A stretch of DNA of 64,000 bases from Planctomycetales bacterium 10988. GTDB lineage: Bacteria; Planctomycetota; Planctomycetia; Pirellulales; Pb10988. The notes beneath the pieces were generated by a model, which saw only the letters and a list, made by a program, of their open reading frames with translations, was not told the DNA's origin and made no database searches. The stretch is taken from assembly GCA_009664345.1 (NCBI GenBank), contig CP043547.1, positions 3,190,709 through 3,254,708 of the forward strand, in the 5' to 3' direction. Of the stretch, positions 1-64,000 are shown in pieces (position 1 is the stretch's first letter; each line of letters begins with the position of its first letter). The position numbers and the translations under genes are program-made.

Positions 1-1
1 T

Positions 2-1051
2 CACGCTGACTTTCAAGTACAGGACCTCACCGATGGCACCCTCAGCCCCAAACGAGACGCCGGCGGATTTTCAAGCAAAGTCTTTGCCGATGAAGCGGTG
101 GACTTCATTCAATCAGCAGGAACCGACCAGCCGTTCTTCCTCTATGTCGCGTTCATGGCTCCGCACGATCCCCGCAATCCTCCGCGGAAATATCGGGAGA
201 TGTACTACAACAACCGGCCTCCGCTTCCCGAGAACTTCTTGCCACAGCATCCTTTTAATCATGCGGAACATGCGATCTTTGGCCGAGACGAAGGTCTCGC
301 CCCTTGGCCGCGAACGAAGGACGTCATCAGCGACCAACTTTGCGAGTACTATGGCCTTATTACCCATCTGGATCAACAAGTCGGACGTGTGTTGAAGGCC
401 CTTGAAAAGAGCCCTCATGCCAAAAATACTATCGTTGTCTATACCGCCGATCATGGACTCGCGATGGGTAGTCACGGGCTGCTGGGCAAGCAAAATGTTT
501 ATGAACAAAGCATGCGGTGCCCATTGATTCTCCGCGGTCCGAGCATTCCGCAGCAGCAGTCAAGCGAAGCCTTCACCTACATTCATGATCTGTACGCTAC
601 CATTTGTGACTTCGCTCAGGTCAAAAAACCGACAGGGATTGATTCGGAAAGCCTCCTCCCGATTCTCGATGGCGAGTCCGAAAGCGTTCATGAAACCGTT
701 TTTCTGCCTTATAAAGACAATCAACGCTCCGTCAACGATGGCCAATGGAAACTGCACATCTACCCACAAATCAACCACCGCTTGCTCTTCCATCTTGCGG
801 AAGACCCGCATGAAATGAAGGACCTCGCCACCGATCCGGCTTATCAAGGAGAGATGGAACGGATGGAGCAGCTGATGGAAGCCGCCCGGCAGAATGGGAA
901 CGATCATTACCCGCTTCACGTCGAGAATCCAGCTCCGAAAGAAGTGGAATATGACAATAGCAAACGCGTCCTCGACGTGTGGCAACCCAAATGGATTCGC
1001 GAGAAATACTTCGGCGGTCGAAGCAATCCCGATCATGGCAAGAAGTCCTAA
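2..1051 (+). CDS. Sulfatase, 5'-truncated by the window edge
   Basis: The frame is open from the first bases, so the N-terminus, including the CxPSR formylglycine site, lies outside the window. What remains is the C-terminal two thirds of an alkaline-phosphatase-fold sulfatase: APHDP, then YTADHGLAMGSHGLLGK with the metal-binding Asp-His and the active-site Lys, then a C-terminal subdomain ending in NPDHGKKS. Such enzymes hydrolyse sulfate esters, usually of polysaccharides, in the periplasm or outside the cell. A second sulfatase follows 71 bp downstream on the same strand, suggesting a polysaccharide-desulfation pair. The substrate cannot be read from the sequence. Confidence 0.93.
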   Translation, partial: HADFQVQDLTDGTLSPKRDAGGFSSKVFADEAVDFIQSAGTDQPFFLYVAFMAPHDPRNPPRKYREMYYNNRPPLPENFLPQHPFNHAEHAIFGRDEGLAPWPRTKDVISDQLCEYYGLITHLDQQVGRVLKALEKSPHAKNTIVVYTADHGLAMGSHGLLGKQNVYEQSMRCPLILRGPSIPQQQSSEAFTYIHDLYATICDFAQVKKPTGIDSESLLPILDGESESVHETVFLPYKDNQRSVNDGQWKLHIYPQINHRLLFHLAEDPHEMKDLATDPAYQGEMERMEQLMEAARQNGNDHYPLHVENPAPKEVEYDNSKRVLDVWQPKWIREKYFGGRSNPDHGKKS

Positions 1052-1122
1052 ACGCGACGAACCCGCCCGACTTTCATCGATTTCAATGCAATGAACTTTC
1101 ACGCCCAAGCAAGGGACGCATG

Positions 1123-2550
1123 ATGTACCGATCTCATTTCCTCCTCCTTGCCCTCTTCGGGTTTCTCTATGCCTCAACTCCATCAACAACGAAGGTTGAA
1201 GCCGCAGAGAAACCAAACCTCCTCTTTATCTTCGCGGACGACTGGGGCTGGGGAGACCTAAGCTGTCATGGGCATCCTTATGTAAAAACCCCGAACATCG
1301 ATCGGTTAGCAGCGGAAGGAACGGATTTCTACCGCTTCACTGTCGCCAGCGGCGTTTGCTCACCGAGTCGAACCGCGATGATGACGGGACATTTTCCGGC
1401 ACGCTATAACATTGATGGTCACTTCGCATCGGTTACCAGCAATGCGAAGCGGAACATGCCCGATTGGCTAAGCCCACAAGCTCCGCTCTTGCCCAGGTTT
1501 CTACAGCAAGCCGGGTATCGAACGGCCCACTATGGCAAATGGCACCTCTCGAACAACATGATCCCGGATTCCCCGCTGCCGAGCGAATATGGCTACGACG
1601 AGTACGGAGCGTTCAATTGTGCCGGCCAACAAATGCCTTACTTCGAAGACGCCCAACATGCCATCGCTTTCATGAAGAAGAGCCATCGGCAGCAGAAACC
1701 GTTCTTCATGAACCTTTGGATTCATGAGCCGCATACTCCGTTTCATACGCTGCCGAAGTATCGCTGGCGTTTCCGAGAACTCAAAGACGAACGCGACAAC
1801 ATTTATGCATCGGTCTTGTCGCATGCGGATGACCGTATCGGCGAAGTGCTGAATGCCTTGGACGACCTTGAGATCGCCGACAATACGCTTGTCATCTTCA
1901 CTTCGGACAATGGCCCAGCTAGATCGGCCAGCCCTGCGGAACTAGAGTTAAAGCATGACACGGCAACCGGGGCAGGCTACGGCATTGCCGCCGCTCGCGG
2001 CATCACCGCTGGACGTAAAGGCTACAAAGCAGCCCTCTTCGAAGGCGGAATCGGAGTCCCCTTTCTCGCCCGATGGCCGGGAAAGATCGCAGCCGGGAAG
2101 GTAGACGAGACCTCGTTGATCTCGGCGGTGGATCTACTCCCCACCTTCTGTGAACTCGCCGGAGCCTCACTGCCGGACGATTACCAACCCGATGGAGTCA
2201 GCCAAGTCAACACCTTGCAGGGAGAGAAAACTTCAAAACGGAGCAAACCGCTCTTCTGGAAAATGCAATCCGCTTGGCCGATTCGAAAGTCCAAACCCTA
2301 TCACTGGGTGTCCTACGCGATAGTACAAAAAAGCTGGAAGCTCCTCGTCAACCACGATGCCAGCTACTGCGAACTGTATGACCTCGTTGCAGACCCCTAC
2401 GAAAAGACCGATCTCTCCGCCGGCAATCCCGACCTCGTCGCGAAGCTCCAAGATCAGCTTGAGGAATGGAAAGCAACTCTTCCTAAACACCCAAGCGGAG
2501 ATGTTTTTTCAGCGGAAAGAAAGCAGGCCTCCGCCCAAGAGCCAAATTAA
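1123..2550 (+). CDS. Exported type I sulfatase (arylsulfatase family)
   Basis: A 475-residue sulfatase. A hydrophobic signal peptide (about residues 4-27) precedes PNLLFIFADDWGWGD with the metal-binding Asp pair. The formylglycine signature CSPSR is at 79-83, so Cys79 should be oxidised by a sulfatase-modifying enzyme. GKWHLS and TSDNGPA are further conserved blocks. There are two adjacent ATGs at 1120 and 1123; I chose 1123 because AAGGGA at 1111-1116 is then six bases upstream. It follows the truncated sulfatase in the same direction and probably shares its transcript. It likely removes sulfate groups from an external polysaccharide; the exact substrate is unknown. Confidence 0.95.
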   Translation: MYRSHFLLLALFGFLYASTPSTTKVEAAEKPNLLFIFADDWGWGDLSCHGHPYVKTPNIDRLAAEGTDFYRFTVASGVCSPSRTAMMTGHFPARYNIDGHFASVTSNAKRNMPDWLSPQAPLLPRFLQQAGYRTAHYGKWHLSNNMIPDSPLPSEYGYDEYGAFNCAGQQMPYFEDAQHAIAFMKKSHRQQKPFFMNLWIHEPHTPFHTLPKYRWRFRELKDERDNIYASVLSHADDRIGEVLNALDDLEIADNTLVIFTSDNGPARSASPAELELKHDTATGAGYGIAAARGITAGRKGYKAALFEGGIGVPFLARWPGKIAAGKVDETSLISAVDLLPTFCELAGASLPDDYQPDGVSQVNTLQGEKTSKRSKPLFWKMQSAWPIRKSKPYHWVSYAIVQKSWKLLVNHDASYCELYDLVADPYEKTDLSAGNPDLVAKLQDQLEEWKATLPKHPSGDVFSAERKQASAQEPN

Positions 2551-2583
2551 TAGCTGAGAGACAAAGTCACCACCAAAGGAGAA

Positions 2584-3099
2584 TCACTCGGAGTTCAAGT
2601 GAAAATTCCATTGCTCCGGGAGCGGAGTTTCGCAAAGGTCGCAATAGAACCAATCATCTTTAATGACATTCCGTTCTTTACATTTCGGACAATGACGGAA
2701 GACCACCGGAGTGGTAAAACCCCCAGGATGCTTGATGGGAATGCGATCAAGCGCTGCCTCGCATGCCGTCCAGGATTCCGGTTCCGGACAAAATCCGGTG
2801 GAATGATTGTTGACTTCCACGAGTTCACCGCTTTGCGAAAAGGTCATTTCTCCAGCACTTCGCACCGGTCCGCCAGTTGCACAAGCCACATGCTCAGATC
2901 GACGTGGAGCAAGCCTCAACAAGCCAACTTGATCAATCACAAAGGTTGTGGTCAACGTACCATCACCGGCAATTTCGTAAGCGTGGGGTTTTATCCAAGA
3001 TAAAAGTTCTGTACGTGTCTGAATAATGGTTCCCGGCGGTGAAGCCTGAGAAGCTTCCAAGATTTCCGGCGGTCCGACATAGAAGTACAGCCTTGACAT
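2584..3099 (-). CDS. Hypothetical protein with C-terminal zinc ribbon
   Basis: A 171-residue protein I cannot assign to a family. The N-terminal part (MSRLYFYVGPPEI onward) looks like a compact soluble domain. The last 45 residues hold two Cys pairs, HCPKC and YCDLC, 16 residues apart, as in a zinc ribbon. The frame stays open to an upstream ATG at 3129, but GAAGAG lies just before the ATG at 3099 and the extra residues are highly charged and uninformative, so I prefer 3099. There is no signal peptide. It is convergent with the sulfatase on its left and divergent from the transporter on its right. Confidence 0.75.
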   Translation of the reverse strand: MSRLYFYVGPPEILEASQASPPGTIIQTRTELLSWIKPHAYEIAGDGTLTTTFVIDQVGLLRLAPRRSEHVACATGGPVRSAGEMTFSQSGELVEVNNHSTGFCPEPESWTACEAALDRIPIKHPGGFTTPVVFRHCPKCKERNVIKDDWFYCDLCETPLPEQWNFHLNSE

Positions 3100-3312
3100 C
3101 CGCTTCTCTTCATTTCTCTTCTCATGCAACCAGGTCTGTCTTCCTAAGATTGAAGGATTCGCCCAGGTAGCTATACTTTCTTAACCATTAAAAAGTCAGA
3201 AGGTATTTTATTCTAATCATTCCTCACCACAAACCACCTGTTAATTCATTTCTGCAAGACATTCCAAATATTAAACCGGTTCCTTTTTTATAGAAAGAGT
3301 CCAGGTCATTGA

Positions 3313-4671
3313 ATGTGGACAATCGAGCTGATTGTGGTCCTGATGATGATTGCGTTTAATAGTGTTTTCGCTGGTTATGAAATTGCACTTGCTTCCATCA
3401 ACATGGGGCGTCTGCAGGCCTTGAAAGCGGAAGGCCACCCTGGAGCCGCGGCTGCCTTGCGGATGAAACAAAGTATCGAGGCGAGTTTGGCGGTAGTGCA
3501 GTTGGGAATCACCTTAGTGGGAGCCGTGGCGGCAGCGACCGGAGGAGCCGGAGCAGAAGAAACGATCGAGCCAATCCTCAATGAATTCGGCCTTTCCGGA
3601 GGACTCTCTCAATTTCTATCCATCGCCTTGATTGTGGCCCCGCTCACCGTATTGACGATTATCTTTGGTGAACTTGTTCCTAAAGTTTTTTCACTGCGAA
3701 ACAAAGAATGGGTGTGTTTAAAACTTTCCCCCATCATGGAATGGTTTTCCTATACGGTTTGGCCGGCAGTGTGGTTTTTTGAAAACTCGGTCTCTTGGAT
3801 TATGAAGTGGAGTGATAAGTCACGAGGTGAAACTGAGGAAGGAGAGGGAGATACAGCGATCGAAGAACTTCACGGGGCCGCTGCCTTGGCACGTATGTCT
3901 CGCTTGATTGGACATCGCCAAGAAGGAATCATTGTCAGCGCTTCCCGATTGGCCAATACTCCGCTACGAAAGATTATGCTCCCCGCGGAATATATAGGAA
4001 TGTTAGATAAGGATGCGAGCCTTTCGGATGCCCTCGTGGAAGCCCACTTAGGCATGCACACACGTTATCCGGTAACGGAAGAACCTGACAATCCGCAACG
4101 CATCGTCGGCTATGTCAATTTTAAAGATATTGTTTCGACAATGCGAATCTCCCCGGAGACACCTACACTACATAATTTGGTACGGAAAATTCATCACTTT
4201 AAAATAGAAACTTCGGTAGCGGACTGTTTGGAATATTTAATTCGTGAGCGGAGTCATATCGCTTTAATCGAAGGTTCCGACGATAGAATTCTAGGGATGA
4301 TTACTTTAGAAGATATTATTGAAGAATTGGTCGGAGAAATCCATGATGAATTCGATCGGATGCCGGGGTATATAAGTCCCGTAGGAAAAGGTTGGATTGC
4401 TGGCGGGTTTGTTTCTTTGAAGCATCTTCGTGAAATCACAGGGATTGATTTAAAACAAACAAGTGAAAAGCCGGTCTATACACTCAATGACTGGATTGCA
4501 GAACATCTTGATCATCCTCCACGTGGTGGAGATGAAATTGTTAACAATCACTATCGAATCCTCATTCGCAAGACCCGTCATATCTTGGTCCAAGAGGCCT
4601 ATCTTTGCGAAGTCGAAAAGGAAAAATCAATCAATTCTAACACTCAAGAACAAGCGGACGGTTTAAAATGA
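3313..4671 (+). CDS. CNNM/CorC-type (HlyC/CorC family) membrane transporter
   Basis: A 452-residue protein with the three-part CNNM architecture. An N-terminal DUF21 membrane domain (about 1-165) has the family's E-[IL]-A-[LF]-S-like stretch GYEIALASINMGRL and LVVQLGITL-type helices. A pair of CBS domains follows (about 205-330), ending in EDIIEELVGEIHDEFD, a hallmark of the family. The C-terminal CorC_HlyC domain (about 345-430) is next. Relatives export Mg2+ or Co2+ or are Na+-coupled; the CBS pair probably senses adenine nucleotides. It is convergent with the next gene, leaving only 26 bp between stops. Confidence 0.9.
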   Translation: MWTIELIVVLMMIAFNSVFAGYEIALASINMGRLQALKAEGHPGAAAALRMKQSIEASLAVVQLGITLVGAVAAATGGAGAEETIEPILNEFGLSGGLSQFLSIALIVAPLTVLTIIFGELVPKVFSLRNKEWVCLKLSPIMEWFSYTVWPAVWFFENSVSWIMKWSDKSRGETEEGEGDTAIEELHGAAALARMSRLIGHRQEGIIVSASRLANTPLRKIMLPAEYIGMLDKDASLSDALVEAHLGMHTRYPVTEEPDNPQRIVGYVNFKDIVSTMRISPETPTLHNLVRKIHHFKIETSVADCLEYLIRERSHIALIEGSDDRILGMITLEDIIEELVGEIHDEFDRMPGYISPVGKGWIAGGFVSLKHLREITGIDLKQTSEKPVYTLNDWIAEHLDHPPRGGDEIVNNHYRILIRKTRHILVQEAYLCEVEKEKSINSNTQEQADGLK

Positions 4672-4697
4672 TTGCATTCAAAATTCTACAACGGAGT

Positions 4698-5225
4698 TTA
4701 TAAAATTTCTTCAATAAACTCGTAAATAAAAGTGGCAAAGAGAATAAAGTAAATAAAGCCAACCACAAGATTAAACGTCATGGCTAAAATAAAATACATC
4801 CAAAAACCGCGGGCGAGATCAAGTAAATAGAGCAGGTCTTTTTGGGCGGAGGATTGAAGAAGAACTTTGGTTCGCAAGTAAACATTCAATAAAATCAAGG
4901 AGGGAATGCCGCCGAGTGTGACGGTTGCCAAGGTTGAACCGATCGCTAAAAACAGCCCCATCGGCATCGGAAAAGGAAGCGTGTCTAGCGGATTCGCCCA
5001 GTTCGGGTCTTTCCATTCCAAGGGAACATTGATTTGAAGATACCATGTCTCAATGAGTGCAAACCCGGAAAGAAATCCCATTAGCAAGGCGGTTGTCAAC
5101 ACCCAAGGATTAAATCGGGCAAACGCGGAGACAATCTTCTCCGGCACCCGATCTTGCTGAGATTCCTCGCTCGTTTCCGAGGAGGTATCTTCTTGAGGTG
5201 AAGCATAAGGATTTAATTCGGCCAT
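4698..5225 (-). CDS. Small multi-spanning membrane protein, NPYASPQ N-terminus
   Basis: A 175-residue protein of unknown function. It starts with MAELNPYASPQED, followed by a Ser/Glu-rich cytoplasmic stretch to about residue 28, then four hydrophobic segments near 42-62, 90-115, 135-155 and the extreme C-terminus. The NPYASPQ-type N-terminus recurs as EPYATPQE in the protein at 38494-39042, so both may belong to one class of planctomycete membrane proteins. Its start faces the repeat element at 5274-5352. No catalytic motif is visible. Confidence 0.75.
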   Translation of the reverse strand: MAELNPYASPQEDTSSETSEESQQDRVPEKIVSAFARFNPWVLTTALLMGFLSGFALIETWYLQINVPLEWKDPNWANPLDTLPFPMPMGLFLAIGSTLATVTLGGIPSLILLNVYLRTKVLLQSSAQKDLLYLLDLARGFWMYFILAMTFNLVVGFIYFILFATFIYEFIEEIL

Positions 5226-5273
5226 CGTATTTTTATTGATAGAGCAAGAGCTTTTTCTGACAGTTTTTTGATT

Positions 5274-5352
5274 CAGAGCCAGTGGTCAAAACCCTTCTGC
5301 AACAGGTAAACACCTGGAAAAGGCGACTCCCAAAGTACTTTTGACCACAAAC
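5274..5352 (-). repeat. Intergenic element with 10-bp inverted ends, copy A
   Basis: About 79 bp matching the element at 44670-44749 at roughly 85% by hand alignment, in opposite orientation. Perfect inverted ends GTGGTCAAAA (5282-5291) and TTTTGACCAC (5339-5348) enclose an internal hairpin CAGGT-AAAC-ACCTG (5303-5316). It sits between two same-strand membrane-protein genes. Size and ends suit a MITE-like or structured-RNA repeat. Confidence 0.7.
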
Positions 5353-5398
5353 TCTTAAAGTGTTCGTGTTGTCGTAAATAATCCTGACTCGAAAATGT

Positions 5399-5794
5399 TT
5401 AAAGTGAGGTAATCAAGTAATACCAGCCAATGAAAAAGAGAACGCCAACGGTAACCACAAAAGAAATCGCCATGCGACGAGCATTTTCAATCGCAATTGC
5501 TAGTTCATCCCATCGCTTGCGACGTGAAAAATCTTTCAACTCTCTGCCATGGGCAATTAAAAAGATAATCGTTACTAACATCGCTCCTACAAGCGGCAAG
5601 CTCAGGACCATCGTGGAAAGGCGACCATTGGAAAAAAGACCAATAAAAATGACATTGATAGAAATGCCTAAAAGGATCTGCGAATAGATCGTAAGCCAAC
5701 GAATTAAAAAAGATAAATCTTTGGCAATGTCACAAAGTTCTTTCGGTGCTTCACTTGTCGCGGAAGCTTCAGTTGATGGAGAGAAAGATTTCAT
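5399..5794 (-). CDS. Hypothetical four-helix membrane protein
   Basis: A 131-residue protein of unknown function. A polar N-terminus (MKSFSPSTEASATSEAPKEL) precedes hydrophobic segments at about 29-51, 60-80 and 108-128, with charged connecting loops such as HGRELKDFSRRKRWDEL. No enzyme motif is visible. It lies on the same strand as the BtuF-like gene upstream (46 bp apart) and the NPYASPQ protein downstream, from which it is separated by repeat copy A. Its frame has no strong competitor on either strand. Confidence 0.65.
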   Translation of the reverse strand: MKSFSPSTEASATSEAPKELCDIAKDLSFLIRWLTIYSQILLGISINVIFIGLFSNGRLSTMVLSLPLVGAMLVTIIFLIAHGRELKDFSRRKRWDELAIAIENARRMAISFVVTVGVLFFIGWYYLITSL

Positions 5795-5839
5795 TGTTGT
5801 TTTACATAATGAAAAGAATAAATCTCTGAACTTTACTCT

Positions 5840-6787
5840 TTAATGATTGGCCTTGATCCATCCTTGATCTTGATAACGGGATGGAAATAAATCGGGGTGA
5901 ATAATCTCCGCTAAGATTTCCAAAGAGTCGATCAACCTTGGCCCCGGGCGATTAAAGTATTGATTTCCGTCGGTTAAATAAACTTGTTGATTCTGGACCG
6001 CCGGAAGTTTTTTCCAATCCGGATGCTTCAACAAACTTGAAAGCTCTTCTTTGGTTCTTTCTATATCAAAGCCGCAAGGCATCAAAATTAAAATGTCAGG
6101 TGCGGCGGCTGTTAATTGCTTCCAGTTGATATAAGGAGAGTGGGCTTTCGCTTTACTCAACAAGGATTCAGCCCCGGCGAGTTCAACAAGTTCCGGCACC
6201 CAATTCCCCGCGGTCATCAAAGGCTCAAGCCATTCTAAACAAAGTACTTTGGATTTTGTTGTTTGATAAGAATGATTGATCGTTTGGGAAACGTGCTGCA
6301 TGCGGGATTGAAGCTCATGAATCAATTGCCGTCCCGTTGCTTCACAAACAAGTGCTTGGGCGACCGTCTCAATATCTTGCCACAAATCCTCTAAACAAGT
6401 CGGTTGTAAACTAATGACTTGCGGCTGTGAATCGATCATTTGCGATACGGCTAATTGTACTTCATGGAGACTAACCGCACAAACTTCACATTGAGCTTGC
6501 GTGAAGATAAAGTCCGGCTTTAGCGTTTGCAGCGTTTCTATCTTGACTTGATAAAGTGAAAGGGCCTGCTTCAAGGCTTGCCGAACTTCTCGATCGATAT
6601 CGAGGCTCGACTGCTTTGTATTAATCGAAGAAGTGGTGCAAATGGGAAGGGTTTCTATACCCAGTGGATAATCACATTCATGCGATCTGCCGACTAACGA
6701 CTCTCGCATTCCCAACGCACAAAGCAATTCCGTAATGCTTGGAAGCAATGAGACCAAACGAAAGGGAGAACTAAAAGTTGAGTTCAT
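5840..6787 (-). CDS. BtuF-like cobalamin/metal-chelate binding protein
   Basis: A 315-residue member of the helical-backbone metal receptor family (COG0614/BtuF-like). The diagnostic start RLVSLLPSITELLCALG and GRSHECDYP are present, followed by the long backbone helix (about 160-185) and the second lobe with ILILMPCGFDIERT. Relatives bind vitamin B12 or ferric chelates for an ABC importer. There is no obvious signal peptide or lipobox, and no permease or ATPase gene is next to it. It may therefore be a cytosolic variant of this family or depend on a transporter encoded elsewhere. No cobalamin riboswitch was recognised in the 90 bp upstream. Confidence 0.85.
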   Translation of the reverse strand: MNSTFSSPFRLVSLLPSITELLCALGMRESLVGRSHECDYPLGIETLPICTTSSINTKQSSLDIDREVRQALKQALSLYQVKIETLQTLKPDFIFTQAQCEVCAVSLHEVQLAVSQMIDSQPQVISLQPTCLEDLWQDIETVAQALVCEATGRQLIHELQSRMQHVSQTINHSYQTTKSKVLCLEWLEPLMTAGNWVPELVELAGAESLLSKAKAHSPYINWKQLTAAAPDILILMPCGFDIERTKEELSSLLKHPDWKKLPAVQNQQVYLTDGNQYFNRPGPRLIDSLEILAEIIHPDLFPSRYQDQGWIKANH

Positions 6788-6878
6788 TGGAACACTCCTA
6801 GTTCTCCCTTTGTTGATTTTACTTCAAGCCGTTTTAGCCAGCCGCTATTGAGAGTGAGTTTGGAACCGTTTCCTCAGG

Positions 6879-7571
6879 TTATGATCCTTCTTCTTTTGGA
6901 CCTTCCTTCACGCGCTGAATTCCTCGATTGATCGCTTTGCGGAATTCTTCTCCAGCGTTGATATTGTAGTCTTCATCTGGAATGTTTTTCTCGTTAACAG
7001 CGGTTTTGGCGTTGTTTAAAAATTCTCTTAATTCATCATCGGTAACTTTGTCCTTCGGCTGAAATGACCCATCGCCTGATTGAGTTGTGATGGGTTCGGC
7101 GATTTGCTTCACTTCCTCTTCGGAAATCTTTTTTTCAAAGACTCCTCGAGCGAGACGATCTAAAGTTCGTTTGCCGTCTGTTTTCTCCTCCTCCGACAAT
7201 CCTGATGGATTGAGATATTTTTGTTCTAATACGATGATGATTCCCAGTGGTAGTAACGGGCTTTTAGCAATTTCTTCCCCGATAATTGGAAGGTCTTGAA
7301 AGCCGATTTCCCCGGCATCGTACATCTCTGCGACACGATTGACCTCTTCCTTCATAATTCTTTTATCTTCTTCAGGAAGGTCAGTTTCATCGATGATTTT
7401 GGCAAATTGATTTTTAAAAAGTGTGGCAGCATTCATGGAGAAATAAAGACCGGCACCGCAACAAGCAATTCCGAAAACGACAAAGAAACCTAAACAACCG
7501 AGGAGAAGCCAAGACCAGCCACCGCTTTTCTTGGCAGGAGGGGCATTAAACGAATCATCAAAACCTGACAT
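6879..7571 (-). CDS. Membrane-anchored hypothetical protein
   Basis: A 230-residue protein of unknown function. A short Pro/Lys-rich N-terminus (MSGFDDSFNAPPAKKSGGW) precedes one strong membrane segment (about 20-44) and then a charged, mostly helical domain rich in Glu and Lys. I placed the start at 7571 because AAGG stands about eight bases upstream and MSGFDD is a natural N-terminus; the frame continues upstream to 7841 with unlikely composition. It probably sits in the inner membrane with its helical part outside. It has no motif I recognise. Confidence 0.7.
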   Translation of the reverse strand: MSGFDDSFNAPPAKKSGGWSWLLLGCLGFFVVFGIACCGAGLYFSMNAATLFKNQFAKIIDETDLPEEDKRIMKEEVNRVAEMYDAGEIGFQDLPIIGEEIAKSPLLPLGIIIVLEQKYLNPSGLSEEEKTDGKRTLDRLARGVFEKKISEEEVKQIAEPITTQSGDGSFQPKDKVTDDELREFLNNAKTAVNEKNIPDEDYNINAGEEFRKAINRGIQRVKEGPKEEGS

Positions 7572-8193
7572 GAAATAACCTTCTAAGTAAAAAACGGTAA
7601 AAAGAGAACACTGGGGAGCGAATCTTCTTGGGAGCAAAGCATCGTAGGCAACCACGGAGCAGATTTCAAATCGAGAGAGTTCGAGCCATCTCCGCAAAGG
7701 TGCAAGTGGTTGGTAGCGTCTTCCCTCGTGAGGTTGACTGTCCTGTGAGTATGTCTTTTGGGGGGAGCGGAAGCAAGATTGCAGGCATGAATCTCTCGAA
7801 TTCGTAGAGAACCAAGCTGTCCAAAAAAACGGTTGATCCACACAGACGGTTCAAAGGAATTCTCAAGAAAGGATGAATTTTCTGGTAAGAAAGTTGAGGA
7901 CCTGAGGAATTTTCCGAGGAACTAGGCTTCTGGAGGAGAGGTACTTGCCCAGACGAAGGCGAACCTTTTATAACAAAGCGGTACGCACAGCAGCGCCCCC
8001 TTTGGACAAGACCCGCTTTTTGAGTAATAATTTGTAGAAGAGGAGCTGGATGGAGGTTTCCATTTTTTGCCTCGTTCTCTCTCGACGCCAGTTGCGCGGG
8101 GTCTCTTGAGAAGGTTTTCTTGAGGGCGTTCGCCGATTCGCGAAAGACTTTTACAGCGATAAACACAGGCTATTTCTAAACTAACGTCTAGGG
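7572..8193. other. Long intergenic stretch without recognisable gene
   Basis: Several frames are open here on the minus strand, but their translations have erratic composition, no ribosome-binding sites in sensible places and no motif. It must contain the promoter of the 6879-7571 gene. It could be a decayed gene or simply non-coding. Confidence 0.5.
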
Positions 8194-8322
8194 ATGCCTC
8201 GTACTAAAATTGAAATCAACGACATTTCCTTTTGCCTGGAAGAAGCTTTGCAGAAGGAAAGCATCAATATTTATGGAAACACGTTGACGGAACCTGAAAA
8301 TCGGCAGGTTCGCTGGATTTAA
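8194..8322 (+). CDS. Possible 42-residue protein
   Basis: An ATG at 8194, preceded by the purine-rich TAGGG, opens a 42-codon frame ending in TAA at 8320. The translation (MPRTKIEINDISFCLEEAL onward, ending NRQVRWI) has a protein-like mix of charged and hydrophobic residues with a predicted helix. It matches no family I know. It may be a genuine small protein or the remnant of a larger decayed gene. The 286 bp between it and aceE hold no recognisable gene. Confidence 0.3.
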   Translation: MPRTKIEINDISFCLEEALQKESINIYGNTLTEPENRQVRWI

Positions 8323-8608
8323 TTCGTTTCGTTTTTTGGTATGTTAAAGCAGAGGTCCGCCGCTTCCTGGATGAATCCTTTGATGAAGGCTTTCCAGTTC
8401 TCGGAAGTATGGGTCTCAGGCTTGATTCGTGATGCGATCCCTATGGTTAGGGATAATTGGAAAAAGACGAAAACGAAACGATTTCAAGGCGTTCCAAGCT
8501 CGACTTTCGGTGGAATAGGTCCCGTTTGTTTTTGATCATGGCTCTGCCAGGCTCTAGAAGGTTTGCAATGCCTTGGGTCTGGGCTCAATGAAGAAGGTGT
8601 AATGAATT

Positions 8609-11347
8609 ATGGCGACCATCCAAGACGATCGGAAACGGCAAGCCAGCAGTGACGATCAGCAGAATGGCTGGAGGCCGCCTCAAGACTCCGATTCTGATCC
8701 GGCCGAAACCTCGGATTGGCTGGATTCGTTGCAATATGTATTAGAATCGCAAGGACCTGAGCGGGCGGCTTATTTGCTCTCGGCGTTGCAAAAACAAGCA
8801 CAATATCAAGGGGTCAATGTCCCCCCGGCGACCACCACGCCGTATTGCAATACCATCAAACCGGACCAGCAACCAGACTATCCAGGCGATCGTAACCTCG
8901 AACGGCGGATCAAAAGCCTCGTTCGTTGGAACGCCATGGCCATGGTGGTCAAAGCAAATGCCGATAAAGACGCTGGAATCGGCGGGCATATCTCGACCTT
9001 TGCTTCCTCGGCAACTCTTTACGAAGTGGCTCAGAATCACTTCTTCAAAGGCCCCGATGGTGACGGAAGTGGCGATCAGGTTTATTTCCAAGGACATGCC
9101 TCGCCGGGAATGTACGCTCGGGCCTATCTTGAAGGCCGGATCAGTGCCGAACAGTTGCACAATTTCCGCCGCGAACTGCAACCCGGTGGCGGGCTTTCTT
9201 CCTATCCGCACCCTTGGCTGATGCCGAACTTCTGGCAATTTCCCACGGTTTCGATGGGGTTAGGGCCGATTCTTTCACTTTATCAAGCCCGTTTCAATCG
9301 CTATCTGGAACATCGCGGCTTGGTCGATACCTCGAATTCGCGAGTGTGGGCCTTCTTGGGAGATGGCGAATGCGATGAGCCGGAAACTCTCGGCGCCCTG
9401 ACGATGGGTGCCCGTGAGAAACTTGATAATCTCACCTGGATCATCAACTGTAACCTTCAACGACTCGATGGCCCAGTTCGTGGAAATGGCAAGATCATTC
9501 AAGAACTCGAAGGTCTCTTCCGCGGGGCCGGTTGGAATGTGATCAAGGTTGTCTGGGGAAGTGGCTGGGATGCGCTGCTCAAGAAAGATACTTCCGGGAT
9601 GCTTCTGCAACGGATGATGGAATCCGTCGATGGTGAATTCCAAAAATATAGTGTCACTTCCGGCGATTATGTGCGAGAGAAATTCTTCGGCAAATATCCG
9701 GAGTTGCTCGAACTCGTCAACGACATGAGTGATGACGAAATTCAAGAACTCCGCCGAGGTGGACACGACCCGCTCAAGGTGTACGCCGCCTATCATGCTG
9801 CCACGCATCACAAAGGTCAGCCGACGGTCATTTTGGCGAAAACCATTAAAGGCTATGGACTTGGGGAAGCCGGCGAAGGCCGAAATATTGCCCACAACAG
9901 CAAGAAGCTGAACGAAGACGAGCTGCGTGCCTTCCGCAAACGCTTCGAAATTCCGATCGACGAAGAGCAAGTCACCCGTGCTCCGTTCTATCGTCCTGAT
10001 GAAGATTCGCCGGAGATGAAATATCTCCTCGAACGGCGGAAGGAACTTGGTGGCTATGTCCCTTCGCGGAACAGGAAGAGCGAAGTCCTGGAAACGCCGG
10101 ACTTGGATTCGATCAAGAAGTTCTTACAAGGTAGTGGTGACAATAAAGCCAGTACTACTATGGCTTTCGGGCAAATGCTCGGGAAACTTCTCAAAGATAA
10201 ACAGATCGGCAAACGGATCGTCCCGATCATTCCGGATGAGGCCAGAACCTTCGGGATGGAAGGTCTCTTCGGGCAATGCGGGATTTATGCCTCCACCGGA
10301 CAACTTTACGAACCGGTCGATCGCCAAAACTTGATGTATTACAAAGAGGCGAAAGACGGCCAAATCTTACAAGAAGGGATCAACGAAGCGGGCGGCATGT
10401 CTTCCTTCATCGCCGCGGGAAGCTCCTACGCAACCCACAAGTTCCCAATGATTCCGTTCTTTATCTATTACTCGATGTTCGGTTTCCAACGGGTGGGCGA
10501 TCTCATCTGGCTTGCCGGGGATATGCGAGTTCGTGGCTTCCTCATGGGGGGAACTTCCGGACGAACCACGCTCAATGGCGAAGGACTTCAGCACGAAGAT
10601 GGTCACAGCCACCTGATTGCGATGTCCGTGCCGAATATCGAAGCCTACGATCCCGCTTACGCTTATGAAATCGGCGTGATCCTGATCGATGGGATGAAGC
10701 GGATGTATCACGATAATGAAGATATCTTCTACTACATCACCATCCACAACGAAAATTATGTCCAACCGCCGATGCCGGAAGGGGATCATGTCGCCGATGG
10801 AATCCTGAAGGGACTCTATAAATATAAGACGGTCGATGCCGGTTCCGATGCCCCGATGGTGCAAATCTTCGGAAGTGGAGCCATCATGCGAATGGCCGTC
10901 GAAGCTCAAGAAGTTTTGGCCGAAAAATACGGCGTTTCCAGCAATGTCTGGGGGGCCACCAGTTACAAAGCCCTTCATCGCGATGCGATTGCTTGCCAAC
11001 GCTGGAACCTCTTGCATCCGACGGAAACCCCGAAAAAGTCCTACCTGGAAGAAATCCTCGAAGGCGAGGAAGGCCCGTTCATTTCCGCTTCGGATAATGT
11101 CCGTGCGGTCGCTCAAACGGTTGATCCGTGGGTGCCCGGCGGGTTGTATGTCCTTGGTACGGATGGCTTTGGGCGAAGTGAAACCCGCGAGGCCTTGCGA
11201 CGGTTCTTCGAAGTGGATGTGGAATCGATCGTGATTGCCGCCTTGAGTCAGTTGGCCGAACAAGGCAAATTCAAGCCGGAAGACGTCAAGAAAGCCATTG
11301 AAGACCTCGGAGTTGATCCGGAGAAGGCCAACCCGATGACCGTTTAA
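8609..11347 (+). CDS. aceE: Pyruvate dehydrogenase E1 component, homodimeric type
   Basis: A 912-residue protein, the usual length for the single-chain (alpha2) E1 of proteobacterial type. It decarboxylates pyruvate with thiamine diphosphate and transfers the acetyl group to lipoyl-E2. Features include the N-terminal E2-interacting region, FATLYEVA-like and GHASPGMYARAYLEGR stretches, the ThDP/Mg motif starting FLGDGECDEPE, EGLQHEDGHSHL and SYKALHRDA. GAAGGTG lies 11 bases before the ATG. aceF follows after 119 bp on the same strand, so both probably form one operon. No gene for E3 (lipoamide dehydrogenase) is in the window. Confidence 0.97.
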   Translation: MATIQDDRKRQASSDDQQNGWRPPQDSDSDPAETSDWLDSLQYVLESQGPERAAYLLSALQKQAQYQGVNVPPATTTPYCNTIKPDQQPDYPGDRNLERRIKSLVRWNAMAMVVKANADKDAGIGGHISTFASSATLYEVAQNHFFKGPDGDGSGDQVYFQGHASPGMYARAYLEGRISAEQLHNFRRELQPGGGLSSYPHPWLMPNFWQFPTVSMGLGPILSLYQARFNRYLEHRGLVDTSNSRVWAFLGDGECDEPETLGALTMGAREKLDNLTWIINCNLQRLDGPVRGNGKIIQELEGLFRGAGWNVIKVVWGSGWDALLKKDTSGMLLQRMMESVDGEFQKYSVTSGDYVREKFFGKYPELLELVNDMSDDEIQELRRGGHDPLKVYAAYHAATHHKGQPTVILAKTIKGYGLGEAGEGRNIAHNSKKLNEDELRAFRKRFEIPIDEEQVTRAPFYRPDEDSPEMKYLLERRKELGGYVPSRNRKSEVLETPDLDSIKKFLQGSGDNKASTTMAFGQMLGKLLKDKQIGKRIVPIIPDEARTFGMEGLFGQCGIYASTGQLYEPVDRQNLMYYKEAKDGQILQEGINEAGGMSSFIAAGSSYATHKFPMIPFFIYYSMFGFQRVGDLIWLAGDMRVRGFLMGGTSGRTTLNGEGLQHEDGHSHLIAMSVPNIEAYDPAYAYEIGVILIDGMKRMYHDNEDIFYYITIHNENYVQPPMPEGDHVADGILKGLYKYKTVDAGSDAPMVQIFGSGAIMRMAVEAQEVLAEKYGVSSNVWGATSYKALHRDAIACQRWNLLHPTETPKKSYLEEILEGEEGPFISASDNVRAVAQTVDPWVPGGLYVLGTDGFGRSETREALRRFFEVDVESIVIAALSQLAEQGKFKPEDVKKAIEDLGVDPEKANPMTV

Positions 11348-11466
11348 TTACCGGCGATTTCGTTTCTAAGTGGTTCCTTGAAAATGACTTCCGTTATAAA
11401 GATAAGATAAGTTTTTTGTAAAACGAGTAGCAAATACCTTTTTGTGTTGGTGGAGAAGAGACGCAG

Positions 11467-12831
11467 ATGCCTCAGGATTTTAAGTTACCAGAGTTAGGCG
11501 AAGGGATTGAGTCCGGTGATGTGGCCTCCGTCATGGTGAGTGAAGGCGATACCATTCAGCCGGATCAAGTCGTGATGGCGGTTGAAACCGACAAGGCCAG
11601 TGTCGATGTCCCTTGTCCCATCGGTGGCAAAGTTACCAAACTTGCCGTCAAGGAAGGGGATACGATCGACGTTGGACAACTCGTTCTCCAAATCGCCAGC
11701 GAAGGGGAAGACGATAGCTCCGATGAAGGCGAAGGTTCTGCCTCCGCCGAGAAATCAGAAGCGAAGGAAGAAACCAAGGAAGCCAAAGCCGGCTCCGAGG
11801 ATTCCTCAGAAAAATCGACCAGCACCATGGTGGAAGATGAACATGCTTCCGCTGGAAATGGGGAAGATTTTTCGGTCATTCCCGCTGGTCCGAATGCCCG
11901 CCGCATCGCCCGAGAACTCGGCGTACCGATCGAGCAAGTCCGGGGCACCGGCAAACGTGGCCGCATCACCCAAGAAGATGTTTACGCCGCCGCTTCTTCG
12001 TCGAAGAGTTCGGCTCCTCCATCCGCACCGCCTGCGGCTCGACCTTCGAAGCCAAAACAGCAAACCGGTCCGGTGACGCCCAGCAGTTGGGAGCCGCCTC
12101 CTGGTGAAAAAGATCGCGATAAATGGGGACCGATTCGCCGCGATAAACTGCCGCGAATTCGCCGCACCATTAGCGAGCAAATGACCAAATCGTGGACCAA
12201 CATTCCGCATGTCACCAACTTTGATGATGCGGATGTCACCGACTTGGATCAACTTCGCCGTGGGGTTCCTCCGGAGATTATTGGGGCCAATGTCAAACTG
12301 ACGACGATGCCTTTCTTGCTCAAAGCCGTTGCCTTGAGCCTGAAACAACGCCCGTTGATGAATGCCTCGATTGACCTGGATAACGGGCAAATCATTTATA
12401 AAGAATATGTCCATCTCGGCATTGCCGTCGATACGCCCAAAGGCTTGGTTGTGCCGCCGATTCGCGATGTCGATAAGCGTTCCATTCCCGAACTCGCCCG
12501 CGAATTGTCTTCCTTGGCCGATCGCACCCGCAGTGGGGATTTCTCCATCGAAGACCTCCGTGGCGGAACGTTTACCATCAGTAACTTGGGGGCGATTGGC
12601 GGAACGTATTCCACGCCGATTATCAATGCCCCGGAAGTCGCGATCTTGCTGTTGGGCCGTTCCCGCAAGCTGCCGATGGTCCAAGCCGATGATTCGATCA
12701 AAGTCCGCTTGATGATGCCGCTCAGTCTGTCTTACGATCACCGCCTCATTGACGGTGCCGAGGCTGCCCGCTTCCTCAATCTGGTAAAAGGCTACCTCCA
12801 AAACCCAGGTGCCCTCCTGCTGGCGGAATAA
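11467..12831 (+). CDS. aceF: Pyruvate dehydrogenase E2, dihydrolipoamide acetyltransferase
   Basis: A 454-residue E2 with a single N-terminal lipoyl domain (lipoylated Lys43 in ETDKASVD), an acidic Ser/Glu-rich linker (about 78-125), a peripheral E3/E1-binding domain (about 138-175, NARRIARELGV...GRITQEDV), a second Pro/Ala-rich linker, and the catalytic acyltransferase domain. The active-site His425 and Asp429 lie in SYDHRLIDGAEAARF. Enterobacterial AceF usually carries three lipoyl domains; this protein has one. It forms the core of the complex with the aceE product encoded just upstream. Confidence 0.97.
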   Translation: MPQDFKLPELGEGIESGDVASVMVSEGDTIQPDQVVMAVETDKASVDVPCPIGGKVTKLAVKEGDTIDVGQLVLQIASEGEDDSSDEGEGSASAEKSEAKEETKEAKAGSEDSSEKSTSTMVEDEHASAGNGEDFSVIPAGPNARRIARELGVPIEQVRGTGKRGRITQEDVYAAASSSKSSAPPSAPPAARPSKPKQQTGPVTPSSWEPPPGEKDRDKWGPIRRDKLPRIRRTISEQMTKSWTNIPHVTNFDDADVTDLDQLRRGVPPEIIGANVKLTTMPFLLKAVALSLKQRPLMNASIDLDNGQIIYKEYVHLGIAVDTPKGLVVPPIRDVDKRSIPELARELSSLADRTRSGDFSIEDLRGGTFTISNLGAIGGTYSTPIINAPEVAILLLGRSRKLPMVQADDSIKVRLMMPLSLSYDHRLIDGAEAARFLNLVKGYLQNPGALLLAE

Positions 12832-13031
12832 ATATTCCTCGGAAATCCTTAACAAGAGCAAGGGAGAAGGGGTCGTCTTGCGTTGGGAAGGGGCGGCAAG
12901 GTAGGCTAAACAAGAGCGATTTTGCGAAGCATACCGAACCAACCCCTCGAAACCCGAAAACGACTCGCTTCCCTTCTCTGTTGAGAAAAGTTGCCAGAGC
13001 AACGTTTTTCCGGTAATTCTAAGGATTGCGG

Positions 13032-13685
13032 ATGAACTACTTTGCCCATGGGCAACGTTTCTTGGACGACCCGTATTATCTGGCGGGGACCGCCTTGCCG
13101 GATTGGCTGAGTGCGGCCGATCGCCGTGTTCGGGTTCGGTCCAAGACAATCCGCCCTTATTGCGAAGGGGATCGTCCGCAAGAACTCCTCCGCTTTGCCC
13201 AAGGGGTTGCTCAACACCACTTCGACGATGATCGCTTTCATCAAACCCGGGCTTTTATCGAACTTTCTTGGACGTTTACTTCTGAACTCAAGGAGTGGCT
13301 CCGCGAAGAAAGTGGCAATCGCCGGGGATTTTTGGGACATATCTTGGTCGAACTTCTGCTCGATGCCTACCTGATTCAGCAAACCCCCGATCAGCTCAAA
13401 ACCTATTTCCAACAACTCCGCGCGGTCGATCCCGCCTGGATTGAAGCTCAAGTGAATGAAATTGCTCCGCGAAAAACGGAACGATTGGCTTGGTTTATCG
13501 GTCTGTTCCTTGAAGCGGAATTTCTTTGGGATTATGTTGACGATGCTGGGTTGTTAAGTCGGCTCAATGGCGTCATGAGTCGGGTCGGACTCGAACGGCT
13601 CCCGCGGGAGTTGTTGGAGTTTTTGCCTTCCGCCCGCAGCCGGGTGTACGAACGATCCGCCGAGTTATTGCCCCCCGCCGACTGA
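13032..13685 (+). CDS. Unknown protein with a weak AcpH/DUF479-like motif pattern
   Basis: A 217-residue soluble protein. It starts MNYFAHGQRFL, then shows DW near 26, QHHFDDDRFH near 67-76 and GHILVELLLDAYLIQ near 104-118. This order of an N-terminal MNxxAH, a Asp/His-rich helix and a GHxxxELLLD helix recalls acyl-carrier-protein phosphodiesterase (AcpH) and related all-alpha metal hydrolases, but the match is by eye and distant. AAGGA at 13021-13025 sets the ATG at 13032. It lies between aceF and an epimerase gene on the same strand. It could equally be a new family. Confidence 0.75.
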   Translation: MNYFAHGQRFLDDPYYLAGTALPDWLSAADRRVRVRSKTIRPYCEGDRPQELLRFAQGVAQHHFDDDRFHQTRAFIELSWTFTSELKEWLREESGNRRGFLGHILVELLLDAYLIQQTPDQLKTYFQQLRAVDPAWIEAQVNEIAPRKTERLAWFIGLFLEAEFLWDYVDDAGLLSRLNGVMSRVGLERLPRELLEFLPSARSRVYERSAELLPPAD

Positions 13686-13771
13686 CAAACCTCTGCTTTG
13701 GGTCGTGACCCACTTACCACAATTACAACGAACAACGATATCCTCTTCAGACTCCCAGGAGCTTGGCACAA

Positions 13772-14626
13772 ATGAAATACGGCATGAACGTCCTTCTCTG
13801 GACCGGTGATGTAACCGAAGAACATTATCCCATTTTGGAACAGATTAAAGAGATGGGCTACGACGGGGTTGAGTTGCCGCTGTTCAATCTGGATTTGGAG
13901 AAATATGCCAAGCTTGGCAAGAAACTCGATGAGTTGGAATTGGGCCGAACCGCCGTCACGGTACGAACCGCTGAAGACAACCCGATCAGCCCCGATGCCG
14001 CCATCCGCCAAGCGGGCGTCGAGAAGAATTGTCTCACCCTCGATTGTTGCGAAGCCGTTGGCGCAACGGTCCTGTGTGGCCCTTATCATTCGGCTTTGGG
14101 AGAATTCACCGGACAAGGTCCGACCGAAAATGAATTCAAATGGGGCGTCGAGAGCATGCAGAAAATGGCTGAACATGCCAAGAAGACGAATGTGCAATTG
14201 GCCGTGGAATACCTTAATCGCTTCGAATGCTACTTCCTGAACTCTGCCAAACAAGCCGTCCGCTTTGTGGAAGCCGTTGATCATCCGTCCTGCAAAATGA
14301 TGTATGATTCCTTCCATGCGAATATTGAAGAGAAAAGCATCACTGAGGCGACTCAGGCCGCCGCTTCGCATATCGTCCATGTTCATATTTCCGAGAACGA
14401 TCGCAGCACGCCGGGAACCGGAAACATTCGTTGGGGCGAAACCTTCGATGCCCTCTTGGCCATTGATTACGATGGTTGGATGACGGTGGAAGCCTTTGGC
14501 TTGGCCCTGCCGGAATTGGCTGCGGCGACCAAGATTTGGCGAAGGATGTATGAGACGGAAACCCAACTTGCTAAAGACGCCTTGGAATTCATGAAATCCA
14601 ACTGGGCACAACGCAAAGAAGTTTAA
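13772..14626 (+). CDS. Sugar isomerase/epimerase, D-tagatose 3-epimerase type
   Basis: A 284-residue AP-endonuclease-2-fold TIM barrel. The four metal ligands appear as Glu146 (AVEYLNR), Asp179 (MMYDSFHAN), His205 (HVHISEND) and Glu240 (TVEAFG). Their spacing of 33, 26 and 35 residues equals that of Pseudomonas cichorii D-tagatose 3-epimerase (Glu152, Asp185, His211, Glu246), which epimerises free ketohexoses at C3. Glu146 and Glu240 should act as the catalytic pair. AGGAG at 13757-13761 points to the ATG at 13772 rather than the TTG at 13763. A strong terminator follows. The true substrate may be another keto-sugar. Confidence 0.88.
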   Translation: MKYGMNVLLWTGDVTEEHYPILEQIKEMGYDGVELPLFNLDLEKYAKLGKKLDELELGRTAVTVRTAEDNPISPDAAIRQAGVEKNCLTLDCCEAVGATVLCGPYHSALGEFTGQGPTENEFKWGVESMQKMAEHAKKTNVQLAVEYLNRFECYFLNSAKQAVRFVEAVDHPSCKMMYDSFHANIEEKSITEATQAAASHIVHVHISENDRSTPGTGNIRWGETFDALLAIDYDGWMTVEAFGLALPELAAATKIWRRMYETETQLAKDALEFMKSNWAQRKEV

Positions 14627-14650
14627 AAGATAAACGATTAATAGAAGATG

Positions 14651-14689
14651 GGCTGCGATTTAATGATTTTAAGGATCGCAGCCTTTTTT
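14651..14689 (+). terminator. Rho-independent terminator after the epimerase gene
   Basis: A perfect 9-bp GC-rich stem GGCTGCGAT (14651-14659) and ATCGCAGCC (14675-14683) with a 15-base loop is followed directly by TTTTTT. It lies 24 bp after the stop codon and should end the transcript that includes the epimerase gene. Confidence 0.9.
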
Positions 14690-14898
14690 CTGGCCAAAGG
14701 AAGTCCGCTTGGTCGAATTGAGGAAAAAAAGGGAAGATGGGGTTGAAAAAATGTCGTTTTCCCTTGGAAAGCGAGCCACAGGATTTGACCCTCTCCACAA
14801 CGGGATTCTATACTAGAGCGTACTCTTTAAGAAATGCCATGAATGAGTCACCGCTTTGTAGAAGCAAGATTCCTTTGATATAAATTCCCATTCGCCTA

Positions 14899-16005
14899 AT
14901 GTCGTTCTTTTCCCTTCAGAATGGAAAACGTCGCATGCACCTGATGAGTTGTTCGCCGTTGGATCGCGGCTGTTTTTCGCATCGAATCGTTCTTACCAGC
15001 CTGGTAAGTTGCCTGGCCTTGGCTGCTCTCTCGGTTCCGAGTCGGGCACAACAACCCACTTCCGATGCCCCTCAGTATCGGCAATTGGCCGAAGGGGTCG
15101 AGAAAGTCCTCGATCCGGAGCGGGATTTCTTCGAACTGACCAGTCAACACGACGTTGCCGAACTGGCCACGGAATATGATTGGGCGAAGGATGTTGTCTT
15201 CCGTCATGACATTTGGGCTTTTGAATTTGCCTTCAAACCCGTTCGCATGATCAAAGTGAAGGTACCCGGCCCTGATGGTGAACCTCGCGAGAAGCTAATT
15301 TGGTACATGGTCTATCGGGTGCGAAATCCCGGCACGATCTATCGAGCGGAACCGACCGTCTATGAAGCACGCGATCTGACCGAACAAGAAGAAGAATTTT
15401 TACCCGTTGAAGAAGGCGATCCCGCCAAGAAAGATACCGTCGCCGGACGAGTCGTTTCTCTTTCGGAAGAAGAATTCATCCAAGAGTTGAAACAGAAGTA
15501 TGCTGACGAAAACGGCATGAGTCCGGAAGAAGTCGACCTCGAAGAGACCCCGCTGAAGTTGCAACTTCCCCGCTTTGTGCCGACGTTTGCACTTTATAGC
15601 ATCGACACGGGGGGAAAAACGTATCTCGATCGAATCATTCCTTCGGCCATGAAGCCGATTCAAGATCGGGAAGACGCCAATCGCCCTTTGAAAAATACCG
15701 TTGAAATCGCGGGCCGTTTGCCAGTCAGTGAAGCGGAAGGCGATCAAGGGGTTTGGGGCGTGGTGACTTGGCAAGATGTCGACCCCCGCACGGATTACTT
15801 CTCGATCTTTATTCAAGGTCTTTCGAATGCTTATCGTTGGGAAGATACCCCGAATGGTCGTTGGTTCGCCCGCAAGACGCTGCGGCTGGACTTCTGGCGA
15901 CCTGGGGATGAGGTCGATGAAGACGAAAGCGAAATCCGTTTTCTTCGTCACAGTTGGGTCTTTTTGGATTCCAGTTGGTCCTCTCGCCCACCGAGTGGCA
16001 ACTAA
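14899..16005 (+). CDS. Exported hypothetical protein
   Basis: A protein of up to 368 residues and unknown function. A signal peptide is clear (hydrophobic core VLTSLVSCLALAALSV, cleavage likely after SRA). The mature part is rich in Glu, Asp and aromatic residues, with blocks such as HDIWAFEFAFKPVRMI, LIWYMVYRVRNPG and RFLRHSWVFLDSS that suggest a beta-rich domain. In-frame ATGs at 14899, 14935 and 14944 are all possible and none has a good ribosome-binding site; 14935 would give a more typical signal peptide. The next gene encodes an outer-membrane-barrel-like protein, so both may act in the envelope. Confidence 0.8.
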   Translation: MSFFSLQNGKRRMHLMSCSPLDRGCFSHRIVLTSLVSCLALAALSVPSRAQQPTSDAPQYRQLAEGVEKVLDPERDFFELTSQHDVAELATEYDWAKDVVFRHDIWAFEFAFKPVRMIKVKVPGPDGEPREKLIWYMVYRVRNPGTIYRAEPTVYEARDLTEQEEEFLPVEEGDPAKKDTVAGRVVSLSEEEFIQELKQKYADENGMSPEEVDLEETPLKLQLPRFVPTFALYSIDTGGKTYLDRIIPSAMKPIQDREDANRPLKNTVEIAGRLPVSEAEGDQGVWGVVTWQDVDPRTDYFSIFIQGLSNAYRWEDTPNGRWFARKTLRLDFWRPGDEVDEDESEIRFLRHSWVFLDSSWSSRPPSGN

Positions 16006-16250
16006 CCTCCTTTGCCTAATCGGGAACATTTTCGTCTTCGAAAAACTTCCCTTCGGCGCTGTTTTCCTACATTTTTTGAAGTCCCTGGCCAAACAAGCCG
16101 ATATCCGAATTAGAGCGTTTTTCCTTTGCCGGCGGTTTTTTCAGCCTCAAAGTGAATCGTTCCTGCAAGTCGCGCACGGAAGCGTGGCATGGATTTTGGT
16201 TCCAGGTAGAGAATCAATCTCTTTCCCTTCACCCTGCCAGGGAGTTCAGG

Positions 16251-17186
16251 ATGGCCCGGCTCAACGGGAAAGTTGGATGGCTCGGGCTGGGTGTGTTGCT
16301 CACATTCGCAGTCGCGCTGCAAGCACAGACTTTCAGTTCCGTGGAGACACTCCCTGAACCGGAAGAGATTCCCCCTTCGCTTTCTGTCGAAGACTTGCCT
16401 CCCGGCGAAGAGTTCATCGTCGGTCCGCCCCCCGTGACTTTCGCTCCGGCTTTCGTGCCTGAGCCTGTTCCGCCTACCTTCTATCGTGTCGGAGTTCGGC
16501 AATATCTCGGCGAAACGATCGGTCTCGATGAGCCTTTCACCGTGATCGAAGGGGCATTCGGAAAACGCTCCCCTTCTCGGAATGAAGCTTTCTTCGGCGA
16601 AGTCCGTGCTTTATTCGATTATGAAGCGGCCCCTGGTGCGAATATCGGAGCCGTTTGGCGGCGTTATCATCCTTCCACCGATCGCATCTTTGGCCTGAAT
16701 GTTTGGTACGATCACCGGGATCAGTCCGGTTTTCAATTTGCCGAATGGGGCGTCGGCTGTGAATTTCTTGGCCCCACGATCGATGTCCGCATCAATGCCT
16801 ATTTGCCGATCGGCACGCGGCTCGTCGACTACAACGGCATCACGCTCGGTTCCATGGAAGGGATCGAAATCGAAGGTGGTCGCCATTTCGATTATTTCGA
16901 GAACCTCGATACGGCGGCTTACTTCGGAGCCTATCATTTCCAAGGGGATGAACTCGAACGCGTCACGGGAGTGCGGGCCCGCGCCGAGGTTTGTTTCAAC
17001 GAACGTTTCACCGGCATGGTCTCCTTTCAGCATGACGATGTCTATAAAAACACCCTGCTTTTTGGGGTCAAAGCTCAATTCCCCACGGTCACTTCCCGCC
17101 GTTTTGATGCCCGCTCCCGTGGCCTCCGCGACCGCCTCGGCGAAGCCGTTGAACGCTATCAGCATATCATCGTGCAGCAGCGCTGA
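16251..17186 (+). CDS. Exported beta-barrel protein, inverse-autotransporter-like
   Basis: A 311-residue protein. A signal peptide (about 1-21) and a Pro/Glu-rich segment (about 25-75) precede roughly 215 residues of alternating beta-strand pattern. FGLNVWYDHRDQSG, GVGCEFLGPTIDVR and INAYLPIG resemble the beta-domain of inverse autotransporters (intimin/invasin type), where a YDHD-like turn and a N-x-YLP strand are typical. If so, it forms an outer-membrane barrel, but there is no passenger and no LysM domain. AGGGAG sits six bases before the ATG at 16251. The C-terminal 40 residues look helical. A generic barrel of another family remains possible. Confidence 0.72.
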   Translation: MARLNGKVGWLGLGVLLTFAVALQAQTFSSVETLPEPEEIPPSLSVEDLPPGEEFIVGPPPVTFAPAFVPEPVPPTFYRVGVRQYLGETIGLDEPFTVIEGAFGKRSPSRNEAFFGEVRALFDYEAAPGANIGAVWRRYHPSTDRIFGLNVWYDHRDQSGFQFAEWGVGCEFLGPTIDVRINAYLPIGTRLVDYNGITLGSMEGIEIEGGRHFDYFENLDTAAYFGAYHFQGDELERVTGVRARAEVCFNERFTGMVSFQHDDVYKNTLLFGVKAQFPTVTSRRFDARSRGLRDRLGEAVERYQHIIVQQR

Positions 17187-17405
17187 CGCGAGGGGTTGGA
17201 GGCCAGAGGCCAGGGGTTAGAGTGGGTAAAGTGACTCTGAATTAATATGTAGGTCTATCGCCTCTTTGCTGTTTAAAAAAACTCTTAGATCTTGAAGAGG
17301 ATAGCGGAGATCTATTCTGAGCGAGGCTGAATAACAAACTCTCCCCACACCTCACCGTTCACTGTCCACTCTCTCACCCCTCGGCCCTCACCTCTCGCCC
17401 CTTCC
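17187..17405. repeat. Degenerate purine-rich inverted repeat
   Basis: The left arm (17187-17225) reads as runs such as GAGGGGTTGGAGGCCAGAGG; the right arm (about 17338-17405) is the complementary type, e.g. CACCCCTCGGCCCTCACC. The arms can pair imperfectly across about 110 bp of AT-richer spacer. The right arm includes the 3' end of the Nit-HIT gene and encodes its last residues, REGRGER. It resembles the inverted repeat at 61661-61816. Confidence 0.5.
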
Positions 17406-18929
17406 CTCCCGAATGTCTTCGGTGAGGTATTGCCAGAGGGCATCGAGGGATTGAGGGATCACGCGAACACCATCCAGGACCGGCATGAAGTTGGTATCGC
17501 CATTCCAGCGGGGGACTAGATGCCAATGGAGATGACCGGGCAGGCCAGCCCCAGCGGAGCGACCAAGATTCAAGCCAATGTTAAAGCCGTCCGGCTTCAT
17601 CAGTTTGCGAATCCGGCCCATCATTTCCGAGAGGGTTTGCATGCATTCCAAATGCTCCTCCGGGGTGAGTTCCGAAAGGTCCGCTTTCATGACACGCGGG
17701 GCAACGAGCAGGTGACCATTATTATAAGGATAGCGATTGAGAATCGTGATGGTGTGCTCCGTCCGCTTGATGACCAGATTCTCCCGATCTCGCTCGCTTT
17801 TATCTGCCTCTAAAATGAAGTTGGTTTCCGGCTCCGTCTTGGTGGGTTCTTCGGGCGGTTCGGACTTCGATGCTTCAGGAGATGGCTTCTCGGTGGACTT
17901 CGCTTCTTCGGTAGAAGGTCCCTCTTCGAGCGGTTTCGGCTTCGGCTTGCTCTTATCTTTATCCCCAGTGACATAGGCCAAACGCCAGGGTGCCCAAAGT
18001 TGGGCATAGAGGTCATTCTCCGGCGGATGCGCCAATTGATTGCCAGGGGATTCTTGGTTCTCTAGACGATGTCGGACACGGGGGGTTTGATCTACCGGGG
18101 GAAGAATCAACTTTTCATAAGTATCCGGGCGGCGATCCGCGAGGCGGTCGATTTCATGTTCGCCAGGGATGCGGACTAAATGCTTGTTGCGAACCGCTTC
18201 GAGGTCGATTTCCCCATAGAAAATGCCGGGATGATCGTTGTCGATCTCCGCCGCAATCGAGCCATTCGGGCGACAAAGTCGGCTTTTGCCAATAAACTGA
18301 AAGCCTCGTTCGGTGCCGACTCGATTCACGCTGAGAAAATAAACATGGTTTTCGACGGCCCTGGCATTGATCAAATACTTGGCCATATACTCCGCACCCG
18401 GCGGCCAATTCGTCGGCAGAGTGATCAGGTCGGCCCCTTCAACCGCCATGCAGCGGGCGGCTTCCGGGAACGAGCCGTCATAACAAATGTGCATGCCGAC
18501 ACGAAGATTGCCGCATTCATAAACTCCGGGGCTGATTTCTCCAGGAGTTACAAAACGATCGACCCCAAGATAGGGCAGGTGGACTTTGCGATAGGTCGCC
18601 ACGACGCCATTGGGTCCGACCAAGACAGCGGTGTTATAAACACGATTCTTGTACGATTCGAGGATTCCGGTGATGAGCCAAGTTTTCAGCTCTTGGCAAA
18701 GTTTTTCCAGGCGATCCGTCCAAGGTCCGGGGATCGACTCGGCGTTGGCCTGGGCTTCTTCCAAGCTCTGATAGCAATACCCAGTAAGGGCACATTCGGG
18801 AAAGACGGTCAGTTCCGCATCGGCAGCAGCGGTCTGCCGGAGGGCATTTTCGAGGTGTTTTAAATTGCGTTCCGCATCGCCCAGGGTCACGTCCATTTGG
18901 ACCCCGGCTACCTTGATCAGCTTGGTCAT
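17388..18929 (-). CDS. Nitrilase-superfamily / HIT-domain fusion protein
   Basis: A 513-residue two-domain enzyme. The N-terminal domain (1-270) is a carbon-nitrogen hydrolase with the complete triad Glu45 (FPECALTG), Lys115 (YRKVHLPY) and Cys149 (HICYDGSFPE). The C-terminal domain (about 308-505) is a HIT protein of the Ap4A-phosphorylase-like branch: LWAPWRLAYV, NRYPYNNGHLLVAP and the triad H466-L-H468-W-H470. A 49-residue Lys/Glu/Pro linker (322-370) is inserted after LWAPWR where related proteins carry a zinc-binding CxxC; that pair is absent here. I chose the ATG at 18929 because family homology begins there. The fusion recalls metazoan NitFhit and suggests a joint role in clearing nucleotide or amide by-products. 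Confidence 0.92.
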   Translation of the reverse strand: MTKLIKVAGVQMDVTLGDAERNLKHLENALRQTAAADAELTVFPECALTGYCYQSLEEAQANAESIPGPWTDRLEKLCQELKTWLITGILESYKNRVYNTAVLVGPNGVVATYRKVHLPYLGVDRFVTPGEISPGVYECGNLRVGMHICYDGSFPEAARCMAVEGADLITLPTNWPPGAEYMAKYLINARAVENHVYFLSVNRVGTERGFQFIGKSRLCRPNGSIAAEIDNDHPGIFYGEIDLEAVRNKHLVRIPGEHEIDRLADRRPDTYEKLILPPVDQTPRVRHRLENQESPGNQLAHPPENDLYAQLWAPWRLAYVTGDKDKSKPKPKPLEEGPSTEEAKSTEKPSPEASKSEPPEEPTKTEPETNFILEADKSERDRENLVIKRTEHTITILNRYPYNNGHLLVAPRVMKADLSELTPEEHLECMQTLSEMMGRIRKLMKPDGFNIGLNLGRSAGAGLPGHLHWHLVPRWNGDTNFMPVLDGVRVIPQSLDALWQYLTEDIREGRGER

Positions 18930-19065
18930 GCCTTCTCTTGCATCCCTCGGAGTTCCCGAACAACAGCATGCACGAACCACATGCCGTAAAGGTGTGTTGA
19001 TTTCTTCGTTTAAGGTAAGCCAACACTAGGGCAGACGCAAGCACCGAGATGGGGAGAACCGCCGT

Positions 19066-20196
19066 TTAAGCAGCGGAGCGAAGGGCAGAGGTCGCAGGCT
19101 GAAAGAGGCCCAGCTCTTGATAGCCTTGCAACATTCGCGAGAGAGGGAAGTGCGAAAGGACCGCCTTTTGTCCTTGTTGGCCAAGTTGCTGACGAAGTTC
19201 AACGCTATTGAGCAAACGTTGGCCATGCTGGGCGAAGTGAGAACGGTTCGATTCAAAGACCAGATAGCTGTTTTGTTCATGTTCGAGCGGTTCGCGTCCG
19301 CCAGGCATGGCATTGGCCACGACAGGAATGCCAGCCGCGAGGGCTTGAAGCAGGGAATACGGTTGCTCTCGCAAACGACTTGCCAGCCAAAAGACGGAGA
19401 GGTCCGGCAGCCAATTCAGCCAGGCCGCTTCGTCATCGATCCAATAGACCGCATGGCTGGTGTCGCGGACATACGCTTGACGCATCAAGGCATCTCGCTC
19501 CGGCCCATTTCCAAAAAGGAGCAACTTGGCATCATCGCGAACAAAGCTGATTAGCTCCATCGCCCCGATGAGTAGTTCAAAGTGATTGACTTTGATCTGC
19601 GACCCGACCGCGGCGATGATCTTGGTTTCCGGCGAAAGTTCCAACGCGGCGAAACGTTCCGCGCGGGCGGTTTCGTCTTGTTTGTGTCCAAGAGCTTCCA
19701 CGCCGGCGGGAATGACGGTGATTTTCTGCTGTGGCCAACCTTGCTTCTTGAGCTTTGCTTCCACGATCGGACTGGTCACGACAAGGTGATCCAGATGCCG
19801 TTGCAATAGAACATCTTGCCAACTATTCCACCAAGAGGTTGTCGGGAACGGTCGTTCGAGGGTGGCTGTCCAACGCGTTTGAGGAATCCGCGCCGAGGTG
19901 CCAACGAGGAGCGTCGGTTCTACTCCCCAAGTATGCAAGTGGGCAGGACTAGAAGCCTGCAATTGTCGGCGAAGTTCTCGCTTGAGCGTCGCTTCCGGCA
20001 ATGTCCGCGAGGAGACCGTCCGCCATTGGATTTCCGAAGAAAAGGATGCCTTGAGGCTTTCGTCCACTGGCTCAAGCGACCAGACTTCCACCGTCTGACC
20101 GGCAAAAGCATCTGCCTGCAAGCACGAACTTAAGGTTGCCCACAGCCCCGAATGAGGGCGACAGTGGGCAATCAAATGAAGGATCGTCGGTGGCAT
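19066..20196 (-). CDS. Glycosyltransferase family 4-like protein
   Basis: A 376-residue GT-B protein. The N-terminal Rossmann half starts TILHLIAHCRPHSG; the C-terminal half has the conserved GSQIKVNHFELLI, LLLFGNGPERDAL and SLLQALAAGIPVVAN stretches that form the nucleotide-sugar site of GT4 enzymes. The usual catalytic E-x7-E is altered: SLLQALAAG has Gln where Glu is common. Its ATG shares one base (TGATG) with the stop of the upstream glycosyltransferase, so the two are translationally coupled. It probably adds a sugar to a cell-surface glycan. Confidence 0.85.
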   Translation of the reverse strand: MPPTILHLIAHCRPHSGLWATLSSCLQADAFAGQTVEVWSLEPVDESLKASFSSEIQWRTVSSRTLPEATLKRELRRQLQASSPAHLHTWGVEPTLLVGTSARIPQTRWTATLERPFPTTSWWNSWQDVLLQRHLDHLVVTSPIVEAKLKKQGWPQQKITVIPAGVEALGHKQDETARAERFAALELSPETKIIAAVGSQIKVNHFELLIGAMELISFVRDDAKLLLFGNGPERDALMRQAYVRDTSHAVYWIDDEAAWLNWLPDLSVFWLASRLREQPYSLLQALAAGIPVVANAMPGGREPLEHEQNSYLVFESNRSHFAQHGQRLLNSVELRQQLGQQGQKAVLSHFPLSRMLQGYQELGLFQPATSALRSAA

Positions 20197-21416
20197 CAGA
20201 CGTTCTCCCGCGACGGGGTCGCGTGCAAGATCTTAGCAAAGAGTTGTTCGTGAGCGGTGGCCATCGCCTCGATGGAAAAATGCCGGGCCTGTTGCCGGGC
20301 AGCAAATCCCAGCCGTTGGGCCTTGTCCGGATGTTCGATGAGGTCGCAAACGCCTTGAGCGAGCGAACGGGCATCTGGGGAAACCAACCGCCCGACTGGC
20401 TCCGTTTTGTCCACAGCTCCGTTCTCTTCCCAATTCGCCGGGGTCAAAACCTCGCGATTGCTAGCATGATCGCCTGCCACGATGGGCAAACCTGCCGCCA
20501 TCGCTTCCAAGAGACCTTGCGAAACTCCCTCCAACGGCGAAGGCGTAATGTACAAATCCGCCGCCATCAAGAGATCATCAACCGCATCGAACGGCCCAAA
20601 GATATGAACCCAGCTCTGAAGATTCAACTCCAATATTTGCGTTTTTAAAGTTTCCTCCTCCATGCCTGCCCCGACGATCCAGAGTTGAGCATGGGCATGT
20701 TTGCGTAAAACCTGCGGCCAAGCGGCAATCAAGGTCTCTAAATTGCGGTGTTCCGTCAGTCGGCCTAAGAATAGAGAAACATGATTTTTATCCGAAGGGT
20801 GAAGCCTCGGGACATGCCGTTGGAAGGTAAGCCGGGCAGTATGGCGAAGCAGCGGAGTTCTCAGAGGATAGGTAGGAACCCCGGATGGAATCTTGATCAG
20901 TTGCTCAGGCTTGAAGCCTAGTTCCAGCAATTCCTCGGAAGTCGCCTGGCTCGGAGTAACGATCGCTTGGCATTGTTGGCAGCGTTGCAGAACCGAAGTC
21001 CCCTGAGCATGCCGCCGCAGCCAGCGGGCATCGCCTTCAAGTCCAGCCCCTTCGGCTCGCAGAACCACCGGGAAATGTTCGCGCGTGCCGGAATTGATGG
21101 CGGTTTGGGCGTCGTGCCGTAATCGAGAAAGATAGACCAAGTCGTATTCTTGGCGATGTTGTCGGAGCCAATGTTTCAAAGCCCGAGCGTATCGCCAAGT
21201 TCCCCACAACAGAGACCCCGGTGCTTCGATGCGGCAGACTTTCCCACCAGAGTGATAGATTTCTTGCGGCCATTTGGCATCCCAACGGATCGTCAAGATG
21301 GTGATCTGATGGCCTCGCCGGGCGAGTTCTCGCGTTAGATGGCTGAAGACGGTTTCGGTTCCGCCTGCCAGTGGCCAAAATCGCCTTGTCACGAAGACTA
21401 ACCGCATTCGTTTCAC
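20196..21416 (-). CDS. Glycosyltransferase family 4
   Basis: A 406-residue GT-B glycosyltransferase. FVTRRFWPLAGGTETVFSHLTREL is replaced here only by minor variants of the GT4 N-terminal GG-E motif; the C-terminal half shows LFLGRLTEHRNLETL, LWIVGAGMEEE, and SPLEGVSQGLLEAMAAG with the E-x7-E signature. The start is GTG at 21416, overlapping the hpt stop by four bases (GTGA), or an ATG at 21407. It is the middle gene of hpt-GT-GT. Donor and acceptor cannot be read from the sequence; surface polysaccharide synthesis is the likely role. Confidence 0.9.
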   Translation of the reverse strand: MKRMRLVFVTRRFWPLAGGTETVFSHLTRELARRGHQITILTIRWDAKWPQEIYHSGGKVCRIEAPGSLLWGTWRYARALKHWLRQHRQEYDLVYLSRLRHDAQTAINSGTREHFPVVLRAEGAGLEGDARWLRRHAQGTSVLQRCQQCQAIVTPSQATSEELLELGFKPEQLIKIPSGVPTYPLRTPLLRHTARLTFQRHVPRLHPSDKNHVSLFLGRLTEHRNLETLIAAWPQVLRKHAHAQLWIVGAGMEEETLKTQILELNLQSWVHIFGPFDAVDDLLMAADLYITPSPLEGVSQGLLEAMAAGLPIVAGDHASNREVLTPANWEENGAVDKTEPVGRLVSPDARSLAQGVCDLIEHPDKAQRLGFAARQQARHFSIEAMATAHEQLFAKILHATPSRENV

Positions 21417-21949
21417 GACGAAATTCCTGGACCTAATTCCTGCTCATCTAAAGCGGCGACAAAAGGCAAATTGCGATATTGATCATCATAGTCGAGACCG
21501 TAGCCCACCACAAAAGCATCCGGGATATCAAAGATCACGTGATCCGGTTGCATCGTGACTTCGCACCGCTCCCGCTTCCGCAAAAGGACCGCGGTTTGGA
21601 ACGACCGAGGCTTGCGGGCTTCGATCTCTTGCACCACCCGCGTCAACGTATGCCCGGTATCGAAGATATCGTCAAGAATCAGGACGTGCTGCCCTTCGAT
21701 GGGGGGAAGCTGCGAAAGCTCGACCTCTAAATCCTGCCGGGTGGTGGACTTGCCGCGATAGCTACTTGCCTGCAACAGCCCGACTTGCAAAGGCATCGAA
21801 AGGTGACGAATCAAATCTGCCAGGAAAATGACACTGCCCACCATGACCGCCAGGACGAGAATCGGCTCTTTTCCGTAATGCTCACTCAGGTCCGCAGCGA
21901 GTTGACGCACCCCTTGATCGATCTGCTCAGGTTGGAGAAGTTTTTTCAC
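21413..21949 (-). CDS. hpt: Hypoxanthine phosphoribosyltransferase
   Basis: A 178-residue type I phosphoribosyltransferase that salvages hypoxanthine or guanine with PRPP. The hpt N-terminal block LVLAVMVGSVIFLADLIR, the SSYRGKST loop and the PRPP-binding motif LILDDIFDTGHTL are all present, and the C-terminal VGYGLDYDDQYRNLPFVA is diagnostic. The start is GTG with AGGG eight bases upstream. It leads an operon with two glycosyltransferases through a four-base overlap, an unusual pairing of purine salvage with glycan synthesis. Confidence 0.96.
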   Translation of the reverse strand: MKKLLQPEQIDQGVRQLAADLSEHYGKEPILVLAVMVGSVIFLADLIRHLSMPLQVGLLQASSYRGKSTTRQDLEVELSQLPPIEGQHVLILDDIFDTGHTLTRVVQEIEARKPRSFQTAVLLRKRERCEVTMQPDHVIFDIPDAFVVGYGLDYDDQYRNLPFVAALDEQELGPGISS

Positions 21950-22282
21950 GTGGCAGCCCTAAGAAAACCCGGCCTCTCTTGTCGTTTCTTCTGTTCAGAC
22001 TAGGCCAACAGCGGATTCCGAACAAGTGCTAAACCGACCGCCGGTCTATTTTCTGAGAGGTTTTCCCTCCGTGAAATTCCACCGAGAGAATCGGTTGGCC
22101 AAACCGACCTTGACGGAAAGGCGAGTTGTTTACTAAGGTAGTCCAACTTTTGCCTTCCCCCGCTATGGAAAAGGGAAGGTGTTCATCTCTACGATCATTT
22201 CTCAAACTAGATAGCCACCTCGAAGTCATGCCGGGCGAGTTCGCCGGGGCATGAAAGTCGCATTGGCGGGAGTCTCCTCTCG
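21950..22282. other. Divergent promoter region between hpt and a lipoprotein gene
   Basis: No gene is supported. A small hairpin TCGGTT-GGCCA-AACCGA is visible near 22090-22106, and TTGACG near 22108 could be a -35 box for the rightward gene, but no convincing -10 box stands at the right distance. Confidence 0.4.
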
Positions 22283-23188
22283 ATGAATCACCGTGGGATA
22301 CATCAAACTTGGATGACACAAGGCCCGTTTTCTTGGGGGTGGCCCATGCTTCCTTTCCTGATCTGTGGGCAGTTGGGATCGTTACTTCTGGTCGGTTGTA
22401 CTTCCGTCCCGGAACCGCCGAACAATCCGATTTTGCATGAAGTTCGCAAACACCCGGAAAGCACCGGTTTGGATATCGTTCAGGTGCAGTGTCCGCTGGA
22501 GGATGCGACGTTTCAAAATTCGCTCTGGTCGGAAGCGGATGAACTGGTCTTGCCGGTGGAATTGCGGGAGCAGTTGGCCCTCCACGGGCTTCGCGTAGGC
22601 GTCTTGGGCACGCGACTGCCGGATGTTTTGCAGGACCGCCTGCATTTGACCACGCCCGATGAGCAGGCAGGCAAGAAAGGGCAAACCCTCGATCTGCAAA
22701 ATCCCGATGAATTGGTCGGCGTCCGGGTGCAGCTTCCCGCAGGCAAACGGCGAGAGATTCAAACGTGCCAAGTGAAAGAGGAGCTAACCGTTCTTTTGCC
22801 GCAAGAGGATGGCAATCTCAATGGCGAGACTTTTACCAAAGCCCAAGGAATTTTGGTCCTTCACACCGAAACACTGGATAAAGGGAAGGTCGAAATTGAG
22901 ATCCTTCCGCAGATTCAACATGGCGATGTGAATGCAAAATATACCAGCAATCAAGAAGGAATCTGGCTCATTCAGCCGCGGCGGGATGAGGAAAGTTTCC
23001 CGGAGCTGGTCACTCGCGTTCCGTTGCATACCGGCCAATCGCTCTTAATCACCTGTACGCCAGACCGTCCGAGTAGCCTAGGGCGAAGACTTTTCTATCA
23101 GCCAGACATGGAACCGCGGGGGCAAAAGATTGTCCTCATTCGCCTCAGCCAAGAACCCGCCGTCCAAAAGGAAGAGGCCGCTCGGTAA
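22283..23188 (+). CDS. Putative lipoprotein of unknown function
   Basis: A protein of up to 301 residues. A hydrophobic stretch ends in the lipobox LLVGC (Cys39 if the start is at 22283), so the mature protein should be a lipid-anchored periplasmic protein. The rest is polar and beta-rich with no motif I recognise; PELVTRVPLHTGQSLLITC near the end is typical of planctomycete envelope proteins. GGGAG at 22268-22272 supports the ATG at 22283, though ATGs at 22313 and 22346 would give a more standard signal peptide. It converges with the spermidine synthase gene. Confidence 0.78.
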   Translation: MNHRGIHQTWMTQGPFSWGWPMLPFLICGQLGSLLLVGCTSVPEPPNNPILHEVRKHPESTGLDIVQVQCPLEDATFQNSLWSEADELVLPVELREQLALHGLRVGVLGTRLPDVLQDRLHLTTPDEQAGKKGQTLDLQNPDELVGVRVQLPAGKRREIQTCQVKEELTVLLPQEDGNLNGETFTKAQGILVLHTETLDKGKVEIEILPQIQHGDVNAKYTSNQEGIWLIQPRRDEESFPELVTRVPLHTGQSLLITCTPDRPSSLGRRLFYQPDMEPRGQKIVLIRLSQEPAVQKEEAAR

Positions 23189-23245
23189 AAGAATTCTTTT
23201 GCGAACACGGCCTTATTTTTCATTAACTTTTCAAGACTTCATCGA

Positions 23246-24190
23246 TCAGCCACCAGCGACGCCTTGGTTCATATACTTCGGCGGAGCGGCTTTGGTGTAG
23301 ATTTCCGTTTCTTGCTCGATCGCTTCACGGATATGCTTCGGCCCATTCATCAAACCGAGCAAGGCCATGCCATCGAGCATGCGAAACTCTCCGGTGGTCG
23401 ATTCTTTGAGCATCGCGTCAATGGCTTCCGGCTCAGGGCGGCGGTCAATCGGCTTGGCACTCGCCATTGCGAATGACCACGGCTGAGCATAGGTCGGCAC
23501 AAACGAGCTATAGGAAACTACGTGCGGGAAGACAGCCTTCAGCGTATTCACCAAACGCACATGCAGTTTCAAACCCACCGGAGCGACCGGCCCAGCTTGC
23601 ACAACCAGGGTGCCTTCCGGCTTGAGGGCCTTTTGGCAAAGCTCGTAATATTCCTTGGTAAACAAGGCAAACGAGGGGCCTTCTTCAATCGGATCGCTCA
23701 AGTCAGAGATAATGATATCCCAAGCGGATTCTTCTTCATCCAGATAATGGAGTGCGTCGGTGATTTTGACTTCCGCCCGAGGGTCGTCGAAGGCACCTTG
23801 ATGCATTTCGGGCAAGAATTCCTTGCAAGCATCGACGACTTCGCGGTCGATATCGACCATCACGGCCTTTTCCACGGAATGCCATTTGAAGACTTCTCGC
23901 AACGTCGCCCCTTCGCCGCCACCTAAGATCAAGACCTTTTTCGGTTCTTGCTGATGGATGCAAGCAGGGTGAACGAGCGGCTCGTGATAGAGAAATTCAT
24001 CCCCTGTGCAAGATTGCCACAAGTCATCGAGGACCAAGGCTTTGCCATAAACCCCGGTTTCAACGATCGACATCTTTTGAAAAGGGGTCTGCTTGGAAAT
24101 GAATTCTTTCGTGATTCCATGCCCATATTCATCGCAAGGCGAAAGCTCCTCGCGAATCCAATATTTGGGGCTTAGCTGAGAGTCGGACAT
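23246..24190 (-). CDS. speE: Spermidine synthase (polyamine aminopropyltransferase)
   Basis: A 314-residue aminopropyltransferase that moves the aminopropyl group of decarboxylated S-adenosylmethionine onto putrescine. The N-terminal beta-domain has GKALVLDDLWQ and DEFLYHEPLVHPA; the Rossmann part has ILGGGEGATLREV, VDIDREVVDACKEFLP and the catalytic Asp in IISDLSDP. Its ATG lies inside the speD gene (19-bp overlap) with AGGAGG a few bases upstream, so synthesis is coupled to that of the decarboxylase supplying its substrate. The C-terminal extension past the usual core could shift amine specificity; thermospermine synthesis cannot be excluded. Confidence 0.95.
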   Translation of the reverse strand: MSDSQLSPKYWIREELSPCDEYGHGITKEFISKQTPFQKMSIVETGVYGKALVLDDLWQSCTGDEFLYHEPLVHPACIHQQEPKKVLILGGGEGATLREVFKWHSVEKAVMVDIDREVVDACKEFLPEMHQGAFDDPRAEVKITDALHYLDEEESAWDIIISDLSDPIEEGPSFALFTKEYYELCQKALKPEGTLVVQAGPVAPVGLKLHVRLVNTLKAVFPHVVSYSSFVPTYAQPWSFAMASAKPIDRRPEPEAIDAMLKESTTGEFRMLDGMALLGLMNGPKHIREAIEQETEIYTKAAPPKYMNQGVAGG

Positions 24191-24588
24191 AGAGGTGCCT
24201 CCTGGATGACCGGTCGGGGAAGGGCTACTTGCTGTTCGTAAGAACCGCCTCGGGGAAAGATACGCAGAACCTTTTGTTTCGCACCTAATTGGAGTGCCAA
24301 ATAGTCACAAGCGAGCTTGGGTTCCGTCTTTTCTCCACAAGTAAACACATCGACCGCGGCGTATTGCTCTTCCGGCCAAGTGTGAATGGAGAGATGGGAT
24401 TCAGCCAATAATGCGACCGCAGTCACACCTTGGGGGGTGAATTCGTGCTGAATGAATTCCAACAAGGTGGAGCGGCACTCGATGGCCGCTTGCGTTAAGA
24501 TTTGCCGAAGCAAGACTGCGTTGTTAAGTTTCGCACTCGAACACCCATAGAGTTCGAGGATACAATGCGTTCCAACCGGCTTTGCCAA
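24172..24588 (-). CDS. speD: S-adenosylmethionine decarboxylase proenzyme
   Basis: A 138-residue prokaryotic-type AdoMet decarboxylase (class Ib length). It self-cleaves before Ser64 in LAESHLSIHTWPE to create the pyruvoyl cofactor, and has the catalytic Cys84 in DVFTCG. The product feeds the overlapping speE gene. The start codon is TTG, fixed by a strong GGAGGTG nine bases upstream and by the natural start MAKPVGTHCILELYGC. A TTG start with a strong ribosome-binding site may tune the level of this unstable enzyme. Confidence 0.95.
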   Translation of the reverse strand: MAKPVGTHCILELYGCSSAKLNNAVLLRQILTQAAIECRSTLLEFIQHEFTPQGVTAVALLAESHLSIHTWPEEQYAAVDVFTCGEKTEPKLACDYLALQLGAKQKVLRIFPRGGSYEQQVALPRPVIQEAPLCPTLS

Positions 24589-25025
24589 GGGGCTTCACCT
24601 CCGGTACAGCCAAAACTGCACCTCAAGTTCGGGATGAAATCAAGCAACCCGTCGTCCAAGCCCTGAAATCCTCTTTCACACCCGGAGACAGTCACTCGAA
24701 AATAAAAATAACGACTAACGATCTTCGATTGCGAGCGTTCTTCTTCAAAGGTTAATGATTTTTATATGAAATGATTAACTTTTTGATGGATAGAAAAAAT
24801 CGGTAATCGAGAGAATTTCCAATTTAGCACTTTTTTCGCGGCTGCCTATCAGAATTTTCAAAAGATCCGCATCTTTTCCCGTAATTTCTTATGTGAAGAT
24901 TGTGAACTAAAAGGTATTCTTTTATCCCAAAATGAACCTTAGGAGAAACCAACCTAGGCGATTCTGAGAAAAACGGTTACTCTGTTCCCTTCGATGGAGC
25001 CGATCAGTTTGGAGAGGGAACGAAG
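24589..25025. other. Divergent regulatory region speD / uppP with AT-rich hairpin
   Basis: No gene is supported in these 437 bp. An 11-bp imperfect stem GTTAATGATTT (24752-24762) and AAATGATTAAC (24770-24780) with one mismatch is followed by TTTTT on the plus strand. It could end a rightward transcript, or fold in the 5' leader of the leftward speD-speE message. Confidence 0.5.
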
Positions 25026-25811
25026 ATGGAATGGTGGAAGTTGGGAATACTGGCCTTGGTCCAAGGATTGACCGAATTTCTCCCCATCAGCTCTTCCGGA
25101 CACCTTGTGATTGTGGAAGGATTGCTCTTCGAACATAGCGATTTCTTCCTGCGACTGAGCATTGCCCTGCATGCCGGAACTCTAGTCTCTATCTTGATTT
25201 ACTATCACAAGGCTATTCTTTATTCAGTCCTACAGAAACCCCGCGTCATGGGGCTAATCATCGCGGCGACGATACCCACGGCCATCTTCGGTTTCACGCT
25301 CAAAGCCATCGGGGAAGCGTATCTCGAAAGCCCATTCTTAGCGGGTTGCATGCTCCCGATCACGGGATTGATCCTCATCGCTGCCATGAAACGCCCGGAA
25401 GGGACGATCGAATATGATGGGCTCACCTATCTCAAGGCGATTGTGATCGGCATTGCTCAATCGTTTGCTCTGTTGCCAGGAATTTCTCGCAGTGGAACGA
25501 CGATCGCTACCGGGATGGCACTGGGACTCAAACCCCAAGCGGCAGGAACCTTTTCCTTTTTAATCGCGATTCCGGCGATTCTCGGAGCCACCGTGGTTGA
25601 ATTTCTAGGGTCCGATGCCAGCCCTGCGGAAACAAGCCAAGCCTTTCTTTTTCAATTAACAGGAGCAGCGTTGTTTGCCTGTGTTGTTGGATTGTTTGCA
25701 TTAAAATGGCTTGACAATTGGCTTGAATCTCGACAGCTTCATTACTTTGCTTATTGGTGCATCGGGTTAGGTTTTCTTGTGTTGATATGGCAAACTTATT
25801 TATTGTATTAA
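25026..25811 (+). CDS. uppP: Undecaprenyl-diphosphatase (bacitracin resistance protein)
   Basis: A 261-residue integral membrane phosphatase that recycles the lipid carrier undecaprenyl diphosphate for envelope glycan synthesis. The two active-site motifs are intact: QGLTEFLPISSSGHL (about 14-28) and LLPGISRSGTTIA (about 151-163). Seven to eight hydrophobic segments fit the BacA/UppP topology. GAGAGGGAA precedes the ATG. Low-level bacitracin resistance is a known consequence of this enzyme. It converges with the small hypothetical gene to the right across an AT-rich 55-bp gap. Confidence 0.96.
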   Translation: MEWWKLGILALVQGLTEFLPISSSGHLVIVEGLLFEHSDFFLRLSIALHAGTLVSILIYYHKAILYSVLQKPRVMGLIIAATIPTAIFGFTLKAIGEAYLESPFLAGCMLPITGLILIAAMKRPEGTIEYDGLTYLKAIVIGIAQSFALLPGISRSGTTIATGMALGLKPQAAGTFSFLIAIPAILGATVVEFLGSDASPAETSQAFLFQLTGAALFACVVGLFALKWLDNWLESRQLHYFAYWCIGLGFLVLIWQTYLLY

Positions 25812-25866
25812 GCATTAAATAAATAGTGTTAAATTTAAATATTGAATAATCAATTTATCGATCTAT

Positions 25867-26298
25867 TTAATCTAATTTTTCTACAATATTTAATTGTTCT
25901 TTCGTGATAGCAATCGCGGCAGGCGTAAAGTTTTCTAATTCCGCCCATTTGTTGTCTGCACCGAAATTGCGGTGCCCATCTCCCGGAAAAACCCCGAGAA
26001 AATGCGAGTTATTCCTCTCTAAAGATGCCATCGTATTCTCTTCGGAAGCAACCGCAAAACAGAGTTCTTTTTCTAAATTATAAACAGCAAAAATATATTT
26101 ATATTGAATGCTTCCTTCCGATTGAATTTCTCCCAACAAAATACCTTGATAGCCTTTGGTAAAAGAGATTTCATACAGTGGAACCGCATCGCTAATCAGT
26201 GGAGCATAGTGCATTTTGCCGACCATCGGCTCCGGACGCGTGGAAATTTTTTGTTTATTTAATCTTCCACGGAGCCAACGTTTGATTTTTGAAAACAT
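25867..26298 (-). CDS. Hypothetical protein
   Basis: A 143-residue protein of unknown function. It begins MFSKIKRWLRGRLNK, an amphipathic basic helix, followed by a mixed alpha/beta domain with ISFTKGYQGILLGEI, KYIFAVYNL and FLGVFPGDGHRNFG. There is no signal peptide. I chose the ATG at 26298; a TTG at 26325 is possible but unsupported. The gene is AT-richer than its neighbours. It resembles a small immunity-like or regulatory protein only in size; no claim of function is made. Confidence 0.6.
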   Translation of the reverse strand: MFSKIKRWLRGRLNKQKISTRPEPMVGKMHYAPLISDAVPLYEISFTKGYQGILLGEIQSEGSIQYKYIFAVYNLEKELCFAVASEENTMASLERNNSHFLGVFPGDGHRNFGADNKWAELENFTPAAIAITKEQLNIVEKLD

Positions 26299-26500
26299 GT
26301 GTATTTTTCTATCGTTAGGTAACAAATCCGGCTGGGAATTTTATAGTTGATTTCACGGAATTATTTTACCACAGAAAGAAAATCGTCGCGAATCTTTCCC
26401 CTGAGTCTAGAGGACCTTACAATGATCGGATCAGCGATTGTTGATTGATCGCGAATGATTTCCCGTTCCCCTATTTATAATATTGAAAAGAGGCGGTTCG

Positions 26501-27400
26501 ATGCATCTTGGTTCACCTCGATTTGGACGATGTAAAACTTCTTGGCTCCTTGCAGTTTGTGGGTTGATGGTTGCATTCTCTTCGGCCACTGCGGAAGAAG
26601 TGACCTCGAAGCAGATCCTTTATTCGCCGGATGTGGACCCGCCGCTCTATTTGCATGTTGACTTTCCGCCGGGATGGCAGGCTTCGGACAATCGCCCGGT
26701 GATTGTGTTTTACTTCGGCGGTGGATGGCGGGGTGGTTCGGTCAAGCAATTTAAGGATCAAGCCCATTACTTGGCGAGCCGAGGGCTGGTAGCGATCCGT
26801 GTCGATTATCGCATTCAATCTTTACACAAAGTTACCCCGAATGAATGTGTGAAGGATGCCTTCAAATCGATGGATTATATTGTGGCCCATCAAGACGAAC
26901 TCGGCATCGATCCGAACAAAATCATCGCTGCCGGCGGTTCAGCGGGAGGACATTTGGCGGCTTGCACGGCATTGACTCCGCGAGCAAAACTTTTGCAATA
27001 TGAATCGAAAGAGGAAATGCAGCCTGCTCCGCGTCCGATTGCGATGGTCCTGTTCAATCCGGTCGTGAGTTTTGCTTCCATTGATCGGCTTGAAGAACGC
27101 CTGCCCGAGAAGAATCGCAAACGGCTGGTCAATTTGATTTCGCCTGTTTTACACATGGAAGAGAACTGTCCTCCGACGATTATGTTCTTTGGCACGAAGG
27201 ATGAATTGATTGCTCAAGGGGAAGAATTCCTAGAGAAAAGTGAATCTCTTGGCGTTCGAGCGGAGCTTGTCACGGCGGAAGGCGAAAAGCATTCGTTCTT
27301 CAATCGTGATCCTTGGAAGAGTCGCACGCTTTATGATGCGGATGTCTTCTTGCAATCGCTGGGCCTGTTGGACGGTCCCGCGACGATGGAAAAGCCGTGA
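26501..27400 (+). CDS. Exported alpha/beta hydrolase (esterase-like)
   Basis: A 299-residue alpha/beta hydrolase with a signal peptide (hydrophobic core LLAVCGLMVAFSSA, cleavage near ATA-EE). YFGGGWRGGS is the oxyanion-hole loop of the HSL/BD-FAE-type subfamily, GGSAGGHLA holds the nucleophile Ser, and GTKDEL and EKHSFF supply the Asp and His. Relatives deacetylate plant or algal polysaccharides or hydrolyse short esters. AGAGG precedes the ATG at 26501 by eight bases; a TTG at 26483 in frame is less likely. It stands alone, 114 bp before a small membrane-protein gene. Confidence 0.88.
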   Translation: MHLGSPRFGRCKTSWLLAVCGLMVAFSSATAEEVTSKQILYSPDVDPPLYLHVDFPPGWQASDNRPVIVFYFGGGWRGGSVKQFKDQAHYLASRGLVAIRVDYRIQSLHKVTPNECVKDAFKSMDYIVAHQDELGIDPNKIIAAGGSAGGHLAACTALTPRAKLLQYESKEEMQPAPRPIAMVLFNPVVSFASIDRLEERLPEKNRKRLVNLISPVLHMEENCPPTIMFFGTKDELIAQGEEFLEKSESLGVRAELVTAEGEKHSFFNRDPWKSRTLYDADVFLQSLGLLDGPATMEKP

Positions 27401-27514
27401 CGATTTTATGATTTAAAGGAATTTTTCTTCTGCCTCGGTTGACATTGTTACGAGGCCGCCATGCTACGATAAAGAAATCATTTCCCTGGACATTCGACAA
27501 AAGGAGATCGAGAC

Positions 27515-27799
27515 GTGTCCCCGACGCAAACGCTTTCAAAAATTCCACTGTATTATTATATCGGTGGTGGAATCGCGGTTTGGATCATTCTTGGCATCAT
27601 CTGTCATGGGTGGCCGATTCTCGTTTATCTGTTGCTGCATGCTCCGGTCTCCGGGACGTTCCTTTATTTCTTTATTCAAGCGGAGCGGGCTTCTCAAAAG
27701 CCCCCCGTGGAAGCGGCTCCGCCAACCGAAGCCTCTCGGGAAGAGGCCGCCGAGGGAGCGAAAGACGAATCCAAGACAGAGGATGATACCACGCCGTAA
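27515..27799 (+). CDS. Small membrane protein with acidic tail
   Basis: A 94-residue protein of unknown function. Two hydrophobic segments (about 11-32 and 34-56) are followed by a Pro/Glu/Ala-rich, highly charged C-terminus (AERASQKPP to DDTTP). The start is GTG at 27515, firmly set by AAGGAG at 27501-27506. The hairpin-shaped topology would put the acidic tail in the cytoplasm, where it could recruit a partner. No family is recognised. Confidence 0.72.
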   Translation: MSPTQTLSKIPLYYYIGGGIAVWIILGIICHGWPILVYLLLHAPVSGTFLYFFIQAERASQKPPVEAAPPTEASREEAAEGAKDESKTEDDTTP

Positions 27800-28009
27800 G
27801 AGGTACTTCTTCGGACACCTTTGACAAAGATTCAGCAGGACGGAGGGATTCCCTTTCGTCCTGTTTGTTTTTATGGACTGGCAACTTTTGATTGCAATTG
27901 TCCTTCGGACCTTTTAGAAAGAAAGACGCAACGGTGTCGGTTCGAAAGGGCTGAAGCCGGATGATGTCAACGGTCAGACCTCGGGAACAATCAACGAGAA
28001 GGTGAAAAG

Positions 28010-29518
28010 ATGTTGCGAATGAAATATCTCGTGGCGGGGATGTGTTTGGGCCTCTGTTTCCTGGCGAGCGCGAATCTCTTCGCTCAGGAGAAGGAAGAGA
28101 AAAAGGAAAAGGCAAAGAAGCCAGCGACAGAAACGGTGGCGCAAGAACCATTTCAAGTCGAAGTCGAACTTGATGGAGTGTTCGAGGCCACGAAGACTTT
28201 TCCGGTATCTCTCAGCCCCGAGGAATTCCGCACCCTGAAAGTCGTCGAAGCGGTCTCGCACGGAGCCCAGGTGAAAGAGGGGCAAACCCTCATTCGCTTT
28301 GAAACCGAAGACCTTGATGATCAAATTGAAAAGTTGAAAGCGAGTCGGGCCTTGGCCGAATTGCAACTTCAGAGGACGCGTGAAGAAGCTGCGTACCTCC
28401 AGCAAACAGTTCCGCTCCGTTTAGCCAATGTTCAACGTGAACAGGAAGAAGCCGAAAGCGACTTGAAATTTTACCTAGAAATCATGGCTCCACTGTCGGA
28501 ACGAAGTGCCAAAGAATCGCTCAAAATGGCCGAGTTTCAAGTGGAATATTCCAAAGAGGAACTCGACCAACTCAAAAAGATGTACGAAGCCGATGACCTA
28601 ACTGAGGAGACCGAGGAGATCATCCTTCGTCGAGCGAAACGGCAATATGAATATGCGAAGTTCAATTTCGAACGTACCAAGACCCAATCGGAACGTTCGC
28701 TCGAAGTCGATCTCCCCCGCCAACGGGAACAGCGTGTTGAGCAGAACCGACTAAGCTCGATCGAGCGAGCGAAAGAGCTGTTGCAATTGCCGATTTCGCT
28801 GGAGGAAGTCCAACTTCGCCTGGAAAAAATGGAGGCGGATTTCGAAGAGTCGGGAAAGAAACTCAAGGGTTTGCAAGCGGATCGGAAGCTGCTGGTCGTG
28901 AAGTCTCCGGCGGAAGGATACATTTACTACGGGGAGCCAACCCGAGGCAGTTGGCCCAATCAAAGTGCCATCCAGCAAATTCAAAAGAAGCTGCGGCCGC
29001 AAGGTTCCGTCACTCCTGACGAGGTGGTGATGACCGTGGTGCAACTTCGCCCCTTAATGGTCCGTGCGAGCCTCGAAGAGAAACACCGAATGGAAGTCAA
29101 ACGCGGAACGAAAGGTCATGCCACCCCGGAGGCCCTGCCGGATGCGGAGTACCCGGTAACGGTGACGGAAATTTCCCTCATTCCCCTATTTGATAAGAAG
29201 TTTGATTGCAAGCTCGAAGTCTCTTTGAAAGAAGCTCCCGAGTGGCTCGTGCCGGGGATGAACTGCAAGCTCTCTTTGACTACCTATCAAAACGGAGAGG
29301 CCCTCGTCGTACCCAAAGCGGTGGTCTTTGGTCAAGACGATGAAGAGGAGGCTCCTTATGTCTTTGTCTATGAAGAAGGGAAGCCGGCCCAACGACAAAC
29401 GGTCGAACTTGGCAAATCGAATGACAAGCAGTTGGAAATCCTCTCTGGCGTTTCCGCCGGGGACCTGCTGCTCAAAGAAGAACCGAAGGAAGAAGACTCT
29501 GCCGAGGAGGAAAAATAG
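28010..29518 (+). CDS. Periplasmic adaptor (HlyD/RND membrane-fusion-like) protein
   Basis: A 502-residue exported protein. After a signal peptide (about 1-25) and a Lys/Glu-rich stretch comes a half-lipoyl motif (VSHGAQVKEGQTLIRFETEDL), then a long coiled coil (about 100-275, rich in Glu/Gln/Arg), the second half-lipoyl part (VVKSPAEGYIYYGEP) and beta-barrel segments to the C-terminus, ending in an acidic tail. This order is that of membrane-fusion proteins linking an inner-membrane pump to the outside. No pump gene is adjacent; instead a prenyltransferase-repeat and a membrane protein follow on the same strand. AGAAGG lies eight bases before the ATG. Confidence 0.83.
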   Translation: MLRMKYLVAGMCLGLCFLASANLFAQEKEEKKEKAKKPATETVAQEPFQVEVELDGVFEATKTFPVSLSPEEFRTLKVVEAVSHGAQVKEGQTLIRFETEDLDDQIEKLKASRALAELQLQRTREEAAYLQQTVPLRLANVQREQEEAESDLKFYLEIMAPLSERSAKESLKMAEFQVEYSKEELDQLKKMYEADDLTEETEEIILRRAKRQYEYAKFNFERTKTQSERSLEVDLPRQREQRVEQNRLSSIERAKELLQLPISLEEVQLRLEKMEADFEESGKKLKGLQADRKLLVVKSPAEGYIYYGEPTRGSWPNQSAIQQIQKKLRPQGSVTPDEVVMTVVQLRPLMVRASLEEKHRMEVKRGTKGHATPEALPDAEYPVTVTEISLIPLFDKKFDCKLEVSLKEAPEWLVPGMNCKLSLTTYQNGEALVVPKAVVFGQDDEEEAPYVFVYEEGKPAQRQTVELGKSNDKQLEILSGVSAGDLLLKEEPKEEDSAEEEK

Positions 29519-29547
29519 GAATCGCCCACTATTCGAAATGGATTCCT

Positions 29548-29567
29548 AAAAGCACTTTTTGGTTTTT
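29548..29567 (+). repeat. A/T-tract intergenic motif, copy 1
   Basis: AAAAGCACTTTTTGGTTTTT, 29 bp beyond the adaptor stop codon. It is one of eleven copies of a short motif near AAAAAGTGCTTTTTGNTTTT found downstream of genes in this window; a role in transcript ends is inferred only. Confidence 0.55.
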
Positions 29568-29596
29568 CTTTCTTCCTTTCGGCAAAGGAGTTTCCC

Positions 29597-30949
29597 ATGC
29601 GTTCTCGGATGGTGCGATTGCTGCTTCTGGTACTAGTAAGCGGGCCGGGTTTCTTGCTCTCGGCAGAACCTACGACGGAGAAAAAAGAGTCGGCGGCTGA
29701 AAACGCAACCAAGTCGGAAACGGATGCGGCGGAGGCTACGCTTGAGAAGTCTCTTGAAGAGTTGGCGGAATCTCCGCGGCTTCCGAAAGTTGATCCGCCT
29801 CCCCGCCAGGAAATTGAAGAAGGACTGAAACGAGGCGTGGCGTTTTTGATTGTCGACCAGAATAAGGACGGTTCCTGGGGAACGCCGCGTCAGACGAAGG
29901 GACTCAACATTTATGCCCCGGTCCCTGGTGCGCATCATGCCTTCCGAGGTGGGACGACTTCGCTCTGTTTGACGGCTTTGTTGGAATTGGAATCACATCC
30001 GCTCTTTGAGGGGCGAGACGATCTACGCAAAGCGATCGACCGGGCCGAAGCCTGGATGTTCGAGGAACTCCCCGAATTGCGACGGGCGGACCCGACCGCG
30101 ATCTACAATGTCTGGGGGCACGGGTACGCCCTGCAAGCCTTGGCTCGCATGTATCTTCGCAAACCGGAGGATGCCGAAAGGCAAAAAGCGATTTTGGAAT
30201 TGGTCGAAATCCAATTTGATCGGCTAGGTCGTTACGAATCGGTTGCCGGAGGTTGGGGATACTATGACTTTGAGGTCGGCAGCCAACGCCCTGCAAGTAG
30301 CTCGACGAGCTTTGTCACCGCTGCAATCCTGGTTGCTTTCGATGAGCTACGTGATTTGGGAATCGAACCGCCGGACCCGTTGATTCGCCGCGGGGTGGCC
30401 TCCATCAAACGGCAGCAACTCAACAACTTCTCTTATGCTTATGGCGAGTATTTGAAGCTTTATCCGGTCATGGGGATTAATCGCCCGGCGGGAAGCCTCG
30501 GCCGTTCGCAGGCGTGCAACCTCGCTTTGCGACTCTGGGGAGATTCCGACGTCACCGACAAAGTGATGAGTACGTGGCTGCATCGTCTGTTTGCCAGGAA
30601 TGGGTGGTTGAGCATTGGCCGCAAACGTCCTATCCCTCACGAATCGTGGTTCCAGGTGGCGGGTTATTTTTATTACTTCGGACATTACTACGCCGCTTTG
30701 ACCATTGAATCGTATCCCTTGGAGGATCAAGCCCAGTTCCGAGGTTCGATGGCATATCTTTTATTGAACTTGCAGGAGAAAGACGGTTCCTGGTGGGATT
30801 ATCCGTTGTATGATTATCATCAGCAGTACGGCACCGCCTTCGCGTTGAGTTCGCTGTGGCGATGTTTGGAACCGCTTCCTTCCCGTAAGGAGATGGCCAA
30901 ACTTCCCAAGGAAACGACTCCGACAACCCTTCCCCCAGCAGAATTTTAG
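29597..30949 (+). CDS. Exported prenyltransferase/squalene-cyclase-repeat protein
   Basis: A 450-residue protein. A signal peptide (about 1-23) and a charged linker precede an alpha/alpha-barrel with terpene-cyclase-type QW-like repeats: NKDGSWGTP, AGGWGYYDFE, NGWLSIG and EKDGSWWDYP. The catalytic DxDD motif of squalene-hopene cyclases is not present, so cyclisation is doubtful; such secreted repeat proteins are common in Planctomycetota and have no proven function. AAAGGAG precedes the ATG. It lies 78 bp after the adaptor gene and 51 bp before a multi-spanning protein gene, so all three probably form one transcription unit. Confidence 0.85.
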   Translation: MRSRMVRLLLLVLVSGPGFLLSAEPTTEKKESAAENATKSETDAAEATLEKSLEELAESPRLPKVDPPPRQEIEEGLKRGVAFLIVDQNKDGSWGTPRQTKGLNIYAPVPGAHHAFRGGTTSLCLTALLELESHPLFEGRDDLRKAIDRAEAWMFEELPELRRADPTAIYNVWGHGYALQALARMYLRKPEDAERQKAILELVEIQFDRLGRYESVAGGWGYYDFEVGSQRPASSSTSFVTAAILVAFDELRDLGIEPPDPLIRRGVASIKRQQLNNFSYAYGEYLKLYPVMGINRPAGSLGRSQACNLALRLWGDSDVTDKVMSTWLHRLFARNGWLSIGRKRPIPHESWFQVAGYFYYFGHYYAALTIESYPLEDQAQFRGSMAYLLLNLQEKDGSWWDYPLYDYHQQYGTAFALSSLWRCLEPLPSRKEMAKLPKETTPTTLPPAEF

Positions 30950-31000
30950 GCACTGCCGCCTAGGTGTCAGAGCCTTTTCACTTCTTTTAGAAAGACCACG

Positions 31001-32899
31001 ATGCACGCGGACGATGATGACGCGACCTCCTCTCAGCCAGAGGGTGAAATTCCGAAGGCTGCTCACCGGCCTTCGCCGAACTCACAATCAACCACCGCAG
31101 GGCGAGCGCAAGTTTACCCCATTCAATGGCTGTTGCTGGGGATGTGCCTCTTTACCTTGGCCGTCACCAATGTCATGAAGATTCACACGGTCGATGTCCC
31201 TTGGCATCTGGCAACGGCTCGATTGGCCTGGGAACAAGGTTATTTCCCGGCGACCAATTCTTTCTCCTACACATTTCCGGAATACCCCCTCTATCAACAG
31301 TACCCTCTCTTCCAAAGTGTACTTTTTACGGTTTATCAATGGGCGAGTTGGGAAGGCTTGAGCCTCTTGATGAGTGCGTATTGGTTCGGAAGTTTTTTGA
31401 TTTGGAGTGCTTGGGGGGGAGGGCTGCGACAAGTGGCCCGCTTGAATGCCGCTTGGGTTTTGGTGATTTATGCTTTCTTTCTGCGCGATCACTTGAGGCC
31501 GGAGTTGCAGACGTTGCTGTTGCTCGGCTGTTTGCTCTTGGCGATGGACCTTTTTCGGAAAAGACCCTGGCTCGGCGGTTGTGCCATTGTTTTTGTGCAG
31601 TGGTGCCTGGCGAATACCCATCAGATGTTTACCGTGGGCTTGGCGTTGATCGTTTCTTTTCTTATCCATGCGGTGATGGTGCGGCTTTTCCAAGGAAGGC
31701 TCGGCGTATCCCGCGAAGACGAAAAGCTGCCACTTCTGTATTTATCCGCGGTGGTCGTGGCGGCAGGGTTGGCATGTTTCCTCACGCCGTTGGGGACGGA
31801 GGTGATAGGGGTTCCGCTAAAGACCATGGGTTCGCTCACCCATCATCGGGAAGAGGTCCAGGAGTTCGCCCCGTTTTATACTTCTTTACCAGCGACGATT
31901 CTCGTGACGCTTTCCACCCTGTTGTTGGCGTTGCACTTCCTTTTGACCCGCAAACGGTGGCAACCCTTCGAGGTCGCGCTTGCCCTGTTGGGGATCGTCT
32001 TGATCCTCGGAGCAATTCGCGGTCTCCCATTTTATGTGGTGATTTGCGTCGCCCTGTTTAGTCGGGGAAGGTTCCGCTTGCAACAAATCGCCGCCGAGCA
32101 AGGTCCCGAACAAACTACTCCCCACATTCAGGTTCAGCAAGAACGGAGGGCGTTTGCCCAAAGTCTTTTCACGCTGCCGCTTTGTTTGATGCTTTTGATG
32201 GCGTGGTGGCTTTCGCCGGAGAAATCGCTCTGGACAGGGCAACGAGGATGGGGACGGAGTGCCGGCGATTGGCCCGATACGACGATGGCCTTTTTGAAGG
32301 AAAGTCCTCCCCCGGGGAAGATGCTCAATATGAGTTGGTTCGCCGGAAATGCCCTCATTTGGGAAGGATATCCGCAATTCCAAGTCTATGTAGACCCGCG
32401 ATTAGAGGCCTATCCTCGTGACTTTTTGGTTAAAACGATCGACGCCAGAAAGGACGAAGCCCTCTTACAAGAGCTTGTGGAACGGTTCGATTGCTCCTGG
32501 TTTGTTGGAGAAATGCGACTCCCGGAAGTCCGCCGTCATGGGGTGCGGCTCTTGGAATCCGGTGAGTGGAAGTTGGTGCAAATCGATCCGATTTTCTTTG
32601 TCCTCGTTGAGCAACGTTCCGAAACCGAGGACTATCTAGAAGCCCACGGGCTTGATCCCAGCACGCACGAGGTCGCCAGCTACACTCCCGATCCAGAGAT
32701 GCGACCCTTACAAGAATTGATCGTGGCAGGGTGGTATCAATCGTTGGGACAGCCCGAACGGGCCAAGCCTATTTTGGAGAAGATTGAACAGTTGGCTGAG
32801 ACCAAGCCTTATCTTCAGAAAGCCTTCAAGAGTTTTCAGCGAGAATCCTCTTTGGATAAGGAAGCCAAGGCCCCGCTTCCCGAACCGGAAAACGACTAA
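31001..32899 (+). CDS. Large multi-spanning membrane protein, GT-C-like
   Basis: A 632-residue protein with about ten to twelve membrane helices (roughly 41-440) and a C-terminal soluble domain (about 450-632). Right after the first helix, HTVDVPWHLATARLAWEQGYFPATNSFSYT follows in pieces the pattern D-x-x-WHLA...G..P..D.FSYT seen in GT-C-fold glycosyltransferase-like proteins, where an Asp in the first loop is catalytic (Asp near 67). The tail contains short helical repeats. It may transfer sugars from lipid carriers across the membrane; this is inference from topology and one motif. It ends the adaptor-prenyltransferase cluster and is followed by a hairpin. Confidence 0.8.
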   Translation: MHADDDDATSSQPEGEIPKAAHRPSPNSQSTTAGRAQVYPIQWLLLGMCLFTLAVTNVMKIHTVDVPWHLATARLAWEQGYFPATNSFSYTFPEYPLYQQYPLFQSVLFTVYQWASWEGLSLLMSAYWFGSFLIWSAWGGGLRQVARLNAAWVLVIYAFFLRDHLRPELQTLLLLGCLLLAMDLFRKRPWLGGCAIVFVQWCLANTHQMFTVGLALIVSFLIHAVMVRLFQGRLGVSREDEKLPLLYLSAVVVAAGLACFLTPLGTEVIGVPLKTMGSLTHHREEVQEFAPFYTSLPATILVTLSTLLLALHFLLTRKRWQPFEVALALLGIVLILGAIRGLPFYVVICVALFSRGRFRLQQIAAEQGPEQTTPHIQVQQERRAFAQSLFTLPLCLMLLMAWWLSPEKSLWTGQRGWGRSAGDWPDTTMAFLKESPPPGKMLNMSWFAGNALIWEGYPQFQVYVDPRLEAYPRDFLVKTIDARKDEALLQELVERFDCSWFVGEMRLPEVRRHGVRLLESGEWKLVQIDPIFFVLVEQRSETEDYLEAHGLDPSTHEVASYTPDPEMRPLQELIVAGWYQSLGQPERAKPILEKIEQLAETKPYLQKAFKSFQRESSLDKEAKAPLPEPEND

Positions 32900-32944
32900 A
32901 GTTGTTTTGAATCGTGATAGGAAAACACCCTCAAGCGCGTAAGA

Positions 32945-32990
32945 AGAGCCAGGCGGCTGAAGGAAATCAGTCAACCTGGCTCTCTTCATT
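32945..32990 (+). terminator. Hairpin after the GT-C-like gene
   Basis: A 9-bp stem AGAGCCAGG (32945-32953) and CCTGGCTCT (32975-32983) encloses a smaller inner stem CTGA/TCAG. It lies 45 bp after the stop codon and is followed by CTTCATTTTC, a weak T-tract, so it probably acts as a terminator. Confidence 0.6.
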
Positions 32991-33036
32991 TTCAACTGCT
33001 TGTTAAGCGAGAATCATTTCGCTTCTAAATTGCAGT

Positions 33037-33051
33037 AAAAATCGCTTTTTG
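33037..33051. repeat. A/T-tract intergenic motif, copy 2
   Basis: AAAAATCGCTTTTTG, seven bases beyond the stop codon of the leftward thioredoxin-like gene. Member of the eleven-copy family. Confidence 0.5.
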
Positions 33052-33058
33052 AAAGTGA

Positions 33059-33613
33059 CTAGTTGGCCAATTTCGGCAATTCGGCAACCACACCAGCGAC
33101 ACAACCGGCACACATTTCGCCAGGGCCGAATTTGTGGGTGGAGATGACTTTGCCTTTGGAAGCCATGATCACGGTGACGCCGGCATCGGAATCCAAATTG
33201 TAGTTTTTGGGTCCGTGGACTTCATTCGGGACGGTAATGGCAACATGCTTGGCTTGCTTGGCCAATTGTTGAGCTTTGGCTTTTGCATCTTCTTGCGATT
33301 CGCCCATGACGCTGACGAAGGAGGCAAGGCGGCTATCGGAGTTCTTTTCGATTGCTTGATCAAGTTGTTGAACAAGGGTGGGAACTTCGCCATCGACTTC
33401 GTTGGTGAAGATCATCACCATGGGGCGATTTCCATACATGCAGCGATAGCAAAGGTTTTCACCGACGTCGACACCATCTTCGGTCGCTCCACCGATTTTT
33501 TCGACGTGGAAAGCACCGACGGAATCACCTTTTTTGAGGGCTTCGCCCGCGAAGGTCAAACCGACCATTGCCACCATTGCCAAAGCCAAACCGCCGCCAA
33601 TTAAACGTTTCAT
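33059..33613 (-). CDS. Exported thioredoxin-fold-like protein
   Basis: A 184-residue exported protein. The signal peptide (RLIGGGLALAMVAMVGLTFA) is followed by a domain whose predicted order is that of a thioredoxin fold: NRPMVMIFTNEVD as the central strand, LASFVSVMGESQEDA and ITVPNEV further on, ending CAGCVAGVVAEL. The CxxC place near the fold's active site reads CYRCMYGNRP, so a redox Cys pair is possible, and CAGC near the C-terminus is a second pair. AAGGAG nine bases upstream fixes the ATG at 33613. It may be a periplasmic thiol protein; the family is not one I can name. Confidence 0.8.
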   Translation of the reverse strand: MKRLIGGGLALAMVAMVGLTFAGEALKKGDSVGAFHVEKIGGATEDGVDVGENLCYRCMYGNRPMVMIFTNEVDGEVPTLVQQLDQAIEKNSDSRLASFVSVMGESQEDAKAKAQQLAKQAKHVAITVPNEVHGPKNYNLDSDAGVTVIMASKGKVISTHKFGPGEMCAGCVAGVVAELPKLAN

Positions 33614-33973
33614 CGTTTTCTCTCCTTGTTGAGGAACTGGGAAAACTAGAGAAAACCGTTTCCGATAAAAATCCCCAAGAACGCCTTTGTTCCGAGGAGG
33701 AAACGATCTGTTATCGAATTCGCTCACTGATTTCTACGAGCGAGCGAAATCAATCGAAAGTCACTTCGTTGCTGAGTCTCTTCCCTAGAGACCTCGCTAC
33801 ACATCATGAGGAGGAGCTTCACTGCTCCCGAAATTGTTCTCTGGGGGAGAACGCCGTTGTTCTGAATCACTATAGAGGGAAATTTTTAGAGGTTCTGTAA
33901 GCTACCTAACAAAAGCCCGAACTATTTCTTTTTCTTTTAAATGAATTTTTAATTAAAGCATGTGTTTGTGAAT
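33614..33973. other. Intergenic stretch without recognisable gene
   Basis: A rightward frame (33568-33900) is open but overlaps the signal-peptide region of the thioredoxin-like gene and lacks a ribosome-binding site. The stretch holds the promoter of the leftward gene and otherwise nothing I can name. Confidence 0.5.
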
Positions 33974-34243
33974 TCACCCGCCTCCGAGGGCCGGCAGAAA
34001 GTGAACTTCGCTTGCCGGGGAAAGTTTGCCAAATATTCCCTGTTGAATTTCCCCGTCAATCGAGATCGCCAAACCTTCCGCCAATCGTGTGTTATCGTTC
34101 GGAGGTTGTAAGTGCGGGGCAAGATCGGGATATCGCTGTTGTAATGATCGTAGCAATTCCCGCACGCTTTGTGATTCCAATTCTAGGCAGGTCTCGCCAT
34201 CTGTCCACTTTTTCCAGGCGGGCGGCAAGATCACGGTGGCCAT
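33974..34243 (-). CDS. MoaD/ThiS-family ubiquitin-like sulfur carrier
   Basis: An 89-residue protein with the beta-grasp pattern of MoaD/ThiS: an N-terminal strand (ATVILPPAWKKW), the helix VRELLRSLQQRYPDL, ISIDGEIQQG, SEVHFLPALGGG, and the C-terminal Gly-Gly needed for adenylation and thiocarboxylation. It could carry sulfur for molybdopterin or another cofactor. No moaE, thiF/moeB or thiG homologue is near; instead the gene lies 19 bp after an M28 peptidase gene on the same strand. ThiS-like proteins next to metallopeptidases sometimes belong to sulfur-relay or conjugation pathways; here that is only a thought. Confidence 0.85.
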   Translation of the reverse strand: MATVILPPAWKKWTDGETCLELESQSVRELLRSLQQRYPDLAPHLQPPNDNTRLAEGLAISIDGEIQQGIFGKLSPASEVHFLPALGGG

Positions 34244-34262
34244 GCTTATCCTTTAAATTTTG

Positions 34263-36182
34263 TTATTCATCCGACAGCGGTTCGCCAAGCGTGACCTGGA
34301 GTTCTTCGGTTGCTTTCCCTCGTTTGACGGTCACTTTGATTGTTTCGCCAGGTTTATATTTCCGCAAGCCGGCGGCAAGCCCCTGAATATCGCCCACCGG
34401 AATTTCTCCAAACTGGACGATAATATCACCCTTTTTCAACCCACCTTGATCGGCGGGAGAATTGGGAGAAACCCCATTGAGTTCCAGGCCGTCGGCTTCC
34501 CCTTCGTAATTGGGCATGACTCCCAGATACGCCATGTTGCCGCGGCCTCGGCTGGCGGAGGAAACCTGGGCAAATTGGGGAGGTTCGGTTTGGTGCAACA
34601 AGTAATCAAGCACGGCTTCACTGTAATCCACCACTTGGACAATGCCGGGAAGGTTCAAGGTTTCGATGCGATCCGCCGGGGTATGGTATTCCTTGGTGAT
34701 CCCGGTGAAGAAGTGGAGGACCGGGATTTCTTGCTGATAAAAAGGATAATGGTCACTGGCACCCATCATCCCGCTGGGTTGGTTGAGGGTGAGTTCTTCC
34801 TCGGCGTTTGCCCGTTGCAAGGCCTTTTCGAAGGCATCCCCAGTCTTACCGCCATAGACCGTTAGTTCACTTTTTCGCAGTCGCCCAATCATATCAAAAT
34901 TGAGCATCGCAATCGTTTGATTCAAAGGATAAAGAGGGTTCTTGATATAGTGCTGACTTCCTAGCAGGCCACGTTCTTCCGCGGTGAAGGCCATAAAGAT
35001 CAAGGTCCGTTTCGGCTTTTGTTCCTGTTTTCCAAATCGCCGAGCGAGTTCCAAAATGGCCGCCGTGCCCGAGGCATTGTCATCCGCTCCGACATGCAAC
35101 TCTTTTGAATTGGGAATGCGGGAGCCGATTTCTCCAAAGCCCAAGTGATCATAATGAGCCCCTAAAATGATGGCTTCTTTGGCATAAGGGCCTTCGCCGG
35201 GAAGAATCCCCACGACATTCGGCACGGAGATTTTTACTTTTTCGAAGCCCGTCTGGTAGTGAACCGTCCAACCTTCCAGCGGCATGGAGAGAGGTTTCAA
35301 GCTCCGATCAATCTGTTTTTCAATCGCTTGAACGGACTTTAATTCTCTCTTTTTGCCTGTGATCGGATTTTGTTTGAGTAGGCCATTTACGGCAGCTTGG
35401 GAAAGTTGGGCGAAAGGAATTTGCATCGATCGCGTGCCGAATCCATTGGCCGACACAAGTTCATCGGGTTCGTCTTTGGTTGTGAACAGCGTGTCATTTA
35501 CCAGAAGAACGCCGACCGCTCCCTGTTTTTTCGCTGCTTGCAATTTGGTGCGGATATAAGAGTGGGGGGTGATTTCTTCCCCGGCAAAGACCGAATCTTG
35601 TTGGGCTTGTTGCGGTTCTCGCCGCAGAATCAAAACGACCTTCCCTTTTACATCAAGGCTTTTGTAGTCATTGTAACCCAGCGAATCCGCTTCGATTCCA
35701 TAGCCGGCAAAGACCAGCGGGGCACTCATTTTCCCGGCTCCGCCGATCATCAGTGGTTGAAAATCCTTCTCCAATTCCAAAGCTTGCCGCTGTCCATCGG
35801 GGCCTTCCAAGACGAGAGAAGTTTCGGCAGGAAGGACTTTTTGATCGACGACGACCGGGAAAGATTGAAAGTAGCTTCCGTCCTCCGTTCCGCTTTTCAG
35901 CCCGGCTTCTCGGAAAACTTCTCGAATATAAACGGCCGCTTTATGAATCCCCTCCGTTTGCACCCCGCGGCCTTCCAGTTCGTCGGAAGCCAGATAACGG
36001 ACATCCTCGGTGATCCGCTGAAGCGAGGTTTGCGAAGGAGTTGCCGGTTCAAGAAGTGGCGTAACTTCGGGAGGAGGCACCTGGGCCAATAAAAAATCCA
36101 CCGCCGCCAGCAAGAGAAAACTGACAAGTGCCAACAACCGGAAACGGTTGGAAAACCGCCGTCCATCGAGAAATCGATTCAT
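34263..36182 (-). CDS. Exported M28 family metallopeptidase with PA and PDZ domains
   Basis: A 639-residue protein. A signal peptide (about 12-33) is followed by the N-terminal part, a protease-associated insert (about 125-255, FAGYGIEADSLGYNDYK), the M28 zinc-peptidase core with GAHYDHLGFG, GADDNASGTA, EERGLLGS and EYHTPADRIE carrying the five zinc ligands and catalytic Glu, and a C-terminal PDZ domain (about 540-625, GDIIVQFGEIPVGD). It probably removes amino acids from peptides in the periplasm. I set the start at 36182 for the signal peptide; an ATG at 36284 is also open. The MoaD-like gene follows. Confidence 0.92.
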   Translation of the reverse strand: MNRFLDGRRFSNRFRLLALVSFLLLAAVDFLLAQVPPPEVTPLLEPATPSQTSLQRITEDVRYLASDELEGRGVQTEGIHKAAVYIREVFREAGLKSGTEDGSYFQSFPVVVDQKVLPAETSLVLEGPDGQRQALELEKDFQPLMIGGAGKMSAPLVFAGYGIEADSLGYNDYKSLDVKGKVVLILRREPQQAQQDSVFAGEEITPHSYIRTKLQAAKKQGAVGVLLVNDTLFTTKDEPDELVSANGFGTRSMQIPFAQLSQAAVNGLLKQNPITGKKRELKSVQAIEKQIDRSLKPLSMPLEGWTVHYQTGFEKVKISVPNVVGILPGEGPYAKEAIILGAHYDHLGFGEIGSRIPNSKELHVGADDNASGTAAILELARRFGKQEQKPKRTLIFMAFTAEERGLLGSQHYIKNPLYPLNQTIAMLNFDMIGRLRKSELTVYGGKTGDAFEKALQRANAEEELTLNQPSGMMGASDHYPFYQQEIPVLHFFTGITKEYHTPADRIETLNLPGIVQVVDYSEAVLDYLLHQTEPPQFAQVSSASRGRGNMAYLGVMPNYEGEADGLELNGVSPNSPADQGGLKKGDIIVQFGEIPVGDIQGLAAGLRKYKPGETIKVTVKRGKATEELQVTLGEPLSDE

Positions 36183-36460
36183 AAAGAGGCAACTTTCATG
36201 GAATTTTTTGCCTTGGATGGATATCAGAGTCTCGGAAGGGAGGGGCAATCTTGCCAGAGAAATCACTTCCGGAGGTTGCTTCATTATACGAAGAGCTCAA
36301 TCTTCCTTTGGAAGCCTAGGAAACCTGGAGGAATTGATAGGGTCGGTTCAATTCCCACTCGATTGAGTTTAGGATACGCCTGCGGGAGCGCGAAAAGCAA
36401 GAGTTGAGCCGATGAGATTTTGAAAATCCCATCCTGGTGAGATTCGCGGAGAACTCTATA

Positions 36461-36504
36461 AACAAACAAAGCCTTGGCCTCGAGAGGCCAAGGCTTTGTT
36501 TGTT
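36461..36504 (-). terminator. Strong bidirectional terminator hairpin
   Basis: A perfect 21-bp stem (36461-36481 pairing with 36484-36504; core GCCTTGGCCTC/GAGGCCAAGGC) with a two-base GA centre. The outer arms are T-rich on both strands (CTTTGTTTGTT), so it can stop transcription either way. It lies 42 bp beyond the stop of the leftward cyclotransferase gene. Confidence 0.85.
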
Positions 36505-36545
36505 AACTTCATAAGAGCAAGTAAGTTCCGCCAACGGAGGTGACG

Positions 36546-37358
36546 TCAATTGCGTTGGCGAATTAATTGAACTTCGTAGAGTTTAGGCCAATTTTTACCT
36601 GTCAAGAAGAGCCGGTCTTCTTCAGGATCGTAGGCAATGCCGTTGGGAATGGCTTCAGGATTGGGCCGCAAATGGGCAGGCAAAAGATTTCGTAAATCGA
36701 TCCAACCGGTCACTTGGCCAGACTCAGGAGAAATCCGTGCGATCCGGTCACGATGCCAGAGATTCGCATAGATTTCGCCATCAATATATTCAAGTTCGTT
36801 CAATTCCTTGACAGGAAAACGGCGATCAAAGACAGGAAGTTTTCGCACAACCTCGCGGGTTTCCGGATCGATGAATCGCAAGATATTCGACCCATCGCTC
36901 ATGATCCAATGCAGTCCATCATGGGTCAGGCCCCAGCCTTCACCGGCATACCGGAACTGATCGGTCTGTTTGAAGGAATCCGCATCAAAAAGAAAACCTT
37001 GCCGGTTTCGCCAAGTCAGTTGGACAATCTGTCCATCCCACAAGGTGATCCCTTCAGCAAAGTAAGTGGAAGAGATATTGATTTGTTGAAGCACTTTTCC
37101 GGTTTTCAGCTCGACTCGCCGGAGCGAAGACTCGCCATACAACCCGGTGCTTTCCAATAATTCCCCATCATCATAAACCAGACCTTGCGTAAAGGCTTGA
37201 GGGTCATGGGGATAAGTATTCACGACTCGGCAGGCATACCATGTCGGTGCCTGCAGCATCTCCGCAGAAGGTCCCATTGTCGGCCACCATACTAGAAAAC
37301 CAAGGATACCTAGGAATACCGTTCCGAAGATCCACCAGCGATGACGTTGCAGAAACAT
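36546..37358 (-). CDS. Membrane-anchored glutaminyl-peptide cyclotransferase-like protein
   Basis: A 270-residue protein of the plant/bacterial glutamine cyclotransferase family (five-bladed beta-propeller), which turns N-terminal Gln into pyroglutamate. Family blocks are DPQAFTQGLVYDDGELLESTGLYG, EGITLWDGQIVQLTWR, GEGWGLTHDG, LNELEYIDGEIYANLW and NGIAYDPEEDRLFLTGKNWPKLYEV. An N-terminal membrane anchor (about 8-25) would place the propeller in the periplasm. I chose the ATG at 37358, with GGAAGG upstream; starts at 37406 and 37442 are open but weaker. A strong terminator follows the gene. Confidence 0.92.
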   Translation of the reverse strand: MFLQRHRWWIFGTVFLGILGFLVWWPTMGPSAEMLQAPTWYACRVVNTYPHDPQAFTQGLVYDDGELLESTGLYGESSLRRVELKTGKVLQQINISSTYFAEGITLWDGQIVQLTWRNRQGFLFDADSFKQTDQFRYAGEGWGLTHDGLHWIMSDGSNILRFIDPETREVVRKLPVFDRRFPVKELNELEYIDGEIYANLWHRDRIARISPESGQVTGWIDLRNLLPAHLRPNPEAIPNGIAYDPEEDRLFLTGKNWPKLYEVQLIRQRN

Positions 37359-37876
37359 CCATAACCTTCCATGATTTCCTGGAGAAGCAGACTTCCTTAC
37401 AACCATTGGACGCTCATCTATGCGTTTCTGAGCAATGGGCACCGAACCGAAAGGAACCCATTCCTTTCTCGTTTCGATAAGTCCATTCCTCGACTTGGTC
37501 TTTTGCTTCCCGGTGTTAGACGATTCCGCCTCCCTGGTAAATGCAGATCAAGTGGGGGCACAACAAAAGGAGTTGGGACAATGGGCAGATTTGTTAGAGT
37601 TGAATAAGGAAGATTGCTCTAACCCTCAATCGCCAACAAATCGGCTATCTATTAAAATCGCAAGATTTTCACCTGGGGTCAAGCGAGAATAAGCAACTCG
37701 AACGAAAATATTCAACTTCCTAGGTTATGCTCGCAAAGAGGCTAGCTGGTTGCTAAGCTATTCCATTCATTCATGAGTTTCGCGATGGAAGGCATCAAAA
37801 CCCAAGAAAAGCTTCTTTTGAAGCTTGAAAACTTTCCTGAAGTATACCCCATGTTTTGGGCATCAAGAGGAAATAA
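37359..37876. other. Divergent intergenic region
   Basis: About 500 bp between the cyclotransferase and the next rightward gene with no supported coding frame. A 7-bp perfect hairpin AAGCTTC-TTTT-GAAGCTT stands at 37809-37826, about 50 bp before the ATG at 37877; it could be an operator or leader structure. Confidence 0.45.
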
Positions 37877-38443
37877 ATGAGTCCTTTTCAGAACGATTCG
37901 TTCGACGATTTTCAGCCGTATGGATTTTCGGACAAACAACAAGGATTTCCCGATTCACAGTTCAGCTTCGCGGACGAAGAACAGATCGAGGCCGCCAAGA
38001 ATTTGGTGAAGGGCCCTTCGCTGGTGTTAATCTTTCTCGGCTTGATCTCGCTTTTGTCCTCTCTCTTTTTTATCTCCGTCGGAGTCTCGATGGTGGTCGC
38101 CCCGCCCGAAGACGAAAAGGTGCAACAGGTCCAACCGAATCAGTCCGGAGACGCACCAGCAAACGAATTGATCATTGAAATAAATGAGAAAGAGCAACAT
38201 CCTGAAGCTGCTTTTATTTTCGGCTTTCTCGGTTGTTTCTTTAGTCTCACGATGATCATCGGTGGATGGAAAATGTACACCCTTTCCAATTATCTCCTGG
38301 CCATGGTCGGAGCCATTATCGCTTTAATCCCTTGTTACCAATGTTGCTATCTCGGTGTTCCCGTAGGCATTTGGGCACTCGTGATCCTCAGTCGAGAAGA
38401 CGTCAAGCAAGCCTTCGCAGCTAAACGCAACAGCATGTTTTAA
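37877..38443 (+). CDS. Membrane protein of unknown function, paralogue 1
   Basis: A 188-residue protein. A polar N-terminal 45 residues (FDDFQPYGFSDKQQG) precede four hydrophobic segments at about 48-72, 108-130, 138-155 and 158-178, with an acidic loop (PEDEKVQQVQP) after the first. The end, GIWALVILSREDVKQAF, matches GWALIVLMNGEVKEAF in the next gene, so the two are paralogues made by tandem duplication. AAGAGG precedes the ATG by six bases. No function is recognisable. Confidence 0.75.
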   Translation: MSPFQNDSFDDFQPYGFSDKQQGFPDSQFSFADEEQIEAAKNLVKGPSLVLIFLGLISLLSSLFFISVGVSMVVAPPEDEKVQQVQPNQSGDAPANELIIEINEKEQHPEAAFIFGFLGCFFSLTMIIGGWKMYTLSNYLLAMVGAIIALIPCYQCCYLGVPVGIWALVILSREDVKQAFAAKRNSMF

Positions 38444-38493
38444 AGGATTCATAATGAAAGGCAGGCGAATACACAAAAAGGTAGATCTGACAC

Positions 38494-39042
38494 ATGAAAG
38501 AGTTTGACTTTGAACCTTATGCCACTCCTCAAGAAAAATCAAAAGATTCGGCCACCGAATTTCATGGTAAATCTTATAAAGAACTTCCCAAAAAGATTAA
38601 ACGAAAAGGGATGATTCTCGGCTTAGTTATATTCACCATGGGAGTAGCTGTCATTTTTACCGGAATCGGGGTGATTTCCAACTTAGTTCTATCACCGGGG
38701 TTTCCTGACATCGCGGAGAATCGGGATGAGATGAGTTACTTTGAAATAATAACATTCGGGTGCTTCGCGATTGGTTTGATCTATATTCCCGCTGGAGTTG
38801 TCATGATCATCGGCGGTATTAAGATCATTTATTTTGAAAACTATTCCCTTGCTCTCGCCAGCGCGATTCTTGCTTTGCTTCCGAATTATATCTGCGGCAT
38901 TTTGAGTTTCGTGATAGCAGGCTGGGCCTTAATCGTCTTGATGAACGGGGAAGTGAAAGAAGCATTTCATTCAATTAAAATATTAGCGGATGACTTTTCG
39001 ACTAAAAGCCACAATAAAGAAACCCCAGAGCAGAGTGCCTAG
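38494..39042 (+). CDS. Membrane protein of unknown function, paralogue 2
   Basis: A 182-residue protein with the same plan as the gene before it: polar N-terminus (MKEFDFEPYATPQEK), a membrane segment near 44-66, an acidic loop, further segments near 85-112, 117-135 and 138-155, and the C-terminal VIAGWALIVLMNGEVKEAF. The EPYATPQE start recalls NPYASPQE of the protein at 4698-5225. Its last 60 bp overlap the convergent pentapeptide-repeat gene on the opposite strand, so both C-termini are encoded by the same DNA. Confidence 0.72.
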   Translation: MKEFDFEPYATPQEKSKDSATEFHGKSYKELPKKIKRKGMILGLVIFTMGVAVIFTGIGVISNLVLSPGFPDIAENRDEMSYFEIITFGCFAIGLIYIPAGVVMIIGGIKIIYFENYSLALASAILALLPNYICGILSFVIAGWALIVLMNGEVKEAFHSIKILADDFSTKSHNKETPEQSA

Positions 39043-40296
39043 TAAAGCCTCAACGGAAAGTGGAAGTAACATCCACCCTTGGGCATGATAAAGTTGATCA
39101 CCCGTGAAGCCTGCCGTAAACACGGAAACACTTGTTACCAAACCAAAGACAAGACGATTTTCCAAAGAGACGATCGTCTCACCCACCAACGGTTGTTCCA
39201 TTTGAAATTGTTCTAAACCACTGGCATAAATCCCCGCAAAGAACAAAATCATAAGAATGGCACTAATCACGGCTCGGGCGGGATTCGTCCCATAGCCACA
39301 AGCACAATCTAAAAAAAGCCATTCACCAAACTGTTTAAGTTTCCCCCAAGGCCGCCACCAACTCCGTGGTTGGGACCGCCGCTGATTCACTTTAAAGCGA
39401 TAAAGTGCCCAATCTTCTTCTTCATAACGATTTAAATTTTGAAAGTTCTTTTGCAGCAAGCCATATTCATAACTTGCATCAAGCCACTGCCCAGCCTTTT
39501 CACTTGCGAGGCGACCTTTTAACTGAGAACTTTTCAAGAGAATACGATCCGCTAAAGCATTCGCAAACGCAAATTGCTGCTCCGGCCCTTGTTGAATCGA
39601 TTCCAAATAAACCATGTCATTTAATTTACATTTGGATAAATCCAAACATCCATGAACCGTAGAGTCCTCGAGGTCAAGCTTTTTACAAACCGTCGATCCT
39701 CGCATGATCAGATTTTTATCAAAGGTACATTGTCGAAAGACCACACCTTCTTGGGCGGTAAAGGAGCGGAAATCGGCTTCCTCTCGAAAGTGAAAACCAT
39801 GAAATTCGAGCCAATCATTCCAAACGGCCCCCCAACATTTCCAATGCCCGCACGTTCCCCCACGAAAAGTAATATCTTTCTCAGCTTTGACTTTTTCAAA
39901 TTCCAAATAGTTTTCAACTTCAATTCCATAAAATTGACATCCATAAAAGGTGGAGGCACGGAAATGAAGATTTTGTTTAAACTGAGATTTTTTAAATTTG
40001 GTGCGATGAAAGTGGCAACCGCGAAACATGACATTCTGATGGAAGACGGCTTTGCGAACATCAAGCTGATGAAAGGTAACATGAACACATTCAATGGGGT
40101 GTTCAAATTCTCCACGCAGCGATAAATCATGAACCGTAACATTCTTTAAAATGTCGCCACGGCGTATGATTTCTAACGCTTCATGCGCTGAAAGATGGGA
40201 TGGTGATTTTGTATAAATTTCCTTGGATGGTTCTTCTTGTTTTGCATCCTGCGTTGTCATTTCCACGGGGCTTTCTTGGAAAGCTTCAGTCATCAT
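38983..40296 (-). CDS. Pentapeptide-repeat protein with C-terminal two-helix pore-like domain
   Basis: A 437-residue protein. About residues 50-230 form a right-handed pentapeptide-repeat helix with Phe/Leu at regular five-residue steps (e.g. AVFHQNVMFRGCHFHRTKF). A hinge (about 255-330) leads to two membrane helices with a re-entrant segment (about 340-437): NPARAVISAILMILFFAGIY, VTSVSVFTAGFTGD and ALLGTLLWGFFIVAFSRKV. This tail resembles the two-helix K+-channel domain attached to other bacterial pentapeptide proteins, but the filter TVGYGD is replaced by FTAGFTGD. It may be a pore gated by the repeat domain. There are two in-frame ATGs at the start. Confidence 0.78.
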   Translation of the reverse strand: MMTEAFQESPVEMTTQDAKQEEPSKEIYTKSPSHLSAHEALEIIRRGDILKNVTVHDLSLRGEFEHPIECVHVTFHQLDVRKAVFHQNVMFRGCHFHRTKFKKSQFKQNLHFRASTFYGCQFYGIEVENYLEFEKVKAEKDITFRGGTCGHWKCWGAVWNDWLEFHGFHFREEADFRSFTAQEGVVFRQCTFDKNLIMRGSTVCKKLDLEDSTVHGCLDLSKCKLNDMVYLESIQQGPEQQFAFANALADRILLKSSQLKGRLASEKAGQWLDASYEYGLLQKNFQNLNRYEEEDWALYRFKVNQRRSQPRSWWRPWGKLKQFGEWLFLDCACGYGTNPARAVISAILMILFFAGIYASGLEQFQMEQPLVGETIVSLENRLVFGLVTSVSVFTAGFTGDQLYHAQGWMLLPLSVEALLGTLLWGFFIVAFSRKVIR

Positions 40297-40341
40297 CGAT
40301 CCATATAAAAAGAGTTTATTTTACTTCTGCTCCGAACAGCA

Positions 40342-40374
40342 CCGAAGGCGAGTGTTCCCCGCACTCGCCTTCGG
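40342..40374. repeat. REP-like perfect hairpin
   Basis: A 13-bp perfect GC-rich stem, CCGAAGGCGAGTG (40342-40354) and CACTCGCCTTCGG (40362-40374), with loop TTCCCCG. There is no T-tract on either side, so it is not a classic intrinsic terminator. It lies between two leftward genes and has the form of a REP-type palindromic repeat. Confidence 0.65.
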
Positions 40375-40546
40375 CCGACGGATTGAGGAAAATCCGGCCT
40401 GCCCCTGTACCGGAAATTCGCTCTCTGTTAGGAACGGGTCATTCTGGCGATTGGCTCAGAAGAATATTAAAAAAATTTACTCATCAAAATTTCAATTCAA
40501 AGGACAGTCGAAATTTAAACGGGTTCGGGGAAAAATTGCCAAGATA

Positions 40547-41845
40547 CTAAACCAGCTCAGAAAGATCGACGAGCCATACTTGACGGCCTTCGCCACCATG
40601 CGGGGAATCGATCGTAACCAGTTTCCCATCGCGACTACTTCGTGGATGAAGATCACATCGCCATTCTCCGGTGTACTCAGGCGGCGAATGAAAGGCCCCT
40701 AAATCCGTTCTTTTGTTTTGTAAAACATCGTAAAGATATAATGTCTGCAAGCGATCCGGTCGGCTAGGGTAAGTGTCATTTAAAATGATGGAATTTGAAG
40801 TTTTCGGCAGGTAAGTATTATGTCCATTCACGGTCATTAATTCAGGTCCAACCGGTTCTACCTTTTGAGTTTTATCTTTAAATAAATAAAATCCGCTGGG
40901 CATGCCGATCGGTTCTGTCCAAGCGCAAATATGCTCAGGGTCTTTCCAAATAAAATGAGAGGTATTTCCAGAAGGATCGAGTTCATATAAGTCCGAACCA
41001 TCTAGATTGGCAGTAAACATTTTTGTAACAAATCGTCCTAAAGTTTTCTCTTTTCCCGAACCTTCCTCTGGTCGCCAGCGATGAAGAAAAATAAATCGCT
41101 TTGAGTCGGGAGAAATCAACAAGTGATTAACATAATGCCAGCAATTTTTTAATTTTTCTCCACGATAAGGGATCTGAGCTAAATCATGATAAGAAATCAA
41201 AAGATTAGACTCACCCGTTTCTAAATCAACTTTCCAGATGCCGGAATTTTTAGGTGCTTGTTGATCTTTGTTGGCGTCTTCCACACCGGCATAGCCATAG
41301 CCCGGCCGCATATTTTGAATACGTTCAAAGTCAGTCGTAACGGCGGTTTTTCCATCAGGGCTAATGGTATAAACAGGGCGGTCGAGTGTTCGTTTTTCCT
41401 TGGTGGAAATATTTAAAAGGTGACAAACAAAGGAGCCATTCTCTCGGTCATTCCAAACAACTTCCGCTTTGTTTTTTGGTCTCCATTGCAACATGCATCC
41501 TTGTTGCCATCCCCAGGCATCACTTTTCCCTAATGGTATCCACTGATCATTGTTAAAGAGGTCAATCATGCCGACTTGAATTTGATCGGAAGCCCGAGGA
41601 GAACGGTGTTCAAAATTCACTTCATTACTTAACACATAACGGTTAGTTGGGTCAAATTGTTGTTTGTCATAGTATCCAAACCAATGATGTTTGGGACCTT
41701 TTGTAATCGCCCGGACGGGAGCAAACGTTTTAGTTTTTCCAAGGTCGGCGAATACCTTCGCTTGGATTCCTGACAAACTTAGACCAGCCGCAAGTGCGGA
41801 GGTTTGTTTTATCCAATCTCTCCGTGTGTAGTTTTGATTTTGCAT
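40547..41845 (-). CDS. Tat-exported beta-propeller protein
   Basis: A 432-residue protein. The N-terminus NYTRRDWIKQTSALAAG is a twin-arginine signal, so it should be exported folded. The rest has the repeating strand pattern of a TolB/WD40-like propeller, with blocks such as YTISPDGKTAVTTDF, HLLISPDSKRFIFLHRW and the ending HPRSSRDGKLVTIDSPHGG. Oligogalacturonate-lyase-like propellers end in a similar way, but no catalytic residue can be assigned. AAAGGAA precedes the ATG by eight bases. The RNase Z-type gene lies 34 bp upstream on the same strand. Confidence 0.82.
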   Translation of the reverse strand: MQNQNYTRRDWIKQTSALAAGLSLSGIQAKVFADLGKTKTFAPVRAITKGPKHHWFGYYDKQQFDPTNRYVLSNEVNFEHRSPRASDQIQVGMIDLFNNDQWIPLGKSDAWGWQQGCMLQWRPKNKAEVVWNDRENGSFVCHLLNISTKEKRTLDRPVYTISPDGKTAVTTDFERIQNMRPGYGYAGVEDANKDQQAPKNSGIWKVDLETGESNLLISYHDLAQIPYRGEKLKNCWHYVNHLLISPDSKRFIFLHRWRPEEGSGKEKTLGRFVTKMFTANLDGSDLYELDPSGNTSHFIWKDPEHICAWTEPIGMPSGFYLFKDKTQKVEPVGPELMTVNGHNTYLPKTSNSIILNDTYPSRPDRLQTLYLYDVLQNKRTDLGAFHSPPEYTGEWRCDLHPRSSRDGKLVTIDSPHGGEGRQVWLVDLSELV

Positions 41846-41879
41846 TCGATATTTCCTTTCAGTAGGGGGATTGGTGGTG

Positions 41880-42878
41880 TTAAAAAATTGCTTGGGCTTG
41901 CGGGAAGATGGTTTGGGCTTCTTCCAATAATAAATGATATTGGCCTTGATAGCGACCAGAAAAATGAATAAGAATTAATTGTTCGACTTTTGCCTCTTTG
42001 GCAAGTTCAGCAGCTTGCAAGGCTGTCATGTGTCGATATTTATCTGCTTGCTTTTGATGCTTGGATAAATAAAAACTATCACAATACAATCGCGTTGCTT
42101 TCTTTGCCAATTCAAACAGTTTTGGTTTACTCGTCTCGCTGTAGGCTGTGTCCGTAATATAGGTAACTTTGGAAGCAGGTTGATGCACAAAGTATTGATC
42201 GAGCAAGGTTTGAATTTGAAAAATCCCGCCTTGAATTTCGATCGATTTTTTTTTAGGTGTTCCTTGCTTCGCAGAATCTAACACTTCTTGAATCCATCGT
42301 CCGGGCCGCAGCACTCCTTCTTTAAGTTTCTGCGAATCAGGATGATAGCCTGCTTTTTCTGTTAAAGAAAAATTTAAACACGGGACAGGGTGATCAACAA
42401 GTTCCGCCTCAATCAAAAGTTGATCATTTTCATGAATGATTAAATTTTCACGGGGGAGGATCTCAATGATCGGTTTAGGAAACCGGCGGCGGCATTCCAA
42501 TACACCACGATGTAATTCCGTTTCATGAATTTCCGTTACTTTGATCACAATCTGTTGAAAAGGAAAGAAGGGATATTCGTAGCTCTTTATTCGGTCATAA
42601 ATCTTTTGAATACTTCCTGCCGGACCATATACAGAAAGCGTTTTCTTGGCATCGATATTGGCACGGATGACGCGATCAAATCCGATAAAGTGATCCACAT
42701 GATGATGTGAAATCAACACGGCTTCCAAGTCACTTAGCTGCTTTAAAGAAAGTGTGTAATTTTCACCGGCGTCGAAAAGGAAGGCATCATCTCTTCCTGG
42801 ATAATCGATATAGAGAACCGGGTCACCCGTTGAGCCATTTACTAAATTGATGGTCGAGTTTAATTCTTTTGATCCCAT
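41880..42878 (-). CDS. Ribonuclease Z-type metallo-beta-lactamase hydrolase
   Basis: A 332-residue metallo-beta-lactamase-fold protein. HxHxDH is present as H58-H-H60-V-D62-H63, followed by LVDHPVPCLNFSL, YITDTAYSE with the bridging Asp, the HMTALQAAELAKEA helix and LILIHFSGRY with the last His, an order typical of RNase Z (tRNA 3'-end endonuclease). The N-terminus lacks the usual LGTxG...R start and reads STINLVNGSTGDP, so it could be a paralogue with another substrate. AAAGGAAG precedes the ATG. The Tat-propeller gene follows after 34 bp. Confidence 0.85.
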   Translation of the reverse strand: MGSKELNSTINLVNGSTGDPVLYIDYPGRDDAFLFDAGENYTLSLKQLSDLEAVLISHHHVDHFIGFDRVIRANIDAKKTLSVYGPAGSIQKIYDRIKSYEYPFFPFQQIVIKVTEIHETELHRGVLECRRRFPKPIIEILPRENLIIHENDQLLIEAELVDHPVPCLNFSLTEKAGYHPDSQKLKEGVLRPGRWIQEVLDSAKQGTPKKKSIEIQGGIFQIQTLLDQYFVHQPASKVTYITDTAYSETSKPKLFELAKKATRLYCDSFYLSKHQKQADKYRHMTALQAAELAKEAKVEQLILIHFSGRYQGQYHLLLEEAQTIFPQAQAIF

Positions 42879-43113
42879 CGTTCTTCCTTTAGAGACCTTT
42901 ACCTCAAGATGAAATCTGTTTTGTCCACTGAGTGTTTAATATTTAAAAAAGAAGTTTATCAGGACTTTGTCAGGTTTTACAAAGCGATTTGTCGGGGCTT
43001 CTTGTTACTTGTTGTTTTCTTGTTTTGTATTCTCGTGGTATTCACTCTACGATTTGTCAGACTTTGACTGAACGTTTTTCATCACATCACACTCCTTTTT
43101 TACAGGAACAAGT
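42879..43113. other. AT-rich region with repeated TTTGTC motif before the phage-like genes
   Basis: No gene is supported. TTTGTC followed by AG or GG occurs at about 42966, 42988 and 43052, and CTTTGAC nearby. Base composition is AT-richer than the flanks. It probably carries the promoter of the phage-like genes. Confidence 0.4.
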
Positions 43114-43878
43114 ATGGCAGATAATACACAACTCAACTCCGGTACGGGAGGGGACTTGATTGCCACCGACGAAATTAGCGGAGTTAAGTTTCCTCGGGGG
43201 AAAATTACACTCGGGGCAGATGGAACTAACGACGGAGATGTGGCTGCTGCTAATCCTTTACCTATTGGGGGGAATATCAATGCCGTTAGTGTGGGAGATA
43301 TTAGGGCCTTTCGGGTTGACAGCGAGGGGCATTTGCAAGTCGATATTCAATCGCTTCCTCTAGCGACGGATGCCGCATCCGCAACGAAGCAAGACCTCAT
43401 AAACCTGGCTTTGACCGAGTTGACTGGGGGCATGGATGCGGGGCTTTTTCAAGTGGAAATCGTCAATCAGGCAAGTTTGATTGCAGGAACCGCCCGCGTT
43501 GGAAAGGTGGATGCCGCCGCGGAGGCTTCCGCGGAAGTGACCGGGTGTTTGCCTTACTTTAATGCTTCTGCCGATGAAACCGTGGCTTCGATCAAGCTCG
43601 CAGCGGGGCGGTTGTATGGCTTGGAAGTCCAGAACCCTGGCACTGAAGATGTTTGGCTTCAGCTTTTTGACTCTGCCGGAACGGTGACATTAGGCGTGAC
43701 GAATCCGGTCCTCTCTTTGCTGGTTCCTGCCGGCGATGGGGTGCGGAGCGGGGCGATGGATCAGCAGTTTCATCCTCCGATCGAGTTTTCGCAGGGGATT
43801 CAATACGCCTGCACGGCTTCGGCGACTGGCGATGAAGCACCGGAAGCGGCTTGTCTTGTCAACGCGATTTATCGTTAG
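43114..43878 (+). CDS. Phage-structural-like protein
   Basis: A 254-residue protein. The start, with GTGGDLIATDEISGVKFPRGK followed by LGADGTNDGDVAAANPLPI, closely follows a pattern common in phage tail or neck-region proteins (GGDxIATDDIxGVKYQRVK...GxxGxNDGDV). The remainder is a beta-rich domain (about 125-254) with IKLAAGRLYGLEVQNPG, typical of receptor-binding or fibre-associated proteins. The ATG lacks a perfect ribosome-binding site. A second such gene follows after 9 bp with a strong AGGAGG. No capsid, terminase or integrase gene is near. Confidence 0.75.
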   Translation: MADNTQLNSGTGGDLIATDEISGVKFPRGKITLGADGTNDGDVAAANPLPIGGNINAVSVGDIRAFRVDSEGHLQVDIQSLPLATDAASATKQDLINLALTELTGGMDAGLFQVEIVNQASLIAGTARVGKVDAAAEASAEVTGCLPYFNASADETVASIKLAAGRLYGLEVQNPGTEDVWLQLFDSAGTVTLGVTNPVLSLLVPAGDGVRSGAMDQQFHPPIEFSQGIQYACTASATGDEAPEAACLVNAIYR

Positions 43879-43887
43879 GAGGAACGC

Positions 43888-44658
43888 ATGTCCAAATATC
43901 ATCCATCTGTCCAGCCAAGTATTTTTTGTCCGGCTCGCTTGGAGTGGAGTGATGCCACGCACTTGGAGCTTCGCCCCGCCGGTGGGGTCTGGGTTTCCAA
44001 TCCATTGACGGGCGATCGCATGCAACTCGGAGCGAGCTTGCCCACGCTTACGAATAGCGGGCTGAGTGCGGAGACGCTCTATTATGTTTATTTTCAGGTA
44101 AAAACCGGGACTTTGACCGCATCCACGACGAGTTCGACCACGACAGATTCGGTAGAACATCAGACGGGGGCTGCGGATCAGATGCTTGTTGGCTGGTGTC
44201 GAACCGATGATTCGGCGGAATTTGTCTTCGAACCGGCACGGCGGTGGGTTTGTTCGTGCCATCAACCGCGGATGGTCCCGATGAAGGCCCAAGGGACCGC
44301 CGAATTTGGTTTGGCCGCCAATGGCTATTTCTTAGCTCCTTCCAATCCGATGACGCTCTCTTATTTACGGCATCCAGGGTTTGACGTCCTGTTCAATGCA
44401 GCGATGGTGGGGAGGCATAATGACGGCCTGCGATTCATTCTCGGCTTGGATGTCGGTGCGAACGCGAGCGTCCAGGGTCATGAACGGGGCACGCATCAAC
44501 TTTCCGGGGAAGCTCAAGCTATTGCCATTGCCACGGACCCGGCGGATGGCACGATTGCGTTCCGACAAACTCAAATTTTGATCGCCGGCAGCCCAGGGAC
44601 TTCGATCGATATCACCTCTGACCAAGGAACCTTCCATCAAGCAAATTGGTGGGGCTAG
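43888..44658 (+). CDS. Phage tail-fibre-like protein
   Basis: A 256-residue protein of mainly beta character. LEWSDATHLELRPAGG and GLSAETLYYVYFQVKTG..LTASTTSS are like repeats in phage tail-fibre or baseplate-associated proteins, in which short sentences on how a value is shown (AxTxYYVY) are frequent. The C-terminal half (RHPGFDVLFNAAMVGRHNDGLR, GHERGTHQL) is unfamiliar. AGGAGG at 43877-43882, overlapping the stop of the previous gene, gives strong translation. The two genes look co-transcribed and co-inherited. Confidence 0.7.
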   Translation: MSKYHPSVQPSIFCPARLEWSDATHLELRPAGGVWVSNPLTGDRMQLGASLPTLTNSGLSAETLYYVYFQVKTGTLTASTTSSTTTDSVEHQTGAADQMLVGWCRTDDSAEFVFEPARRWVCSCHQPRMVPMKAQGTAEFGLAANGYFLAPSNPMTLSYLRHPGFDVLFNAAMVGRHNDGLRFILGLDVGANASVQGHERGTHQLSGEAQAIAIATDPADGTIAFRQTQILIAGSPGTSIDITSDQGTFHQANWWG

Positions 44659-44669
44659 AAAATTTTAAA

Positions 44670-44749
44670 GTTTGGTGGTCAGAAGTAAATTGGAAGTCAC
44701 CTTTTCCCGGTGTTTACATGGTACAGAAAAGTTTTGACCACTGGCTCTG
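44670..44749 (+). repeat. Intergenic element with inverted ends, copy B1
   Basis: About 80 bp aligning with copy A at 5274-5352 in the opposite orientation. The left end TGGTCAGAAG has one change from the perfect inverted end; the right end TTTTGACCACTGGCTCTG is identical to copy A. It starts 12 bp after the stop of the tail-fibre-like gene. Confidence 0.7.
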
Positions 44750-44751
44750 TC

Positions 44752-44826
44752 TATGGTCAGAAGTTACTTGAGAGTTATTTCTTCCAAGTGCCAAACTGTA
44801 TCCATCGAGTTTTGATCACAGGTTCT
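44752..44826 (+). repeat. Intergenic element, degenerate tandem copy B2
   Basis: Directly after B1, TGGTCAGAAGT begins a second unit of similar length ending TTTTGATCACAGGTTCT. It aligns with B1 over its whole length but with many changes in the middle. It ends 15 bp before the next ATG. Confidence 0.6.
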
Positions 44827-44841
44827 TAGAAAGGGAGAAAA

Positions 44842-45087
44842 ATGTCCGGAGCGACGTCGTGGTTATTGTGGCAAACACTGAGCAGCCAATCCCATCCGGC
44901 CAAAGGGGGAGAGATCGTGGCCCAGTCGATTTGGCAAGGGAAAGGGGAGCTCGGCCAAGCTTGGCAGCCGGCTTTGAACGCTTTGTCGATTCATTTTGCT
45001 CAGGCAGAAGCTGGACAAAATTTCTCAGCCGGCGAACAAACGCATCAAATTTTTCAGGCAGGAACCCAGCAAAAAGAGCTGATTTAA
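44842..45087 (+). CDS. Small hypothetical protein of the phage-like island
   Basis: An 81-residue protein rich in Gln, Ala and Gly (SGATSWLLWQTL, then QAEAGQNFSAGEQTHQIF). It is probably helical and amphipathic; no transmembrane helix or family is evident. GGGAG lies five bases before the ATG. Together with the two phage-tail-like genes and the helix-turn-helix gene it lies in a 2.4-kb block with unusual content for this region. Confidence 0.55.
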   Translation: MSGATSWLLWQTLSSQSHPAKGGEIVAQSIWQGKGELGQAWQPALNALSIHFAQAEAGQNFSAGEQTHQIFQAGTQQKELI

Positions 45088-45132
45088 AAGGAGAACTCTC
45101 CGTTACATGCTTGCCTCAGGAGATTTAAAAAA

Positions 45133-45146
45133 TATACAATTGTATA
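45133..45146. promoter_or_regulatory. Palindrome, candidate operator
   Basis: TATACAATTGTATA is a perfect 14-bp palindrome, flanked by A-tracts on the left and, after one base, T-tracts on the right. It lies 32 bp before the start of the helix-turn-helix gene, a fitting place for an autoregulatory operator. It could alternatively form a weak AT-rich terminator for the preceding gene. Confidence 0.45.
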
Positions 45147-45177
45147 CTTTTTTATAACTCTTGCTGGAAGAAAATCG

Positions 45178-45477
45178 ATGGAATTTGGGGAAGAACGGTT
45201 GAGGAATCTCGAAGAGCGTTTGCAAACGCAAGCAGCGATGATCCATTCTTTAGAAAAGCGAGTCGCCCAGCTGCAATTGCAAAGTGTTCCCTCAGGGTTT
45301 CTTCCCGCCAGCCCCATTTACTCCATTGAGTTCGTGAAATCAAGTCTGCAAATCTCCGCGGATTCCTGGGCGAAACTGTTAGAGCACGGTCTCAAACCGT
45401 TTTGGTTAGGCGGCAGTAAAAAAATTCTCCATCAAGATTTCATTCGTGTCTGTCAAAGATTGGCTGAGAAAGAGTGA
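45178..45477 (+). CDS. Small coiled-coil protein with excisionase/MerR-like helix-turn-helix
   Basis: A 99-residue protein. Residues 4-36 form a coiled coil (ERLRNLEERLQTQ, then HSLEKRVAQLQLQ). Residues 55-95 read SLQISADSWAKLLEHGLKPFW, LGGSKKILHQDFIRVC: a helix, a W-x-x-L-LEHGLKP turn and a (G)GSKKIL-x-x-D segment typical of winged-helix excisionase or MerR-like DNA binders. It could regulate the island through the palindrome upstream. GGAAGA precedes the ATG. Confidence 0.65.
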   Translation: MEFGEERLRNLEERLQTQAAMIHSLEKRVAQLQLQSVPSGFLPASPIYSIEFVKSSLQISADSWAKLLEHGLKPFWLGGSKKILHQDFIRVCQRLAEKE

Positions 45478-45543
45478 GCTAAAATCGTTCAAAACGTTCT
45501 TATATCACTCTCTTGATACGGAGCACTTCACGCCAGATAAATA

Positions 45544-45605
45544 AGAAACGCCCTCCGCTGGGTCCAGATTTCCGAGGAAACCTAGTCCCAAGTGAAGGGC
45601 GTTCT
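45544..45605. terminator. Nested hairpin between convergent genes
   Basis: Outer arms AACGCCCT (45547-45554) and AGGGCGTT (45596-45603) enclose TGGG/CCCA and TTTCC-GA-GGAAA inner stems. It lies between the stops of the helix-turn-helix gene and the leftward fasciclin gene and may stop transcription from both sides. A structured RNA is possible. Confidence 0.5.
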
Positions 45606-45644
45606 CTGAGTGACGAAAGGCAGTTAGTTAGATAGGAACGTCAC

Positions 45645-46148
45645 TCATTCGGGCAGAATCACTTGGTCGATGACATGAATGATTCCATTGCTGCAATGGA
45701 TGTCGGCTTTGATCACCTTCGCTTGATTGATCATGACCATGTCGCCTTGAGTGGAGATTTCAATCGATTGACCATTCAAGGTTGGGGCCGAACTTAATTT
45801 CATCGCCTTCTTGGCCGGGACTTTCCCAGATACGACATGATAAGTAAGGACACTTTTCAATTTTTCCGGGTTTTGAAGGAGGTTTTCCAAAGCTCCCGGA
45901 GGCAGATTTTCAAAGGCTTCATCCGTGGGAGCGAAGACGGTAAAGGGTCCGTCGCCTTGTAAGGCCTCTACCAAACCGGCGGCTTCGAGGGCTTGGGCCA
46001 AAGTATTGAACGAGCCTGCCGAGACGGCGGTTTCGACAATATCCTTGGATTGTTTCGAGGCACATTCTTCAGCGGTAGCGGTCGGTACAGAGATCAAAGC
46101 GGCCATGGCGAAGCTCAGTGCGGCGGTTGCCAATCCAGCAAATTTCAT
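45645..46148 (-). CDS. Exported fasciclin (FAS1) domain protein
   Basis: A 167-residue exported protein with one FAS1 domain. After the signal peptide (about 1-26) come the H1 box [17 protein letters not shown] and the conserved [12 protein letters not shown], and near the end [15 protein letters not shown] (H2 box). Such single-domain FAS1 proteins mediate cell or surface adhesion in the envelope. TGGAGAG seven bases upstream supports the ATG. A nested hairpin follows its stop. Confidence 0.95.
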
Positions 46149-46488
46149 GATTTACTCTCCAGGTAGTTTGAGGTTAGATCGAGTTGGATGATCGTGGTTG
46201 TATCGTGTTCGCACAGTCATCCGGGCTGGGAATCGTGGTCATCTTTCGAAAGAATCGTTCAAAACGTTCATTTGCTTTTTAGGGAAGTTGGAGATTGTGG
46301 CAAGAGAAAAATGTTCAAAAAATAGAATTCTTTTTGAAATCGATTCAAGCCAGACTTCGATCAGACCTCGGGGCAACTCGATTCTCTTGTCAATGGAAGG
46401 GCCGCTTCTAACAATAGAAGTAGTAGAAGCGTGAAGGAGGAGGCACTCCTCAGCGATGAATCGAAACCTATCTGAGAAAGGAAATACG

Positions 46489-46959
46489 ATGGAAACCGCG
46501 ATGTTTGGAGCGGGCTGCTTTTGGGGAGTTGAGGAGACTTTTCGCCAATTGGACGGAGTGAAAGAAACGGCGGTCGGGTACGCCGGAGGGGAAGTTGAGA
46601 ATCCTTCCTATGAACAGGTCTGTAGCGACCGGACCGGGCACGCGGAAGTCGTGAAGGTGGATTTCGATCCGAAGCAGATCGATTACGATTCACTGTTGGA
46701 AGTTTTTTGGAATTGCCACAACCCGACCCAACGCAACCGCCAAGGCCCTGATTTTGGCTCGCAATATCGCTCGGTGATCTTTTGTGCGAACGCCGAGCAA
46801 AAACAGAAAGCGGAAGCCTCGAAGGAGAAACTTGCCGCTTCTGGCAAATATGATCGTCCGATTGCCACGTTGATCGAAGATGCCGTTCCGTTTTTTCGTG
46901 CGGAAGAGTATCACCAACAATATCTAGCCAAGCGTGGCCGTTCGAACTGTTCGCTTTGA
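46489..46959 (+). CDS. msrA: Peptide-methionine (S)-S-oxide reductase
   Basis: A 156-residue MsrA that repairs oxidised methionine. The catalytic motif [12 protein letters not shown] puts the nucleophile at Cys10; GYAGG and [13 protein letters not shown] are conserved substrate-site blocks, and EYHQQYLAK marks the C-terminal region. No resolving Cys pair like that of long MsrA forms is evident beyond the final CSL. I chose the ATG at 46489 (AAAGGA upstream, typical [13 protein letters not shown] start) over the ATG at 46456. An A/T-tract motif follows its stop. Confidence 0.96.
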
Positions 46960-46976
46960 AGAAAAACTTCAAAAGT

Positions 46977-46997
46977 AAAAAGCGTTTTTTGATTTAA
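46977..46997 (+). repeat. A/T-tract intergenic motif, copy 3
   Basis: AAAAAGCGTTTTTTGATTTA, 17 bp after the msrA stop. Member of the eleven-copy family. Confidence 0.55.
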
Positions 46998-47024
46998 TGA
47001 GATTGCCAAGACCGCTCAACGCCC

Positions 47025-47504
47025 TTATTTCTCGGATTCCTCGGGATGAAGTTCGAAGAGGAATTCAATCTCGACGGAGGCATTGAGCGGCAAGGCATTC
47101 ACTCCGACCGCCGCCCGCGTGTGACGGCCCGCTTCTCCCAGCAATTCTTGCAAAAATTCACTTGCCCCGTTGGCAACTTGCGGTTGATCGTAAAAGTCAT
47201 CCGCCGATTGAACAAACACGCCCAATCGTAGGACCGCTTTGATCTTTGCTAAGTCGTCTTGGCAGGCATCTTTGGCGATGGACAGTGCATTGAGTACGCA
47301 TTGCCGAGCCGCGAGTTGGACGGTTTCCAAAGAAGAGTCCGTCGGAACTTTGCCGATCGCGAGCAGTTTCCCTTCCGCGAAAGGCAATTGCCCGCTCACC
47401 AACAGAGTATTTCCAGAACGCAGGCAGGGAATATAGGCAGCGACCGGCTTCGGCGGCGGGGGGAGTTGCAGGCCCAGCGACGCTAGCTTTTCTTCGATCT
47501 TCAT
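47025..47504 (-). CDS. RidA family protein
   Basis: A 159-residue member of the RidA/YjgF family, whose best-known member deaminates reactive enamines and imines arising from amino-acid metabolism. It belongs to the longer subfamily starting (M)KIEEKLASLGLQLPPPP; GNTLLVSGQLPF, ARQCVLNALSIAKDA, RLGVFVQSADDF and VGVNALPLNASVEIEFLFEL are conserved. GAAGAG precedes the ATG at 47504; another ATG at 47519 overlaps the stop of the upstream gene as TAATG, which implies translational coupling to the thioredoxin-reductase-like fusion. Confidence 0.9.
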   Translation of the reverse strand: MKIEEKLASLGLQLPPPPKPVAAYIPCLRSGNTLLVSGQLPFAEGKLLAIGKVPTDSSLETVQLAARQCVLNALSIAKDACQDDLAKIKAVLRLGVFVQSADDFYDQPQVANGASEFLQELLGEAGRHTRAAVGVNALPLNASVEIEFLFELHPEESEK

Positions 47505-47518
47505 TTTGTTTCTCTTCA

Positions 47519-49171
47519 TTAGTATTGACTTAAATATTGGTGAACGCAGGTGATGGCCAAGGCCCCGTCGCCCACTGCGAAGGCACACCGCTTGGTCGTT
47601 CCACTGCGAACATCCCCGGCGGCAAAAACCCCTGGGCAGGTGGTTTCCAGTTCGCAGGGCGGTCGTTCCAGCGGCCAGCGATCGTGTTGGAGGCTTGGCC
47701 CGCACAGGACATATCCCCTTTCATCCAAAGCAACCGAGGTCGGAAGCCATTCGGTATGCGGCTTGGCACCGACGAAAATGAAACAGCCGGAAGCAGACAT
47801 TGTTTCTTGCTCGCCGGTTTGATTATGACGGAGACAGACTTGCTCTAACCGGGTCGTTCCAAGAAGTTCGTCCACTTCCGTATGGAATTTAATTTCGATA
47901 TTCGACGTCTGTTCAATGCGGTTGGCGAGGTAGCTCGACATGCTTTTGCGTAAGTCATTCCCTCGGAGCAAAAGCTTCACTTCGCTGGCATGCTGGGCCA
48001 GATACATGGCTGCCTGTCCGGCGGAATTTCCTCCACCGACCACGATGGCGTTTCCATTCTGACAGATTCTTGCTTCCACGGAAGTTGCCGAATAGTAAAT
48101 GCCCGCTCCTTCCAGCTGGTCACAACGATCGACAGGCAGTCGGCGATAGGAGACTCCGGAGGCAACAAGGACCGTCTTCGTGCGAACGACCTGTCCGGTG
48201 CAAAGCTGAGCTAGGTGCTCGCCTGCGGCGTTGCATTCCAAAGAGACGACGGAGACCGGAGCGGTGAACTCGGCTCCGAACTTCAAGGCTTGCAAGAAGC
48301 CGCGATTGGCCAAATCCGCACCGGGCAGGCCAGCTGGGAAACCCATATAGTTTTCTATTTTAGAACTCTGTCCCGCTTGTCCGCCGGGACCCACTTTATC
48401 GACCACCAAGGTTTTCAAACCTTCGGTCGCTCCATAAACTGCCGCCGCCAAGCCTGCCGGACCTGCTCCCACGATCAAGACATCGTACAGGTCTTCCTTG
48501 ATTTTTCGCGAAATTCCCAGGCATTCGGCAACATTTGCCAAGGTTGGCCGTTTGACGACATGCTGGCTACAAGTGAGGATCGGTATCTCTTCCTCGGTCG
48601 CGTCGAGTTCCCTAAGTAACTGCCGACCATCAAGCTCCTTGACATCGAAGAAAGTATGGTGGACCGAATTTTTATAAAAGAATTCTCGTAGTTGCAGGGT
48701 TTCCTTGGAATCGGATTCACCGACCACCCGAACTCCCAGGAACTCGGAACCTTCAAGCAGCCGACGGCGAATCTGGAAAGCTTCCAATAGTTTATCACTG
48801 AGGGAAGGCACTTCTCGCAGTAATTTCCGAATCGTGCAGGCGGGGATTTCGTAAACGGTACTTTCTTCCCGAGCGATGGCACAAACAACGGCGGGGCGAC
48901 CAGTTAGCATCGAAATATCGCCAGTGAACGCCCGCGGGCTATGGATGCCGACAATGCGATCTTTACCCGAAGTGCGGTCGACAATTGCTACGGAACCATT
49001 GACGATGGCATAAAAAGAGAAGTCCTTTTGCCCATTTTCAAAGAGTGATTCACCCGAGCAAAAGGTTCGCAAGGTCCCGAGCTCTGCGATGCAGGCGAGT
49101 TCTGCCTCCGTCAGATTGGGGAAGCCTTCGTGGGTGGTATCAAAAGCCAATGCCGCTTCATTCTCGGTCAT
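47519..49171 (-). CDS. cNMP-binding / thioredoxin-reductase-like fusion protein
   Basis: A 550-residue three-part protein. Residues 15-135 form a cyclic-nucleotide-binding-like jelly roll (CSGESLFENGQKDFSFYAI, ISMLTGRPAVVCA). Residues 145-225 form a thioredoxin/glutaredoxin-like domain with a single Cys201 in ILTCSQHVVKRPT. The rest is a thioredoxin-reductase-fold FAD/NAD(P) enzyme: GAGPAG at 235-240, VGGGNSAGQAA at 378-388, CPGVFAAGDVR near the end. The redox CxxC of true reductases is replaced (IYYSATSVEARIC, 358-370), so it cannot pass electrons in the standard way. The downstream RidA gene is coupled by TAATG. Confidence 0.9.
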   Translation of the reverse strand: MTENEAALAFDTTHEGFPNLTEAELACIAELGTLRTFCSGESLFENGQKDFSFYAIVNGSVAIVDRTSGKDRIVGIHSPRAFTGDISMLTGRPAVVCAIAREESTVYEIPACTIRKLLREVPSLSDKLLEAFQIRRRLLEGSEFLGVRVVGESDSKETLQLREFFYKNSVHHTFFDVKELDGRQLLRELDATEEEIPILTCSQHVVKRPTLANVAECLGISRKIKEDLYDVLIVGAGPAGLAAAVYGATEGLKTLVVDKVGPGGQAGQSSKIENYMGFPAGLPGADLANRGFLQALKFGAEFTAPVSVVSLECNAAGEHLAQLCTGQVVRTKTVLVASGVSYRRLPVDRCDQLEGAGIYYSATSVEARICQNGNAIVVGGGNSAGQAAMYLAQHASEVKLLLRGNDLRKSMSSYLANRIEQTSNIEIKFHTEVDELLGTTRLEQVCLRHNQTGEQETMSASGCFIFVGAKPHTEWLPTSVALDERGYVLCGPSLQHDRWPLERPPCELETTCPGVFAAGDVRSGTTKRCAFAVGDGALAITCVHQYLSQY

Positions 49172-49312
49172 GCTGGTGCTTCCTCACAGTCCAAGGTTTC
49201 ACGATTGATCGCCGATCGAATGTATCCAATCATGGTCAGACCCTCCATGATTCTTTGTAGTCAATTGTTCTTTGGGAGACTAGAAGCAACTGCCTACCAC
49301 GTCGTTTACGAA

Positions 49313-49343
49313 AGAAAGCTGCCCGGTGAGTGAGCAGCTTTCT
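49313..49343 (-). terminator. Terminator after the SDR gene
   Basis: A 10-bp perfect stem AGAAAGCTGC (49313-49322) and GCAGCTTTCT (49334-49343); on the minus strand it is followed by a TTTC tract. It lies 27 bp after the stop of the leftward SDR gene. Confidence 0.75.
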
Positions 49344-49370
49344 GAGTGAGGGTTTGTGCTTGTTCTCGAA

Positions 49371-50159
49371 TTAAAAACAGGTATCCACAATGCCGCCATC
49401 GCAGCGCATGGCCGCTCCGGTCGTGGCTGCGGCTTGTCCGCTACAAAGGTACGTGACTAATGCCGCTACTTCTTCGGTATCCGCAAAGCGTTGGATGAGG
49501 GAGGATGGACGCGCTTCCTCAAAAAACGCTTTTTTAGTTTCCTCGACATCGCCCCCTTCGGCCATTTGTTCGACGAAGGTTTCTACGCCTTCGCTCCAAG
49601 TCGGCCCAGGCAGCACACTATTGACGGTGACTCCGGTATCCTTGAGGGTTTTGGCCAGGCCGCGAGAGACCGCCAGTTGAGCCGTTTTCGTCATTCCATA
49701 ATGAACCATCTCGGTAGGAATGTTGATAGCCGATTCACTGGCGATAAATAGAATCCGGCCCCAGCCGCGATCTTTCATGGACGGAACGACCCCACGCGAC
49801 ATGCGAATCCCGCTCATCACATTGACTTCGTAGAACTTGAGCCAGTCCTCGTCGGTGATCTCTTGGAAGGGTTTCGGTTCGAAAATCCCGGCATTGTTGA
49901 CCAAAATTTCAATCGGCCCCAGCTTTTGAGCTTCTTCCAGTAACTTGCTGCAACCGGCGGCGGTCCCGACATCGGCGGGAATTCCGGTGATCTCTCCTTC
50001 GCCTTTTAATTCTTCCAAGGCTTCATCGATCGATCCTTGACTTCGACCATTGAGTACGACGTGTGCCCCTTCATTGGCCAACGTTTTCGCGATGGCTTTG
50101 CCGATCCCTTTGGTGGATCCTGTGACAACAGCGAGTTTTCCTTTAATCTTCAAATCCAT
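49371..50159 (-). CDS. Short-chain dehydrogenase/reductase
   Basis: A 262-residue classical SDR oxidoreductase. The dinucleotide motif TGSTKGIG (about 14-21), NNAG at about 88-91, and the catalytic SESAIN and YGMTK (Tyr-x-x-x-Lys near 152-156) are all in order; NGRS after the second strand suggests NADP(H) preference. It probably reduces a carbonyl or oxidises an alcohol; substrate unknown. wrbA lies upstream on the same strand, 84 bp away, with two A/T-tract motifs in the gap. A terminator follows. Confidence 0.93.
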   Translation of the reverse strand: MDLKIKGKLAVVTGSTKGIGKAIAKTLANEGAHVVLNGRSQGSIDEALEELKGEGEITGIPADVGTAAGCSKLLEEAQKLGPIEILVNNAGIFEPKPFQEITDEDWLKFYEVNVMSGIRMSRGVVPSMKDRGWGRILFIASESAINIPTEMVHYGMTKTAQLAVSRGLAKTLKDTGVTVNSVLPGPTWSEGVETFVEQMAEGGDVEETKKAFFEEARPSSLIQRFADTEEVAALVTYLCSGQAAATTGAAMRCDGGIVDTCF

Positions 50160-50188
50160 GAGAACCTGTCCTCTTGCGTAGCCTTTCG

Positions 50189-50206
50189 AAAAGTGCTTTT
50201 TGTTTT
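50189..50206. repeat. A/T-tract intergenic motif, copy 4
   Basis: AAAAGTGCTTTTTGTTTT in the gap between wrbA and the SDR gene. It stands beside copy 5; together the pair fill most of the 84-bp gap. Confidence 0.55.
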
Positions 50207-50224
50207 AGAGTGTTTGATAATCGT

Positions 50225-50243
50225 AAAAAGTATTTTTTGAATT
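50225..50243. repeat. A/T-tract intergenic motif, copy 5
   Basis: AAAAAGTATTTTTTGAATT, directly beside the wrbA stop codon. Second copy in the same gap. Confidence 0.5.
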
Positions 50244-50855
50244 TTAGCTGAATAGCTTTTTGGTGATCTCGGCAACGTGTTTTCCCTGAAAGCGAGCGAT
50301 GGCAAGTTCGTTTTCGCTAGGCTGACGGGAGCCATCGTCTTTGGCCAACGTTGTCGCTCCATAAGGGGTGCCTCCGGTGATCTCCCCCATCTCTGCCAGC
50401 TCCGGGCAAGAATAAGGAACACCGACAACGATCATTCCCTGATGAAAGAGGGTGGTGTGGAACGAAGTGATCGTCGTTTCTTGCCCGCCGTGTTGCGTCG
50501 CGGTAGATGCAAACACACTTCCGACTTTGCCAACCAAACTTCCCTTTTTCCAAAGTCCCCCGGTCGCATCGAGGAGCGTTCGCATTTGAGCCGCCATATT
50601 TCCGAAGCGGGTCGGCGTGCCGAACAGAATCGCATCGGCCTCTGCCAATTGCTTTGCTTCAATCACCGGAACATGGGAAAACGCTTGCCGTGCCTCTTTA
50701 GCCCCCATCTTTTCGAGGACCTCTTCCGGCAGGGTTTCGGCCACTTGAAAAAGACTCACTTCTGCCCCGTCGACGCTGTTTGCCCCTTCCTGAATCGCCT
50801 GGGCCATTTGATAGATGTGTCCATACGTACTATAAAACACGACAAAAATCTTCAT
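50244..50855 (-). CDS. wrbA: NAD(P)H:quinone oxidoreductase, WrbA type
   Basis: A 203-residue flavodoxin-like protein that reduces quinones by two electrons with NAD(P)H and FMN, protecting from semiquinone stress. The FMN phosphate site [11 protein letters not shown], the loop [28 protein letters not shown] and PYGATTLA are all diagnostic for WrbA. AGGAGAAC eight bases upstream fixes the ATG at 50855. It is divergent from the glycosidase-like gene and lies before an SDR gene on the same strand. Confidence 0.96.
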
Positions 50856-51153
50856 GCGAAGTTCTCCTGATGATACCTGAGGAAAAAATAGTTTATTAAT
50901 CAATTACTTCGACTTTAGAAAGTATAGACATGGAGATGAATTTGTCATCTGAAGCTTTGTTCGGTGGTGAATAAAATGAGAATTGCTAGGAAAATTACGG
51001 AACTGAGAGAGGTTCCCAACCTAGAGCAAAGAAGGACGCTTTCCGTCAAATCGATGATAGCTATAATATCTTGATTCATTACTCGCGAAAGCGGGGATCG
51101 CTGGCGTGAACAAATGATTCGCAAACAAGTGCTACAATCAAAGGGAAAAAAAC

Positions 51154-52746
51154 ATGTATTCTGAAACGGAGGGCAGCCGGAAGTCGATGGGAGATGTCGA
51201 TGTCATCTACCATGATGGGCTTTTTCACCTCTTTCATCTTGTTTTGCCGAATCACGATTTTATCGCCCATGCGGTCAGCGAAGACGGCCTCACTTGGCAG
51301 CGCGTGAACAATGCACTTTTTATTGGACACCCTGGTAGTTGGGACGATTCCATGCTCTGGACAGTCCATGTGAGCTTGGATCCTTTCCATGAGGGAAAGT
51401 GGAGGATGTTCTACACCGGACTGTCGCGGAATGATCGCGGATTGAAACAACGCCTGGGGCTGGCAACGAGTGAAGATCTATTCCATTGGGAGAAAGCGCC
51501 GGTCTCTTGGCAGGATCACCGGCAAAAACGGAAGCAACTTCTCAAGTGGAGCAACGCGTTGGAGGATACCGCTTACGATCCAAAAAGTAGTTTTCCGATT
51601 AGTCCCGATCCGGAGCATTACGAAGCCTCGGTCAAAGAGGGGCGTCACTGGGTTAGTTGGCGAGACCCATTCTATTATCGCGAAGGGAACGAAGGTTGGC
51701 TGCTTTGTGCTGGCCGCATCAAACAAGGCCCAATCACGCGGCGGGGTTGCGTCGCAGTCATGAAGGAAGTCGCCCCCAATCAGTTCGAGGCTCAACCGGC
51801 ATTGTTCCATCCGGGGCAGTATGACGACATCGAAGTGCCCAACTTGATCTGCATCGAGAACGAATATTATTTGATCGGGAGTATTCGCGAAGATGCCAAG
51901 ATTCGCTACTGGCATACCGATGCGATTGATCATCCGTGGCGGAGCTACTACGACAATGTGATCTTGGCTCAAGGGAATTATGCCGCACGGATTTGCTCAG
52001 ATGACAAAGGCTATCTGATTTGGAATTTCTTTACGCAGGATGTTGGCTTCACGCAAAACGCCGGAAAAGGTGCCCACACGATCTTGCCGCCGCCGAAGCG
52101 ATTGATTCGTCGACCCAATGGAATGCTGGGGGTTTGTCCCTTCGAAAAAATCGTCGAACGGGTGAAGAGCGAAGGGAAAGTCTCGCCCGTTACTCCGCTC
52201 AAGTGCAGTTATTCAGCCCGGCAAATTAGTAATCATGAGCCGCAAGAATGGGACGGAAATCACCTTCGTTTGCAGAATAAGTCGGGGTTTGAGATTTTTG
52301 TCTTTCCCGAGGAGGCCAATTGTTTTCGGTTGAAAGCCTCGCTGCAACTCTGTGGATTAGGCAAATGCGGGATCGTCTTTCGGCTAAACAAAGAGACCCG
52401 CGATGGCTACTATCTCTCGCTTGATCTTACCAAAGGCGTCGCTCAACTCCGTTCTTGGGGAACAGGTCCGGAGGCCTCCGGCGAGAACATGATGCATTTC
52501 GATACCCTGCAATCCGGCTATTGGTTTAACGAAACTCCGGATTCAGCCAACCTGGAGCTTTTAGTCTTCGGGAGTTACATTGAGCTGTCAGTTGAACATC
52601 GGGTGGTCCTTTCGATGGCAGATCAAACCTATAGCGATGGGCAAGTCGGAATTTATGTGGAAAGCTCAACCATCGATATTAGCGATTTGACCTTCCAACA
52701 TCTGCATCCCCCTGTTCAATCCGACGAACACCTCACCGAAGGATAG
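51154..52746 (+). CDS. Glycoside-hydrolase-like protein (five-bladed propeller, GH32/43-type)
   Basis: A 530-residue protein. Residues 10-345 show the pattern of a five-bladed-propeller glycosidase: DVDVIYHDGLFHLFHLV, GSWDDSMLWTVHV, SWRDPFYYREG, YDDIEVPNLICIENEYYL with the acidic residues expected of the active site. The last 160 residues (about 365-520) form a beta-sandwich (FRLKASLQLCGLGKCGIVFR, GQVGIYVESSTIDISDLTF) as in GH32 C-terminal domains. There is no signal peptide, so the enzyme appears cytoplasmic or uses another export route. Fructan, arabinan or mannoside substrates are all possible. AAGGGA lies before the ATG. Confidence 0.82.
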   Translation: MYSETEGSRKSMGDVDVIYHDGLFHLFHLVLPNHDFIAHAVSEDGLTWQRVNNALFIGHPGSWDDSMLWTVHVSLDPFHEGKWRMFYTGLSRNDRGLKQRLGLATSEDLFHWEKAPVSWQDHRQKRKQLLKWSNALEDTAYDPKSSFPISPDPEHYEASVKEGRHWVSWRDPFYYREGNEGWLLCAGRIKQGPITRRGCVAVMKEVAPNQFEAQPALFHPGQYDDIEVPNLICIENEYYLIGSIREDAKIRYWHTDAIDHPWRSYYDNVILAQGNYAARICSDDKGYLIWNFFTQDVGFTQNAGKGAHTILPPPKRLIRRPNGMLGVCPFEKIVERVKSEGKVSPVTPLKCSYSARQISNHEPQEWDGNHLRLQNKSGFEIFVFPEEANCFRLKASLQLCGLGKCGIVFRLNKETRDGYYLSLDLTKGVAQLRSWGTGPEASGENMMHFDTLQSGYWFNETPDSANLELLVFGSYIELSVEHRVVLSMADQTYSDGQVGIYVESSTIDISDLTFQHLHPPVQSDEHLTEG

Positions 52747-52758
52747 TTGTCTTCATTC

Positions 52759-52774
52759 AAAGATCACTTTTTGG
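52759..52774 (+). repeat. A/T-tract intergenic motif, copy 6
   Basis: AAAGATCACTTTTTGG, 12 bp after the glycosidase-like gene. A weaker match standing next to copy 7. Confidence 0.4.
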
Positions 52775-52783
52775 ATTGAATGT

Positions 52784-52798
52784 AAAAACTGCTTTTTG
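52784..52798. repeat. A/T-tract intergenic motif, copy 7
   Basis: AAAAACTGCTTTTTG, eight bases before the stop codon of the convergent monooxygenase gene. With copy 6 it fills the space between two convergent genes. Confidence 0.5.
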
Positions 52799-52806
52799 CG
52801 ATAGGT

Positions 52807-54405
52807 CTATGCATCAAGGTTGGCTTCTTTCTTCCAATCGGTAAGCGCCTGCTCGATACTAATTCCGGTGAGCTTCGGATGATCAAAAGCGACATAGCTA
52901 TCCGGGCGAATGAAAAGTACCCTGCCAGATTTTGAGTTCAGCTTCCTATCGAAATCTCCTCGATAATCAATGAGCATTTCTGCCGGCAAGGAGTGTAGCT
53001 GCGGCATTCCTTCGCTTAGGAGAATATGCACCTGCAGCGAATCATCCACCAGCTCCGCCAAGCGATCAAGGTGTTGCTCCATCTTCTTCACTTCTCGTGG
53101 TTCCAGATAAATCAAGAGCGTATAGCCGGGAAAGCGGAGCAGATCGTAAAGCCGCACGATTTGGTTTTCGGAAGTCATGAACTGCATGTCAGGCATCCGG
53201 CGCCCGGCCATAATCCCCCCGCTTTCCTGCGGATATTCGATGCCAAGACCGGAAAGATTCGTCGCCAGGCGATTTTGCACAAAGCGAAAAGGAATGAGCA
53301 TCCGTAAGAGAAGTTGCCGGGCCGTTCGCAACGGGCGATTGCGGATCAAGAGCAGGTGCAGCAGGAAATTACTCAGCCGCAGAACCTGCTTACCGATTGG
53401 CCGACGTTCTTCTTCGTAGGTTTTTAGCAACGATTCCGGGGCCGTCCCTTTCGCAACGAGGGCGATTTTCCAAGCAAGATTAAAGGCATCCTGAATGCCG
53501 GTGTTCATCCCTTGCCCGCCAGCTGGACTATGCGTGTGCGTGGCATCCCCGGCCAGAAAGACCCGGCCAGATCGATAGCGTTCCGCCAGACGAAGGTCAG
53601 CACCCCACCGGGCGAGCCAGCGCGGTTCACGAAGTTGCACCGGCTTTCCTATAATTGAACTGAGGGAATCTTGCAGGTCTTCCAAGGTCAATTCGTCGGT
53701 ACGCGGGTCGTCTTGATGTTGCCAATCAATGGTGACAATCCGGTGCCAGCCATCTTCGAAAGAGACCGTCAGCGCTAATCCGCGTTCGTTGGAATGTTGC
53801 TCAAGCCCGCCGCCGGCCTGATACCCTTCGATCAGACAATCCCCCAGGAAGGCCGTCCAAGAGTACTTTGAACCGGGAAAAGGAATGTCCAAAATCTGGC
53901 GAACCGTGCTGTGAGAGCCATCGGCCCCGATAATATATTCGCTGTCAATCGTTTCCGTTTCGCCCTCATGGCTTTCAATGGTCGCGGAAAAGTGGTGATC
54001 GCGTTCGATGAAGTGCTTCAGTTCCCTCCCTCGCTCGACTTCGATCCCTTCGCGATTGAGGCGACGTTCGAGAAACTGCTCGGTTTTTGCCTGCGGAAGA
54101 ATCAGGAGAAACGGATAGCGGGTATCCAACCCATACATTCTCGCCTTGAGGGGGTGCTCGGCATGGTCACTAAAATCAATCCCCGGTGCGGTGTAACCTC
54201 GTTTGACCATCTCATCCGCGATGCCGACCAGATCGAGAAGTTCCAAGGTTCTGGCATGCACCGCGAAGGCCTTGCTCAAGGTCGAAGGCTTCAACCGCTT
54301 TTCAATAATCCGGACGGGAATCCCTCGCCGGGCCAATTCAATGGCCGCAGTCAGTCCGGTGGGACCGGCTCCCACCACCAGCACGGTAGGGTCTTGATCG
54401 GCCAT
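52807..54405 (-). CDS. FAD-dependent aromatic-ring monooxygenase
   Basis: A 532-residue class A flavoprotein monooxygenase (PheA/TfdB-like). The FAD motif GAGPTGLTAAIELARRG, EKR at strand 2, the GADGSHSTVR box and LAGDATHTHSPAGGQGMNTG are all present, and the C-terminal 100 residues form a thioredoxin-like appended domain as in phenol hydroxylases. It likely hydroxylates an aromatic compound with NAD(P)H and O2. GGGAGAATAG precedes the ATG at 54405. Its upstream neighbour is an old-yellow-enzyme gene. Its location beside MarR suggests a response to aromatic xenobiotics. Confidence 0.93.
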   Translation of the reverse strand: MADQDPTVLVVGAGPTGLTAAIELARRGIPVRIIEKRLKPSTLSKAFAVHARTLELLDLVGIADEMVKRGYTAPGIDFSDHAEHPLKARMYGLDTRYPFLLILPQAKTEQFLERRLNREGIEVERGRELKHFIERDHHFSATIESHEGETETIDSEYIIGADGSHSTVRQILDIPFPGSKYSWTAFLGDCLIEGYQAGGGLEQHSNERGLALTVSFEDGWHRIVTIDWQHQDDPRTDELTLEDLQDSLSSIIGKPVQLREPRWLARWGADLRLAERYRSGRVFLAGDATHTHSPAGGQGMNTGIQDAFNLAWKIALVAKGTAPESLLKTYEEERRPIGKQVLRLSNFLLHLLLIRNRPLRTARQLLLRMLIPFRFVQNRLATNLSGLGIEYPQESGGIMAGRRMPDMQFMTSENQIVRLYDLLRFPGYTLLIYLEPREVKKMEQHLDRLAELVDDSLQVHILLSEGMPQLHSLPAEMLIDYRGDFDRKLNSKSGRVLFIRPDSYVAFDHPKLTGISIEQALTDWKKEANLDA

Positions 54406-54492
54406 CTTCTCTATTCTCCCTGGAAATAAAAACAAGTTTCTCGGGCGGATTATAGAGGAAAAGGCCTTTTGATCGCAAACGAACTTTGAGGC

Positions 54493-54520
54493 AGAAAAAA
54501 AGCCTTGCTGAACAAGGCTC
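54493..54520 (-). terminator. Intrinsic terminator after the old-yellow-enzyme gene
   Basis: A 7-bp stem AGCCTTG (54501-54507) and CAAGGCT (54513-54519) is followed on the minus strand by TTTTTTT. It lies 36 bp past the stop of the leftward gene. Confidence 0.85.
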
Positions 54521-54524
54521 ACTT

Positions 54525-54544
54525 AAAAAGTGTTTTTTGTTTTT
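54525..54544. repeat. A/T-tract intergenic motif, copy 8
   Basis: AAAAAGTGTTTTTTGTTTTT, between the old-yellow-enzyme stop codon and its terminator. It shows that the motif can stand beside a separate terminator and so need not be one itself. Confidence 0.55.
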
Positions 54545-54555
54545 AGCGAAGGAGG

Positions 54556-55671
54556 TTATCCTTGCGAGGTTGACTTCTCTGGCTCGTAAGCGGGGAAGTC
54601 GGTATATCCTTTCGCTCCGGTCGTGGAATAATAAACCGAAACAGGGGCGTCTTCGGCCAATTCCCACCCGTTTTGAAAACGCTCCACCAGATCGGGGTTG
54701 CTGATGAAAGGTCGGCCAAAAGAGATCAAATCCGCCGCTCCGGAAGCGATCGCCTCTTCGGCTGCTTCCTGGGAATAGCCGCAATTGCCCATCAAAGGTC
54801 CGTGATAGACTTGGCGAATTTCCTGCAAGGTCATCGGCTCGCCGAGTTCATGAAATCCAAAGGCCAAACCATCAAGCACATGTAGATAGGCCAGGCCGAA
54901 TTGATCGAGCTGACTCGCCACATAAGTAAATTGCTCACGAAAATCGGGGGAACCCATATCGTTGTATATGCCGTTGGGGGAAAGCCGCACCCCAATGCGA
55001 CTGGTCGGCCAAGTTTCACTCACCGCATTGATTACTTCGTGGAGGATTCGATAGCGATTTTCAACACTTCCGCCATACGGATCGGTGCGTTGATTTGTTT
55101 TCGATTGCAAGAAGGTATCGAGCAGATAGCCATTGGCGGAGTGGACCTCGACGCCATCGAAGCCTGCCTCCTTGGCTCGACGAGCAGCTTGGCGATATTC
55201 CTCGACGACTTGAGAAATCTCTTCCGTTTCCAAAGCCCGAGGAGTTTCATAAGGGAATTTTCCCTCGGGAGTATGAATCCCGTCGCCTTCGATTTTGATC
55301 GCGGAAGGAGCAACCGGCAGCCGACCTTTGTGGAAATTCGTATGCGATGCCCGGCCGGTATGCCAAAGTTGCAAGAAGATTCTTCCGCCAGTTTGATGCA
55401 CTGCCTCGGTGACTCGTTTCCAACCTTCGGTCATGGCATCAGTATAAATCCCCGGCGATTCTATCCAGCCAAGGGCCTGTTCCGAGATGGAGGTGGCTTC
55501 GGTAATCATCAAGCCAGCCGAGGAACGTTGCACATAATATTCGGCCATGACTTCATTCGGAATCCGTTCTTCCCCGGCTCTTCCTCGCGTCAGCGGGGCC
55601 AAGACGATCCGGTTGGGAAGGGGCAAGCCTCGCAGGTCCAGCGACTCAAATAAATGAGGAGAAGTTGTCAT
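54556..55671 (-). CDS. Old yellow enzyme family alkene reductase
   Basis: A 371-residue FMN-binding TIM barrel of the OYE family (NemA/xenobiotic-reductase class). It reduces C=C bonds of activated alkenes and nitro-esters with NAD(P)H. Diagnostic blocks are PNRIVLAPLTRGRA, LQLWHTGRASH, VEVHSANGYLLDTFLQSKTN, RTDPYGGSVENRYR and FGRPFISNPDL. The start MTTSPHLFESLDL fits the family. The monooxygenase gene lies downstream across a terminator, and a small membrane-protein gene and MarR lie upstream on the same strand. Confidence 0.96.
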   Translation of the reverse strand: MTTSPHLFESLDLRGLPLPNRIVLAPLTRGRAGEERIPNEVMAEYYVQRSSAGLMITEATSISEQALGWIESPGIYTDAMTEGWKRVTEAVHQTGGRIFLQLWHTGRASHTNFHKGRLPVAPSAIKIEGDGIHTPEGKFPYETPRALETEEISQVVEEYRQAARRAKEAGFDGVEVHSANGYLLDTFLQSKTNQRTDPYGGSVENRYRILHEVINAVSETWPTSRIGVRLSPNGIYNDMGSPDFREQFTYVASQLDQFGLAYLHVLDGLAFGFHELGEPMTLQEIRQVYHGPLMGNCGYSQEAAEEAIASGAADLISFGRPFISNPDLVERFQNGWELAEDAPVSVYYSTTGAKGYTDFPAYEPEKSTSQG

Positions 55672-55714
55672 GATTCTTTCGTTTCCTTGATAAGAATGGA
55701 TGTTTAAATATCGA

Positions 55715-56020
55715 CTAGGTTTCCGATCTCGCGAACGATTCGATCTCGTTTTGGGAGGGTTCCCTCACTTCCATTTTAGGCATCGCTTCCTCCTGAGTAG
55801 GGTCTTTCCAGCGGAGAAACCCCCGAGTATTCATCATAAGAAAAGCAACGTTCCCCACGGCGATTCCATAGCTTGATGCCATGATTCCCACGCAGAACCA
55901 AAGGACATTTGCCGACATGAAACAGGCAAATCCCCACCGGCAGCGATTTCCCAAGAGCCACACGGCCAGAAGGGTCAGTCCCATGGCCATCCAATCAATA
56001 AAGTAATACTGTGCGAGCAT
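55715..56020 (-). CDS. Small hypothetical membrane protein
   Basis: A 101-residue protein of unknown function with three hydrophobic segments (about 8-24, 30-48 and 52-66) and a Glu-rich C-terminal tail (EEAMPKMEVREPSQNEIES). The segment NVAFLMMNTRGFLRWKDP recalls the last helix and tail of small PnuC-like or EmrE-sized carriers, but no family can be claimed. It stands 43 bp before the old-yellow-enzyme gene and could be co-transcribed. Confidence 0.65.
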   Translation of the reverse strand: MLAQYYFIDWMAMGLTLLAVWLLGNRCRWGFACFMSANVLWFCVGIMASSYGIAVGNVAFLMMNTRGFLRWKDPTQEEAMPKMEVREPSQNEIESFARSET

Positions 56021-56114
56021 TCGTTGACATTCCGTAGTGAGAGATGAAGTCGATAAGGTGGGTCGAAAGGGAGCCGAGGACGATCCGACTTCCTTTGTCT
56101 GGATGGTCGAAAAG

Positions 56115-56134
56115 CAAAAAGTGGTTTTTAATTT
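56115..56134. repeat. A/T-tract intergenic motif, copy 9
   Basis: CAAAAAGTGGTTTTTAATTT in the 199-bp gap between MarR and the small membrane-protein gene. Member of the eleven-copy family, with A in place of the usual G after the T-tract. Confidence 0.45.
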
Positions 56135-56219
56135 CGAGCGAAGAATCCGTTAAAAAGATTCCATGTAAAATATTTATTAATCAAGTATTTGATGAAATAA
56201 AAAGCGACAGGACACTTCC

Positions 56220-56690
56220 TCAGGAAGCAATTCCATCCCGAGCTTTCTCCATTAATTCAACCAGTTGACGGCATTCTTCATCGGACAAGCCTTGGCAAAG
56301 CTCATTATGAAGGGCCGTGACAGGTTCATCCATTTCCGACAACAGCGTGAGTCCGGCTTCCGTAATTCCGATATACCACACACGCCGGTCATGATTGCAG
56401 CGTTGCCGAGTCACCAGGGACCGCTTCTCAAGTTTATCGATCAAGCTTGTGATCGCGGGGACCATCGTGATCAGTCGTGAGGCGATTTCGAGGCAAGGAA
56501 GTGGCTTCCCTTCTCCCCGAAGAATCCGCAATACATTATATTGAGGTTGCGTTAACCCATACTCACGAAACAACTTACCAAAACGATATTGAAACAGATC
56601 GTTGGTGCGTAGCAGTCCGACAATCACCGATTGCTGCGGGGTATCAAAGCTTCGTTTTTTCTTCAGCTGCTGTTCCAACTTTCCTGCCAT
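56220..56690 (-). CDS. MarR family transcriptional regulator
   Basis: A 156-residue winged-helix regulator. The core YGLTQPQYNVLRILRGEG (about 44-61), ASRLITMVPAITSLIDKLEKRSLV (recognition helix) and the wing RQRCNHDRRVWYIGITEAG are typical of MarR. Such proteins usually repress neighbouring detoxification genes and release DNA when they bind phenolic ligands or are oxidised. Its own promoter carries a palindrome across the -10 box, and the old-yellow-enzyme and monooxygenase genes downstream are likely targets. Confidence 0.95.
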   Translation of the reverse strand: MAGKLEQQLKKKRSFDTPQQSVIVGLLRTNDLFQYRFGKLFREYGLTQPQYNVLRILRGEGKPLPCLEIASRLITMVPAITSLIDKLEKRSLVTRQRCNHDRRVWYIGITEAGLTLLSEMDEPVTALHNELCQGLSDEECRQLVELMEKARDGIAS

Positions 56691-56732
56691 TGCTGGGTTC
56701 TCCGAGGTTCTATCTAGCTTATCGCTATAATC

Positions 56733-56761
56733 ACTTTAGGGATAAAGTATCTTTTCGTCAA
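56733..56761 (-). promoter_or_regulatory. MarR gene promoter with overlapping palindrome
   Basis: On the minus strand TTGACG (complement of 56756-56761) is separated by 17 bp from TAAAGT (complement of 56733-56738), 42 bp before the ATG. The palindrome ACTTTA-GGGA-TAAAGT (56733-56748) covers the -10 box, as expected for a self-repressing MarR operator. Confidence 0.5.
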
Positions 56762-56816
56762 CTGTCTTCTTTCACGAGAGTCACAAATCTATAGATTTTT
56801 TCAGTCTGATAGGATT

Positions 56817-57632
56817 TTAATGTCTCACTAAAATCACGACCCTCGCATCGACGTTGACAATCTGTGTTCCGTTCTCCAACTCCGCGAAAGGGTGCTGCCA
56901 ATGGGCATGCCCCCGAACGACAAGTGTCGGAGCTTTTCGCTCTAACAAAAGTCGAACGCGAGAGGAGCCACGTTGCCCTCTTTCAGTCCCTTCTGGTCCA
57001 TCATGCATCACGAGTAGATCGGGCGTTTCTTCCAAAACCCATTCGACTTGAAAGAGAAAATCCTCTTCCGTTCGCCGCTGGATTCGTGAGGGATTTCCCA
57101 CGATCCCGCTCACGCCAGCGACTCGTAAACCGCTGAGAGCAACCGAGGTTCCATCTAAAAAATGAAAAGGAGAAGAAAAACGGGGCCTCGTTTGTTGCCC
57201 CTCTCCGAAGGTGTCGTGGTTACCTGCTACCCCGACAACCCAAGCAAACGGGTCTCCGAAAGCTCGCCAAACGGCGGAAACGTCGCCTGTCCCTCCTCGC
57301 CGATCCAAGCCGGGGACCGTGTAAAAGTCGCCGGCGAGTACCGCGCCGATCCGCCGAGCATCGTGTAATCCCAAGAGGGGAAACACCTCTTTCATCAAGC
57401 AATCAGGAAGCACCTCCCCAAGAAGCCGCAACGGCTTTCCACCTGCTTCTTGAAACCGTTCCCGGCCTTGCAAGTCCGCAGTCAGGATCACCGCATCGAG
57501 ATCATCGGGAAGCGAATCGACCTTCGCCTGATGAATGGGCAAAAGATCGGTAGTGAACTCGCCTGACCGTCTACCGGCATTCAAGAATTGGATTTGGAAA
57601 AGAGGCTCCGATTCAAACGCAAGAACATTCAT
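56817..57632 (-). CDS. Calcineurin-like metallophosphoesterase
   Basis: A 271-residue metallophosphoesterase. The dinuclear metal motifs occur in order: AGDFYTVPG, GVAGNHDTFG, LLVMHDGPEG and VVRGHAHWQHP. The usual N-terminal DxH motif is not obvious, so one ligand may come from ILTADLQ. The substrate could be a phosphodiester, nucleotide or protein. There is no export signal. It lies before the MarR gene in the opposite order of transcription (both leftward) and its start faces the iduronate-sulfatase-like gene across a 239-bp divergent region. Confidence 0.85.
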   Translation of the reverse strand: MNVLAFESEPLFQIQFLNAGRRSGEFTTDLLPIHQAKVDSLPDDLDAVILTADLQGRERFQEAGGKPLRLLGEVLPDCLMKEVFPLLGLHDARRIGAVLAGDFYTVPGLDRRGGTGDVSAVWRAFGDPFAWVVGVAGNHDTFGEGQQTRPRFSSPFHFLDGTSVALSGLRVAGVSGIVGNPSRIQRRTEEDFLFQVEWVLEETPDLLVMHDGPEGTERGQRGSSRVRLLLERKAPTLVVRGHAHWQHPFAELENGTQIVNVDARVVILVRH

Positions 57633-57871
57633 AGGGTCTCTTTATATCATATTCACAAAGCAAGGACGAAGACAAATTTGATTGATTCCGACATTTTTGT
57701 TCTTTCTTAGATAACGATCGAACAATCTTTTCTGGTTCTGCTAGGCAGCGGATTTTGTGCCGTTTAAAATGCGGAACTGTTCTTCCCTGACGATTTGAAG
57801 CATCAACTGATCGGGAGAACCCAATAATACCCCTCCTTCTCACTCCACTTTTGCAAGGAACGAACAAGAAG

Positions 57872-59371
57872 ATGACACTCTTTATGAACAAGTGGCTCGC
57901 GCTTCCTTTGGGGGCTTTGCTGCTCGGCATGGTTCTAGGAAGCCAGCCTTTGGCCGCTCAGGAAGAAACGGCGGAACGCCCGAATGTTCTTTTTATCGCG
58001 GTCGATGACTTGAACGACTGGATCGAACCGCTGGGTGGATATCCCGGCACCTTGACTCCGAACTTGACGCGGTTATCCGAACGCGGCGTCCTCTTTACCA
58101 ATGCCCATTGTGCCGCGCCGGCCTGCAATCCGAGCCGAGTCGCTTTGCTAACCGGAATGCGACCTGCCTCCACCGGGGTTTATGTCAATCCAAATCCTTG
58201 GCGGCCGGGCATGCCAGATGCAGTGACGATTCCGCAGCATTTTCGCGAAGCGGGCTATGTCGCCAATGGTTGCGGCAAGATCTTCCATGGTGCCTATAAA
58301 GACCCACAATCGTGGAATACCTATTACGGCCAGCAGGGTGATCCGAAACCGAACAAAATTCCCGCCAACGGCATTCCGAAAACTTCCCATTTCGATTGGG
58401 GATCGGTGTCCGAAGGTGATGAAGCGATGAGCGATTGGAAGATGGCGGAATGGGCCAGCGAACAGCTAACCTTAGAACATGACAAGCCGCTCTTTCTGGC
58501 CGCGGGAATCTTCCGGCCGCACCTTCCTTGGTATGCTCCCGAAAAGTACTTTTCGCAATATCCCTTGGACCAAATTCAACTTCCCTTGGTCCCGCAAGAT
58601 GATTTAGATGACATTCCCGACGCGGGCATCAAAATGGCAAAGCCGCAAGGGGATCACCGCAAGGTCGTCGAACATGATCAATGGCGGCAAGCGGTACAAG
58701 GTTACTTGGCATCGATCACGTTCGCGGATCAATGCATCGGGAAGATTCTCGATACTTTGGATGAAACCGGACAAGCCGACAATACGATCATCGTCTTGTG
58801 GAGCGATCATGGTTGGCACCTTGGAGAAAAAGAACATTGGCGAAAATTCTCGCTCTGGGATGAAGCGACTCGCGTGGTCTTTATGGTCGTCGCCCCCGGT
58901 GTGACTAAGCCGGGAACGCGGTGTGATCGCCCGGTCAATCTGTTGGATATCTATCCGACCTTGATCGAACTCTGTGATCTGCATCCACGGGAAGAACTTC
59001 AAGGGCAAAGCCTCGTGCCACTGTTGAAAAATCCCATGATGGAATGGAAAAGACCCTCGTTGACTACCCATGGCCGGAACAATCATTCGCTACGTAGCGA
59101 TCGATGGCGATACATTCGTTACGAGGACGGGAGCGAAGAACTCTACGATCATCAGGCCGATCCCTACGAATGGACGAACCTCGCCGACGAGGAAGCCTAT
59201 GCTTCGATCAAGAAAGAGTTAGCACAGTGGTTCCCCACGGACAATGTGCCCGAAGTTCCCCGAGAAACCAAAACTCAACAAAAGAAGAATAACGCGAAGA
59301 AAGTTGAGCAGGCAAAAGCCGAACGGAAAAAAGCCAAGCGACAAAAGAACAACAAGAAACCGGCGGAATAA
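57872..59371 (+). CDS. Exported iduronate-2-sulfatase-like sulfatase
   Basis: A 499-residue sulfatase. The signal peptide (about 1-29, LPLGALLLGMVLGSQPLAA) is followed by NVLFIAVDDLNDWIEPLGG, the iduronate-2-sulfatase-type opening, and the formylglycine signature CNPSR with Cys85. LWSDHGWHLGEKEHWRKFSLWDE carries the metal-binding Asp-His and the Lys of the active site. The last 40 residues are very rich in Lys and Gln (KKNNAKKVEQAKAERKKAK), possibly for binding an anionic glycan. I chose the ATG at 57872 over a TTG at 57851. A terminator follows. Confidence 0.94.
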   Translation: MTLFMNKWLALPLGALLLGMVLGSQPLAAQEETAERPNVLFIAVDDLNDWIEPLGGYPGTLTPNLTRLSERGVLFTNAHCAAPACNPSRVALLTGMRPASTGVYVNPNPWRPGMPDAVTIPQHFREAGYVANGCGKIFHGAYKDPQSWNTYYGQQGDPKPNKIPANGIPKTSHFDWGSVSEGDEAMSDWKMAEWASEQLTLEHDKPLFLAAGIFRPHLPWYAPEKYFSQYPLDQIQLPLVPQDDLDDIPDAGIKMAKPQGDHRKVVEHDQWRQAVQGYLASITFADQCIGKILDTLDETGQADNTIIVLWSDHGWHLGEKEHWRKFSLWDEATRVVFMVVAPGVTKPGTRCDRPVNLLDIYPTLIELCDLHPREELQGQSLVPLLKNPMMEWKRPSLTTHGRNNHSLRSDRWRYIRYEDGSEELYDHQADPYEWTNLADEEAYASIKKELAQWFPTDNVPEVPRETKTQQKKNNAKKVEQAKAERKKAKRQKNNKKPAE

Positions 59372-59404
59372 CCGAGTTTCCTTGAACGTTCTAGAAACAA
59401 ATGG

Positions 59405-59441
59405 AAGCGGCTTTCCTTTGCACGAAGGAGAGCCGCTTTTT
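59405..59441 (+). terminator. Terminator after the iduronate-sulfatase-like gene
   Basis: A stem AGCGGCT (59406-59412) and AGCCGCT (59431-59437), extended by inner CCTT/AAGG pairs, followed by TTTTT. It lies 34 bp after the stop. Confidence 0.85.
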
Positions 59442-59514
59442 GCCTTTTAATGAATAGCTATGAACTGGGCTATTTGCATTTTGAAGGGTGAGCACGCAAC
59501 TTCCAAGCTTGCTA

Positions 59515-59817
59515 CTACTCATCGCCACCTTTGAAGAAAATCATAAACAATGCCAGCATGGTGATGCAGAAACTGAGGTAATGGATCGATTCAACCAAGG
59601 CGTCGTCGTCTTCTTTCTTCCGGATGACCACTTGGGACGGTTGTTGGCTCCGATGAGTAGGGAAATGGTGCCGGGAAGGGGAATGTTTGCTTGGCCTGTC
59701 TAACTGTCCACCGGAGAAGATCAGCACCAGCGGAAGCATGGCGAGAAAGAAACAAATTGTCAGTAATAGGGTAAGGATCATCAGGTAGGCTCGCAGTTCT
59801 TCAAAATAGCACTTCAC
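59515..59817 (-). CDS. Small two-helix membrane protein
   Basis: A 100-residue protein with hydrophobic segments at about 10-35 and 80-96 joined by a His/Ser/Arg-rich loop (RPSKHSPSRHHFPTHRSQQ). The start is GTG at 59817, with ATG at 59784 as an alternative. No family is recognised. The regular hydrophobic pattern and the lack of a competing frame support it, but the ribosome-binding site is poor. Confidence 0.5.
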   Translation of the reverse strand: MKCYFEELRAYLMILTLLLTICFFLAMLPLVLIFSGGQLDRPSKHSPSRHHFPTHRSQQPSQVVIRKKEDDDALVESIHYLSFCITMLALFMIFFKGGDE

Positions 59818-60253
59818 ATATCGCTTCGTATATTAGCTAAACGATTGAAACTGCACGTTAGATCATCTCTTTTCGCCCCTTTCGCCCGCTTTTCGCGAAA
59901 AACTTTCTTTTTTCCGGCTTGTCTGTTCTTGAGAATGCCTACAATCAAACCGAATTGAAGTTTTGTAGGAAATGTGCCGATAAGGGTACGCAAGAGCAGG
60001 ATAGTTGACTATCTCGACCAACATCGTTAAGATTCCTTCCCAAGCGATCGTCACCTTTCCTTGTCTCAGCCTTTCTGCGGACTGCCGGTGAGATGAACTT
60101 CTCCCCATCCCCCACGTAGATAGAAGCTGATGCGGTATTCAAAGAACCAGTCGTCAAGACTTTCCTGACTAAGGATTTGCGGCGAGCGACCCGAACGGCC
60201 GCGTTTTGACTGTTTTCGACTAAATTCACTCTGAACAACCTGCGAGTTTCAGC
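59818..60253. other. Upstream region of the APS reductase gene
   Basis: No gene is supported; a leftward frame at 59863-60108 has poor composition. The region should hold the cysH promoter and the binding site of the Rrf2 regulator encoded downstream. No convincing promoter pair was found by eye. Confidence 0.4.
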
Positions 60254-61048
60254 ATGTCTGTCCCGCTTTCGTCCACCTCTGAACAACTGCCCTTGGCTGC
60301 CCGCTTGCCGGAAGATCGTTCGCAAGAGCCTTCGGAAGCCTTTTTGCAAGCCTTGGCGGATGCCAGTGCGGAACTCGAATCCGCGACTCCGGAAGAAATC
60401 ATCCGCTGGGCCGTAGGAATGTATGGCCAAAAGTTGACCATGGCGACCGCTTTCGGCCCCGAAGGTTGTTTGATCCTTTCGATGCTATCTCAAGTCGATA
60501 AAGGGATTTACGTCTTTAATCTGGAGACCGGCTATCAATTCCAAGAGACTCTCGACACGCGGGATAACATCGCCGCGAAGTATGGCATCACAGTTGATTA
60601 TCAAAGCCATGAGCAGACCGTTGGAGAATACGAAGCCGAACATGGCGGACCGCTGTACCGCACGAATCCGAATCAATGCTGCTTTGATCGCAAGGTGAAA
60701 GTTTTGCATCGGGTGACGAAGGGATTCAATGCTTGGATGAGTGGGATTCGCCGTGATCAATCGCCACATCGGGCGAATACCCCGATTGTCGGTTGGGATA
60801 AAAAGTTCAAACTCGTGAAGATCAGCCCGCTGGCGAATTGGAAAAAGAACGACGTTTGGAAGCGGATTGTCGAAGAGGGCGTTCCTTATAATCCTCTGCA
60901 TGACAAAGGCTATCCAAGTATCGGTTGCTGGCCTTGCACCAAAGCCGTCGGCCTTGGCGAAGACGAACGGGCCGGGCGTTGGAGCGGAACCGCAAAGACC
61001 GAATGCGGCTTGCATCTGCTGGATACCAATGGCTCCGACGATAGCTGA
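60254..61048 (+). CDS. cysH: Assimilatory adenylyl-sulfate (APS) reductase, CysH family
   Basis: A 264-residue CysH-family enzyme reducing activated sulfate to sulfite. TMATAFGPEGCLIL and NLETGYQFQET form the nucleotide site. The Cys pairs Cys142-Cys143 and Cys225/Cys228 (GCWPC) ligate a [4Fe-4S] cluster, which marks APS rather than PAPS specificity in this family. The catalytic Cys251 is in KTECGLHL. The cysteine pair is intact. The Rrf2 regulator follows 118 bp downstream on the same strand and the APS kinase gene is 2.1 kb further on. Confidence 0.95.
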   Translation: MSVPLSSTSEQLPLAARLPEDRSQEPSEAFLQALADASAELESATPEEIIRWAVGMYGQKLTMATAFGPEGCLILSMLSQVDKGIYVFNLETGYQFQETLDTRDNIAAKYGITVDYQSHEQTVGEYEAEHGGPLYRTNPNQCCFDRKVKVLHRVTKGFNAWMSGIRRDQSPHRANTPIVGWDKKFKLVKISPLANWKKNDVWKRIVEEGVPYNPLHDKGYPSIGCWPCTKAVGLGEDERAGRWSGTAKTECGLHLLDTNGSDDS

Positions 61049-61166
61049 AGTTTTGGAAGTGTCACGCAAACGATCTTCGAACGCTCCTTATCTCGCTTGC
61101 TGAGATCCCCCACTTCACCGCGAGGAATCAACTTCTTGCCGTGAAATTCAATAGTGAAAGTTGGCC

Positions 61167-61601
61167 ATGTTTCGGATTACCGCGAAGGTGGAATATGCGT
61201 GTTTAGCAATGTTAGCCTTAGCCGCCCGTCATGAAAGTGGCGAGCCGGTTCGCATCCGCGAGATTGCCGATTCCTTTCAAATTCCGCAACGATTCCTCGT
61301 GCAGATTCTCTTGCAGCTGAAAACTGCTGGACTCGTCAGCAGCACGCGGGGGGCCTCCGGAGGTTATCAATTGATGCGGCGGCCCGATCAGATTTCTCTC
61401 TTCGAAGTCATTGAGCGGATCGCCGGACCGGCCGAGCAATCCGAAGCGGGAACGCTTGAAGAGCAACTCCCCGGCCTCGAAGTCCTGCACGAAGTCTGGG
61501 AAGAGTTCAGCTCGACTCAAGAGAAAATCTTGAAGCGAATCACCTTGGCCGATCTCACCGAACGCATGGCCGATCGTTCGCAGAATATGTATTATATATG
61601 A
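61167..61601 (+). CDS. Rrf2 family transcriptional regulator (CymR-like)
   Basis: A 144-residue winged-helix regulator of the Rrf2 family. VEYACLAMLALA, IREIADSFQIPQRFLVQILLQL (helix-turn-helix) and STRGASGGYQL (wing) are diagnostic. The three-Cys cluster of IscR/NsrR-type members is absent; the only Cys is at residue 11. That pattern matches CymR-type regulators that sense cysteine through a protein partner rather than an Fe-S cluster. Its position right after cysH suggests it controls sulfate assimilation. The ATG at 61167 is used; a hairpin lies ten bases after its stop. Confidence 0.93.
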   Translation: MFRITAKVEYACLAMLALAARHESGEPVRIREIADSFQIPQRFLVQILLQLKTAGLVSSTRGASGGYQLMRRPDQISLFEVIERIAGPAEQSEAGTLEEQLPGLEVLHEVWEEFSSTQEKILKRITLADLTERMADRSQNMYYI

Positions 61602-61611
61602 TGAGGCAGGA

Positions 61612-61633
61612 TTGTTCCGCCTTGGCGGGACAA
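61612..61633 (+). terminator. Hairpin after the Rrf2 gene
   Basis: TTGTTCCGCC (61612-61621) and GGCGGGACAA (61624-61633) pair over nine to ten bases including one G-T pair. It has no T-tract behind it. A second small stem CGAACAC/GTGTTCG (61636-61663) follows. Confidence 0.5.
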
Positions 61634-61660
61634 CACGAACACCATGATGACGATTCGTGT

Positions 61661-61816
61661 TCGGTTTTCAGGGTTCAGGTTTCGGGCTCGTTGAGGAAAC
61701 CGCCTGGGCTGGTGATCTTCTGCTGATCATCATAAGTTGCTGAAGGTCACCCTCAAGGCAAAAACTACTTTTTGATTTTAAAAGAATACCTGAAACCCGA
61801 ACCCTGAAACCGACCC
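61661..61816. repeat. Long-range inverted repeat between Rrf2 and acyl-CoA-dehydrogenase-like genes
   Basis: The left arm (61661-61686) reads CGGTTTTCAGGGTTCAGG and continues; the right arm (61788-61816) is its near complement, CCTGAAACCCGAACCCTG and continues. They are separated by about 100 bp, which contain A/T-tract motif copy 10. The arms are themselves built of short repeats of GGGTTCAGGTTTC type. Confidence 0.6.
61759..61779 (+). repeat. A/T-tract intergenic motif, copy 10
   Basis: CAAAAACTACTTTTTGATTT, lying inside the inverted repeat between the Rrf2 and acyl-CoA-dehydrogenase-like genes. Member of the eleven-copy family. Confidence 0.55.
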
Positions 61817-61870
61817 ACTACCCTGCCTTGCGTTTCACCCTGATCTTAACCCCGTTCCCCTGCATTCATC

Positions 61871-62938
61871 ATGATTCAATCTCCGCAAGATGCCGTTTTA
61901 GATGACTTATGTGACTACTTGGCCGAGGCAGCGATTCAACTGGATAAGTCAGGCGATTGGCCCGCCGAACAACTTGCCCGCTGTGGAGAGCAAGGCGTCT
62001 TCCGCTGGTTCTTGTCGGGCACTTGGGGCGGTTACGATTGGTCGATGAAGGAAGTGATCGAAGGCTATTTGCGCCTGAGCGGGGCTTGTCTTTCAACCAC
62101 ATTTATCCTGACGCAACGGACCGGGGCCTGTCGGCGAATTGCAGGAAGTTCCAACGAAGAAATCAAGGCGGAACTCCTGCCGAAGCTGGCCTCTGGAGAA
62201 ATCTTCGCCAGCGTCGGCATTTCGCATCTCACCACCAGCCGCCGCCACCTCGCCAATCCGGTTCTGCAAGCCAAGGAAACAGCCGGTGGTTTTGAACTCA
62301 ATGGCTTTAGCCCTTGGGTCACTGGCGGAAAGCATTGTGATTATATTGTCACCGGGGCGACACTCGATGATGGTCGGCAGCTGTTGGCCGTCGTGCCGGG
62401 CGATTTGAAAGGTGTCACTTGTGATGAACCGCCCGAGTTGATGAGCCTCACTTCGAGCCATACCGGAAGTGTCAAATTCGATGGCGTGCAGCTTGATCGA
62501 CGCTGGCTGCTGGATGGACCGATTGAAAATGTGATGTCGCAAGGGACGGGTGCCCGCACCGGAGGGCTTGAAACTTCCACGCTTGCCATCGGATTGAGTG
62601 CGGCGGCGATTGGCTTTTTGCAGCAAGAAAGTGACAAACGGGCGGACTTGGAAGAGGCCACCGAAAGCTTGTCCAAAGAACAAGTCCGACTTCGCGAAGC
62701 GGTTCTCTCCGCGGCCTCTGGCGAGCCCGTCTGCTCTACCGAAGAACTCCGCACCGATGCGAATCGCCTTGCCATGCGAAGTACCCAAGCCGCTTTGACC
62801 GCAGCCAAAGGAGCCGGCTTCGTCGCTGGACATCCGGCCGGGAGGTGGTGCCGGGAAGCCCTCTTCTTCCTGGTTTGGAGTTGCCCACAACCTGTCACGC
62901 AGAAATTGATGTGCGAATTTGCCTCGCTGCAATCATAG
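61871..62938 (+). CDS. Acyl-CoA-dehydrogenase-fold flavoprotein
   Basis: A 355-residue protein of the acyl-CoA dehydrogenase fold. The N-terminal helices, the substrate-side segment ASVGISHLTTSRRH, the beta-domain (GFELNGFSPWVTGGKHCDYIVTGA) and VQLDRRWLLDG are recognisable, with a shortened C-terminal helical domain. The length is 20-40 residues below the family norm and the catalytic Glu of true dehydrogenases is not evident. It may instead act as an FMNH2-dependent monooxygenase of the DszC/SfnC type. It lies between the Rrf2 and APS-kinase genes, on the same strand. Confidence 0.82.
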   Translation: MIQSPQDAVLDDLCDYLAEAAIQLDKSGDWPAEQLARCGEQGVFRWFLSGTWGGYDWSMKEVIEGYLRLSGACLSTTFILTQRTGACRRIAGSSNEEIKAELLPKLASGEIFASVGISHLTTSRRHLANPVLQAKETAGGFELNGFSPWVTGGKHCDYIVTGATLDDGRQLLAVVPGDLKGVTCDEPPELMSLTSSHTGSVKFDGVQLDRRWLLDGPIENVMSQGTGARTGGLETSTLAIGLSAAAIGFLQQESDKRADLEEATESLSKEQVRLREAVLSAASGEPVCSTEELRTDANRLAMRSTQAALTAAKGAGFVAGHPAGRWCREALFFLVWSCPQPVTQKLMCEFASLQS

Positions 62939-63150
62939 CAAGTGTTGCAGTCAATCGAACATTAAAGTTTGCCGATTATTCCAGAAGTTCCAAAGTCAAC
63001 CCTTTGCCTTTTGGCCTTCGACGGGTAGATTCGTTTATTCACGGTTATTTTTGCTATTTCGCTGGCCTTCCTTGTCAATTTCAGTGGGAAATTTGGAAGG
63101 GCAGATATTTATTTGATTTCGTACGTTTGTGGAAAAGAAAGGTCGTCACG

Positions 63151-63807
63151 ATGACAAATGATACCAATGTCCATTGGCATGAGCATTCGGTGAGTCGGGA
63201 AAAACGCGAAGAGTTGATGGGGCACAAAGGGTGCGTGATTTGGTTCACCGGGCTGAGCGGTTGCGGCAAGAGCACCATCGCCAACTTGGTCGATCACAAG
63301 TTGCACGAACGCGGCATCCATAGCTTCGTCCTCGATGGCGACAATGTCCGTCACGGCCTGAACGCCGGACCGGGGATGCTCAAAGACAAGCACTCCGAAG
63401 AGTTCGCCAAACGTTTTGGTTTGGGTTTCTCCGCCGAAGATCGCGAAGAAAACATCCGCCGCATCGGGGCCGTTGCCGAACTTTTCAACTCGGCCGGCAT
63501 CGTCACCTTGACCGCGTTTATCAGTCCTTATCGACAAGATCGTGACCGCGCTCGCGATTTGGTCGGCGAAGGAAATTTCATCGAAGTCCTCGTCGATGCC
63601 CCGCTGGAAGTCTGCGAATCCCGCGATCCAAAGGGTCTTTACAAGAAAGCCCGTGCCGGCGAAATCAAGGGCTTCACCGGAATCGATGATCCTTACGAAG
63701 CCCCGACCGCTCCGGAACTCGTCCTGAAGTCTGGTGACAAAGATGCCGAAACTTTGGCCGAGGAAGTAATTGCCTACTTGATCGAAAACAAGAAGATCTC
63801 TGGCTAA
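63151..63807 (+). CDS. cysC: Adenylyl-sulfate (APS) kinase
   Basis: A 218-residue APS kinase that phosphorylates APS to PAPS. The P-loop GLSGCGKST is at 34-42, followed by VLDGDNVRHGLN, RIGAVAELFNSAGIV, TAFISPYRQDRDRAR and the FTGIDDPYEAP lid region. AAAGG nine bases upstream sets the ATG at 63151; longer frames upstream read through low-quality sequence. Since the cysH product appears to use APS directly, PAPS from this enzyme probably serves sulfotransferases. Confidence 0.97.
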   Translation: MTNDTNVHWHEHSVSREKREELMGHKGCVIWFTGLSGCGKSTIANLVDHKLHERGIHSFVLDGDNVRHGLNAGPGMLKDKHSEEFAKRFGLGFSAEDREENIRRIGAVAELFNSAGIVTLTAFISPYRQDRDRARDLVGEGNFIEVLVDAPLEVCESRDPKGLYKKARAGEIKGFTGIDDPYEAPTAPELVLKSGDKDAETLAEEVIAYLIENKKISG

Positions 63808-63817
63808 AAAAACTTCT

Positions 63818-63839
63818 AAAAAGTAGTTTTTGTATTTTT
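63818..63839 (+). repeat. A/T-tract intergenic motif, copy 11
   Basis: AAAAAGTAGTTTTTGTATTT and further T residues, 10 bp after the cysC stop and directly before its terminator hairpin. Member of the eleven-copy family. Confidence 0.55.
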
Positions 63840-63847
63840 GAAATAAG

Positions 63848-63877
63848 AAGAGGAAGGTTTTTCGCCTTCCTCTTTTT
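63848..63877. terminator. Terminator after cysC
   Basis: AAGAGGAAGG (63848-63857) and CCTTCCTCTT (63865-63874) form a perfect 10-bp stem with loop TTTTTCG, followed by TTT. It lies between two convergent genes and can serve both. Confidence 0.88.
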
Positions 63878-63899
63878 ATGCGCTATTGAACGTCAGGGA

Positions 63900-64000
63900 T
63901 TATTGATTGGGGAAGGATGGCCCTTGATATGCTGTCGGATTCGCAGCGTTGGGCTGAGTATTGTAGTTTGGATAGCCCGGTACCTGGGGATAACCCGACT
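63900..64000 (-). CDS. C-terminal tail of a gene entering from the right
   Basis: On the minus strand one frame is open from the window edge to a TAA at 63900-63902 and encodes 32 residues of Pro/Tyr/Asn/Gln-rich sequence (SGYPQVPGYPNYNTQ... ending GPSFPNQ). The composition is that of a flexible tail of an exported or membrane protein. The other two frames give ordinary random sequence. The terminator at 63848-63877 lies just beyond its stop. The function cannot be told. Confidence 0.55.
   Translation of the reverse strand, partial: SGYPQVPGYPNYNTQPNAANPTAYQGPSFPNQ

What the first reader, a model, noticed from the sequence alone, without database searches (positions are those of the whole stretch)
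44670..44826. New-looking ~80-bp intergenic element with GTGGTCAAAA inverted ends, three copies in the window
Copy A (5274-5352, minus) and copy B1 (44670-44749, plus) align over their whole length at roughly 85% by hand, though 39 kb apart and surrounded by unrelated genes. Copy A has perfect 10-bp inverted ends and an internal CAGGT/ACCTG hairpin, so the strand can fold into an outer stem with an inner stem. B2 (44752-44826) is a third, more diverged copy directly behind B1. I know no described element with this sequence. It may be a MITE moved by a transposase elsewhere, a REP-like element, or a structured RNA.
Basis: partly seen in the sequence, partly recalled or inferred. Interest (0 to 1): 0.7.

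Follow-up and report, generated by a model that had tools for sequence, protein, structure and literature searches.

The report
High-copy MITE of an IS5-family transposon
The repeat is a small hitch-hiking piece of mobile DNA (a MITE of about 79 bp) present in about 150 copies in one planctomycete genome, with the same ends and the same 3-bp target duplication as a full-length IS5-family insertion sequence there: a new family of a well-known kind, not a new type of element.

Summary
The host genome (6.65 Mb, planctomycete) holds about 150 copies of a 79-bp element, nearly all full length, with constant boundaries. It ends in GAG...CTC inside 16-17-bp terminal inverted repeats with the core GTGGTCAAAA. 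The flanking 3-mer is duplicated (mostly TTA or TAA) in 65 of 131 copies, against 35 expected and at most 46 in 2000 shuffles. At least 14 copies of an 887-891-bp insertion sequence (IS) in the same genome have the same ends (16/17 and 14/17 identical), the same 3-bp duplication, and two overlapping ORFs for an IS5-family DDE transposase. The interiors are unrelated. This makes the element a type II MITE, mobilised in trans by an IS of the IS1031 group or by its ancestor. Copies are intergenic (130 of 131 by a crude gene caller) and unoriented. The outer stem shows no compensatory changes. The inner hairpin covaries mainly at one pair, along subfamily lines, so a structured RNA or REP function is not supported. 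The element was not found in 396 other genomes of the order. It is a new family of a known kind. What remains open is whether the interior does anything.

The parts
5276..5354 (-). MITE copy A, 79 bp, GAGTTTGTGGTCAAAA...TTTTGACCACTGGCTC on the minus strand
   Evidence: sequence; (100.1 bits, E 1.3e-18)
5355..5357 (+). flanking target 3-mer TTA at one end of copy A
   Evidence: 3-bp duplication established over 131 copies
5273..5275 (+). flanking target 3-mer TCA at the other end of copy A, one mismatch to TTA
44668..44747 (+). MITE copy B1, 80 bp, subfamily 1 (first base mutated: AAG...CTC)
   Evidence: (91.9 bits)
44665..44667 (+). flanking target 3-mer TTA, left of B1
44747..44825 (+). MITE copy B2, diverged, abutting B1; left end eroded, closest to subfamily 2 copies such as L012
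   Evidence: 83% to L012; 52.5 bits, E 1e-7
44826..44828 (+). flanking target 3-mer TTA, right of B2; the same 3-mer as at the outer left end of B1

Best explanation
[quoted passage not shown] A DDE transposase supplied in trans recognises its ends (GAGNNNGTGGTCAAAA) and inserts it at TNA, mostly YTWAR, duplicating 3 bp. The transposase is that of an 887-891-bp IS5-family IS in the same genome (IS1031 group by its 3-bp TNA duplication, 17-bp IR beginning GA[A/G]CCTGTG, and orfA/orfB), or of an ancestor or close relative of it. Shown: copy number, boundaries, 3-bp duplication, shared ends, transposase family, intergenic placement. Inferred: that this transposase acts on the MITE, that it still can, and that insertions into genes were removed by selection.
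For: Flanking 3-mers match in 65 of 131 copies against a shuffled mean of 35 and maximum of 46; neither 2-bp nor 4-bp duplications are in excess. All seven copies that have a partner at 97% identity or more carry a perfect duplication, in different targets TTA, TAA and TAT. Fourteen IS copies have both ends; 8 of 14 have matching 3-bp duplications TTA or TAA. IS and MITE ends are 16/17 (right) and 14/17 (left) identical in the terminal 17 bp, and the interiors align no better than shuffled. The IS proteins match DUF4096 plus DDE_Tnp_1 in Pfam and IS5 family transposase NF033580. The IS1031-group description (857 bp, IR GAACCTGT..., TNA, exclusive 3-bp repeat, -1 frameshift) is in PMC12016507. 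Copies lie between genes in 130 of 131 cases, whereas only 40% of TWA sites in the window are intergenic.
Against: No empty site was found: no close relative is held, and joined flanks had no informative match in the DNA on hand. Half of the copies lack a perfect duplication, as expected for old copies (mean pairwise identity 66%) but this is not proof. The MITE's left end differs from the IS at three positions (mainly TTT against CCT next to the tip). The MITE copies are more diverged from one another than the IS copies (about 90-98%), so the present IS may not be the one that amplified it. The gene calls come from a crude script, not an annotation.
Confidence: 0.93

Rival explanations
1. The element works as a structured RNA or regulatory hairpin (terminator, mRNA stabiliser or RNase III site) and its multiplication as a mobile element is secondary.
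For: The consensus folds better than shuffled sequence (RNA z -3.6). Inner hairpin pair 32-40 (C-G or T-A) is the strongest complementary pair of 2850 column pairs (z 4.3), and hairpin double complementary changes are 24 against 14.6 expected. The loop TTTTCC is more conserved than most of the interior.
Against: The outer stem has 3 double complementary changes against 2.5 expected, and RNAalifold finds none. The inner signal rests mainly on one pair that tracks the two subfamilies (columns 32, 40, 44, 58 and 59 vary together), so it may be one event. Copies are unoriented relative to tandem genes (28 same, 30 opposite). No Rfam match in the window, and only a sub-threshold chance-level one in the loci tested.
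Confidence: 0.04
2. A MITE mobilised by a different, now lost or unsampled, transposase with similar ends, rather than by the present IS lineage.
For: MITE copies are older and more diverse than the IS copies; the TIRs are not identical; there is no type I intermediate linking the interiors.
Against: Seven near-identical MITE copies with perfect duplications point to activity that is recent in relative terms. The ends agree in register over 16 of 17 positions and the duplication length is the same. Of the IS5-like copies examined, only this group has these ends.
Confidence: 0.2
3. REP or BIME-type element spread by a RAYT (Y1) transposase.
For: Small, intergenic, palindromic, high copy.
Against: DDE-type hallmarks are present: TIRs and 3-bp target duplications, and a DDE IS with the same ends. 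REPs are 20-40-bp palindromes, most with GTAG or CGTC tags, according to the abstract of PMC3733652 and its title.
Confidence: 0.01

Closest known systems
Type II MITEs of bacteria (review PMC10969869)
   Same: 50-500 bp, no coding capacity, TIRs shared with an IS, similarity confined to the TIRs, short direct repeats that wane with age, intergenic
   Different: very short and uniform (76-81 bp in nearly all copies), high copy (about 150), found so far in a single genome
IS1031 group of the IS5 family (e.g. ISLrh, PMC12016507)
   Same: the partner IS: 887-891 bp, 17-bp IR beginning GA[A/G]CCTGTG (ISLrh GAACCTGT...), TNA target, 3-bp duplication, two overlapping ORFs
   Different: the MITE shares only the ends; the IS's own IR continues GGTCAAAACTG, unlike that of ISLrh
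RUP, Correia and ERIC repeats
   Same: from PMC10969869 and general knowledge: small, high-copy intergenic elements taken as MITEs; RUP are found inserted in clusters and in one another, as B1 and B2 may have been
   Different: different sequences; RUP and Correia are linked (from memory) to TA-duplicating IS630-like elements, not to a 3-bp TNA IS5 element; no promoter or processing function was shown here

Membership tests
MITE | short, non-coding, dispersed multicopy element with constant ends | tested here: met
   131 copies examined, 68-81 bp, all but two 76-81 bp
MITE | terminal inverted repeats | tested here: met
   GAGNNNGTGGTCAAAA at both ends, TIR columns about 90% conserved; 36 exact TIR-pair matches counted over both strands against 0 for the reversed control
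MITE | target-site duplication | tested here: met
   65 of 131 against 35 expected, maximum 46 in 2000 shuffles
MITE | autonomous element with the same ends in the genome | tested here: met
   at least 14 copies of an 887-891-bp IS with matching ends
MITE | empty sites or observed transposition | tested here: inconclusive
   no other genome of the family is held; joined flanks had no informative hit in the DNA on hand
Type II MITE | similarity to the IS restricted to the TIRs | tested here: met
   interior scores 16 and 19 against shuffled means 16.5 and 16.9
IS5 family, IS1031 group (partner IS) | IS5-family DDE transposase | tested here: met
   Pfam DUF4096 and DDE_Tnp_1 above cut-off; NF033580 matched by both halves, each below the whole-protein cut-off of 110 bits because the reading frame is split (109.6 and 87.6 bits)
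IS5 family, IS1031 group (partner IS) | exclusive 3-bp repeat at TNA, about 0.85-0.9 kb, orfA/orfB | tested here: met
   definition from PMC12016507. IS427-group members in PMC3281130 mostly give 2 bp
IS5 family, IS1031 group (partner IS) | clusters with IS1031-group transposases in a tree | not tested
   no named reference IS set was available
Structured RNA | compensatory base changes preserving stems | tested here: not met
   outer stem 3 against 2.5 expected; inner hairpin carried mainly by one subfamily-linked pair
REP/BIME | 20-40-bp palindrome with a tag tetranucleotide, no TIR or target duplication | tested here: not met
   79 bp with TIRs and 3-bp duplications

The most novel reading that the evidence does not exclude
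The conserved interior hairpin (CACCT-TTTCC-AGGTG) is under selection of its own, as a DNA or RNA structure, so that about 150 domesticated copies act as a dispersed regulatory or chromosome-organising element in this planctomycete.
Probability: 0.06. Interest if true: 0.6.

Novelty: new member of a known kind. Interest (0 to 1): 0.25.

Why it matters
It defines, in one genome, a matched pair of IS and MITE with clear rules: ends GAGNNNGTGGTCAAAA, 3-bp duplication at YTWAR targets, old and more recent amplification waves, and near-exclusive intergenic survival. That explains these and about 150 other repeats in the genome and would help to annotate related planctomycetes. None of the papers found here describes such a MITE family in planctomycetes, but the open-access library is incomplete.

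Tried and rejected
IS701-type 4-bp YTAR duplication, suggested by the frequent flank TTAG: rejected because the fourth base is not shared between the two sides (4-bp matches 1 of 131). Structured RNA: see the rivals; RNAalifold and an ungapped column-pair test gave no stem-wide covariation. Rfam: nothing in the window. A scan of genome contigs with the right end gave 5 single chance-like matches in unrelated organisms with no convincing element around them. Plasmids: no match for the MITE, and only an 11% partial match for the IS. Empty-site search in held DNA: nothing usable. Homology of the interior to the IS: none.

Full report
OBSERVATION. The three copies are in the sequence. A model built from 29 of them (A1/R1) gave 149 matches at E at most 0.0032, all but a few spanning the whole 79 positions at full length. 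The exact core GTGGTCAAAA occurs 159 times, against 10 for its reversed control.

ANATOMY. I fetched about 130 copies with flanks and aligned each to the consensus. Consensus of subfamily 1: GAG TTT GTGGTCAAAA GTAAATTGGGAGTCACCTTTTCCAGGTGTTTACCTGNTTCTGAANG GTTTTGACCAC TGG CTC. A second subfamily (L090, L111, L113, L114, L117 and relatives; B2 and L012 lean towards it) has a different interior, GCATTTCGAGGGCCACTTTTTCCAAGTGCCTAACGATTTCTGCCGG, between the same ends. Length is 79 in 76 of 131 copies and 76-81 in all but two. Mean pairwise identity of 62 non-redundant 79-nt copies is 66%; TIR columns are about 90% conserved and the interior roughly 65-75%. This is the profile expected when the ends are kept for mobility and the interior is free to drift.

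TARGET DUPLICATION. Reading the element as GAG...CTC, the 3-mers on the two sides are identical in 65 of 131 copies, against a shuffled mean of 35 and maximum of 46 in 2000 shuffles. The excess sits at the second (z 4.9) and third (z 2.3) positions; the first is T almost always. Two-base and four-base duplications are not in excess. The commonest targets are TTA and TAA within a YTWAR context, and the left flank is T-rich. The seven copies that have a partner at 97% or better identity all have perfect duplications (TTA, TAA or TAT). For the window: A is flanked by TTA/TCA; the B1-B2 pair is flanked outside by TTA/TTA, with the inner junction eroded, which fits one copy having inserted at the edge of the other (inference).

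PARTNER IS. Four perfect inverted pairs of GTGGTCAAAA lie about 880 bp apart. They are copies of an 887-891-bp IS. A Pfam DUF4096 search found 47 matches in the genome in several groups. At least 14 IS copies carry both ends GA[A/G]CCTGTGGTCAAAACTG (some with one mismatch), and 8 of these 14 have matching 3-bp duplications TTA or TAA. The two overlapping frames encode an IS5-family DDE transposase. MITE and IS ends agree in register in 16/17 (right) and 14/17 (left) positions and then stop; interior alignment is no better than shuffled. By the definition in the review PMC10969869 this is a type II MITE. By PMC12016507 the IS has the features of the IS1031 group: TNA target, exclusive 3-bp repeat, IR beginning GAACCTGT, orfA/orfB with frameshift. 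IS427-group members in PMC3281130 mostly give 2 bp. I did not build a transposase tree.

STRUCTURE. Single-strand folding is better than shuffled, as any inverted-repeat element must be. The outer stem shows no compensatory excess (3 against 2.5; 0). The inner hairpin CACCT/AGGTG (with one flanking column pair) shows 24 double complementary changes against 14.6 expected, 15 of them at one pair (32-40) that changes together with other subfamily markers. Slid controls gave 2-11. I regard this as weak and possibly a single historical event.

CONTEXT. With a simple codon-score gene caller (not an annotation), 130 of 131 copies are intergenic, whereas 40% of TWA sites in the window are. Copies lie between divergent genes 45 times and convergent genes 8 times; background TWA sites in the window would give about 1.6:1, so there is some excess upstream of genes. 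Orientation relative to tandem genes is random (28/30), and in 19 cases a stop codon falls within 3 bp of an end. This fits insertion at TAA/TTA sites with loss of harmful insertions, and gives no sign of a polar function.

DISTRIBUTION. No other genome of the genus or family is held. The model is absent from 396 other genomes of the order at E 1e-7, and the exact TIR-pair pattern from 296; the IS itself is matched only by a 134-base, 79% piece in one of 396. The genome is a planctomycete by 26 matches to PSCyt2 (that this family marks planctomycetes is general knowledge); it is not named.

VERDICT. Ordinary in kind, well resolved in detail: a high-copy type II MITE family paired with an IS1031-like IS5 element. 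Open: proof of mobilisation, and whether the interior hairpin has any role.

Noticed in passing
G000:C1:408243 and 5087226 (L026, L025): A stretch of at least 2.7 kb around a MITE copy is duplicated at about 95% identity elsewhere in the chromosome, MITE included.
   Followed up: partly
G000:C1:661642 and 992184 (L226, L227): Two IS copies share the same right flank (TTAGTAGG) but not the left one, and neither has matching target 3-mers, which suggests recombination between IS copies.
   Followed up: no
G000, (L181-L194 and L195-L204): At least two further groups of IS5-like elements (DUF4096) occur in many near-identical copies; those inspected have no GTGGTCAAAA ends of their own.
   Followed up: partly
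G000:C1:2424360, 2309329, 3110295 (L217, L216, L222): Shorter derivatives with the same ends, one consisting of little more than the two TIRs, lie outside the 150 listed copies.
   Followed up: partly
window 43114-45477: Run of small genes around B1-B2 with no Pfam match above cut-off; the product of 43888-44658 is unidentified.
   Followed up: no
MITE copies: 19 of 131 copies have a gene's stop codon within 3 bp of an end, more than distance alone suggests; TAA/TTA target choice or truncation of genes by insertion could explain it.
   Followed up: no
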